A DNA stretch of 32,190 bases from contig JAOPWZ010000007.1 of the NCBI GenBank assembly GCA_025965435.1, positions 1 to 32,190 of the forward strand, given 5' to 3'. This DNA is from Aeromicrobium sp. (lineage in GTDB: Bacteria; Actinomycetota; Actinomycetes; Propionibacteriales; Nocardioidaceae). Numbering within the stretch: position 1 is the stretch's first letter; the number at the start of each line of letters is the position of its first letter. Of this stretch, positions 1-32,190 are shown piece by piece. The notes beneath the pieces are model-generated. The model saw nothing but the letters and a program-made list of their open reading frames with translations, was not told the DNA's origin and searched no databases. Position numbers and translations under genes: made by a program.

Positions 1-2
1 CG

Positions 3-260
3 GCGGTCGACTCGGGCTGGTACCCGCACTCCTTCCAGGTCGGCCAGACCGGGAAGACGGTCTCGCCGCAGCTGTACGTCGCCAACGGCATCTCCGGTGC
101 GATCCAGCACCGCGCCGGCATGCAGACGTCCAAGACGATCGTCGCGGTCAACAAGGACGACGAGGCGCCGATCTTCGAGCTCGTCGACTTCGGCGTCGTC
201 GGCGACCTGAAGGCCGTCCTGCCCCAGGCGACCGAAGAGGTCAAGAAGCGCAAGGGCTGA
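3..260 (+). CDS. etfA: Electron transfer flavoprotein alpha subunit, C-terminal fragment
   Basis: Only the last 85 codons are in the window; the gene begins upstream. The visible part contains the FAD-binding core of the EtfA/FixB family: the [24 protein letters not shown] stretch in pieces ([10 protein letters not shown], then LYVA.GISGA.QH), then [17 protein letters not shown], and the end F.VVGDL.AVLPQ. In this family these residues hold FAD, which receives electrons from acyl-CoA and related dehydrogenases and passes them to the quinone pool. The normal partner, etfB, would be expected just upstream, outside the window. The gene ends with TGA and is followed 15 nt later by a strong stem-loop, so it is probably the last gene of its transcript. 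Confidence 0.95.
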
Positions 261-275
261 TTTCTCGGCTCCACT

Positions 276-315
276 GACGACGGCCGGTTCCCGCTCCAGG
301 GGGCCGGCCGTCGTC
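276..315 (+). terminator. Stem-loop terminator after etfA
   Basis: GACGACGGCCGG (276-287) pairs perfectly with CCGGCCGTCGTC (304-315) across a 16-nt loop. There is no U-run after the stem, as is common for actinobacterial terminators. It lies 15 nt after the etfA stop and before the next promoter. Confidence 0.75.
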
Positions 316-372
316 GCGTCGTGAGCCAGGTGGGGACCCGTGCGGGCCAGCGGGTATCCCCCCACGAGGCCA

Positions 373-402
373 TTGACAATTTTGGTGTCACTTTGGTTAA
401 GG
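373..402 (+). promoter_or_regulatory. Candidate promoter and operator of the peptide ABC operon
   Basis: A perfect -35 box TTGACA sits at 373-378. About 18 nt later is TTAAGG (397-402), a poor -10 match. TGACA (374-378) and TGTCA (386-390) form an inverted repeat with a 7-nt gap that overlaps the -35, which would suit a repressor or activator site. The -10 is weak, so the exact start is uncertain; the leader to the gene would be about 80 nt. Confidence 0.35.
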
Positions 403-491
403 CGCGCTCCAGCCCTGTCCCGGGGCCTGCCGCGGTGATAGTCATAGGGAGCGCGCGCCAGCGTGCACCTGACAATTCACAGGAGGACTCC

Positions 492-2132
492 ATGCGACTC
501 ACCCGGCGTACACGCCTTGCGGGTGTGGCCCTGATCGCCGCTGCCAGCTTGACCCTGGCTGCCTGCGGCGGCGGCAGCGACAGCGAAGGCGGTGGCAGCA
601 ACGACAACGTGATCACGGTCTACGGCACCAACCCGCAGAACCCGCTGATCCCCACCGCGACGAACGAGGTCGGTGGCGGAGACCCGCTCAACAACCTGTT
701 CTCGGGCCTCACCGCGTACAACTCCGACGGCTCGATCGTCAACGAGGTCGCCGAGTCCATCGAGCCCAACGAGGACAGCACCGTCTGGACCATCAAGCTC
801 AAGCCCTGGAAGTTCACCGACGGCACCGACGTGACGTCGAACTCCTTCGTGAACGCCTGGAACTACGGCGCGAAGGCCGAGAACAAGCAGCTCAACAACT
901 ACTTCTTCTACCCGATCGCCGGCACCGACGACGAGGGGTACACCGCTGACGGAGCCGACACGATCTCCGGCCTCAAGGTCATCGACGACACGTCGTTCAC
1001 GATCACGCTGAAGTCGCCGGAGTCGGACTTCCCGCTGCGCCACGGCTACTCGGCGTACTTCCCGGTGCCCGACGCGGCCTACGACGCCTCCGGCAAGATC
1101 ACCAAGGAGTACGGCGAGGCGCCCATCGGCAACGGCCCGTACAAGCTCACGAAGGCCGGCTGGGAGCGCAACAAGCAGATCTCGCTCGAGCCGAACCCGG
1201 ACTACACCGGTTCGCACAAGCCCAAGAACGACGGACTCGTGTTCAAGTTCTACGCCGGCGGCGGAACCGATGCGGCCTACACCGACGTGCAGTCGGACAA
1301 CCTCGACGTGCTCGACCAGGTCCCGCCCAGCGCGCTGACCACGTTCGAGAGCGACGACCAGGTCTCGGCGTTCAACGAGCCCGGCTCGAGCTTCTCGTCC
1401 ATGACGATCCCGGAGCGCCTCGAGCACTTCTCGGGTGAAGAGGGCAAGCTGCGTCGTGCGGCGATCTCGATGGCGATCAACCGCCCGCAGGTCACCGAGA
1501 AGATCTTCAACAACGCTCGTACGCCCGCCACCGACTTCACCTCCCCGGTGCTCGACGGCTGGACCGAAGAGGTTCCCGGCAACGAGGTCCTGGAGTTCAA
1601 CGAGGCCGAGGCCAAGAAGCTGTGGGCCGAGGCCGACGCGATCGCACCGTGGGACGGCTCGTTCCAGCTCGCGTACAACAACGACGGCGCCGGCAACAAG
1701 GAGTTCGTCGACGCGGTCACCAACCAGATCAAGAACGTCCTGGGCATCGACTCCTCGGGCAAGGTGTACCCGACGTTCGACGAGCTCCGCAAGGAGGTCA
1801 CCGATCGCACGATCAAGACCGCGTTCCGTACCGGTTGGCAGGCCGACTACCCGTCGATGCTCAACTACCTCGGGCCGATCTACGCCACGGGCGCCGGCTC
1901 GAACGACGGCGACTACAGCAACAAGGCCTTCGACAAGCTGGTCTCCGATGCGTCCGCCGCCGAGGGCGACGAGCGCTACAAGCTGATCAGCGAGGCGCAG
2001 ACCCTGCTCCTCGAGGACCTGCCGGCGATCCCGCTGTGGTACCAGAACGCCACCGCTGTGGCCTCGAAGGACCTCAAGGGCTTCGAGTTCAACTGGCAGC
2101 AGAAGCCGGACTACTACAAGCTCACCAAGTAG
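492..2132 (+). CDS. Peptide/oligopeptide ABC transporter substrate-binding lipoprotein
   Basis: 546-residue member of the family-5 (DppA/OppA) extracellular solute-binding proteins, which capture peptides outside the membrane and deliver them to the permeases. I chose ATG 492 because AGGAGGA (481-487) lies just upstream and the protein then starts with a clean lipoprotein signal: MRLTRRTR, a hydrophobic stretch, and a lipobox LAAC with Cys25 as the lipidated residue. An in-frame GTG far upstream (321) would put the signal peptide in the middle and overlap the promoter. A Gly/Ser/Asn-rich linker follows Cys25. Family marks include FTDGTDVTSNSFVNAWNY, the IGNGPYKL motif, and the C-terminal LLLEDLPAIPLWY. 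Two permeases and an ATPase follow. The exact substrate cannot be read from the sequence. Confidence 0.93.
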   Translation: MRLTRRTRLAGVALIAAASLTLAACGGGSDSEGGGSNDNVITVYGTNPQNPLIPTATNEVGGGDPLNNLFSGLTAYNSDGSIVNEVAESIEPNEDSTVWTIKLKPWKFTDGTDVTSNSFVNAWNYGAKAENKQLNNYFFYPIAGTDDEGYTADGADTISGLKVIDDTSFTITLKSPESDFPLRHGYSAYFPVPDAAYDASGKITKEYGEAPIGNGPYKLTKAGWERNKQISLEPNPDYTGSHKPKNDGLVFKFYAGGGTDAAYTDVQSDNLDVLDQVPPSALTTFESDDQVSAFNEPGSSFSSMTIPERLEHFSGEEGKLRRAAISMAINRPQVTEKIFNNARTPATDFTSPVLDGWTEEVPGNEVLEFNEAEAKKLWAEADAIAPWDGSFQLAYNNDGAGNKEFVDAVTNQIKNVLGIDSSGKVYPTFDELRKEVTDRTIKTAFRTGWQADYPSMLNYLGPIYATGAGSNDGDYSNKAFDKLVSDASAAEGDERYKLISEAQTLLLEDLPAIPLWYQNATAVASKDLKGFEFNWQQKPDYYKLTK

Positions 2133-2152
2133 TCGTCCGATCCAGGTGATGG

Positions 2153-2183
2153 ACGGAGGCGACCCCCTGCGGGTCGCCTCCGT
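2153..2183 (+). terminator. 13-bp stem-loop between binding protein and permease genes
   Basis: ACGGAGGCGACCC (2153-2165) pairs perfectly with GGGTCGCCTCCGT (2171-2183) around a 5-nt loop (CCTGC). It sits 20 nt after the binding-protein stop and about 110 nt before the permease start. It may be a partial terminator or an mRNA-stabilising 3' end, keeping the abundant binding protein in excess over the membrane parts. No U-tract is present. Confidence 0.75.
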
Positions 2184-2296
2184 TCGTCCGCCCGCTCCCA
2201 GGCCGGAGCGCATCCGGTCCCCGCGCGCCCACCCCTGCTCCACGGAGTAGCCTGAGGCCCGGGTCTCCACCCTTCCCCGACCCCAGGAGGTCAATC

Positions 2297-3223
2297 GTGT
2301 GGTGGTACGTCGGCAAGCGGTTGCTGCAGGCCATTCCGGTGTTCCTCGGTGCAACGCTGATCTTGTTCATCTTGCTGAAGCTGCGTCCCGGTGACCCCAT
2401 CCTCAACCTCGCAGGCAACAAGCCGGTGTCCCAAGAGGTCCGCGATGCCCTTGCGGCCCAGTACCACCTCGACGACCCGCTGTTCGTGCAGTGGTTCCAG
2501 TTCGTCAAGAGCGCCATCACCTTCGACTTCGGCGAGACGTTCGCCGGGCAGCCGGTCTTCGACCTGATCAAGGAGACCTTCCCCGTCACGGTGACGCTGG
2601 CCGTCATGGCGCTGTCGATCGACGCGATCCTGGGCATCACGCTCGGCACGATCGCGGGTCTTCGCCGCAACGGCTGGTTCGACTCCTCGATGCTGGTCAT
2701 CTCGCTGGCCATGCTGGCGATCCCGATCTTCGTGCTCGGCTTCGTGATGCAGCTGATCTTCGGCGTCAAGCTCGGCTGGACGTCACCGACGGTCGGCTCC
2801 GACTGGACCATCGGCGACCTGATCCTGCCGGCCATCGTGCTGGCCATCGCCAACTTCGCCTACACGATCCGCCTGACCCGCACGTCGGTCGCCGAGAACC
2901 TGAGCGCCGACCACGTCCGCACCGCACGGGCCAAGGGTCTGTCCGAGCGCATGGTCGTGCGCCGGCACGTGCTGCGCAACTCGCTGGTGCCGGTCGTGAC
3001 CTACATCGGCATCAACCTCGGCTCGCTGATGGCCGGTGCGATCATCACCGAGACGATCTTCAACATCCCCGGCGTCGGCAATGCCGCCTACACCGCCATC
3101 TTCAAGGGCGAGACGTCCACGGTCGTGGCGATCGTGACGTTCATGGTCATGGTCTACGTGCTCATGAGCCTGCTCGTGGATCTCGTCTACGCCGTACTCG
3201 ACCCGAGGATCCGTTATGCCTGA
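2297..3223 (+). CDS. Peptide ABC transporter permease, DppB/OppB type
   Basis: 308-residue inner-membrane permease. GTG 2297 is the start: AGGAGG (2285-2290) precedes it by 6 nt. The N-terminus (WWYVGKRLLQAIPVFLGATL, then ILFILLKLRPGDP) is the hallmark of the DppB half, with the conserved RPGDP after the first membrane helix. About six membrane segments follow. The cytoplasmic EAA loop that contacts the ATPase is seen in VRTARAKGLSERMVVRRHVL, followed by RNSLVPVVTYIG. The C-terminus YAVLDPRIRYA is typical. The stop overlaps the start of the next permease by 8 nt, so the two are translationally coupled. Confidence 0.95.
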   Translation: MWWYVGKRLLQAIPVFLGATLILFILLKLRPGDPILNLAGNKPVSQEVRDALAAQYHLDDPLFVQWFQFVKSAITFDFGETFAGQPVFDLIKETFPVTVTLAVMALSIDAILGITLGTIAGLRRNGWFDSSMLVISLAMLAIPIFVLGFVMQLIFGVKLGWTSPTVGSDWTIGDLILPAIVLAIANFAYTIRLTRTSVAENLSADHVRTARAKGLSERMVVRRHVLRNSLVPVVTYIGINLGSLMAGAIITETIFNIPGVGNAAYTAIFKGETSTVVAIVTFMVMVYVLMSLLVDLVYAVLDPRIRYA

Positions 3224-4187
3224 CATCCGTCCGGGGCAGGAGCGCTTCGTCGCTCCGATCGACGAGACGCCCCTTCGTGCCATTGATGCCGTCAACGTCG
3301 ACGCGGTTCCCGAGAACCAGTGGAAGGAGGCATGGAAGCGCCTGCGCACCTCGCCGCTGTTCTGGCTGGCCACGGCGATCCTGGTCGTGATCGCGCTGAT
3401 GATCTTCTTCCCCTCGCTGTTCACGAGCGCCGACCCCGAGCGGGCCTCGCTCGACAACAGCTTCGGGCCGGCCTCCGACGGTCACCCCTTCGGCTTCACC
3501 CAGCAGGGCGCCGATGTCTGGGCGCGTACCGTCCACGGCGCGCGCGCCTCGGTGACGATCGGCCTGCTGACCACGATCCTGACCGCTCTGCTCGGCATGA
3601 TCACGGGCGCCATCGCCGGCTACTACGGCGGCCTCATGGACACGTTGATCTCGCGCTTCAGCGACATCTTCTTCTCGATCCCGCTGCTGCTGGCCTGCAT
3701 CGTGGTCATCTCGGTGCTCAACAACACCTTCCCCAACCGTGGGTTCTGGGGATCGGTCATGGTCGTGGTGCTGGCCCTCGCGACGTTCGCGTGGCCGCAG
3801 ATCACCCGCCAGATGCGCGGTGCCGTGCTGGAGATCAAGAATCTGGAGTTCGTCGACGCCGCCACGGCCATCGGCGCCTCGAAGATGAAGAACCTGCGGC
3901 GCCACATCGTGCCCAACGCCCTGGCGCCCGTCATCGTGGCCTCGACGATCTCGCTCGGCGTGTTCATCGTCGCCGAGTCGTCGCTGTCGTTCCTCGGCCT
4001 GGGACTGCCCAGCAACGTCGTGTCGTGGGGCAATGACATCTCCGCCGCCCAGAACCAGGTGCGGTCGGGTCAGAACCTGGATGTCATGTTCGTGCCGGCC
4101 GCTGCGTTGGCGTTCACGGTGCTCGGCTTCATCCTGCTGGGTGAGGCCGTCCGTGAGGCGCTCGATCCGAAGGCGAGGAAGAAGTGA
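3216..4187 (+). CDS. Peptide ABC transporter permease, DppC/OppC type
   Basis: 323-residue partner permease. It has the long cytoplasmic N-terminal tail usual for DppC, then a first membrane helix (WLATAILVVIALMIFFPSLF), a periplasmic part with HPFGFTQQGADVWARTVHGAR (the conserved GTD..GRD..SR region in a variant form), and the membrane core. The EAA loop reads EFVDAATAIGASKMKNLRRH, then IVPNALAPVI. The C-terminal LGEAVREALDPKARKK is characteristic. ATG 3216 lies within the end of the upstream permease gene, and its own stop overlaps the ATPase start (GTGA), so the three membrane-complex genes form one coupled unit. Confidence 0.95.
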   Translation: MPDIRPGQERFVAPIDETPLRAIDAVNVDAVPENQWKEAWKRLRTSPLFWLATAILVVIALMIFFPSLFTSADPERASLDNSFGPASDGHPFGFTQQGADVWARTVHGARASVTIGLLTTILTALLGMITGAIAGYYGGLMDTLISRFSDIFFSIPLLLACIVVISVLNNTFPNRGFWGSVMVVVLALATFAWPQITRQMRGAVLEIKNLEFVDAATAIGASKMKNLRRHIVPNALAPVIVASTISLGVFIVAESSLSFLGLGLPSNVVSWGNDISAAQNQVRSGQNLDVMFVPAAALAFTVLGFILLGEAVREALDPKARKK

Positions 4188-5911
4188 GCACCAACCCCGT
4201 GAGCACCGGGCCCCTGCTGGAGATCGAGAACCTCGAGGTCGGCTTCCGGGCCGGCAAGGACCTCCTGACGGCGGTCGACGGCGCGAGCCTGACGATCTAT
4301 CCCGGCCAGACCATCGCGATCGTCGGCGAGTCGGGCTCCGGCAAGTCGACCCTCGCGCACGCCGTCATCGGTCTGCTGCCCGGCAACGGACAGATCACCG
4401 GCGGTGCCATCAAGTTCGAGGGCACCGACATCAGCCATGCGAACCGCAGCCAGATCATGGCCCTGCGCGGCTCGTCGATCGGTCTCGTGCCGCAGGACCC
4501 GATGTCGAACCTGAACCCGCTGTGGCGGGTCGGCACCCAGATCAAGGAGGCGCTGGTCGCCAACGGCGTCGCCACCGGGTCGGCGGCCGACAAGCGAGTC
4601 GTCGAGCTGCTGGAGGAGGCCGGTCTGCCCGATGCGGAGCGCCGGGCCCGCCAGTACCCGCACGAGTTCTCCGGTGGCATGCGCCAGCGCGCGCTCATCG
4701 CGATGGGCCTCGCCGCACGTCCCAAGCTGCTGATCGCCGACGAGCCGACCTCGGCCCTCGACGTCACGGTGCAGAAGCAGATCCTCGATCACCTCGACAC
4801 GCTGACCGAGTCGCTGGGCGTCGCGGTCATGCTCATCACCCACGACCTCGGCCTGGCCGCCGAGCGCGCCGACCACCTCGTCGTGATGTACCGCGGCAAG
4901 ATCGTCGAGTCCGGGCCCGCGCGCGAGATCCTGCAGCGTCCCGAGCATCCGTACACCAAGCGGCTCGTCGCCAAGGCGCCGTCGCTGACCTCCCAGCGGC
5001 TGTCGTCGGTGGCCGCGGCCCGCGCCGAGGTGCGCGAGCAGGCGGTGCAGACAGCGGCCGAGATCGCCGCGGAGGTCGCCCACAGCGCCACCGTGCTCGG
5101 CGAGGGCGTGGACGACATCCTCGTCGTCGACAACCTGACCAAGGTCTTCACGCTGCGCGGCGCGCGGCCCTGGCAGAAGGTCGACTTCGCCGCGGTCGAG
5201 GACGTCTCGTTCCGTCTGCGTCGAGGCACCACGATGGCGATCGTCGGCGAGTCCGGCTCGGGCAAGTCGACCGTGGCACGCATGGTGCTCGACCTGCTCC
5301 CGCCCACCGCGGGACGCATCGAGTTCGACGGGCACGACCTGCGTGATCTCAAGACCAAGGCCGAGCGGCTGAAGCTGCGTCGCCAGATGCAGCCGGTGTT
5401 CCAGAACCCGTACGCGTCGCTCGACCCGCTCTACTCGATCTACCAGTCGATCGAGGAGCCGCTGCGCACGCACGACGTGGGCACCAAGAAGGAGCGCGAG
5501 GCCAAGGTCCGCGACCTGCTCGACAAGGTCTCGCTGCCCACGACCGTCATGGGCCGGTACCCCGGTGAGCTCTCCGGTGGCCAGCGGCAGCGGGTCGCGA
5601 TCGCCCGGGCGCTCGCGCTCGATCCGGAGGTCGTGATCTGTGACGAGGCGGTCTCGGCGCTCGACGTCCTGGTGCAGGCGCAGATCCTCGAGCTGCTCAA
5701 CGACCTGCAGGCCGAGCTGGGGCTCAGCTACCTGTTCATCACGCACGACCTCGCGGTCGTGCGGCAGATCGCCGACGACGTGCTGGTCATGCAGGACGGC
5801 AAGGTCGTGGAGGCCGCGTCGGTCTCCCAGGTCTTCGACAACCCCTCGCAGGACTACACCCGGCGCCTGCTCGACGCCATCCCGGGAGCCTCGATCCAGC
5901 TCGGTCTCTGA
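4184..5911 (+). CDS. Peptide ABC transporter, fused DppD-DppF double ATP-binding protein
   Basis: 575-residue protein with two complete ABC ATPase domains in one chain; in many bacteria these are two genes (DppD and DppF). Domain 1: Walker A GESGSGKST (48-56), signature FSGGMRQR (162-169), Walker B LLIADEPTS (182-190), H-loop TH (219-220). The peptide-transporter C-terminal stretch HPYTKRLV.K.PSL follows. An Ala/Glu-rich linker (about 275-310) leads to domain 2: Walker A GESGSGKST (355-363), signature LSGGQRQR (463-470), Walker B VVICDEAVS (483-491), H-loop TH (520-521). Domain 2 has DEAVS in place of the usual DEPTS; the catalytic Asp-Glu is intact, so activity is expected. The GTG start overlaps the permease stop by 4 nt. 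Confidence 0.95.
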   Translation: MSTNPVSTGPLLEIENLEVGFRAGKDLLTAVDGASLTIYPGQTIAIVGESGSGKSTLAHAVIGLLPGNGQITGGAIKFEGTDISHANRSQIMALRGSSIGLVPQDPMSNLNPLWRVGTQIKEALVANGVATGSAADKRVVELLEEAGLPDAERRARQYPHEFSGGMRQRALIAMGLAARPKLLIADEPTSALDVTVQKQILDHLDTLTESLGVAVMLITHDLGLAAERADHLVVMYRGKIVESGPAREILQRPEHPYTKRLVAKAPSLTSQRLSSVAAARAEVREQAVQTAAEIAAEVAHSATVLGEGVDDILVVDNLTKVFTLRGARPWQKVDFAAVEDVSFRLRRGTTMAIVGESGSGKSTVARMVLDLLPPTAGRIEFDGHDLRDLKTKAERLKLRRQMQPVFQNPYASLDPLYSIYQSIEEPLRTHDVGTKKEREAKVRDLLDKVSLPTTVMGRYPGELSGGQRQRVAIARALALDPEVVICDEAVSALDVLVQAQILELLNDLQAELGLSYLFITHDLAVVRQIADDVLVMQDGKVVEAASVSQVFDNPSQDYTRRLLDAIPGASIQLGL

Positions 5912-5940
5912 CCTTGCCCGCGGCCCGGCCACTGACCTGA

Positions 5941-6028
5941 CCGCGAGCGGTGCAATTCGGGGTTTTCGAGACGGCGTGTCGTCCGAATTTGCACCACTCG
6001 CGGGTGGGTTTGCACCACTCGTGGGTGG
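5941..6028. repeat. GAGT-type palindromic element, locus 1
   Basis: Left arm CCGCGAGCGGTGCAATTCGG (5941-5960) is an imperfect inverted copy of 5983-6003, which reads CCGAATTTGCACC then ACTCGCGG: one G:T wobble and one extra T. The 22-nt loop (5961-5982) has its own small stem, CGAGAC / GTGTCG. The right arm is then repeated in tandem: 5988-6007 and 6009-6028 match at 19 of 20 positions with a 21-nt period. Read on the minus strand, each unit is CCCACC-CGC-GAGT-GGTGCAAA. It fills the gap between the ABC ATPase and the imuA' promoter. Same layout as elements at 8349 and 13389. Confidence 0.8.
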
Positions 6029-6074
6029 CCACGTTGAGGGGGCGTCCACCCCTTGGGCGGTTGAGCCTGCGCAA

Positions 6075-6109
6075 TTGACTCATTCGAACAGATGTTCGAT
6101 CATGGGTGG
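6075..6109 (+). promoter_or_regulatory. imuA' promoter, apparently leaderless
   Basis: TTGACT (6075-6080) and GATCAT (6098-6103) are spaced 17 nt apart. With a -10 ending at 6103, transcription would start at about 6110, the A of the imuA' ATG, giving a leaderless mRNA. No ribosome-binding site is visible before that ATG, which fits. The LexA box fills the spacer. Confidence 0.6.
6084..6099 (+). promoter_or_regulatory. LexA (SOS) box of the imuA'-imuB-dnaE2 cassette
   Basis: TCGAAC-AGAT-GTTCGA is a perfect match to the actinobacterial/Bacillus LexA consensus. It lies between the -35 and -10 of the imuA' promoter, so bound LexA would block RNA polymerase and DNA damage would release it. Confidence 0.92.
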
Positions 6110-6769
6110 ATGAACGCCGCCGCAGCCCCCACTCTGAACGAGCTGCGGGCCCGGGTCGACCAGATGCAGGGCCGGCCGGCCGCCCAGCCGGTCGCGACCC
6201 ATCCGGCCTTCGCCGGTCTGCTGCAGCTCCAGTCCGGATCGACCTACTCGGTCGACTCGATGAGCCTGGCCACGGCCCTCATGGCCGGTCCCTCGGCCGA
6301 TGGCGCCTGGTGCGGGGTCGTGGGAACGGCCGAGCTGGGCCTGGAGGCTGCCGCGGCGGCCGGTGTCGAGCTGCGGCGCACCATCCTGGTGCCCGATCCG
6401 GGGGAGTCCTGGCTCGAGGTCACGGCGGCCCTCATCGACGTGCTCGGCGTCGTGGTGCTGCGGGCGCCCTCGCACGTCGGCGCCAAGGACGTCGCACGCA
6501 TCAGCGCCCGGCTGCGCCAGCGCGGGAGCATCCTCATCTCGTACGGCGACTGGCCCCGCAGCGAGGCGCGGCTCACGATGCGTGACGTGCAGTGGGCGGG
6601 CATGGGGCAGGGCCACGGGCACCTGCAGGCGCGCCAGGTCACGATCGAGGTGCAGCGCGGCACGGCTCCGGCTCGTCGTGGCCGGCTCTGGCTGCCCGAT
6701 GCGTCCCAGGTCATCCGGCGGGTCGAGTCCTCGGGCGAGGCGCCCACCCGGCTGCGGAGCGTGTCCTGA
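6110..6769 (+). CDS. imuA': ImuA'-like mutasome protein (RecA-like remnant)
   Basis: 219 residues from ATG 6110. The frame is open from an ATG at 6092, but that codon lies inside the LexA box, so I take the next in-frame Met, which matches the predicted transcription start. The protein has a RecA/SulA-like fold pattern (WCGVVGTAELGLEAAAAAGVEL, in two parts: WCGVVGTAELGL and EAAAAAGVEL; then RRTILVPDPGE and LIDVLGVVVLRAP) but no Walker A GxxxxGKT, as known for ImuA'. In mycobacteria ImuA' works with ImuB and DnaE2 in damage-induced mutagenesis, interacting with ImuB. The identity rests on size, weak RecA likeness, the SOS box and the two genes that follow; sequence alone would be only moderate evidence. 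Confidence 0.85.
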   Translation: MNAAAAPTLNELRARVDQMQGRPAAQPVATHPAFAGLLQLQSGSTYSVDSMSLATALMAGPSADGAWCGVVGTAELGLEAAAAAGVELRRTILVPDPGESWLEVTAALIDVLGVVVLRAPSHVGAKDVARISARLRQRGSILISYGDWPRSEARLTMRDVQWAGMGQGHGHLQARQVTIEVQRGTAPARRGRLWLPDASQVIRRVESSGEAPTRLRSVS

Positions 6770-6776
6770 GATGTCC

Positions 6777-6820
6777 GAGCGCAGCGAGGCGTCGGCCGAG
6801 CGTGAGGGAGCGAAGCGACC
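6777..6820 (+). repeat. GAGCG-AGCGA low-complexity element at the imuA'/imuB junction
   Basis: GAGCGCAGCGAGGC (6777-6790) and GAGCGAAGCGACC (6808-6820) are related short words. Words of this kind are widespread between actinobacterial genes. Here the segment is open in the imuB frame and would encode an Arg/Glu/Ser-rich tail if the early ATG were used. More likely it is an untranslated spacer. Confidence 0.4.
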
Positions 6821-6833
6821 GAAGGGACGCACG

Positions 6834-8330
6834 ATGGTGCTGTGGGCACCGGACTGGCCGATCGTCGCTGTCGACGTGCCCGCGTCGGTGCCGGCCGCCG
6901 TGATCGAGAAGGGGCAGGTGCTGGCCTGCTCGCAGGCGGCGCGGTCCGAGGGCGTCCGCCGGGGCATGCGGCGTCGTGACGCCCAGTCGCGGTGTCCCGG
7001 GCTCGTCCTGCACGATCACCACCCCGATGTCGACGCGCGGGCCTTCGAGGCCGTGCTCACCGCGATCGAGGAGCTGAGCCCCGGCGTCGCACCGCTGCGA
7101 CCCGGGCTCTGCGCAGTGTCGGTGCCGGCGCGCTTCTACGGCGGCGAGGCCGAGGCGGCGGCCGTCATCGCCGAACGACTCGTCGGCCTGGGGGTGTGGG
7201 ACGTGCGCGCCGGTATCGCCGACGGCCTGTTCGCCGCGGAGCAGGCGGCTCGCCGGGCCCTGGCCCAGGACAGCCTCATCGTCCCTGCCGGCGGTTCCGG
7301 GCAGTTCCTGCACGACCTGCCGATCGACGCGCTGGACGATGCGGACATGGTGGGGCTCCTGCGCCGCATGGGGCTGCGGACCCTGGGTGACTTCGCCGCG
7401 CTGCCACCGGCCGACGTCCACACCCGGTTCGGCACCCACGGGGCCCTGCAGCACCGGCTGGCCCGTGGGCAGGACGCGCAGCCGATCAGCCGCCGGCAGG
7501 TGCCTCCGGAGTTCGACGCGACCCTGCTGCTGGAGCCGCCGCTCGACCTGGTCGAGCCCATCGCCTTCAGCCTGCGCACCACCGCCGATGCCTTCGTGGC
7601 CGATCTGGCCGCGCACGGGCTGGTGTGCACGACGGTGCTGATCGAGGTCGACGCCGACGGGTCCCTGGCGACCTCACGGCGCTGGATGCATCCGCGCTGG
7701 TTCGGGCCGACCGACCTGATCGACCGGGTCCGGTGGCAGCTGGCGGTCGACGGCGCGATCCGCGCACCCGTCGACGCCGTGCGGCTGATCCCCGAGGTCA
7801 CCGAGCCGTTGGCTGACCATGCCGACAGCCTCTTCGGTGGTGGTCCCGACGAGCGGGTCGAGCGCGGAGTGGCCCGGGTGCAGAGCATCGTCGGTCACGA
7901 GTCGGTCGTCTCCGTCACGGTGCAGGGTGGGCGAGGCCCCGGCGAGCGTCACCTGCTCACGCCCTGGGGCGAGCGTCCGCTGGCGTCCCGCCCGGCCGGT
8001 CTGCCCTGGCCCGGCAGCCTGCCCGCTCCGGCGCCGGCGACGGTGTACCCCTCGCCGCAGCAGGCCATGGTCGTGGGGGCCGAGGGGCAGTCGATCGGGG
8101 TCTCCGGCCGAGGGGTCGTCACGGGGGAGCCGGCCCGCTTCCGGGTCGCGGCCGACCAGGGCTGGCAGCCCGTCGCCTCGTGGGCCGGACCCTGGCCCGT
8201 CGACGACCAGTGGTGGGACGAGGCGGCGTCACGCCGGCTCGCGCGCTTCCAGGTCGTCGGCGTCGACGGCAGCGCCTTCCTCATGATCGTCGAGGGCGGC
8301 CACTGGTGGACGGAAGCCCGCTATGACTGA
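6834..8330 (+). CDS. imuB: ImuB, inactive Y-family polymerase-like mutasome adaptor
   Basis: 498 residues from ATG 6834, chosen because GAAGGGA (6821-6827) sits 6 nt upstream and MVLWAPDWPIVAVD is the usual ImuB beginning; an in-frame ATG at 6771, right after the imuA' stop, would add 21 low-complexity residues. The chain follows the Y-family layout (palm and fingers; the helix-hairpin part LLRRMGLRTLGDFAALP; little finger) but the acidic metal-binding residues of active Pol IV (DMDAFF, SIDE) are absent, as in known ImuB. ADSLF (330-334) resembles the QL[SD]LF beta-clamp peptide. In mycobacteria ImuB bridges the clamp, ImuA' and DnaE2. The C-terminal 130 residues end in WW.EA.RRLARFQVV and WWTEARYD, typical of the family. 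Confidence 0.93.
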   Translation: MVLWAPDWPIVAVDVPASVPAAVIEKGQVLACSQAARSEGVRRGMRRRDAQSRCPGLVLHDHHPDVDARAFEAVLTAIEELSPGVAPLRPGLCAVSVPARFYGGEAEAAAVIAERLVGLGVWDVRAGIADGLFAAEQAARRALAQDSLIVPAGGSGQFLHDLPIDALDDADMVGLLRRMGLRTLGDFAALPPADVHTRFGTHGALQHRLARGQDAQPISRRQVPPEFDATLLLEPPLDLVEPIAFSLRTTADAFVADLAAHGLVCTTVLIEVDADGSLATSRRWMHPRWFGPTDLIDRVRWQLAVDGAIRAPVDAVRLIPEVTEPLADHADSLFGGGPDERVERGVARVQSIVGHESVVSVTVQGGRGPGERHLLTPWGERPLASRPAGLPWPGSLPAPAPATVYPSPQQAMVVGAEGQSIGVSGRGVVTGEPARFRVAADQGWQPVASWAGPWPVDDQWWDEAASRRLARFQVVGVDGSAFLMIVEGGHWWTEARYD

Positions 8331-8348
8331 CCCCACCTCCCCGCTGCC

Positions 8349-8434
8349 CCTCACCTTCCCGCTGAGTGTGACGTTTCTGCGTCCTCGGCCGCCTGGTGGG
8401 AAGGGTAAACGTCACACTCAGCGGGTAGGTGAGG
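8349..8434 (+). repeat. GAGT-type palindrome, locus 2: 28-bp hairpin before dnaE2
   Basis: The arms 8349-8376 and 8407-8434 are complementary at 27 of 28 positions (T8357/T8426 is the mismatch), with a 30-nt loop. The inner 19 bp are perfect: right arm AAACGTCACACTCAGCGGG (8407-8425). The outer part pairs CCTCACCT (8349-8356) with AGGTGAGG (8427-8434), which is also the best ribosome-binding candidate for dnaE2 (GTG at 8439). The element fills almost the whole imuB-dnaE2 gap. It could act as an attenuator, a translation switch or an mRNA end. No separate LexA box is seen in this gap. Confidence 0.9.
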
Positions 8435-8438
8435 CCGG

Positions 8439-11400
8439 GTGAGCTGGAACAACCCGGACGTCTCGTGGCGCGAGCTCGAGCGCCGGCTGTCAGGACGTCC
8501 CGAGCCCGATGGCGGCGATGCGCCCGGATGGTCGCGCAAGCGGCGCAAGACCGGTCCCAAGGAGATCGAGGGCCCCGCCGGCCCGGTCGTGCCCTATGCC
8601 GAGCTGCACTGCCACAGCCACTTCAGCTTCCTCGACGGGGCGAGCGGTCCCGACGACCTGGTCGAGGAGGCGATCGCCCTGGGCCTGGAAGGGTTGGCGA
8701 TCACCGACCACGACGGCTTCTACGGCGCACCGCGATTCGCCGAGGAGACCGCCAAGTACCCGGGATCGGGGCTGCGGACGGTCTACGGTGCCGAGCTCTC
8801 GCTCGGCCTGCGGGCCCCGCAGAACGGCGTCGCCGACCCCGAGGGCAGCCACCTGCTGGTGCTCGCCCGGGGCGTCGAGGGCTACCACCGCCTCGCTGCG
8901 GCGATCACCGATGCGCAGCTGCGCGGTGACGAGAAGGGCAAGCCCGTCTACGACCTCGACGAGCTGGCCGAACGGGGCCGTGACCACTGGGTCGTGCTGA
9001 CCGGCTGCCGCAAGGGGCACGTGCGTCAGGCGCTGGCCACGGGAGGACGGCAGGCCGCCGCCGCGGCGCTCGACCTGCTCACGGAGCGCTTCGGACGGGA
9101 CGGGGTCGGCGTCGAGCTCATCGACCACGGCTTCGCGACCGACAGCACCGCCAACGACGCCCTGGCCGACCTCGCCCTCGACCACGGGCTCGCGACGGTC
9201 GCGACCAACAACGTCCACTTCGCCAAGCCGGCCGGCGGGCGCCTGGCGGCGGCGATGGCAGCGGTCCGCGCCCGGCGCAGCCTCGCCGAGATGGACGGCT
9301 GGCTGCCGGCCACGGGGGCCGCCCACCTGCGGTCGGGGGCGGAGATGCACCAGCTGTTCCGCCGCTACCCGGGGGCCGTCGCGCGGACGGTGCCGCTGGC
9401 CGACGAGCTCGCCTTCGACCTGCGGGCGGCCACCCCGCGGCTGCCGCGCCGGGGCATCCCGGAGGGGCATACCGCGATGAGCTGGCTGCGCGTCCTGGCG
9501 GAGCGGGGCATCCAGAAGCGCTACGCCCACAACCAGGAGGCGGCGCGCGAGCGCATCGAGCGGGAGCTCGCCGTGATCGAGGAGAAGGACTTCCCGGGCT
9601 ACTTCCTGATCGTCCACGACATCGTGCAGTTCGCCCGCGGCCAGAAGATCCTGTGCCAGGGGCGAGGCTCCTCGGCCAACTCCGCGCTCTGCTATGCCCT
9701 CGAGATCACCGCGATCGACTCGATCTTCTTCGACCTGCCGTTCGAGCGCTTCCTCGCCACGACCCGCGAGGAGGAGCCCGACATCGATGTCGACTTCGAC
9801 TCCGACCGCCGTGAAGAGGTCATCCAGTGGGTCTACGACACGTACGGGCGGCGCAACGCGGCGCAGGTCGCCAATGTCATCAGCTACCGGCCCCGCTCGG
9901 CGATCCGCGACGCCGCCAAGGCGCTGGGCCACTCCGTGGGGCAGCAGGACGCCTGGTCCAAGCAGATCGACGGCTGGGGGGCGATGGGCAGCGAGGACGT
10001 CGAGGGCATCCCCGCGCCGGTCGTGTCGGTGGCCCGGCAGATGATGACCGCGCCCCGGCACCTGGGCATCCACTCCGGCGGCATGATCCTGACCGAGCGC
10101 CCCATCGGCGAGGTGTGCCCGATCGAGCGCGGCCGCATGGACAAGCGCACGGTCCTGCAGTGGGACAAGGACGCCTGCGAGTTCATGGGGCTGGTCAAGT
10201 TCGACCTGTTGGGACTCGGCATGCTCGGGGCGCTCGACCGCACGATGCGGATCGTCGCGGAGCACCTGGGGGAGGAGTGGGACCTCGACTCGATGCCCAA
10301 GGAGGAGGCCGGGGTCTACGACATGCTGTGCCGGGCCGACTCGATCGGGGTGTTCCAGGTCGAGAGCCGCGCCCAGATCGGCACCCTGCCCCGGCTGCAG
10401 CCCCGCCGGGCGTACGACCTCGCGATCGAGATCGCGCTGATCCGTCCCGGGCCGATCCAGGGCGGTGCCGTGCACCCGTACATCCGCCGGGCCATGGGCA
10501 AGGAGGAGGTCAGCTACCCCCACCCCATCCTGGAGCCGGTGCTGGAGCGCACCAAGGGCGTCCCGCTGTTCCAGGAGCAGCTCATGCAGATGGCGATCGC
10601 GATCGGCGACTGCACGGGCGACGAGGCCGATCTGCTGCGCCGGGCCATGGGCTCCAAGCGCGGCATCGAGCGCATCGAGTCGCTGGAGGACAAGCTCTTC
10701 GCCGGCATGGCGCGGCACGGGCTGACCCGGGAGGAGTCCGACGCGATCTATCTCAAGATCAAGTCGTTCGCCAACTTCGGCTTCGCCGAGAGCCATGCGC
10801 TGAGTTTCTCGTTGCTGGTCTACGCCAGCTCCTGGCTCAAGCTGCACTACCCGGGGGCCTTCCTGGCGGCGCTGCTGCGCAACCAGCCCATGGGGTTCTA
10901 CTCACCGCAGTCGCTGACGACCGACGCACGGCGCCACGGGGTGACGATCCTGCGTCCCGACATCCTGCGGTCACGCGCACAGGCCGATCTCGAGCCCATC
11001 GGTGACGGGCGGCCGACGGGTCGCGATGCCTGCCTCGCGCGCGTCCAGCCGCCGGTGCCGGCGTTCGTGCCCGGCACGCCCGACCCGACGCCCGAGCACC
11101 GCCGTGACGGCGCGTTCGCGGTGCGCCTCGGGCTCGACGAGGTCCAGGGCATCGGCAAGGACGTCGCGGTGCGCATCGTGGCCGAGCGCGACCGCGAGTC
11201 CTTCGCCGACATGGCCGACGTGGCCCGCCGCACCGGTCTCTCCGTGGCGCAGATGGAGTCGCTGGCCACGGCCGGCGCGTTCGACGTCTTCGGGATCTCG
11301 CGCCGCCAGGCGCTGTGGAACGCCGGCTACGTCCAGAGCGACACCCAGCTCGAGGGCACCGCGGTCACGGCGCCGCCCCCCATGCTCCCGGGCATGAGCG

Positions 11401-11837
11401 ACGTCGAGCTCACGATGGCCGACCTGTGGGCCACCGGCATCTCGGCCGACACCCATCCCATCGAGCACCTCCGGCCGCTGCTGCGCACCGAGGGCATCCT
11501 CTCGGTCGCCGACACCGCCACGCACGAGGCCGATCGACGGGTCAAGGTCGCCGGGCTCATCACGCACCGGCAGCGCCCGGCCACGGCGTCGGGGGTCACG
11601 TTCCTCAACATCGAGGACGAGACCGGCATGCTCAACGTCGTCTGCTCCCAGGCGCTCTGGGCGCGCTACCGGGTCGTCGGGCGCAATGCGGCCGGCATGG
11701 TCATCCGGGGCATCCTCGAGCGCAGCCACGAGGGCGTCGTCAATCTCGTGGCCGACAAGCTCATGCGCATCGAGGAGGTCTATCCCGAGGCCGGCCGGGC
11801 GATCCCGGCCCGGCACCGGGGCCGCGACTTCCAGTGA
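8439..11837 (+). CDS. dnaE2: Error-prone DNA polymerase III alpha subunit, DnaE2
   Basis: 1132-residue C-family polymerase that carries out translesion and mutagenic synthesis with ImuA'/ImuB. GTG 8439 gives the usual DnaE2 start (MSWNNPDVSWRELERRL). Domains: N-terminal PHP domain with AELHCHSHFSFLDGAS (from about residue 54; His57, His59) and AITDHDGFYG; palm with PDIDVDFDSDRR (447-458; Asp450 and Asp452 are the catalytic pair) and KFDLLGLG (third Asp, 589); IHSGGM; the finger region IRPGPIQGGAVHPYI; helix-hairpin-helix near LGLDEVQGIGKDVA; C-terminal OB fold KVAGLITHRQRPATASGV, then FLNIEDETG. It ends in the short RGRDF tail of the DnaE2 branch. The stop is 6 nt from that of the convergent ligase gene. 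Confidence 0.96.
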   Translation: MSWNNPDVSWRELERRLSGRPEPDGGDAPGWSRKRRKTGPKEIEGPAGPVVPYAELHCHSHFSFLDGASGPDDLVEEAIALGLEGLAITDHDGFYGAPRFAEETAKYPGSGLRTVYGAELSLGLRAPQNGVADPEGSHLLVLARGVEGYHRLAAAITDAQLRGDEKGKPVYDLDELAERGRDHWVVLTGCRKGHVRQALATGGRQAAAAALDLLTERFGRDGVGVELIDHGFATDSTANDALADLALDHGLATVATNNVHFAKPAGGRLAAAMAAVRARRSLAEMDGWLPATGAAHLRSGAEMHQLFRRYPGAVARTVPLADELAFDLRAATPRLPRRGIPEGHTAMSWLRVLAERGIQKRYAHNQEAARERIERELAVIEEKDFPGYFLIVHDIVQFARGQKILCQGRGSSANSALCYALEITAIDSIFFDLPFERFLATTREEEPDIDVDFDSDRREEVIQWVYDTYGRRNAAQVANVISYRPRSAIRDAAKALGHSVGQQDAWSKQIDGWGAMGSEDVEGIPAPVVSVARQMMTAPRHLGIHSGGMILTERPIGEVCPIERGRMDKRTVLQWDKDACEFMGLVKFDLLGLGMLGALDRTMRIVAEHLGEEWDLDSMPKEEAGVYDMLCRADSIGVFQVESRAQIGTLPRLQPRRAYDLAIEIALIRPGPIQGGAVHPYIRRAMGKEEVSYPHPILEPVLERTKGVPLFQEQLMQMAIAIGDCTGDEADLLRRAMGSKRGIERIESLEDKLFAGMARHGLTREESDAIYLKIKSFANFGFAESHALSFSLLVYASSWLKLHYPGAFLAALLRNQPMGFYSPQSLTTDARRHGVTILRPDILRSRAQADLEPIGDGRPTGRDACLARVQPPVPAFVPGTPDPTPEHRRDGAFAVRLGLDEVQGIGKDVAVRIVAERDRESFADMADVARRTGLSVAQMESLATAGAFDVFGISRRQALWNAGYVQSDTQLEGTAVTAPPPMLPGMSDVELTMADLWATGISADTHPIEHLRPLLRTEGILSVADTATHEADRRVKVAGLITHRQRPATASGVTFLNIEDETGMLNVVCSQALWARYRVVGRNAAGMVIRGILERSHEGVVNLVADKLMRIEEVYPEAGRAIPARHRGRDFQ

Positions 11838-11843
11838 GGCGGT

Positions 11844-13355
11844 TCAACCGGCGAGGTGGGCGCGCACCGCGTCGATCGTGTCGGCCTCGGCGCCCGTCTT
11901 GTCGTCGCGGTACCGGACGACCCGCGCGAAGCGGAGCGCGACGCCACCGGGGTAGCGGGTCGACCGCTGGACGCCGTCGAACGCGATCTCGACGACCTGC
12001 TCGGGACGCACCGTGACGACGTACCCGTCGTCGTCGAGCTGCAGGTCACGAAACCGCTCGGTCTGCCAGGCGAGCATCTCGTCGGTCATGCCCTTGAACG
12101 TCTTGCCGAGCATCACGAAGCCGTCACCATCTCGGGCACCGAGGTGGAGGTTGGAGAGCCAGCCGCTGCGCCGACCGGACCCGCGCTCGACGGCCAGCAC
12201 GACCAGGTCGAGGGTGTGCACCGGCTTGACCTTGACCCAGGTCGCGCCGCGGCGGCCGGCCGCGTAGGGCGACGCCAGGCTCTTCACGACGACACCCTCG
12301 TGCCCGAGGCCGAGCACCTGCGCGGCGAAAGCCTCGGCCTCCGCGACATCGGCCGTCATCAGGCGCGGCACGCGATGGCGCTCGGGGACCACGGACTCGA
12401 GGGCTTCGAGGCGCGTCGACGTGGGCGCGTCGACGAGGTCCTGCCCGTCGAGGTGCAGCAGGTCGAAGAACGCCGGTGTCAGCTCGACCCCGGTCATGGA
12501 CGCGGCACGCGAGGCCGTCTCCTGGAACGGTCGTGGCCGGCCGTCGGGGCCGAGCGCGAGGACCTCCCCGTCGAGCACGACGGTCTCGCAGGGCAGGGCC
12601 CGCGCGGCGGCGACGACCTCGGGATGACGGGAGGTCACGTCGTCGAGCGAGCGGGTCACCACCAGCACGTCGTCGCCGCTGCGGTGGACCTGGATGCGGA
12701 CGCCGTCGAGCTTCGTGTCGATCGCGCACACGCCGCCGCCGGCCTTGGTCATCGCCGCCTCGATCGTGGGCGCGGTCGAGGCCAGCATCGGGAGCACGGG
12801 GCGTCCCACGGCAACCACGAACGCCGCGAGTGCCTCCTCGCTGCCGCTGAGCGCCGCCGTCGCGACGTCGACCGTCGAACCGGCCATCATCGCCGCCCGG
12901 CGCACGGACGCCGGTGGGACGCCGCCGGCGATCGCGAGCCCTTCCTGCACCAGGGAGTCGAGCGCCCCCTGGCGCACCTCGCCCGTCACGATGCTGCGCA
13001 GCCACCGCTGCTCGTCGGCGGTGGCTCGGGCGAGCAGCCGCTCCGTCGCATCGGCCCGGGCCCGTTGTGAGCCCGCGCCCGCCAGCGTGGCGAGGTGCTC
13101 GAAGGTCTCGTGCACGTCCGACACGGTCAGGGTCGGCGTCGTCGCGGGTTCCGGCGCGTCCCGCAAGGATCGCCAGCCGAGCCCGGTGCGCCGCTGCCGC
13201 AGGGCGCCGGCCAGGTACGACGTCACGGTCGGGACGTCGGCCGCTCCGTCGGCCGCCGTGCGCCGGAGCAGATCGGCGAGGAGCGTCGCCTTGGCGGAGC
13301 GGGACCGCGTGGCGGCCACCGCGGCGGACGTGGCAACGACCTCGGCGAGCAGCAT
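11844..13355 (-). CDS. ligB: ATP-dependent DNA ligase, LigB type
   Basis: 503-residue single-chain ATP-dependent ligase. Order: N-terminal DNA-binding domain (about 1-190, with TGEVRQGALDSLVQEGLA in it), adenylation domain with motif I DTKLDGVR (Lys215 takes the AMP), motif III/IIIa AFFDLLHLDG, motif IV GHEGVVVKS, motif V WVKVKP, then the OB domain (LVVLAVERGSGRRSGWLSNL; LGKTFKGMTDEML). This matches actinobacterial LigB-type ligases, accessory to the essential NAD-dependent LigA. It has no polymerase or nuclease domain, so it is not LigD. The ATG at 13355 has GATGAT 6 nt upstream and no ribosome-binding site, which suggests a leaderless transcript. It is convergent with dnaE2 and divergent from nrtR. 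Confidence 0.92.
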   Translation of the reverse strand: MLLAEVVATSAAVAATRSRSAKATLLADLLRRTAADGAADVPTVTSYLAGALRQRRTGLGWRSLRDAPEPATTPTLTVSDVHETFEHLATLAGAGSQRARADATERLLARATADEQRWLRSIVTGEVRQGALDSLVQEGLAIAGGVPPASVRRAAMMAGSTVDVATAALSGSEEALAAFVVAVGRPVLPMLASTAPTIEAAMTKAGGGVCAIDTKLDGVRIQVHRSGDDVLVVTRSLDDVTSRHPEVVAAARALPCETVVLDGEVLALGPDGRPRPFQETASRAASMTGVELTPAFFDLLHLDGQDLVDAPTSTRLEALESVVPERHRVPRLMTADVAEAEAFAAQVLGLGHEGVVVKSLASPYAAGRRGATWVKVKPVHTLDLVVLAVERGSGRRSGWLSNLHLGARDGDGFVMLGKTFKGMTDEMLAWQTERFRDLQLDDDGYVVTVRPEQVVEIAFDGVQRSTRYPGGVALRFARVVRYRDDKTGAEADTIDAVRAHLAG

Positions 13356-13388
13356 GCGTCCATCATCGCCGACCCGAGCAGATCCGCT

Positions 13389-13615
13389 GAGGAGTCACGC
13401 ACGCCCGCCGAGGAGTCACGCACGCCCACCGAGGAGTCACGCACGCCCGCCGAGGAGTCACGCACGCCCGCCGAGGAGTCACGTGCGCAGGTCTGCGTAA
13501 CTCGCGAGCGGGCCTACGTGACTCGCGAGCGGGCCTACGTGACTCGCGAGCGGGCCTACGTGACTCGCGAGCGGGCCTACGTGACTCGCGAGCGGGCCTA
13601 CGTGACTCGTCGGCG
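13389..13615. repeat. GAGT-type element, locus 3: two opposed 21-bp tandem arrays
   Basis: Array A: GAGGAGTCACG recurs at 13389, 13410, 13431, 13452 and 13473, five units of 21 nt. Array B on the opposite strand: units GTGACTCGCGAGC+GGGCCTAC at 13497, 13518, 13539, 13560 and 13581, plus a partial at 13602; units 2-5 are identical. In the same orientation the units are CCCGCC-GAG-GAGT-CACGCACG (A) and CCCGCT-CGC-GAGT-CACGTAGG (B), so the whole is one large imperfect inverted repeat. The centre (13477-13505) is GAGTCACG-TGCGCA-GGTC-TGCG-TAACTC. With 5' parts 13356-13388 it fills most of the ligB-nrtR gap. Because 21 is a multiple of 3, several frames stay open through it, but they look non-coding. 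Confidence 0.93.
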
Positions 13616-13627
13616 GACTTCGGGAGG

Positions 13628-13695
13628 TGACTTAGGGTTGACGTGACCATAAGTGCGGGCTAGGCTGACCTTAAAGTCACCCCAACCTTAAGTCA
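13628..13695 (+). promoter_or_regulatory. nrtR-nadABC promoter with nested operator palindromes
   Basis: Promoter: TTGACG (13638-13643), 17-nt spacer, TAGGCT (13661-13666). Three symmetric signals overlap it. The 20-nt arms 13628-13647 and 13676-13695 are inverted copies with 3 mismatches (TGACTTAgGGTTG on the left, CAACCTTAAGTCA on the right). Between them TGACCTTAAAGTCA (13666-13679) is a 14-bp palindrome with one mismatched pair, placed on the predicted transcription start. NrtR regulators commonly act as autorepressors on such sites; assignment of these palindromes to NrtR is inferred from position. Confidence 0.65.
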
Positions 13696-13697
13696 GG

Positions 13698-14399
13698 ATG
13701 CACGCCATGACGGTCATGTCCTCGATCGACCAGCGGGTGTCCCTCGCGGTCTCGACCGTGATCTTCGCGCTGCGCCCACACCCCGACAGCGGCCTGATGA
13801 CGCTGTGGCTTCCGCTGGTCCGCCGCATCCGCGAGCCGTACGAAGGTCAGTGGGCGCTGCCCGGCGGACCGCTGGAGGCCCACGAGGACCTGGCCGCGAG
13901 CGCGCGGAGCACGCTCGACCGCACCACCGGGCTCGCGCCCAACTACCTCGAGCAGCTCTACGCCTTCGGCAACGTCGACCGGTCGCCGGGCGACCGGGTC
14001 GTGTCGATCGTCTACTGGGCCCTCGTGCGCCAGGACGAGGTGGCGCGTGCCGTCGACGGCGAGAACGTCGAGTGGTTCGTGGCCGACGACCTGCCGCCCC
14101 TGGCCTTCGACCACACCGCGATCGTCGACTACGCGCTGGCACGGCTGCGGGCCAAGATCACCTACACGCCGATCGCGCACGCCTTCCTGCCGCCGGAGTT
14201 CACCCTCGCCGACCTGCGAGCGGTGCACGAGGCCGTCCTGCGCACGACGCTCGACCCGGCCAACTTCCGCCGTCAGGCGCTGGCCACCAAGACCCTCGTC
14301 CCCACCGGCACGTGCCTGCAGGGCACGAGCCACCGTCCACCCGCGCTGTACCGCTTCGAGGCCGGCGCGACCTCACCCGCACCCGAGGAGCAGCGATGA
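13698..14399 (+). CDS. nrtR: NrtR-type Nudix-related regulator of NAD biosynthesis
   Basis: 233 residues. The N-terminal two-thirds is a Nudix fold (LWLPLVRRIREPYEGQWALP, then GGPLEAHEDL). The Nudix box G-x5-E-x7-REUxEExGU is degenerate: after E63 the residues at the R, E, E, E positions are S71, T72, R75 and T76, so hydrolysis is unlikely and ligand sensing is expected. The C-terminal part (about 155-215, with YTPIAHAFLPPEFTLADLR and ...FRRQALATKTLVPTG) is the winged helix found in NrtR. NrtR represses NAD genes and usually responds to ADP-ribose or NAD-related ligands; here nadA, nadB and nadC follow directly. ATGs at 13698, 13707 and 13716 are all possible starts; the second has AGG 9 nt upstream. 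Confidence 0.9.
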   Translation: MHAMTVMSSIDQRVSLAVSTVIFALRPHPDSGLMTLWLPLVRRIREPYEGQWALPGGPLEAHEDLAASARSTLDRTTGLAPNYLEQLYAFGNVDRSPGDRVVSIVYWALVRQDEVARAVDGENVEWFVADDLPPLAFDHTAIVDYALARLRAKITYTPIAHAFLPPEFTLADLRAVHEAVLRTTLDPANFRRQALATKTLVPTGTCLQGTSHRPPALYRFEAGATSPAPEEQR

Positions 14400-15652
14400 C
14401 GTCCGTCAACACCCTGATCGTCGACCAGCCAGCCGAGAGCTGTGACGTCGAGCTGGCCAAGGGGCCGTGGGAGTTCGACACGTTCCCCGGCTACGGCCCC
14501 GGCGCGTCGGAGGACGACGTCATCCCCGAGCCGGTCGTGCGTCCCGGACAGCTGCCGGCCGCCTACCAGCGCATGAGCGACGAGGAGCTGCACGCCCGCA
14601 TCGTCGCCGCCAAGAACACGCTCGGCGACAAGCTCGTGATCCTCGGGCACTTCTACCAGCGCGACGAGGTCATCCAGTACGCCGACTTCGTGGGCGACTC
14701 GTTCCAGCTCGCCAACGCGGCGCTGACCAAGCCGGACGCCGACACGATCGTGTTCTGCGGCGTGCACTTCATGGCCGAGACCGCCGACATCCTCGCGCGT
14801 CCCGAGCAGAAGGTCATCCTGCCCAACCTGGCCGCCGGCTGCTCGATGGCCGACATGGCCGACGAGGACTCGGTCGAGGCGTGCTGGGAGGACCTCATGG
14901 ACCTGTACGGCACCGCGCCCGACGCCGACGGCAGGCAGCCGGTCATCCCCGTGACGTACATGAACTCCTCGGCGGCGCTCAAGGCGTTCTGCGGACGCAA
15001 CGGGGGCATCGTGTGCACCTCGTCGAATGCCGCGACGGTGCTCGAGTGGGCCTTCGAGCGTGGCCAGCGGGTGCTGTTCTTCCCCGACCAGCACCTCGGC
15101 CGCAACACGGCCAAGGCGATGGGCGTCCCGCTGGAGCAGATGCCGATGTGGAACCCCCGCAAGCCGCTGGGCGGCAGCACCGAGGACGAGCTCCGCGACG
15201 CCAAGGTCATCCTCTGGCACGGGTTCTGCTCGGTGCACAAGCGGTTCACCGTCGCCCAGATCGACAAGGCCCGCGCCGAGCACCCCGGCGTCAAGATCAT
15301 CGTCCACCCCGAGAGCCCCATGCCGGTGGTCGACGCGGCCGACGCGGCGGGCTCCACCGATGCGATCCGCAAGTTCGTGATCGCCTCCCAGCCGGGTGAC
15401 ACCATCGCGATCGGCACCGAGATCAACATGGTCAACCGGCTGGCCGCGGAGTTCCCCGACCGGACGATCTTCTGCCTCGACCCGGTCGTCTGCCCCTGCT
15501 CGACGATGTACCGCATCCACCCGGGCTACCTGGCCTGGACGCTCGACGGCCTGGTCGCCGGAGAGGTCCACAACCAGATCGTCGTCCCCGACGACGTCGC
15601 CACCCATGCCAAGGTCGCGCTCGAGCGGATGCTCGCCGCGCTCCCCAAGTAG
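14396..15652 (+). CDS. nadA: Quinolinate synthase
   Basis: 418 residues from ATG 14396, which overlaps the nrtR stop (ATGA). NadA condenses iminoaspartate with dihydroxyacetone phosphate to quinolinate using a [4Fe-4S] cluster. Visible marks: GHFYQRDEVIQYADFVGDS, FCGVHFMAETADIL, GCSMADM (Cys149), YMNSSAALKAFCG, FFPDQHLGRNTA, WHGFCSVHKRF (Cys278), HPESPMPVVDAAD, and CPCSTMYRIHP with Cys366 as the likely third cluster ligand. The N-terminal 60 residues are an extension seen in actinobacterial forms. Second gene of the NAD operon. Confidence 0.97.
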   Translation: MTSVNTLIVDQPAESCDVELAKGPWEFDTFPGYGPGASEDDVIPEPVVRPGQLPAAYQRMSDEELHARIVAAKNTLGDKLVILGHFYQRDEVIQYADFVGDSFQLANAALTKPDADTIVFCGVHFMAETADILARPEQKVILPNLAAGCSMADMADEDSVEACWEDLMDLYGTAPDADGRQPVIPVTYMNSSAALKAFCGRNGGIVCTSSNAATVLEWAFERGQRVLFFPDQHLGRNTAKAMGVPLEQMPMWNPRKPLGGSTEDELRDAKVILWHGFCSVHKRFTVAQIDKARAEHPGVKIIVHPESPMPVVDAADAAGSTDAIRKFVIASQPGDTIAIGTEINMVNRLAAEFPDRTIFCLDPVVCPCSTMYRIHPGYLAWTLDGLVAGEVHNQIVVPDDVATHAKVALERMLAALPK

Positions 15653-15678
15653 GACAGCGCCCCATGAAAGGCAGGGAG

Positions 15679-17262
15679 ATGACCAGACACCTCATCGTCG
15701 TCGGCAGCGGCGTCGCGGGCATGACCGCAGCGCTCGACGCCGTGGCACTCGACGGATCACAGACGTACGACGTCACGCTCCTGACCAAGGCCGATCTCGC
15801 GCAGAGCAACACCCGCTACGCGCAGGGCGGCGTCGCAGTCGTCATCGACGCCATGGCCGATCCGGGGGCGCCGAGGCTCGGCGACACCGTCGAGTCGCAC
15901 GTCGCCGACACGCTCGTCGCCGGGGCGGGCCTCAGCGACGAGGAGACCGTCCGCATCCTGTGCGCCGACGGACCCGCCGCCATGGACACCCTGATCGCTC
16001 GCGGTGTGCCGTTCGACCGGCACGACGGCGAGCTCTCGCACGGTCTGGAGGCCGCCCACGCCCACGCCCGCATCCTGCACGCCGGCGGCGACGCGACCGG
16101 AGCGGCCATCGCCTATGCGTTGATCGACCGGCTCCGCGAGAGCGACGTCGTGATCCGCGAGCAGACCACGGTCGTCGACCTCCTGCTGGACCCTTCACCG
16201 AGCTCAGGGCCCCGCCGGTGCGTCGGTGTGCGCCTCCTCGGCGGAGAAGAGCTGCGGGCGGACGCCGTCATCCTCGCGACCGGCGGCGCCGGGCAGCTGT
16301 TCCCGTGCACGACCAACCCGGAGGTGGCGACGGCCGACGGTCTCGGCATGGCGCTGCGTGCCGGTGCCGTGGCGGCCGACCTGGAGTTCTTCCAGTTCCA
16401 CCCCACGTCGCTCGACGCGCCGGGCAACTTCCTGGTGTCGGAGGCCGTTCGCGGCGAGGGCGCCACCCTGATCGACACGGACGGCAAGCGCTTCATGCTC
16501 GACGTGCACCCGGACGGTGAGCTCGCTCCGCGCGACGTCGTGGCCCGCGGCATCGCCCAGCAGATGGCCCGGCAGCCCGGCATCCCGGTGCGCCTCGACG
16601 CGACGGCGCTCGGTGCGGAGTTCCTCGCGAAGCGCTTCCCGAACATCGACGCCGCCTGCCGTGCGCAGGGCTACGACTGGGGGCACGTCCCGGTCCCGGT
16701 CGCCCCGGCAGCCCACTACTACATGGGCGGCATCCGCACCGACGAGTGGGGACGCACCTCGGTGCCCGGCCTCTTCGCCGTCGGCGAGACCGCCTGCAAC
16801 GGTCTGCACGGGGCCAACCGGCTCGCCTCGAACTCCCTGCTCGAGGGAGCGGTCTACGGTTCCCGCGTCGTCGAGGCCATCGCCTCGCCCGAGCCGCCGA
16901 CGGTGTTCGACGAGGAGTGGCTCGCGCCGCTCGACCTCGACCTCTCCGACGACCCGGACGCCGACGACGTCAGCCGCGCCGACCTGCAGCAGCTGATGTG
17001 GGACGCGGCCGGGCTGGCGCGCAACGGCGCCGACCTGCAGCAGGCTGCCGCCGAGCTGAGGCGCTGGAAGTCGCCGGCCGTCACCGACGCCAAGGCGGCC
17101 GAGGACGCCAACCTGCTGGTCGTGGCCCGCGCGGTCGTCGCCAGTGCCCTGGCCCGCCAGGAGTCGCGCGGCGGCCACTTCCGCACCGACTTCCCCCATG
17201 CCGATCCCGCCCAGGCCCGGCACTCGTCGATCGGCACCAGCACGGTGGCACAGCATGCTTGA
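15679..17262 (+). CDS. nadB: L-aspartate oxidase
   Basis: 527 residues from ATG 15679 (AAAGG at 15667-15671, 7 nt upstream; the in-frame ATG at 15664 would place this purine-rich stretch inside the gene). NadB is an FAD enzyme of the succinate dehydrogenase/fumarate reductase flavoprotein family that oxidises aspartate to iminoaspartate, the substrate of NadA. Motifs: FAD-binding VVGSGVAGMTAALDA, NTRYAQGGVAVV, SHGLEAAHAHARILHAGG, ILATGGAGQLFP, FFQFHPTSL, HYYMGGI.TDEWGRTSVPGLFAVGE, and GLHGANRLASNSLLEG. The C-terminal helical part follows. Residues 171-177 (DPSPSSG) lie in a loop and are encoded by a 19-nt word that resembles a dispersed repeat. The stop overlaps nadC by 8 nt. Confidence 0.96.
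   Translation: MTRHLIVVGSGVAGMTAALDAVALDGSQTYDVTLLTKADLAQSNTRYAQGGVAVVIDAMADPGAPRLGDTVESHVADTLVAGAGLSDEETVRILCADGPAAMDTLIARGVPFDRHDGELSHGLEAAHAHARILHAGGDATGAAIAYALIDRLRESDVVIREQTTVVDLLLDPSPSSGPRRCVGVRLLGGEELRADAVILATGGAGQLFPCTTNPEVATADGLGMALRAGAVAADLEFFQFHPTSLDAPGNFLVSEAVRGEGATLIDTDGKRFMLDVHPDGELAPRDVVARGIAQQMARQPGIPVRLDATALGAEFLAKRFPNIDAACRAQGYDWGHVPVPVAPAAHYYMGGIRTDEWGRTSVPGLFAVGETACNGLHGANRLASNSLLEGAVYGSRVVEAIASPEPPTVFDEEWLAPLDLDLSDDPDADDVSRADLQQLMWDAAGLARNGADLQQAAAELRRWKSPAVTDAKAAEDANLLVVARAVVASALARQESRGGHFRTDFPHADPAQARHSSIGTSTVAQHA
16191..16209 (+). repeat. CCCTTC...AGGG dispersed word inside nadB
   Basis: CCCTTCACCGAGCTCAGGG is in frame in nadB (D-P-S-P-S-S-G). It shares both ends (CCCTTC and CTCAGGG) with CCCTTCGACAGGCTCAGGG at 26903-26921, which is a word found repeatedly in actinobacterial genomes. 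It falls in a loop region, so it may be a tolerated insertion. Confidence 0.45.
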
Positions 17263-18097
17263 GCGCCGGCAGATCCAGCGCGTCGTCGACATGGCGCTCG
17301 ACGAGGACGCCCCGTTCGGCGACCTGACGTCGCAGACACTGGTCCCGGCGGCCGCCGTGGCCCGCGCGGACCTCGTTGCCCGCGAACCCGGTGTGTTCGC
17401 CGGCGCCGAGGTGTTCGAGATCGCCATGACGACCCTCGACCGCTCGGTGACCGTGACGCTGCACCTGGCCGACGGCGACAGCTTCGAGCGGGGTGCCGTG
17501 CTGGCGCGCGTCGAGGGACCGGCCCGGGTCGTCCTGCAGGCGGAGCGTGTCGCTCTCAACCTCGTGCAGCGCATGACCGGCATCGCGACGCTCACCCGCA
17601 CGTACGTCGAGGCCGTTGCAGGCACCGGTGCGCGGGTCGTCGACACCCGCAAGACGACCCCGGGGCTGCGGGCGCTCGAGCGCCACGCGGTGCGCTGCGG
17701 CAGCGGGCACAACCACCGGTACTCCCTCTCGGACGCCGTGATGGCCAAGGACAACCACCTCGCGGTCATCCCCGACGTCACAGCGGCGCTGAAGCAGGCG
17801 GGCGTGGACCTGCCGCACACGACGCACATCGAGGTCGAGGTCGACCGGCTCGACCAGATCGACGCGGTGCTCGAGTCGGGGGTGGTCGGCACGATCATGC
17901 TCGACAACTTCAGCCTCGACGACCTGCGCACGGGCGTCACGAAGATCGACGGCCGGGCGCTGGTCGAGGCCAGCGGCGGCATCACGCTCGACACCATCGC
18001 CGACGTGGCCCGCACGGGCGTCGACGTCATCTCGGTCGGGGCGCTGACCCACAGCGTCCGCGCGCTCGACCTCGGGCTCGACATCACGGTTTCCTAG
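17255..18097 (+). CDS. nadC: Nicotinate-nucleotide (quinolinate) pyrophosphorylase
   Basis: 280 residues, the usual NadC length. It converts quinolinate and PRPP to nicotinate mononucleotide with CO2 release. ATG 17255 overlaps the nadB stop by 8 nt. Marks: N-terminal EDAPFGDLTSQTLVP, AERVALNLVQRMTGIATLT, VVDTRKTTPGLRALERHAVRCGSGHNHRYSLSDAV in pieces (VVDTRKTTPGLR; CGSGHNHRYSLSDAV; MAKDNHL), IEVEVDRLDQ, IMLDNFS, and EASGGITLDTIADVARTGVD, ending VGALTHS. All main PRPP/quinolinate contact regions are intact. Confidence 0.97.
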   Translation: MLERRQIQRVVDMALDEDAPFGDLTSQTLVPAAAVARADLVAREPGVFAGAEVFEIAMTTLDRSVTVTLHLADGDSFERGAVLARVEGPARVVLQAERVALNLVQRMTGIATLTRTYVEAVAGTGARVVDTRKTTPGLRALERHAVRCGSGHNHRYSLSDAVMAKDNHLAVIPDVTAALKQAGVDLPHTTHIEVEVDRLDQIDAVLESGVVGTIMLDNFSLDDLRTGVTKIDGRALVEASGGITLDTIADVARTGVDVISVGALTHSVRALDLGLDITVS

Positions 18098-18105
18098 GCG
18101 GTCCA

Positions 18106-19215
18106 GTGATCTATCTGGACGAGGCGGCGACGACCCCGGTGCGCCGGGAGGTGCTCGAGGCGATGTGGCCCTACCTCGGGCCGGAGTTCGGCAATCCGTC
18201 GAGCCACCACGAGGTGGGGGAGTCCGCTCGCGAGGCGCTGGAGCAGGCGCGCGCCGACGTCGCGAGCGCGCTCGGCGCCAGACCCGCCGAGATCACCTTC
18301 ACCTCCGGCGGCACCGAGTCCGACAACACCGCGATCAAGGGGATCGCGCTCGCCTCGCCCGGGCGGCACGTCATCGTGTCGGCGGTCGAGCACCCCGCCG
18401 TCCTGGAGTCGGCTGCCTGGCTGGGGCGCATCGGCTACGACGTCACGGTGCTGCCCGTCGACCAGCAGGGGCGCGTGGAGCCCGCCGTGCTCGCCGACGC
18501 CCTGCGGGACGACACGGCGGTCGTGAGCATCCAGCACGCGAACAACGAGGTCGGCACGATCCAGCCGATCGCCGCGCTGAGCGCGCTGACCGCTGAGCGC
18601 GGCGTGCCGTTGCACACCGACGCCGTCCAGTCGGCCGGCTGGCTCGACATCGACGTCGAACGCCTCGGCGTGCAGGCCATGAGCATCTCGGGCCACAAGC
18701 TGGGCGCGCCCAAGGGTGTCGGGGTCCTCTTCGTGGGTCGCCGCGTCCCGTTCGAGCCGTTGATCCACGGCGGCGGCCAGGAGGGCGGCCGCCGTTCCGG
18801 TACCGAGAACGTGGCGGCCGCCGTGGGCATGGCGGCTGCGTTGCGGTTGGCGAGCGGGCCGGTCGACGACGTCGTGGCCCGCCGCGACCTGTTCATCGAC
18901 CGGGTGCGCGCAGCAGTCGCCGGCGCCGAGCTGACCGGCCACCCCGTCGAGCGCCTGCCCGGCAGCGCGTCGTTCGTGTTCCCGGGACGCAGCGGCGAAT
19001 CGATCCTGCTCGATCTCGAACGTCGCGGCATCGTCAGCTCGAGCGGCTCCGCGTGCGCCGCCGGCAGCGACGAGCCGAGCCACGTGCTCACCGCGATGGG
19101 CTACCCGGCCGAGGTCGCGCAGACGGCGGTCCGCTTCACCTTCGGGCGCACGACGACCACCGAGCAGCTCGACCGCGTGGTCGAGCTGCTCGTGGGGTCC
19201 CTGACGTCGTCCTGA
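18106..19215 (+). CDS. Cysteine desulfurase, NifS/IscS family
   Basis: 369-residue class-V PLP enzyme that takes sulfur from cysteine as a persulfide. GTG 18106 lies 8 nt after the nadC stop, so it belongs to the NAD operon. Marks: YLDEAATTPV, FTSGGTESDN, ISGHKLGAPKG with PLP-binding Lys198, GGGQEGGRRSGTEN, and the active loop SSSGSACAAGSDEPSHVL with Cys317. A nadB-linked NifS-like enzyme is known in Bacillus, where it serves the Fe-S cluster of NadA. The same role here is an inference from gene order. Convergent with the aminotransferase gene; only 3 nt separate the stops. Confidence 0.93.
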   Translation: MIYLDEAATTPVRREVLEAMWPYLGPEFGNPSSHHEVGESAREALEQARADVASALGARPAEITFTSGGTESDNTAIKGIALASPGRHVIVSAVEHPAVLESAAWLGRIGYDVTVLPVDQQGRVEPAVLADALRDDTAVVSIQHANNEVGTIQPIAALSALTAERGVPLHTDAVQSAGWLDIDVERLGVQAMSISGHKLGAPKGVGVLFVGRRVPFEPLIHGGGQEGGRRSGTENVAAAVGMAAALRLASGPVDDVVARRDLFIDRVRAAVAGAELTGHPVERLPGSASFVFPGRSGESILLDLERRGIVSSSGSACAAGSDEPSHVLTAMGYPAEVAQTAVRFTFGRTTTTEQLDRVVELLVGSLTSS

Positions 19216-19218
19216 CCG

Positions 19219-20538
19219 TCAGACCACGTGGGCGTCGGCCAGGGTGAGGGCCTCGTCGAGGATCTCCAGGCCGCGCCGTGCCTCGTCGTCCGAGATGTTG
19301 CACGGGGGCACGAGGTGGATGCGATTGAAGTTCGCGAACGGCAGCATGCCGGCCTTCTTGCAGGCCGCCATGACCTCGCCCATCGCCGGTGAGCTGCCGC
19401 CGTAGGGAGCCAGGGGCTCGCGGGTCTGCGGGTTCGCGACCAGCTCGAGCGCCCAGAACGCCCCGATCCCGCGGATCTCGCCGACGGACGGGTGACGCTC
19501 GGCGATCCGCGCGAGACCGGGACCGAAGACCTCGGTGCCCAGCCGCTGCGCATTCGTGACGATGCCCTCGTCCTCCATCACCGTGATCGCCGCCACCGCG
19601 GCCGCCGCGGCGAGCGGATGACCGGAGTAGGTCAGGCCGCCGGGATACGCGCGGTGGGCGAACGTCTCGGCGATCGCGTCGCTGATGATGACGCCGCCCA
19701 TGGGGACGTAGCCGGAGTTGACCCCCTTGGCGAAGGTGATGAGGTCGGGCACCAGGTCGAAGTGATCGATCGCGAACCAGGCCCCGGTGCGGCCGAAGCC
19801 GCACATGACCTCGTCGGCGATGAGCATGATGCCGTGCGCGTCGCACAGCGCTCGTACGCCGGCGAGGTAGCCCGGCGGCGGGACCATGATGCCGGCCGTG
19901 CCGGGGATGGTCTCCAGGATGATCGCGGCGATCGTCGACGGGCCCTCGTTCTCGATGACCCGCTGCAGGTGCTCGAGAGCGCGCTGCGACTCCTCGGCCT
20001 CGGTCGTGGAGTGGAACTCCGACCGGTACAGGAACGGCCCGAAGAAGTGGACCGTGCCGGTCGAGGCCGTGTCGTTGGCCCAGCGTCGCGGGTCTCCCGT
20101 GACGTTGACCGCGAGCTGGGTGCCGCCGTGGTACGAGCGGTACGTCGACAACACCTTCTGCCGGCCGGTGTGCAGCCGCGCCATGCGGATGGCGTGCTCG
20201 TTGGCGTCGGCTCCGCCGTTGGTGAAGAACACCTTGTCCATCCCGTCCGGTGCGTGCGACGAGATGAGCCGCGCGGCCTCGGACCGGGCGGCGTTCGCGA
20301 CCGGGGGCGCGATGGTGCACAGCAGGGCCGCCTGCTCCTGGATCGCCGCGACGACCCTCGGGTGCTGGTGGCCGATGTTGGTGAACACCAGCTGGCTGGA
20401 GAAGTCGAGGTAGCGCGTGCCCTCCTCGTCCCACACCTCGCTGCCGAGCGCACCGGCGACCACCATGGGCGTGATCTCGGCCTGGGCGGACCAGGAGTGG
20501 AAGACGTGGGCGCGGTCCAGGTCGTACGTACGAGACAA
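19219..20538 (-). CDS. Class-III aminotransferase, probable beta-alanine:pyruvate type
   Basis: 439-residue PLP aminotransferase of the omega-amino acid group. The start is TTG 20538, supported by AGGAGA a few nt upstream, which itself overlaps the stop of the preceding dehydrogenase gene. Marks: YLDFSSQLVFTNIGHQHP, VFFTNGGADANEHAIRMA, YRSYHGGT, LIADEVMCGFGRTG, and LITFAKGVNSGYVPMGG with PLP-binding Lys271. It would convert beta-alanine to malonate semialdehyde, which the upstream dehydrogenase turns into acetyl-CoA. The substrate is inferred from the neighbouring pyrimidine genes; a 4-aminobutyrate or other omega-amino acid specificity is possible. Confidence 0.88.
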   Translation of the reverse strand: MSRTYDLDRAHVFHSWSAQAEITPMVVAGALGSEVWDEEGTRYLDFSSQLVFTNIGHQHPRVVAAIQEQAALLCTIAPPVANAARSEAARLISSHAPDGMDKVFFTNGGADANEHAIRMARLHTGRQKVLSTYRSYHGGTQLAVNVTGDPRRWANDTASTGTVHFFGPFLYRSEFHSTTEAEESQRALEHLQRVIENEGPSTIAAIILETIPGTAGIMVPPPGYLAGVRALCDAHGIMLIADEVMCGFGRTGAWFAIDHFDLVPDLITFAKGVNSGYVPMGGVIISDAIAETFAHRAYPGGLTYSGHPLAAAAAVAAITVMEDEGIVTNAQRLGTEVFGPGLARIAERHPSVGEIRGIGAFWALELVANPQTREPLAPYGGSSPAMGEVMAACKKAGMLPFANFNRIHLVPPCNISDDEARRGLEILDEALTLADAHVV

Positions 20539-20547
20539 GACGATCTC

Positions 20548-22053
20548 CTAGTGATGGGTCGGGAAGGCGAGCTCGAGGCCGCCGGAGGGAGAGACCGCGG
20601 GATCGGCCCAACGGGTCGTGATGACCTTGCCGCGGGTGAAGAAGTGGACGCCGTCGACGCCGTGCGCGTGCGTGTCGCCGAACAACGAGTTCTTCCAGCC
20701 GCCGAAGGAGTAGTAGGCCATCGGGACGGGCACCGGCACGTTGACGCCGATCATGCCGACCTCGACCTCGACCTCGAACTTGCGGGCCGCGCCGCCGTCC
20801 TTGGTGAAGATCGCGACGCCGTTGCCGTAAGGGTTTGCGTTGATGAGCTCGACGCCGGCGTCGTACGTGTCGACGCGCACGACGCTGAGCACGGGGCCGA
20901 AGATCTCCTCGGTGTAGATGCTCATGTCGGGCGTCACGTGGTCGAACAGCGTCGGGCCGAGCCAGAAGCCGTCGTCGGCACCGTCGGCGGGGGACTCGCG
21001 CCCGTCGATGACCAGCGAGGCACCGGCCTCGGCTCCCTCGCCGATGAACGAGGCGACCTTGTCGCGATGGGCCAGCGTGACGAGCGGGCCCATGTCGGTG
21101 CCGCGGGTGCCGTCGCCGATCCGCAGCGTGCGGGTGCGCTCGGCGATCTTGGCGACGAGCTCGTCGGCGATGTCCCCGACCGCGACGAGGACGCTGATCG
21201 CCATGCAGCGCTCACCGGCCGAGCCGTAACCGGCGTTGACGGCGGCGTCGGCCGCGAGGTCCAGATCGGCGTCCGGCAGCACCAGCATGTGGTTCTTCGC
21301 GCCGCCGAGGGCCTGGACGCGCTTGCCGGCCTGTGTGGCCCGTTCGTACACGTACCGGGCGATGGGGGTCGAGCCCACGAAGCTGATGGACTTGACGTCG
21401 GGGGAGTCGAGGAGCGCGTCGACGGCCACCTTGTCGCCCTGCAGGATGTTGAAGACGCCGTCGGGCAGGCCCGCTTCCTTCCACAGCTCGGCGGTCCACA
21501 GCACAGCGGACGGATCCTTCTCGCTGGGCTTGACCACGACGGTGTTGCCGGCGCCGATCGCGATCGGGTAGAACCACATCGGCACCATGGCCGGGAAGTT
21601 GAACGGGCTGATGATGCCGACCACGCCGAGCGGCTGGCGCTTCGAGTGCAGGTCGATGCCGGTGGACACACCCTCGGAGAACGACCCCTTCAGCAGGTGG
21701 GGCATGCCGCACGCGAACTCCACGACCTCGAGGCCGCGGGTGACCTCGCCGAGCGCGTCGTCGAGCACCTTGCCGTGCTCCGAGGTGATGATCGCGGCCA
21801 GCTCCTCCTTGCGCTCGTTGAGCAGCTCACGGAAGCGGAAGGTGATCGCGGTGCGCTTGGACAGCGACGTCGCCGCCCAGCCCGCGGCCGCCTTGCTGGC
21901 CGAGGCGATGACGCGAGCGGCGTCGTCCTCGTCGGCGAGGGCGACCTGCGCGGTCACCTCTCCGGTGGCAGGGTTCGTCACGTCGCCGAAGCGTCCGGAC
22001 GTCCCGTCGAAGATCGCGTTGTCGAGCCAGTGGCCAATCGTGGTGTCGGTCAT
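20548..22053 (-). CDS. mmsA: CoA-acylating (methyl)malonate-semialdehyde dehydrogenase
   Basis: 501 residues from ATG 22053 (MTDTTIGHWLDNAIFDG, the normal MmsA beginning); an in-frame GTG at 22095 would add 14 unlikely residues. ALDH-superfamily enzyme that oxidises malonate semialdehyde or methylmalonate semialdehyde with NAD+ and CoA to acetyl- or propionyl-CoA. Marks: ITSEHGKVLDDALGEV, GVVGIISPFNFPAMVPMW, KPSEKDPS, FVGSTPIARYVY, GGAKNHMLVLPDAD, GSAGERCMAISV with catalytic Cys283. Asn/His at the NHMLV position and GERCMA are typical of MmsA rather than general aldehyde dehydrogenases. First gene of the minus-strand pair, divergent from pucR. Confidence 0.93.
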   Translation of the reverse strand: MTDTTIGHWLDNAIFDGTSGRFGDVTNPATGEVTAQVALADEDDAARVIASASKAAAGWAATSLSKRTAITFRFRELLNERKEELAAIITSEHGKVLDDALGEVTRGLEVVEFACGMPHLLKGSFSEGVSTGIDLHSKRQPLGVVGIISPFNFPAMVPMWFYPIAIGAGNTVVVKPSEKDPSAVLWTAELWKEAGLPDGVFNILQGDKVAVDALLDSPDVKSISFVGSTPIARYVYERATQAGKRVQALGGAKNHMLVLPDADLDLAADAAVNAGYGSAGERCMAISVLVAVGDIADELVAKIAERTRTLRIGDGTRGTDMGPLVTLAHRDKVASFIGEGAEAGASLVIDGRESPADGADDGFWLGPTLFDHVTPDMSIYTEEIFGPVLSVVRVDTYDAGVELINANPYGNGVAIFTKDGGAARKFEVEVEVGMIGVNVPVPVPMAYYSFGGWKNSLFGDTHAHGVDGVHFFTRGKVITTRWADPAVSPSGGLELAFPTHH

Positions 22054-22121
22054 GGCTTCAGCCTGAGTCACCGTGGGGTACGACGCAATGAACACCCTGT
22101 TGTCTTTGCGCGGGCATACGG

Positions 22122-22151
22122 CGACACTGTGTCGGTCCAGCCGTCTAGCAT
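22122..22151 (+). promoter_or_regulatory. pucR promoter region with 13-bp palindrome
   Basis: CGACAC-T-GTGTCG (22122-22134) is a perfect odd palindrome in the mmsA-pucR divergent gap. TAGCAT (22146-22151) is a good -10; the 6 nt after it lead to ATG 22158, so pucR may be leaderless. The palindrome lies at about -30, in place of a clear -35, and may be the PucR or co-regulator site serving both directions. Confidence 0.5.
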
Positions 22152-22157
22152 GGGGCC

Positions 22158-23750
22158 ATGGCGCCCACCGTCCGTTCGATCCTTGCCACTGCCGAGGTCC
22201 GGTCGGGCGATCCCGAGGTGCTGAGCGGGTCCGCGCAGCTCGATCGTCCGGTGCGCTGGGTGCACGTCAGCGAGGTCGAGGAGGTGGCCGGCCTGCTGGA
22301 GGGCGACGAGCTGATCCTGTCGACCGGCCTGGCGATGAGCGGTTCGGTCGACGCGGCGGTCGCCTACGTGACCGCCCTGATCGCCTCGGGTGCCGCCGGG
22401 CTCGTGATCGAGCTGGGCGACCGGTTCGCATCCGTCCCGCCCCCGGTGCTGTCCGTGGCCCGTGAGGCGGACTTCCCCCTGGTCGTGCTGCACCGCCAGA
22501 CCCGCTTCGTGCTGGTGACCGAGCAGGTCCACCGGGCGATCGTCGCCGACCGCTTCGACTTCGTGCGCTACGCCCAGCAGGTCCACGAGACGTTCACGAC
22601 GCTGAGCCTCGACGGCGGTGGGCCCGACGAGATCGTCCGGGCGGGCGCGGATATCGCCGGATCGTCGATGGTGCTGGAGGACCTCAACCGCCGGGTCGTC
22701 GCGTTCCACGCCGTGGGCCGACCGGCCGAGGGGCTGCTCGCCGACTGGGAACGACGGTCACGCCTGTGCCCGGTGGGCGAGGGCACCCGGCTCGCAGGGG
22801 TCGAGGGATGGCTCACGACACCGGTGGGCAACCGCGGCAACGAGTGGGGACGCCTCGTGGTGCCCAACCCGCTGGCCGACCAGCAACGATCCAGCATGCT
22901 GATCGAGCGCACGGCGCAGGCACTGCAGCTGTCGCGGATGGTCGAGCGCGACCAGCTGTCGATCCAGCTGCAGGCCCAGGGTGGCTTCCTGGCCGAGATC
23001 CTCGACGATCGCATCGAGGACGAGAGCGTCGCCCTCACGCGGGCCCGGGCGCTGGGACTGGCTTCCGGGACGCACTACGTGGCGATCGCCGTCCAGACCG
23101 ACCCCGCCGTCGACGAAGGCACGTCGTCACGGGCTCGCCGGCGCCTGACCGAGCGCGTGGCCAGGGCCCTGGCCGGCACCCGGCTGTCGGCCGTCGCCGG
23201 TCTGCTCCACGACGACCAGGTCAGCCTCCTGGTCTCGATCCCCGCTAGGTCGAGCGACGACGACGTGCTCACCGAGCTGGCGCGCGCCCTGCACGCCGAC
23301 GCCGGGGGACGGGTGACGATCGGGGTGGGCCTGGCCGATCCTGATCTGCTGCGCGCCGCCCGCTCGTTGCGCACCGCGCAGCACGTCGCGCGGGTCGCGC
23401 ACGAGGTGGGACGCAGCCAACGGCCCTATCACCGCCAGGCCGACATCCGCCTGCACGGGTTGGTGGCCCAGCTGCGCGACGACCCGCGCGTCCAGTCCTT
23501 CGTCGAGGCCGAGCTCGACCCGCTGCTCGAGCACGAGGCACGCCACGCCGACGGGCTGCTCGACCTGCTGCGGATGTACCTCGCTGCCGGTGGCAACAAG
23601 GCGGAGCTGGCCCGGGTCGCGCACCGCAACCGTCCGGCTCTCTACGCCAAGCTCGCCCGGATCGAGCAGATCCTGGGCGTCCCGCTCGACGACCCGGCGT
23701 CGCGCCTGTCGCTCGGGGTCGCGCTGATGGCTCACGACCAGGCCCGCTGA
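22158..23750 (+). CDS. pucR: PucR-family transcriptional regulator
   Basis: 530 residues. N-terminal PucR sensor domain (about 1-125: TVRSILATAEVRSGDPEVL, HVSEVEEVAGLLEGDELILSTG, GAAGLVIELGDRF). A middle region resembles GAF/GGDEF-like parts of the family. The C-terminal helix-turn-helix of the PucR/CdaR type is at about 470-525 (LRMYLAAGGNKAELARVAHR, NRPALYAKLARIEQILG). PucR proteins activate purine or pyrimidine catabolic genes. Here it sits between the minus-strand beta-alanine pair and the plus-strand hydrolase genes, so it most likely controls both. No ribosome-binding site is visible at its ATG. Confidence 0.93.
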   Translation: MAPTVRSILATAEVRSGDPEVLSGSAQLDRPVRWVHVSEVEEVAGLLEGDELILSTGLAMSGSVDAAVAYVTALIASGAAGLVIELGDRFASVPPPVLSVAREADFPLVVLHRQTRFVLVTEQVHRAIVADRFDFVRYAQQVHETFTTLSLDGGGPDEIVRAGADIAGSSMVLEDLNRRVVAFHAVGRPAEGLLADWERRSRLCPVGEGTRLAGVEGWLTTPVGNRGNEWGRLVVPNPLADQQRSSMLIERTAQALQLSRMVERDQLSIQLQAQGGFLAEILDDRIEDESVALTRARALGLASGTHYVAIAVQTDPAVDEGTSSRARRRLTERVARALAGTRLSAVAGLLHDDQVSLLVSIPARSSDDDVLTELARALHADAGGRVTIGVGLADPDLLRAARSLRTAQHVARVAHEVGRSQRPYHRQADIRLHGLVAQLRDDPRVQSFVEAELDPLLEHEARHADGLLDLLRMYLAAGGNKAELARVAHRNRPALYAKLARIEQILGVPLDDPASRLSLGVALMAHDQAR

Positions 23751-23780
23751 GCGGTTCGCGGTTCACCCGCCCGTGATGTC

Positions 23781-23809
23781 TTGACACGTCCCTGAAACCG
23801 CAGTCCCAT
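23781..23809 (+). promoter_or_regulatory. Candidate promoter of the pyrimidine hydrolase operon
   Basis: TTGACA (23781-23786) is a consensus -35. With a 17-nt spacer the -10 would be TCCCAT (23804-23809), a weak match, as expected for an activator-dependent promoter. TGTC-TT-GACA (23777-23786) around the -35 is a small inverted repeat and shares the GACA/TGTC words with the palindrome before pucR. Confidence 0.45.
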
Positions 23810-23859
23810 TCAATGACTGCACGGGGCGAGCAGACCCGGCGATCATGGGGAGGTACGAC

Positions 23860-24708
23860 GTGCCAGTCATCACGGCGGCGATCACACAGACGACATGGAC
23901 CGGCGACAAGGAGTCGATGCTCGACAAGCACGAGCAGTTCGCCCGGGACGCGGCGGCGCAGGGAGCCCAGGTCATCTGCTTCCAGGAGCTGTTCTACGGC
24001 CCCTACTTCGGCATCACCGAGGACAAGAAGTACTACGCGTACGCCGAGCCGGCCGACGGCCCGATCGTCCAGCGCTTCGCCGCCCTGGCCGAGGAGCTGT
24101 CGATGGTCATGGTGCTCCCGATCTACGAGGAGGAGATGGCCGGGGTGTACTACAACACCGCGGTGGTCGTGGACGCCGACGGCACGATCCTGGGCAAGTA
24201 CCGCAAGCACCACCTCCCGCACCTCGACCGGTTCTACGAGAAGTTCTACTTCCGCCCGGGCAACCTCGGGTATCCGGTGTTCAAGACCGCGGTCGGGCCG
24301 GTCGGCGTCTACATCTGCTACGACCGCCACTTCCCGGAGGGATGGCGTGAGCTGGGCCTGAACGGCGCGCACATCGTGTTCAACCCCAACGCCACAAAGC
24401 CGGGACTCTCGAACCGCCTGTGGGAGGTCGAGGGCCCCTGCGCGGCCGTCGCCAACGGCTACTTCGTGCTGCAGCCCAACCGGGTCGGCCTGGAGGACAA
24501 CGAGTACGGCGAGCTCGCGGTCGACTTCTACGGCACGAGCCAGGTCATCGACCCTCGCGGCAACTTCGTGGGCGAGCTCGGCTCGGGCACCGACGAGGAG
24601 ATCCTGGTGCGTGACCTCGACCTGGACCTGGTCCGGCAGATGCGGGACGACTGGCAGTTCTACCGCGACCGGCGGCCCGAGTCCTACACGTCGATCCCGA
24701 AGCCGTGA
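23860..24708 (+). CDS. Beta-ureidopropionase (N-carbamoyl-beta-alanine amidohydrolase)
   Basis: 282 residues from GTG 23860, chosen because GGGGAGG (23847-23853) sits 6 nt before it; an ATG at 23845 overlaps this site. Nitrilase-superfamily carbon-nitrogen hydrolase with the full catalytic triad: Glu43 in FQELFYGPYFG, Lys116 in KYRKHHLPH, Cys153 in YICYDRHFPEGWRELGL. The YFGI..D..YY.YAE stretch and RFYEKFYFRPGN are typical of the beta-ureidopropionase/N-carbamoyl amidase branch. It releases CO2 and ammonia to give beta-alanine. Overlaps dihydropyrimidinase by 4 nt (GTGA), so the two are coupled. N-carbamoyl-D-amino acid hydrolase activity is the main alternative. Confidence 0.92.
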   Translation: MPVITAAITQTTWTGDKESMLDKHEQFARDAAAQGAQVICFQELFYGPYFGITEDKKYYAYAEPADGPIVQRFAALAEELSMVMVLPIYEEEMAGVYYNTAVVVDADGTILGKYRKHHLPHLDRFYEKFYFRPGNLGYPVFKTAVGPVGVYICYDRHFPEGWRELGLNGAHIVFNPNATKPGLSNRLWEVEGPCAAVANGYFVLQPNRVGLEDNEYGELAVDFYGTSQVIDPRGNFVGELGSGTDEEILVRDLDLDLVRQMRDDWQFYRDRRPESYTSIPKP

Positions 24709-26153
24709 CGACCATGAAGACGCTCATCAAGAACGGCACGGTCGTCAACGCGACCGGCACCGCGCAGGCCGACGTGCTGATCGACGGCGAGACGATCGCC
24801 GCCGTCCTGGCCCCCGGCTCGACCCTGCTCGGCTTCGACCTCGAGGGTCACGTCGACACCGTCATCGACGCGGCGGGCAAGTACGTCATCCCCGGCGGCA
24901 TCGACGCCCACACCCACATGGAGCTGCCGTTCGGCGGCACCGCGGCGTCCGACACGTTCGAGACCGGCACGCGGGCCGCCGCGTGGGGCGGCACGACGTC
25001 GATCATCGACTTCGCGGTCCAGACGACGGGCCAGCGCATCGAGACCGGTCTGGAGACCTGGCACCAGAAGGCGGCGGGCAACTGCGCGATCGACTACGGC
25101 TTCCACCAGATCATCGGAGGCGTCGACGAGTTCTCGCTCAAGGCCATGGAGAGCCTCGTCGACGAGGGCATCACGAGCTACAAGCTCTTCATGGCGTACC
25201 CGGGCGTGTTCTACAGCGACGACGCCCAGATCCTGCGGGCCATGCAGAAGGCCGCCGACCTGGGCCTGATGACGATGATGCACGCCGAGAACGGACCGGC
25301 GATCGACGTGCTCGCGGAGCAGCTCGTCGCGCAGGGAAAGACCGATCCGTACTACCACGGCATCGCGCGTGCCTGGCAGATGGAGGAGGAGGCCACCCAC
25401 CGCGCGATCATGCTGGCCAACCTGACCGGCGCACCGCTGTACGTCGTGCACGTCAGCGCCAAGCAGGCCGTCGCGCAGGTCGCGTGGGCGCGCGACCAAG
25501 GGCAGAACGTGTTCGGCGAGACGTGTCCGCAGTACCTCTACCTGTCCTTGGAGGACCAGCTCGGCGCGACCAGCGATGAGTGGGGTGCCTTCGAGGGATC
25601 GAAGTGGGTCTGCTCGACCCCGTTGCGGTCACGCGAGGAGGGCCACCAGAGCTCGATGTGGCAGGCACTGCGCACCAACGACCTGCAGATGGTGTCGACC
25701 GATCACTGCCCGTTCTGCATGAAGGGACAAAAGGAGCTGGGTGCCGGCGACTTCCGCGCGATCCCCAACGGCATCGGCTCGATCGAGCACCGCATGGACC
25801 TGATGTACCAAGGCGTCGTGACGGGGGAGATCACCCTGGCCCGCTGGGTCGAGCTCACGTCCACGACACCGGCCCGCATGTTCGGCCTCTACGGCAAGAA
25901 GGGGGTCATCCAGCCGGGCGCCGACGGTGACGTCGTCGTCTACGACCCGAACGGTCACACGTCGATCGGCCTCGGTGAGGGCCGTTCGCACCACATGAAC
26001 ATGGACTACTCGGCGTGGGAAGGCTACGAGATCGACGGTCACGTCGACACCGTCATCTCCCGCGGCACGGTCGTGGTCGACGCCGGCGAGTACCTCGGCA
26101 CCAAGGGGCACGGCTCGTTCCTCAAGCGTGGCCTCTCGCAGTACCTCGTCTAG
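24705..26153 (+). CDS. hydA: Dihydropyrimidinase (D-hydantoinase family)
   Basis: 482-residue amidohydrolase that opens dihydrouracil/dihydrothymine to N-carbamoyl-beta-amino acids. GTG 24705 overlaps the previous stop; ATG 24714 is an alternative start. Metal-site residues are complete: His69 and His71 in GGIDAHTHMELPFGG, Lys160 (carboxylated) in SYKLFMAYPG, His193 in MMHAENG, His249 in LYVVHVSAK, Asp333 in STDHCPF. GETCPQYLYL, WVCSTPLRS and SIEHRMDLMY match the dihydropyrimidinase branch. Fits between an absent uracil reductase and the upstream ureidopropionase. Could also act on hydantoins. Confidence 0.95.
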   Translation: MTTMKTLIKNGTVVNATGTAQADVLIDGETIAAVLAPGSTLLGFDLEGHVDTVIDAAGKYVIPGGIDAHTHMELPFGGTAASDTFETGTRAAAWGGTTSIIDFAVQTTGQRIETGLETWHQKAAGNCAIDYGFHQIIGGVDEFSLKAMESLVDEGITSYKLFMAYPGVFYSDDAQILRAMQKAADLGLMTMMHAENGPAIDVLAEQLVAQGKTDPYYHGIARAWQMEEEATHRAIMLANLTGAPLYVVHVSAKQAVAQVAWARDQGQNVFGETCPQYLYLSLEDQLGATSDEWGAFEGSKWVCSTPLRSREEGHQSSMWQALRTNDLQMVSTDHCPFCMKGQKELGAGDFRAIPNGIGSIEHRMDLMYQGVVTGEITLARWVELTSTTPARMFGLYGKKGVIQPGADGDVVVYDPNGHTSIGLGEGRSHHMNMDYSAWEGYEIDGHVDTVISRGTVVVDAGEYLGTKGHGSFLKRGLSQYLV

Positions 26154-26183
26154 GCAGACGCTCGTCCAACGGAAAGGCAGACC

Positions 26184-27254
26184 ATGCAGTTCGGAGTCGT
26201 CCTCCAGACCAATCCACCCGCCTGGCGCACGGTCCAGCTGGCCAAGCTCGCCGAGGAGCACGGCTTCGACCACGTGTGGACGTTCGACAGCCACCTCCTG
26301 TGGCAGGAGCCGTACGTCATCTACAGCGCGATCCTCGCCCAGACCCACCGCATCACGGTCGGTCCGATGGTGACCAACCCGGCGACTCGCGACTGGACCG
26401 TGACGGCCTCGGTCTTCGCAACGCTCAACGAGATGTACGGCAACCGGACGGTGTGCGGCATCGGCCGGGGTGACTCGGCCGTCCGGGTCACCAACGGCAA
26501 GCCGTCGACGCTCAAGGAGGTGCGCGAGGCGACCCACGTCATCCGCGAGCTCGCGAACGGCCGGGCCGTGGACTACAAGGGGTCGTCGTTGCGATTCCCG
26601 TGGACGACCACCACGTCGCTGGAGGTGTGGGTCGCGGCGTACGGGCCGATGGCGCTGAAGGTGGCCGGCGAGGTCGGCGACGGCTTCATCCTGCAGCTCG
26701 CCGACGTCGACATCACGCGCTGGATGATCCAGACCGTCAAGGACGCCGCGACGAACGCGGGCCGCGACCCGGAGTCGCTGTCGTTCTGCATCGCGGCGCC
26801 GATGTACATCGGCGACGACTGGGAGCACATGCGCGACCAGTGCCGCTGGTTCGGCGGCATGGTCGGCAACCACGTCGCCGACATCGTCGCGAAGTACGGC
26901 GACCCTTCGACAGGCTCAGGGGGCACGGACGGCTCAGGGGGCAAGGACGGCTCGGGGGGCACGGCCGTGCCGCAGGCCCTGACGGACTACATCAGGGGCC
27001 GGGAAGGCTACGACTACAACGAGCACGGACGTGCCGGCAACACCCACGCCGAGTTCGTCCCCGACGAGATCGTCGACCGCTTCTGCCTGCTCGGCCCGGT
27101 CGAGGACCACGTCGAGAAGCTCACGGCGCTGCGGGAGGTCGGCGTGACGCAGTTCGCGGGCTACCTACAGCACGACAACAAGGAGGAGACCCTGCGGGTC
27201 TACGGCGAGTCGGTCATCCCGCAGATCCGCGAGCACGTCACCGCCAAGTCATGA
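26184..27254 (+). CDS. LLM-class (F420/flavin-dependent) oxidoreductase
   Basis: 356-residue luciferase-like TIM-barrel protein. ATG 26184 has GAAAGG about 8 nt upstream, and the gene follows dihydropyrimidinase by 30 nt. Family marks: MQFGVVLQTNPPAWRTVQLA, EEHGFDHVWTFDSH, RITVGPMVTNPATRDWTV, CGIGRGDSAVRV, and VWVAAYGPMALKVAGEVGDGFILQ. These resemble methylene-tetrahydromethanopterin-reductase-like proteins (the TIGR03842-type group), for which F420 use is suspected but not proven in bacteria. Residues about 240-262 are a Gly/Ser insertion (DPSTGSGGTDGSGGKDGSGG) made from an 18-bp triplication. Position suggests a role in pyrimidine breakdown; the reaction is not known from the sequence. Confidence 0.88.
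   Translation: MQFGVVLQTNPPAWRTVQLAKLAEEHGFDHVWTFDSHLLWQEPYVIYSAILAQTHRITVGPMVTNPATRDWTVTASVFATLNEMYGNRTVCGIGRGDSAVRVTNGKPSTLKEVREATHVIRELANGRAVDYKGSSLRFPWTTTTSLEVWVAAYGPMALKVAGEVGDGFILQLADVDITRWMIQTVKDAATNAGRDPESLSFCIAAPMYIGDDWEHMRDQCRWFGGMVGNHVADIVAKYGDPSTGSGGTDGSGGKDGSGGTAVPQALTDYIRGREGYDYNEHGRAGNTHAEFVPDEIVDRFCLLGPVEDHVEKLTALREVGVTQFAGYLQHDNKEETLRVYGESVIPQIREHVTAKS
26903..26966 (+). repeat. CCCTTCGACAGGCTCAGGG word plus three 18-bp repeats inside the LLM gene
   Basis: CCCTTCGACAGGCTCAGGG is at 26903-26921. Overlapping it are three tandem units of 18 nt (26913-26930, 26931-26948, 26949-26966) of the form GGCTCRGGGGGCAMGGMC. In frame they encode GSGGTD, GSGGKD and GSGGTA. The array looks like an in-frame insertion followed by slippage. 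Confidence 0.85.
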
Positions 27255-27264
27255 GCGCCCGGCG

Positions 27265-27366
27265 TCAGTCGTCGTCGGAGGCGTTCTCGTCGCGGGGGAT
27301 CTCGCAGACCCCGTCCGCGCAGGTCGGAGCATCCTCGGCGCCCACGATCTGCAGCGGCTCGGTCAT
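27265..27366 (-). CDS. Small two-cysteine protein coupled to frnE
   Basis: 33 residues from ATG 27366, which overlaps the frnE stop (ATGA), a strong sign of real translation. The sequence is acidic: MTEPLQIVGAEDAP then TCADGVCEIPRDEN. The two cysteines are separated by four residues (C-A-D-G-V-C) and followed by a proline. I do not recognise a characterised family. Position right after a DsbA-type thiol oxidoreductase makes a redox role, such as substrate, partner or metal chelator, a reasonable guess. Convergent with the LLM gene, 10 nt apart. Confidence 0.7.
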   Translation of the reverse strand: MTEPLQIVGAEDAPTCADGVCEIPRDENASDDD

Positions 27367-28022
27367 GCCGGCACGTCCATGCCCGCGGCCTGCTGCAGGG
27401 CCTCCAGGAAGACGGCAGGGTCCTGCGCGCCGGAGACACCCAGACGCGCGTCGATGACGAAGAACGGCACGCCGCTGATCCCATAGGCGATCGCCTGCTG
27501 CTTGTCGGCCTCGACCTCCGTCCGGAAAGCGGACGATGTCAGTGCTTCGACAACCTCGTCGCGGTCGAGGCCGACCTCGGCGGCGAGATCGGCCAGGTCC
27601 TCGACCCGACCGATGTGGCGTCCCTGCTCGAAGTACGCCGCGAACAATCGTTCGACCAGGTCGAGCTGGCGGCCCCTCGCCTTGGCGAGGTGCAGGAGCT
27701 CGTGCGCCTTGACGGTGTTGGTGTGCTGGAGCGCGTCGAAGTCGTACGACAGACCCTCGGTCGTGGCGAGCTCGGTCATCTGGGCGAGCATCTGCTCGAC
27801 CTGACCCGCCGGCATCCCCTTGTGCGACACGAGGAAGTCCACCTCGCTGCCCGCGAAGTCCACGGGCGTGTCGGGCGCCAGCTCGAAGGAGTGGTACTCC
27901 ACCTCGAGCGTTCCGCCGCCGGCGGCGAACTCGGCTGCCGCCGTCTCGAACCGGCGCTTGCCGATGTAGCACCACGGGCAGGCGATGTCGGACCAGATGT
28001 CGACCTTCACAGCATTCGTCAT
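27363..28022 (-). CDS. frnE: DsbA-family thiol oxidoreductase, FrnE-like
   Basis: 219 residues from ATG 28022. Thioredoxin fold with helical insertion, as in 2-hydroxychromene-2-carboxylate isomerase/FrnE proteins. KVDIWSDIACPWCYIGKRRFE holds the active motif CPWC (Cys15, Cys18). Other marks: VEYHSFELAPD, NTVKAHELLHLAKARG, LFAAYFEQGRHIG, and GISGVPFFVIDARLGVSGAQ with the cis-Pro of the thioredoxin fold (GVPFF). No signal peptide, so it acts in the cytoplasm, where FrnE proteins take part in disulfide handling and oxidative stress. The start has no clear ribosome-binding site. Divergent from the polysaccharide genes. Confidence 0.93.
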   Translation of the reverse strand: MTNAVKVDIWSDIACPWCYIGKRRFETAAAEFAAGGGTLEVEYHSFELAPDTPVDFAGSEVDFLVSHKGMPAGQVEQMLAQMTELATTEGLSYDFDALQHTNTVKAHELLHLAKARGRQLDLVERLFAAYFEQGRHIGRVEDLADLAAEVGLDRDEVVEALTSSAFRTEVEADKQQAIAYGISGVPFFVIDARLGVSGAQDPAVFLEALQQAAGMDVPA

Positions 28023-28149
28023 GTGCAGCACAACACCGTGGCCCGCGACCGCTATTCCGCACGCGGTGGCAGCCGCTTGCGGGAGCGCGCGCCGACTAGA
28101 CTCGCTCCGGGCGACATCGACACCCTGGCGACCTCGAGGCAGGAGCACC

Positions 28150-28407
28150 ATGACCCACGACCCGGACGACCAGGGGACGAGTCTGCCCGCCTCCGGGGTG
28201 GCCGACGAGCTCGACCGCCTGCGACTCGCGCTGCTGCACGAGCGATCCCGCGCCGAGCGTGCGGAGCACGAGCTGGCCGCGTTGCGCGTCGAGCGAAGCG
28301 CCGTGCCCGAGCTGCGTGACGAGGTCGCCGCCCTGAAGGCGTCGACGTCCTTTCGCATCGGCTCCTCGGTGGTCAGGCTGTCCCGGCCGTTCCGGCGGCG
28401 CCGGTGA
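28150..28407 (+). CDS. Small coiled-coil protein ahead of glycosyltransferase
   Basis: 85 residues from ATG 28150, with AGGAG at 28141-28145. After a polar N-terminus there is a heptad-like helix (about 18-65: VADELDRLRLALLHERSRAE, RAEHELAALRVE, LRDEVAALK), then ASTSFRIGSSVVRLSRPFRRRR. The S-T-S-[FW]-R-x-G/T...P-[FL]-R ending is a motif often seen in coiled-coil tails of polysaccharide glycosyltransferases and their partners, probably for membrane or enzyme contact. The stop overlaps the next start (GTGA). A split-off adaptor of the following transferase is the likeliest role; this is inference. Confidence 0.75.
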   Translation: MTHDPDDQGTSLPASGVADELDRLRLALLHERSRAERAEHELAALRVERSAVPELRDEVAALKASTSFRIGSSVVRLSRPFRRRR

Positions 28408-29951
28408 CCCGTCCACACCTGGTGGTCGTCCGCGCCCGCGAGGAGGGCGCATCGGTCGATCGGGCGGCCGCCGATGCGACGTCGGCATCCCTGGTAGCCC
28501 AGACCTACCCCGACTGGACGTTCACGACAGGCCCCGAGCGTGCGGATTCCTCGGCCACCGACTGGTCGGGGCTCCTGATCCTGCCGCGCCGCGTGCCGGT
28601 GCCCGATGATGCGCGTGACGTGCTGGTGGTCGTGCTGCCCGAAGGCGCCACGCTGGTTCCCGACGCTTTGGAGGGCATCGCGCAAGCGGCGGCTGGAGGA
28701 GCCCGGCTGGTGAGCTGGGACAGCGATGTCGACGGCCGGCCGGCCCTGCGGTTCGGCTGGTCGCCGGAGACGCTGTGGTCGGCCGACTACCTGCACGGGT
28801 GCTTCGCGATCTCCCTCGAGGACTACCTGGCGGCCGCAGCTGCGGTGCCGGACGACGTGCCGCTGAGCACCTGGAGCCTCCTGCTGCACGTACCGCCCCA
28901 GATCGAGCCGACCGTGCACGTCTCGCGGTCGTTGGCGCACCGGCGTGACGCGCGAGAGGTCGGGACGATCGCGGCGGAGGCAGTGGTGCAGGCCGGTCTG
29001 GACCACCGGGGCGTCCCGGCGACGGTCGACCGCTCCGACGGGAGCACGCGTCTGCACTGGCATCCCACGATCTGGCCGACCGTCACGATCGTCATCCCCT
29101 CGCGGCACAACGAGGCGCTGCTGGGCCCGCTCTTCGAGAGCCTGCGGCTCAGCGCGCGGCTCGACGGTGGCCCGTCGTTCGAGGTGCTGGTGGTCGACAA
29201 TGGCGGGCGGACACCGGAGAACGAGGCGTTCTACGCCCGCGACTGGGCCGGCGACTTCGGCTATCCGCTCGAGGTGCTGTGGTGGGAGGAGACCCCGTTC
29301 CACTACGGGCACGTCAACAACGAAGGGGTGCGACGCAGCAGCAGCGAGGTCGTCGTCCTGCTCAACGACGACACCCGCGTGGAGCGGGCCGGCTGGCTGG
29401 CCGAGCTCGTCGGGCTCGCGACGTTGCCCGGCATCGGGTGCGCGGGCACCGCGCTGCTCGATCCCGAAGGCCGCCTGCAGCACGCCGGCGTGTGGCTGGG
29501 CCTGTGGGGATATGCCGGGCACCTGTTCGGCGGCATGGAGCCCGGCTCGGACTCCCTGATGGGCCCGACCACCTGGTACCGCAACACCCTGGCCGTCACC
29601 GCCGCCTGCCTCGCGGTCCGCAAGGACGTCTTCGAGAGCGTCGGCGGTCTCGATCCGCGGTTCGTGCTCGCCGGGAGCGACGTCACCCTGGGGCTGGACC
29701 TGCACGCGGCCGGCCTGCGCAACGTCTGCTCCCCACATCCCGACGTCCACCACCTCGAGTCGGCCACCCGGTCGTCGGCGCCGCTCGGTGACCAGCTCGT
29801 GAGCATGGTCCGCTACCAGCCGTGGCACGACCTGGGCGATCCCTACCTGAACGACCGCGTCAGCCTGCGATCCAAGACGCCGAGGCTGCGCCGCGAGGAC
29901 GAACGTGATCCGGTCGCCGCGGTGCGTGCGAAGCTCGGGGTCACCCTCTGA
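28404..29951 (+). CDS. Glycosyltransferase family 2 protein
   Basis: 515 residues from GTG 28404. The N-terminal 220 residues are a divergent domain, perhaps a second transferase-like region. The GT-A domain begins near PTVTIVIPSRHNEALLGPLF, with FEVLVVDNGG, FHYGHVNNEGVRRSSSEVVV, and the metal-binding LLNDDTRV (Asp322, Asp323). ACLAVRKDVFESVGGLDP and F.LAGSDVTLGLDLHAAGLR are the GT2 acceptor-side motifs. These are typical of rhamnose-rich cell-wall or O-antigen transferases. The donor sugar cannot be read. The stop overlaps the next ATG by 1 nt. Confidence 0.9.
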   Translation: MTRPHLVVVRAREEGASVDRAAADATSASLVAQTYPDWTFTTGPERADSSATDWSGLLILPRRVPVPDDARDVLVVVLPEGATLVPDALEGIAQAAAGGARLVSWDSDVDGRPALRFGWSPETLWSADYLHGCFAISLEDYLAAAAAVPDDVPLSTWSLLLHVPPQIEPTVHVSRSLAHRRDAREVGTIAAEAVVQAGLDHRGVPATVDRSDGSTRLHWHPTIWPTVTIVIPSRHNEALLGPLFESLRLSARLDGGPSFEVLVVDNGGRTPENEAFYARDWAGDFGYPLEVLWWEETPFHYGHVNNEGVRRSSSEVVVLLNDDTRVERAGWLAELVGLATLPGIGCAGTALLDPEGRLQHAGVWLGLWGYAGHLFGGMEPGSDSLMGPTTWYRNTLAVTAACLAVRKDVFESVGGLDPRFVLAGSDVTLGLDLHAAGLRNVCSPHPDVHHLESATRSSAPLGDQLVSMVRYQPWHDLGDPYLNDRVSLRSKTPRLRREDERDPVAAVRAKLGVTL

Positions 29952-30904
29952 TGCGCACCGATCTCCCGGTCTACCTACGGCTCGCAACGCCCAGGGTCGC
30001 GCTCGACTCCCCGGGCATGCGATTCGGCGCGCTCGCGCTCGCCGCGCTGGAGCTGGCCGGCGCGCGGGCCCAGGTGAGCGCCGAGTCGGGGGTGCCCAGC
30101 AAGTCGCGCGACGACGCGCTGTCGTGGACGAGGCAGCACGATCGCCTGCTGCGCGACCTGGTCGCGGCGGCCACGCCCGCCGACGAGGTCCACGGGCCGG
30201 GTGTCGTCCTGAGCAACGACAGCAGCACCGTCGCGCGCAGGCCGCTCGACGATCCTGCCGGCTCGGTGCCGGCGCTGTGGGCCGCGCCCGCCTCGGCCCT
30301 GGTCGACCTGCCGCCCGTGCCGCCCGCTGCCCTGACGCTGACCGAGGCGGACGCCGCCGTGCTGTCCGGGCTCGGCGTCCGGGCGATCCCGCTCCTGGCC
30401 TGGCCCCGCCCGGTCGAGCTGGGCAGCGCCCCCCGCCGCGTGCTCATCGCTGCCGCGGCTGACGCCGACCCCGACCTGCTGCTCGACGTGATCGACGCGG
30501 TGGCATCCGTCCTGCCGGGGCGGCCCGTCATCGACGTCGTGCCGGACGTGCGGGTCGTCGTCGACGGGGTGCCGCGGGCCCCGCTGCACCCCTGGCGCCG
30601 GAGCCACGTCGCCCGATCGAGCGATCTCGTGCTGGTCGTCGGACGCTCGGCGAGCACCGACCTGCTGGCTGCCGAGGCGTCCCAGGTGGGTGCAGCCCGC
30701 TGGAGGGTGGCCGTGCCGTGCGCGCCGGTGTCTCCCGGCCCGCACCTGGCCGCCCTTGCCGCAGCCCTGCCCGGTGCCCTCGGCCTCGAGCCGATCGAAC
30801 CGGACGCCGGCACCGACGCCCTGCACCTCCCGGTCGCCGCACTGGCACGATGGCTGGTCGACGTGTCGGGCCATGCGCCCGGCCGGAAGGAGTCCGATGG
30901 CTGA
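29951..30904 (+). CDS. Unrecognised protein in polysaccharide cluster
   Basis: 317 residues, ATG 29951 inside the previous stop (TGATG); its own stop overlaps the next start by 8 nt, so it is part of the operon. I do not recognise the family. The sequence is Ala/Val/Pro-rich with no signal peptide or membrane segment. SVPALWAAPASALVDLPPVPP, GVRAIPLLAWPRPVELG, RVLIAAAADADPDLLLDVID and SSDLVLVVGRSASTDLLAAEA suggest alternating strands and helices, as in a GT-B or Rossmann-like fold; the last looks like a nucleotide-sugar region. A degenerate or unusual glycosyltransferase is a reasonable but weak guess. Confidence 0.75.
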   Translation: MRTDLPVYLRLATPRVALDSPGMRFGALALAALELAGARAQVSAESGVPSKSRDDALSWTRQHDRLLRDLVAAATPADEVHGPGVVLSNDSSTVARRPLDDPAGSVPALWAAPASALVDLPPVPPAALTLTEADAAVLSGLGVRAIPLLAWPRPVELGSAPRRVLIAAAADADPDLLLDVIDAVASVLPGRPVIDVVPDVRVVVDGVPRAPLHPWRRSHVARSSDLVLVVGRSASTDLLAAEASQVGAARWRVAVPCAPVSPGPHLAALAAALPGALGLEPIEPDAGTDALHLPVAALARWLVDVSGHAPGRKESDG

Positions 30905-32135
30905 CCGCTCGTTGCTGCGCCGAGGTGCGTCCAAGGGCGCGTCGAAACCCGCCGAGAAGCCGCTCCCGCCGCCGATGCCGGCGGCCGCGAAGGTCTTCGA
31001 CGGACTCACACCCAAGAGCCTGCACCTGTCGTCGCTGCGACGCGGTCCGGTCGATCCCGTCGTCTCCCTGGTGGTGCCGGCGGTCAAGCCCGACAGCATC
31101 TTCGCGGGGGTGGCCACGGCCCTGCAGGTCGGACGTCGGCTCGCCATCGCGATGGACCGACCGCTGCGGGTCGTGCCGTTCGGACGGGCCGATCCCGAGG
31201 AGCTCGCTGCCGCACTGACGACGTTCCTGGCGTCCGACGGCAATCCCGTCCCCCCGCTGCACGTGGTCCCGCAGCGGCTCCTGCCGCACACGACCGTGAG
31301 CCCCGAGGACGTGTGGGTCGTGACGTACTGGACGACGGCCCACGCGGCCGACGTCGCGTGCCGGATCGGGGTCCTCGACCCGACCCGGGTCGTCTACCTC
31401 GTGCAGGACTACGAGCCCGGGTTCCACGCCTGGTCGGTCGCGCACGCCCTGACGCGGCAGACGTACCACGCCGGCTTCCACCACGTCGTCAACTCCACCT
31501 CGCTCGCCGGCTACCTCGCCGAGCGCGAGGGTGCGCAGACCGACCACGACCTGGTGTTCGCCCCGCACCTCGACCTCGATCGCCTGGCCCGCGTCGCGAC
31601 CGACCGCGAGTCGTCGCCGGTCGTACGGGTGTTCTTCTACGGCCGGCCCGGCAAGCCCCGCAACCTGTTCCAGCTGGGCGTCACCGCGCTGCGGGGGGCC
31701 GCTGTGGCGCTGGAGGCGGAAGGCATCGCCTGGGAGGCCGTCTCGGCCGGCGAGGAGCACCCCGACATCGAGCTGCCGACCGGGGGAGTGGTGCGCTCGC
31801 TCGGAACCCTCGGCTGGGAGGCCTACTACGACCTCCTCGCACGGACCGACGTCGGGCTCAGCCTGATGCACAGCCCGCATCCGAGCCATCCTCCGCTCGA
31901 GATCGCCGTCTCCGGCGGCCTGGCGGTCACCAACGACCTCGACGGCTCCCGGACGGGCTTTCATGACCGGGTGACCGCCGTAGCGCCGGATCCGGACGCC
32001 TTGGCGCGGGCGCTCGTCGACGCCGTGCGCCGTGCGGCGGCAGCGGGGCCACAGCCGTACGCACCCCCCGCGGACGACGTCCTCGGTCGCCCGCTCGACA
32101 CGGTGGTGCGCGACCTCGTCGACCGCCTGCGCTGA
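30897..32135 (+). CDS. GT-B glycosyltransferase, WsaF-like rhamnosyltransferase
   Basis: 412 residues from ATG 30897. After a basic, Pro/Ala-rich tail, the chain has VVSLVVPAVKPDSIFAGVAT, VWVVTYWTTAHAAD, YLVQDYEPGFHAWS (the VQDYE motif of WsaF-type transferases), HHVVNSTSLAGYLAE, VFFYGRPGKPRNLFQLGVTAL, and the donor-binding region YYDLLARTDVGLSLMHSPHP, followed by SHPPLEIAVSGGLAVTN. WsaF is a beta-1,2-rhamnosyltransferase acting on S-layer glycans; rhamnose as donor here is an inference. The 55 nt after the stop hold nothing I can assign before the window ends. Confidence 0.88.
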   Translation: MADRSLLRRGASKGASKPAEKPLPPPMPAAAKVFDGLTPKSLHLSSLRRGPVDPVVSLVVPAVKPDSIFAGVATALQVGRRLAIAMDRPLRVVPFGRADPEELAAALTTFLASDGNPVPPLHVVPQRLLPHTTVSPEDVWVVTYWTTAHAADVACRIGVLDPTRVVYLVQDYEPGFHAWSVAHALTRQTYHAGFHHVVNSTSLAGYLAEREGAQTDHDLVFAPHLDLDRLARVATDRESSPVVRVFFYGRPGKPRNLFQLGVTALRGAAVALEAEGIAWEAVSAGEEHPDIELPTGGVVRSLGTLGWEAYYDLLARTDVGLSLMHSPHPSHPPLEIAVSGGLAVTNDLDGSRTGFHDRVTAVAPDPDALARALVDAVRRAAAAGPQPYAPPADDVLGRPLDTVVRDLVDRLR

Positions 32136-32190
32136 GGAACCTGAGGGCGTCCCGACCTGCGGGGATAGGGTCGAGCGACACCTCCTCGAA

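Follow-up and report, generated by a model that had tools for sequence, protein, structure and literature searches.

Palindromes in three gaps of the window

What are the palindromes that stand in three intergenic gaps of one 32,190-nt stretch of Aeromicrobium sp. DNA (contig JAOPWZ010000007.1, hereafter the window)? The sequence-only reading, whose coordinates for them are correct on re-examination, described a single design in which a GAGT word and a C-rich flank carry an 8-nt word particular to each locus. The window palindromes are instead members of three dispersed families, F1, F2 and F3.

An ABC transporter ATPase gene (4184-5911, plus strand; PF00005) ends 5' of the F3 element (5941-6028, no strand assigned). 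In this element, a single plus arm (5942-5956) faces two minus units (5988-6002 and 6009-6023) with a period of 21 bp, and the centre is GAGACGGCGTGTCGTC. Directly past it is an ORF with no Pfam match (6092-6769, plus strand) which, judging by position, we take to be ImuA-like. The following open frame (6300-8330, plus strand; PF00817) contains an IMS-domain (Y-family polymerase) gene, presumably ImuB-like, with a true start that is probably well inside the frame. The F1 element (8349-8434, no strand assigned) lies between this frame and a DNA polymerase III alpha-type gene (8439-11837, plus strand; PF07733, PF17657, PF02811), which starts directly behind the element, is presumably DnaE2-like and has a match in 48 of 49 genus genomes. 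The inverted CGCTGAGTGTGACGTTT arms of this element are 28 nt long and 96% complementary, with a 30-nt spacer. F2 forms an array of five 21-bp units, GAGTCACGCACGCCCGCCGAG (13384-13488, plus strand), next to an array of six 21-bp units in the opposite orientation, the first imperfect, GAGTCACGTAGGCCCGCTCGC (13497-13617, minus strand). Taken as arms, the two arrays show 74% complementarity over 102 nt. An ATP-dependent DNA ligase gene (11844-13355, minus strand; PF01068, PF04675, PF04679) has its start toward the arrays, and an NrtR-type NUDIX regulator gene (13698-14399, plus strand; PF21906, PF00293) is on their far side.

These palindromes are not a product of chance. At a score of at least 15, 30 inverted repeats (a count that takes in ordinary terminators too) are found in 419,691 bases of the window's genome, compared with none after letter shuffling. 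The pattern CCC[AG]C[CT]-N3-GAGT occurs at 51 genome places, whereas its reversed control occurs at 14. F2 and F3 both show a genuine 21-bp period. GAGT is common to F1, F2 and F3, although the plus arm at 5941-6028 reads GAGC; however, it is missing from other families of this system within the genus, so one GAGT and C-rich frame is rejected, and F1, F2 and F3 are three of many families. The 8 nt behind GAGT are family-specific, recurring genome-wide, rather than locus-specific.

Dispersal and presence or absence of the families

The genome-wide search proposed in the sequence-only reading finds many further places for all three families. With up to 3 mismatches allowed, the F1 word CGCTGAGTGTGACGTTT has 38 places against 1 for its control; with up to 2, the F3 word CGCGAGTGGTGCAAA also has 38, against 6. 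For F2, exact hits alone (24 places) were used because the pattern with one mismatch gives 78 hits against 58 in the control. Among 73 F2 units, a spacing of 21 occurs 56 times and one of 42 twice, and the F1 spacer is 29 nt long at 81 of 83 places. Paired bases of the inverted doublets covary.

Of these 83 F1 places, 60 are cleanly intergenic, 10 overlap a called gene and 13 are at stretch ends. F1 elements lie a median of 19 nt behind stop codons, and 34 of the 60 clean cases occupy convergent gaps, compared with 104 of 375 gaps. Hairpins in this position could be ordinary intrinsic terminators that resemble one another by chance and have no dedicated partner. This is very improbable, as the words recur in tens of unlinked copies, vary from one species to the next and bracket one gene family. 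In addition, no T run (the U-tract of a terminator) is seen behind the 3' arm in the F1 alignment (A1; by eye, F1 only), and the flank control described below disfavours this explanation.

Comparison of orthologous gaps, also suggested in the sequence-only reading, reveals real differences in presence and absence between species. In the sister genome (G047), each of the three gaps is occupied by the same family as in the window, and the F2 gap has three plus and five minus units (by eye). The F3 element is found in its gap in G047 and in G008. F1 is present in its gap in 9 of 28 genomes examined, the window's genome included; in the remaining genomes this gap is empty or occupied by other palindromes. 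Target-site duplications were sought over 80 F1 sites and none was found. One G008 element sits between direct repeats of ~12 nt at a place where G047 has no element (a single case).

Partner proteins of the families

Each family brackets its own partner gene, encoding a protein of ~330 aa. Modelling predicts an N-terminal AbiEi-like DNA-binding half, of the AbiEi winged-helix type, and a C-terminal nuclease domain with the fold and core residues of the EDxHD/Vsr-fold proteins Vsr and I-Bth0305I. The nuclease core residues are invariant. Unlike I-Bth0305I and Vsr, the partner is a free-standing chromosomal gene with dispersed palindromes around it and an AbiEi-like half; unlike the type IV antitoxins AbiEi and Rv2827c, it is fused to a nuclease-like domain and has repeats that flank its gene on either side and are also spread over the genome. 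Five of six proteins scanned show a weak to moderate C-terminal match to PF04480 or PF18741 (DUF559/MTES_1575). The nuclease domain is what defines those families, and no paper tying DUF559 or AbiEi-like proteins to palindromic repeats was found in the open-access PMC literature; in PMC3733652, none of six actinobacterial names was found. A viral origin was rejected after one partner protein, searched against viral contigs, gave no relative.

The partner genes examined are intergenic ORFs bracketed by palindromes. In 10 genus genomes, a word of at least 14 nt is common to both flanks of 40 of 52 partner genes, compared with 8 of 287 control genes. (The 56 match rows represent 55 genes, of which L386, L391 and the fragment L369 were missed by the ORF step; four duplicate loci, L364, L397, L398 and L401, were dropped.) Paralogues each have their own flank word, and the palindrome words follow the lineage of the partner protein. 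Among genomes that have the F1 partner, 17 of 23 contain at least three F1 arms; among those that lack it, 2 of 26 do. Of 60 genomes sampled from the phylum, 32 encode the protein family. Bracketing also occurs in other genera. In a follow-on count, 42 of 59 new loci were retained, after genes with a partial profile match, weak score or short flank had been dropped. Match counts in one survey are lower bounds, with at most 37 candidates per genome scored.

Several observations were set aside. A 'concerted word change' of F3 between the window's genome and G047 was discounted, as it involves few elements and conflicts with G047's own partner flank. Outside the genus, the F3 centre occurs once each in 6 of 245 genomes, never accompanied by F3 arms, and we attribute these hits to chance. 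At two places (L336 and L396), a pair of F3 centres ~0.8-1.2 kb apart has no partner gene between them; the L396 interval contains an unrelated zinc-ribbon-like ORF. An inverted repeat in the ligase gap of G008 (L305:11565-11677) has no assignable partner because its best match within that genome is 12 nt, the same as the random mean.

The AbiEi-like half raises the alternative that the partner is a DNA-binding regulator or terminator roadblock, the palindromes being non-copying operators or architectural sites maintained behind genes by selection, and the nuclease domain serving something else. AbiEi and Rv2827c are described in PMC7319586 as binding 23-bp inverted repeats and autoregulating; the 21-bp spacing fits such sites, and the F1 preference for convergent gaps just past stop codons and the retention of elements at orthologous gaps also speak for this alternative. 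We nevertheless consider this rather unlikely: spacers shift in concert with the partner flanks of the same genome, which an operator would not need, a given gap is filled by different families from species to species, and the nuclease core is invariant. Less likely again is a conflict or immunity device, in which the nuclease would be a guard titrated or restrained by chromosomal palindromes and released by palindrome loss or foreign DNA. The AbiEi-type half has known counterparts in type IV toxin-antitoxin operons (as described in PMC3985639 and PMC7319586) and paralogues are numerous (6-17 matches per genome in 12 other-genus genomes), but several groups of paralogues retain their chromosomal neighbours from one species to another (among the flanks listed, by eye) and PADLOC gives only weak AbiEi and restriction-enzyme matches for five partner proteins.

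A model for the palindromes and their partners

The layout resembles that of REPIN-RAYT (TnpAREP) systems: inverted doublets, a fixed-length covarying spacer and extragenic position and, although the enzyme is unrelated, an enzyme gene flanked by cognate repeats. As those systems are described in PMC3116915, PMC6006769, PMC8266576 and PMC8049555, each repeat type has a single stable enzyme gene, which often lies between cognate repeats, and word and enzyme co-vary. That the palindromes are themselves REP/REPIN elements served by a RAYT is scarcely credible and was rejected, as the Y1 transposase domain (PF01797) is found in 0 of 49 genus genomes by a search that is positive in 5 of 14 control genomes; the Actinobacteridae sampled in PMC6006769 carry IS-type subclass 1.1 only. 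Of the RAYT-type transposase or tracking DNA-binding protein suggested by the sequence-only reading, it is a family of related proteins, the AbiEi-like/Vsr-like partners in place of a Y1/HUH enzyme, that tracks the words. F2 and F3 also differ from REPINs in their 21-bp tandem units, and no GT[AG]G foot is seen by eye in the F1 consensus (47 elements) or F2 units, a foot that PMC6006769 describes as absent from some REPIN-RAYT classes also.

The best reading is that these are REPIN-RAYT-like palindromic replicators, vertically inherited, with an unrelated nuclease in the place of the RAYT. This looks like a repeat-and-enzyme partnership of a previously undescribed kind. We put at about 0.6 the probability that the window palindromes are dispersed repeat families, each with its own single-gene AbiEi-like/Vsr-like partner that binds, cuts and copies it. 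The suggestion of a mobile family, binding arrays or a rapidly diversifying repeat is borne out in part, by dispersal, presence/absence and tracking proteins, though not in its single frame.

The association of partner and palindrome and their covariation are observed; binding, cutting, copying and the order of these steps are inferred, as follows. The partner would bind the ~20-bp word of its family, with two facing copies across the fixed spacer, and its nuclease would nick or cut the DNA at the hairpin or close to it. The palindrome would then be copied, by repair or strand transfer, into intergenic sites, mostly just past stop codons, and existing copies would be rewritten in the same way. 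The partner gene would keep a fixed chromosomal place, be inherited vertically and stay flanked on either side by cognate palindromes. Word and protein would drift jointly, and therefore family copies within one genome would share a dialect; loss of the partner would leave the palindrome population to decay. The model predicts GAGTGTGACGTTT and GAGTGGTGCAA in the flanks of the F1 and F3 partners of the window's own genome. For G003, G014, G010, G020, G023 and G041, it predicts that the words present in the flanks of their own partners have many dispersed copies.

The odds appear evenly balanced that Actinomycetota, for which IS-type Y1 genes alone and no RAYTs are reported, have an independent class of palindromic replicators that extends through the phylum and is passed on vertically, in which each nuclease paralogue owns, spreads and rewrites its own hairpin dialect and many such pairs share a genome. 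If the model is correct, a large actinobacterial family of nuclease-like proteins that is at present unexplained would acquire a partner in DNA and a role open to testing, and the REPIN-RAYT way of life would have a second, unrelated solution. Many natural protein-DNA specificity pairs would be supplied and, as several enzyme-word pairs run in parallel in each genome, the recognition code, co-evolution and replicator persistence would be directly testable.

Dispersed palindrome families in the window and its genome

The palindromes described by the sequence-only reading were confirmed in three gaps of the window. The F3 element (5941-6028) lies between an ABC-transporter gene and the ORF preceding a Y-family polymerase frame, the F1 element (8349-8434) between this frame and a DnaE2-like gene, and the F2 arrays (13384-13617) separate an ATP-dependent ligase gene from an NrtR/NUDIX gene. 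ImuA, ImuB and DnaE2 are names assumed here for neighbouring genes. In a de novo scan of 419,691 bases of the window's genome (G000; 2.15 Mb, 58.8% complete), 30 inverted repeats scored at least 15, versus none in letter-shuffled sequence; 48 further genomes of the genus were compared. The genome-wide search that had been proposed found many places beyond the window gaps, and F1, F2 and F3 are each dispersed.

At up to 3 mismatches, F1 arms number 38 in the window's genome, including 32 exact copies, versus 1 in the control. They form 17 inverted pairs with a spacer of 30 nt (15 pairs) or 29 nt (two pairs), whose inner halves pair at 0.494 versus 0.370 when shuffled (sd 0.028). Among the matches listed in named genomes (83 places from 80 of 95 matching stretches), 81 places have a 29-nt spacer; across the listed places the spacer is itself palindromic (0.62 versus 0.285) and its sequence is species-specific. 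In 47 aligned F1 elements, two-sided changes were found in 18 of 35 pairs and 211 cells (104.5 in shuffles), the number of changed pairs (18 versus 17.9) and the pair types being no higher than in shuffles; the arms are uninformative here because they were chosen as exact. Pairing outside the arms is locus-specific (outer position 7, for example, matches in 0.68 of 80 listed loci versus 0.31 across loci), an effect not seen over the 17 pairs of the window's genome. A CACCT[TC]CCCGCTG outer part upstream of the F1 arm (window 8335-8360) recurs at short steps, as it does in G011 (L258 gap), and resembles worn outward units.

The 21-bp period noticed in the window holds for F2 and F3. Ten F2 array stretches, the window's included, contain 73 units spaced by 21 in 56 cases and by 42 in two. 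F3 has 38 matches at up to 2 mismatches in the window's genome (control: 6); in the 14 clusters of at least two units that were examined, the centre is conserved and additional units lie 21 bp outward. Several F2 arrays extend to contig ends, and G000 contigs C90, C133 and C145 (L009, L015, L016) terminate within or beside them; F2 arrays therefore probably break the assembly, such that F2 copies are undercounted. Two other repeats were seen in the window. Before the NrtR gene (13630-13690) are AT-richer boxes of the TTAAGGT/CTTAAAGTCA type, similar in G047 (the sister genome) and partly so in G008, which are perhaps a candidate operator of this gene. An 18-bp repeat, GGCTCAGGGGGCACGGAC, is present in three tandem copies within open frames (26913-26966).

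Partner genes and their flanking words

The partner is a protein of about 330 aa, modelled as an AbiEi-like half and a Vsr/I-Bth0305I-like nuclease domain. When 10 genus genomes were searched with a profile, each had 3-8 matches (56 rows). Of the 52 genes recovered as ORFs (starts inferred from the profile), 40 have a word of at least 14 nt common to both flanks and 32 a word of at least 16 nt. In controls drawn from sequences sampled in this analysis, the two lengths are reached by 8 and 2 of 287 other genes and, among 2652 mismatched flank pairs (some of them between orthologues that have one word in common), by 82 and 43. Outside the genus, 6-17 matches were obtained in each of 12 genomes representing 11 other genera of the same bacterial family; across the phylum, 32 of 60 sampled genomes, the window's included, have the protein family. 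A common word of at least 14 nt is found at 16 of 28 usable loci in these other genera and at 9 of 14 in the wider phylum (mismatched pairs from both samples: 25/1722); at 18 nt or more, the count outside the genus is 17/42 versus 0/1722. A further array-type family, built of 21-bp units (CCCACGCGTCAGCGTGCGCAA), flanks its own partner paralogue on both sides at L371 in G047. Palindromes that are otherwise unlike (L410, L418, L422 and F3 elements) have a recurrent motif, GACACGCC/GGCGTGTC, at their centre; this motif is found in 10/52 and 6/42 partner flank pairs versus 22/600 random 650-nt stretches.

Dispersed inverted repeats match partner flanks of the same genome over at least 15 nt in 4 of 14 cases in G047 and 5 of 17 in G008 (200 kb each). 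Among these matches are 22 nt (L350), 21 nt (L343) and 19 nt (L352, L349 and L379). In 420 kb of the window's genome, whose assembly lacks the F1 and F3 partners, 2 of 30 match (19 nt with L358, 21 nt with L347). Equal numbers of other-genome flanks, drawn 20 times, match worse for 2 (G047), 4 (G008) and 2 (window's genome) of these repeats, and equally well or better for the remaining three because words are common to orthologues. In 400 kb of G061, which is of a different genus, there are 14 large-loop palindromes; five of them match partners (three of the nine in this genome) over 20-23 nt, while randomly drawn other flanks reach 14 nt at best. A sixth palindrome (L510:19463) belongs to a partner locus and was left out of the count. 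A further G061 family, GCGGTGTATCGAGACC (L498:7940, L510:11516, L510:11899 and L510:12912), has no match above 12 nt to any of the nine partner flanks.

Co-occurrence and lineage of words and partners

In line with the suggestion that a DNA-binding protein might track with the elements, the F1 partner, a putative DNA-binding protein, co-occurs with F1 arms. With arms counted at up to 1 mismatch and the F1 partner called at E 1e-30 or better, at least three arms occur in 17 of 23 genomes with the partner versus 2 of 26 without (Fisher 1.8e-6), or 15/21 versus 1/18 with ten less complete genomes omitted (4.4e-5), both values uncorrected for relatedness. The two genomes that reach this number of arms without the partner are G016 and the window's own, which is incomplete. 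Six genomes have the partner and few F1 arms; their own partner flanks bear other words (GGCAGTGACG, GGGCCTGACG, GGGAGTGACG). Close pairs agree: G015 has the partner and 45 arms versus no partner and 2 arms in G001 (87-90% nucleotide identity around dnaE2), and G024 has the partner and 66 arms versus none and 7 in G016 (87.5% over 5.6 kb between their named records). Identical stretches equate G024 with Aeromicrobium sp. PE09-221 and G016 with A. piscarium.

F1-like arms lie on both sides in 26 of 29 F1 partner loci, and protein and word distances over 29 F1-type partners are correlated (Mantel r 0.364, equalled or exceeded in 4 of 5000 permutations). The second of two F1-type paralogues in G047 is nearest the protein of G010 and has the same word, unlike that of the first paralogue. 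Across eight species, the spacer in the imuB-dnaE2 gap resembles the partner-flank spacers of the same species (mean 0.67 versus 0.41), the own partner being best in six; for G012 a close relative, G026, scores equally after rounding, and the G015 spacer lies marginally closer to G018.

Turnover and a proposed role for the partner

Comparison of orthologous gaps revealed presence and absence of elements between species. The imuB-dnaE2 gap, examined in 28 of 30 genomes, contains F1 in nine, an F3-type element in seven and another palindrome in G016; eleven are empty or hold sequence of no assigned family. What distinguishes the filled gap of G015 from the empty gap of G001 is the element together with a small number of substitutions. 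G047 shares the window's two neighbouring elements, and its ligase-gap F2 array is shorter (3 and 5 units versus 5 and 6); the array is absent from this gap in G008. Among the matches listed, the median distance from a stop codon to the F1 element behind it is 19 nt, and convergent gaps are favoured (34, with 21 tandem and 5 divergent, versus a background of 104, 197 and 74). No target-site duplication was seen for F1, so insertion and precise loss are indistinguishable here.

The nearest known way of life is that of REPIN-RAYT, as portrayed in PMC3116915, PMC6006769, PMC8049555 and PMC8266576. A RAYT-type transposase had been proposed, and this defining enzyme is absent here (0 of 49 genus genomes); the Actinobacteridae sampled in PMC6006769 are reported to have Y1 genes of subclass 1.1 only. 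On these grounds, the palindrome/partner system is, by analogy, one that works like REPIN-RAYT and is not a member of it. The main rival explanation is that the partner and palindromes are a regulator and its operators.

The proposed model, in which the partner acts on its own palindromes, is as follows. The AbiEi-like half would bind palindrome units of about 21 bp, which fits the 23-bp inverted repeats bound by AbiEi-type proteins according to PMC7319586. The Vsr/homing-type domain could nick or cut at the palindromes. On the combined evidence, the partner is the best candidate for a factor that would read, spread and homogenise its own palindromes.
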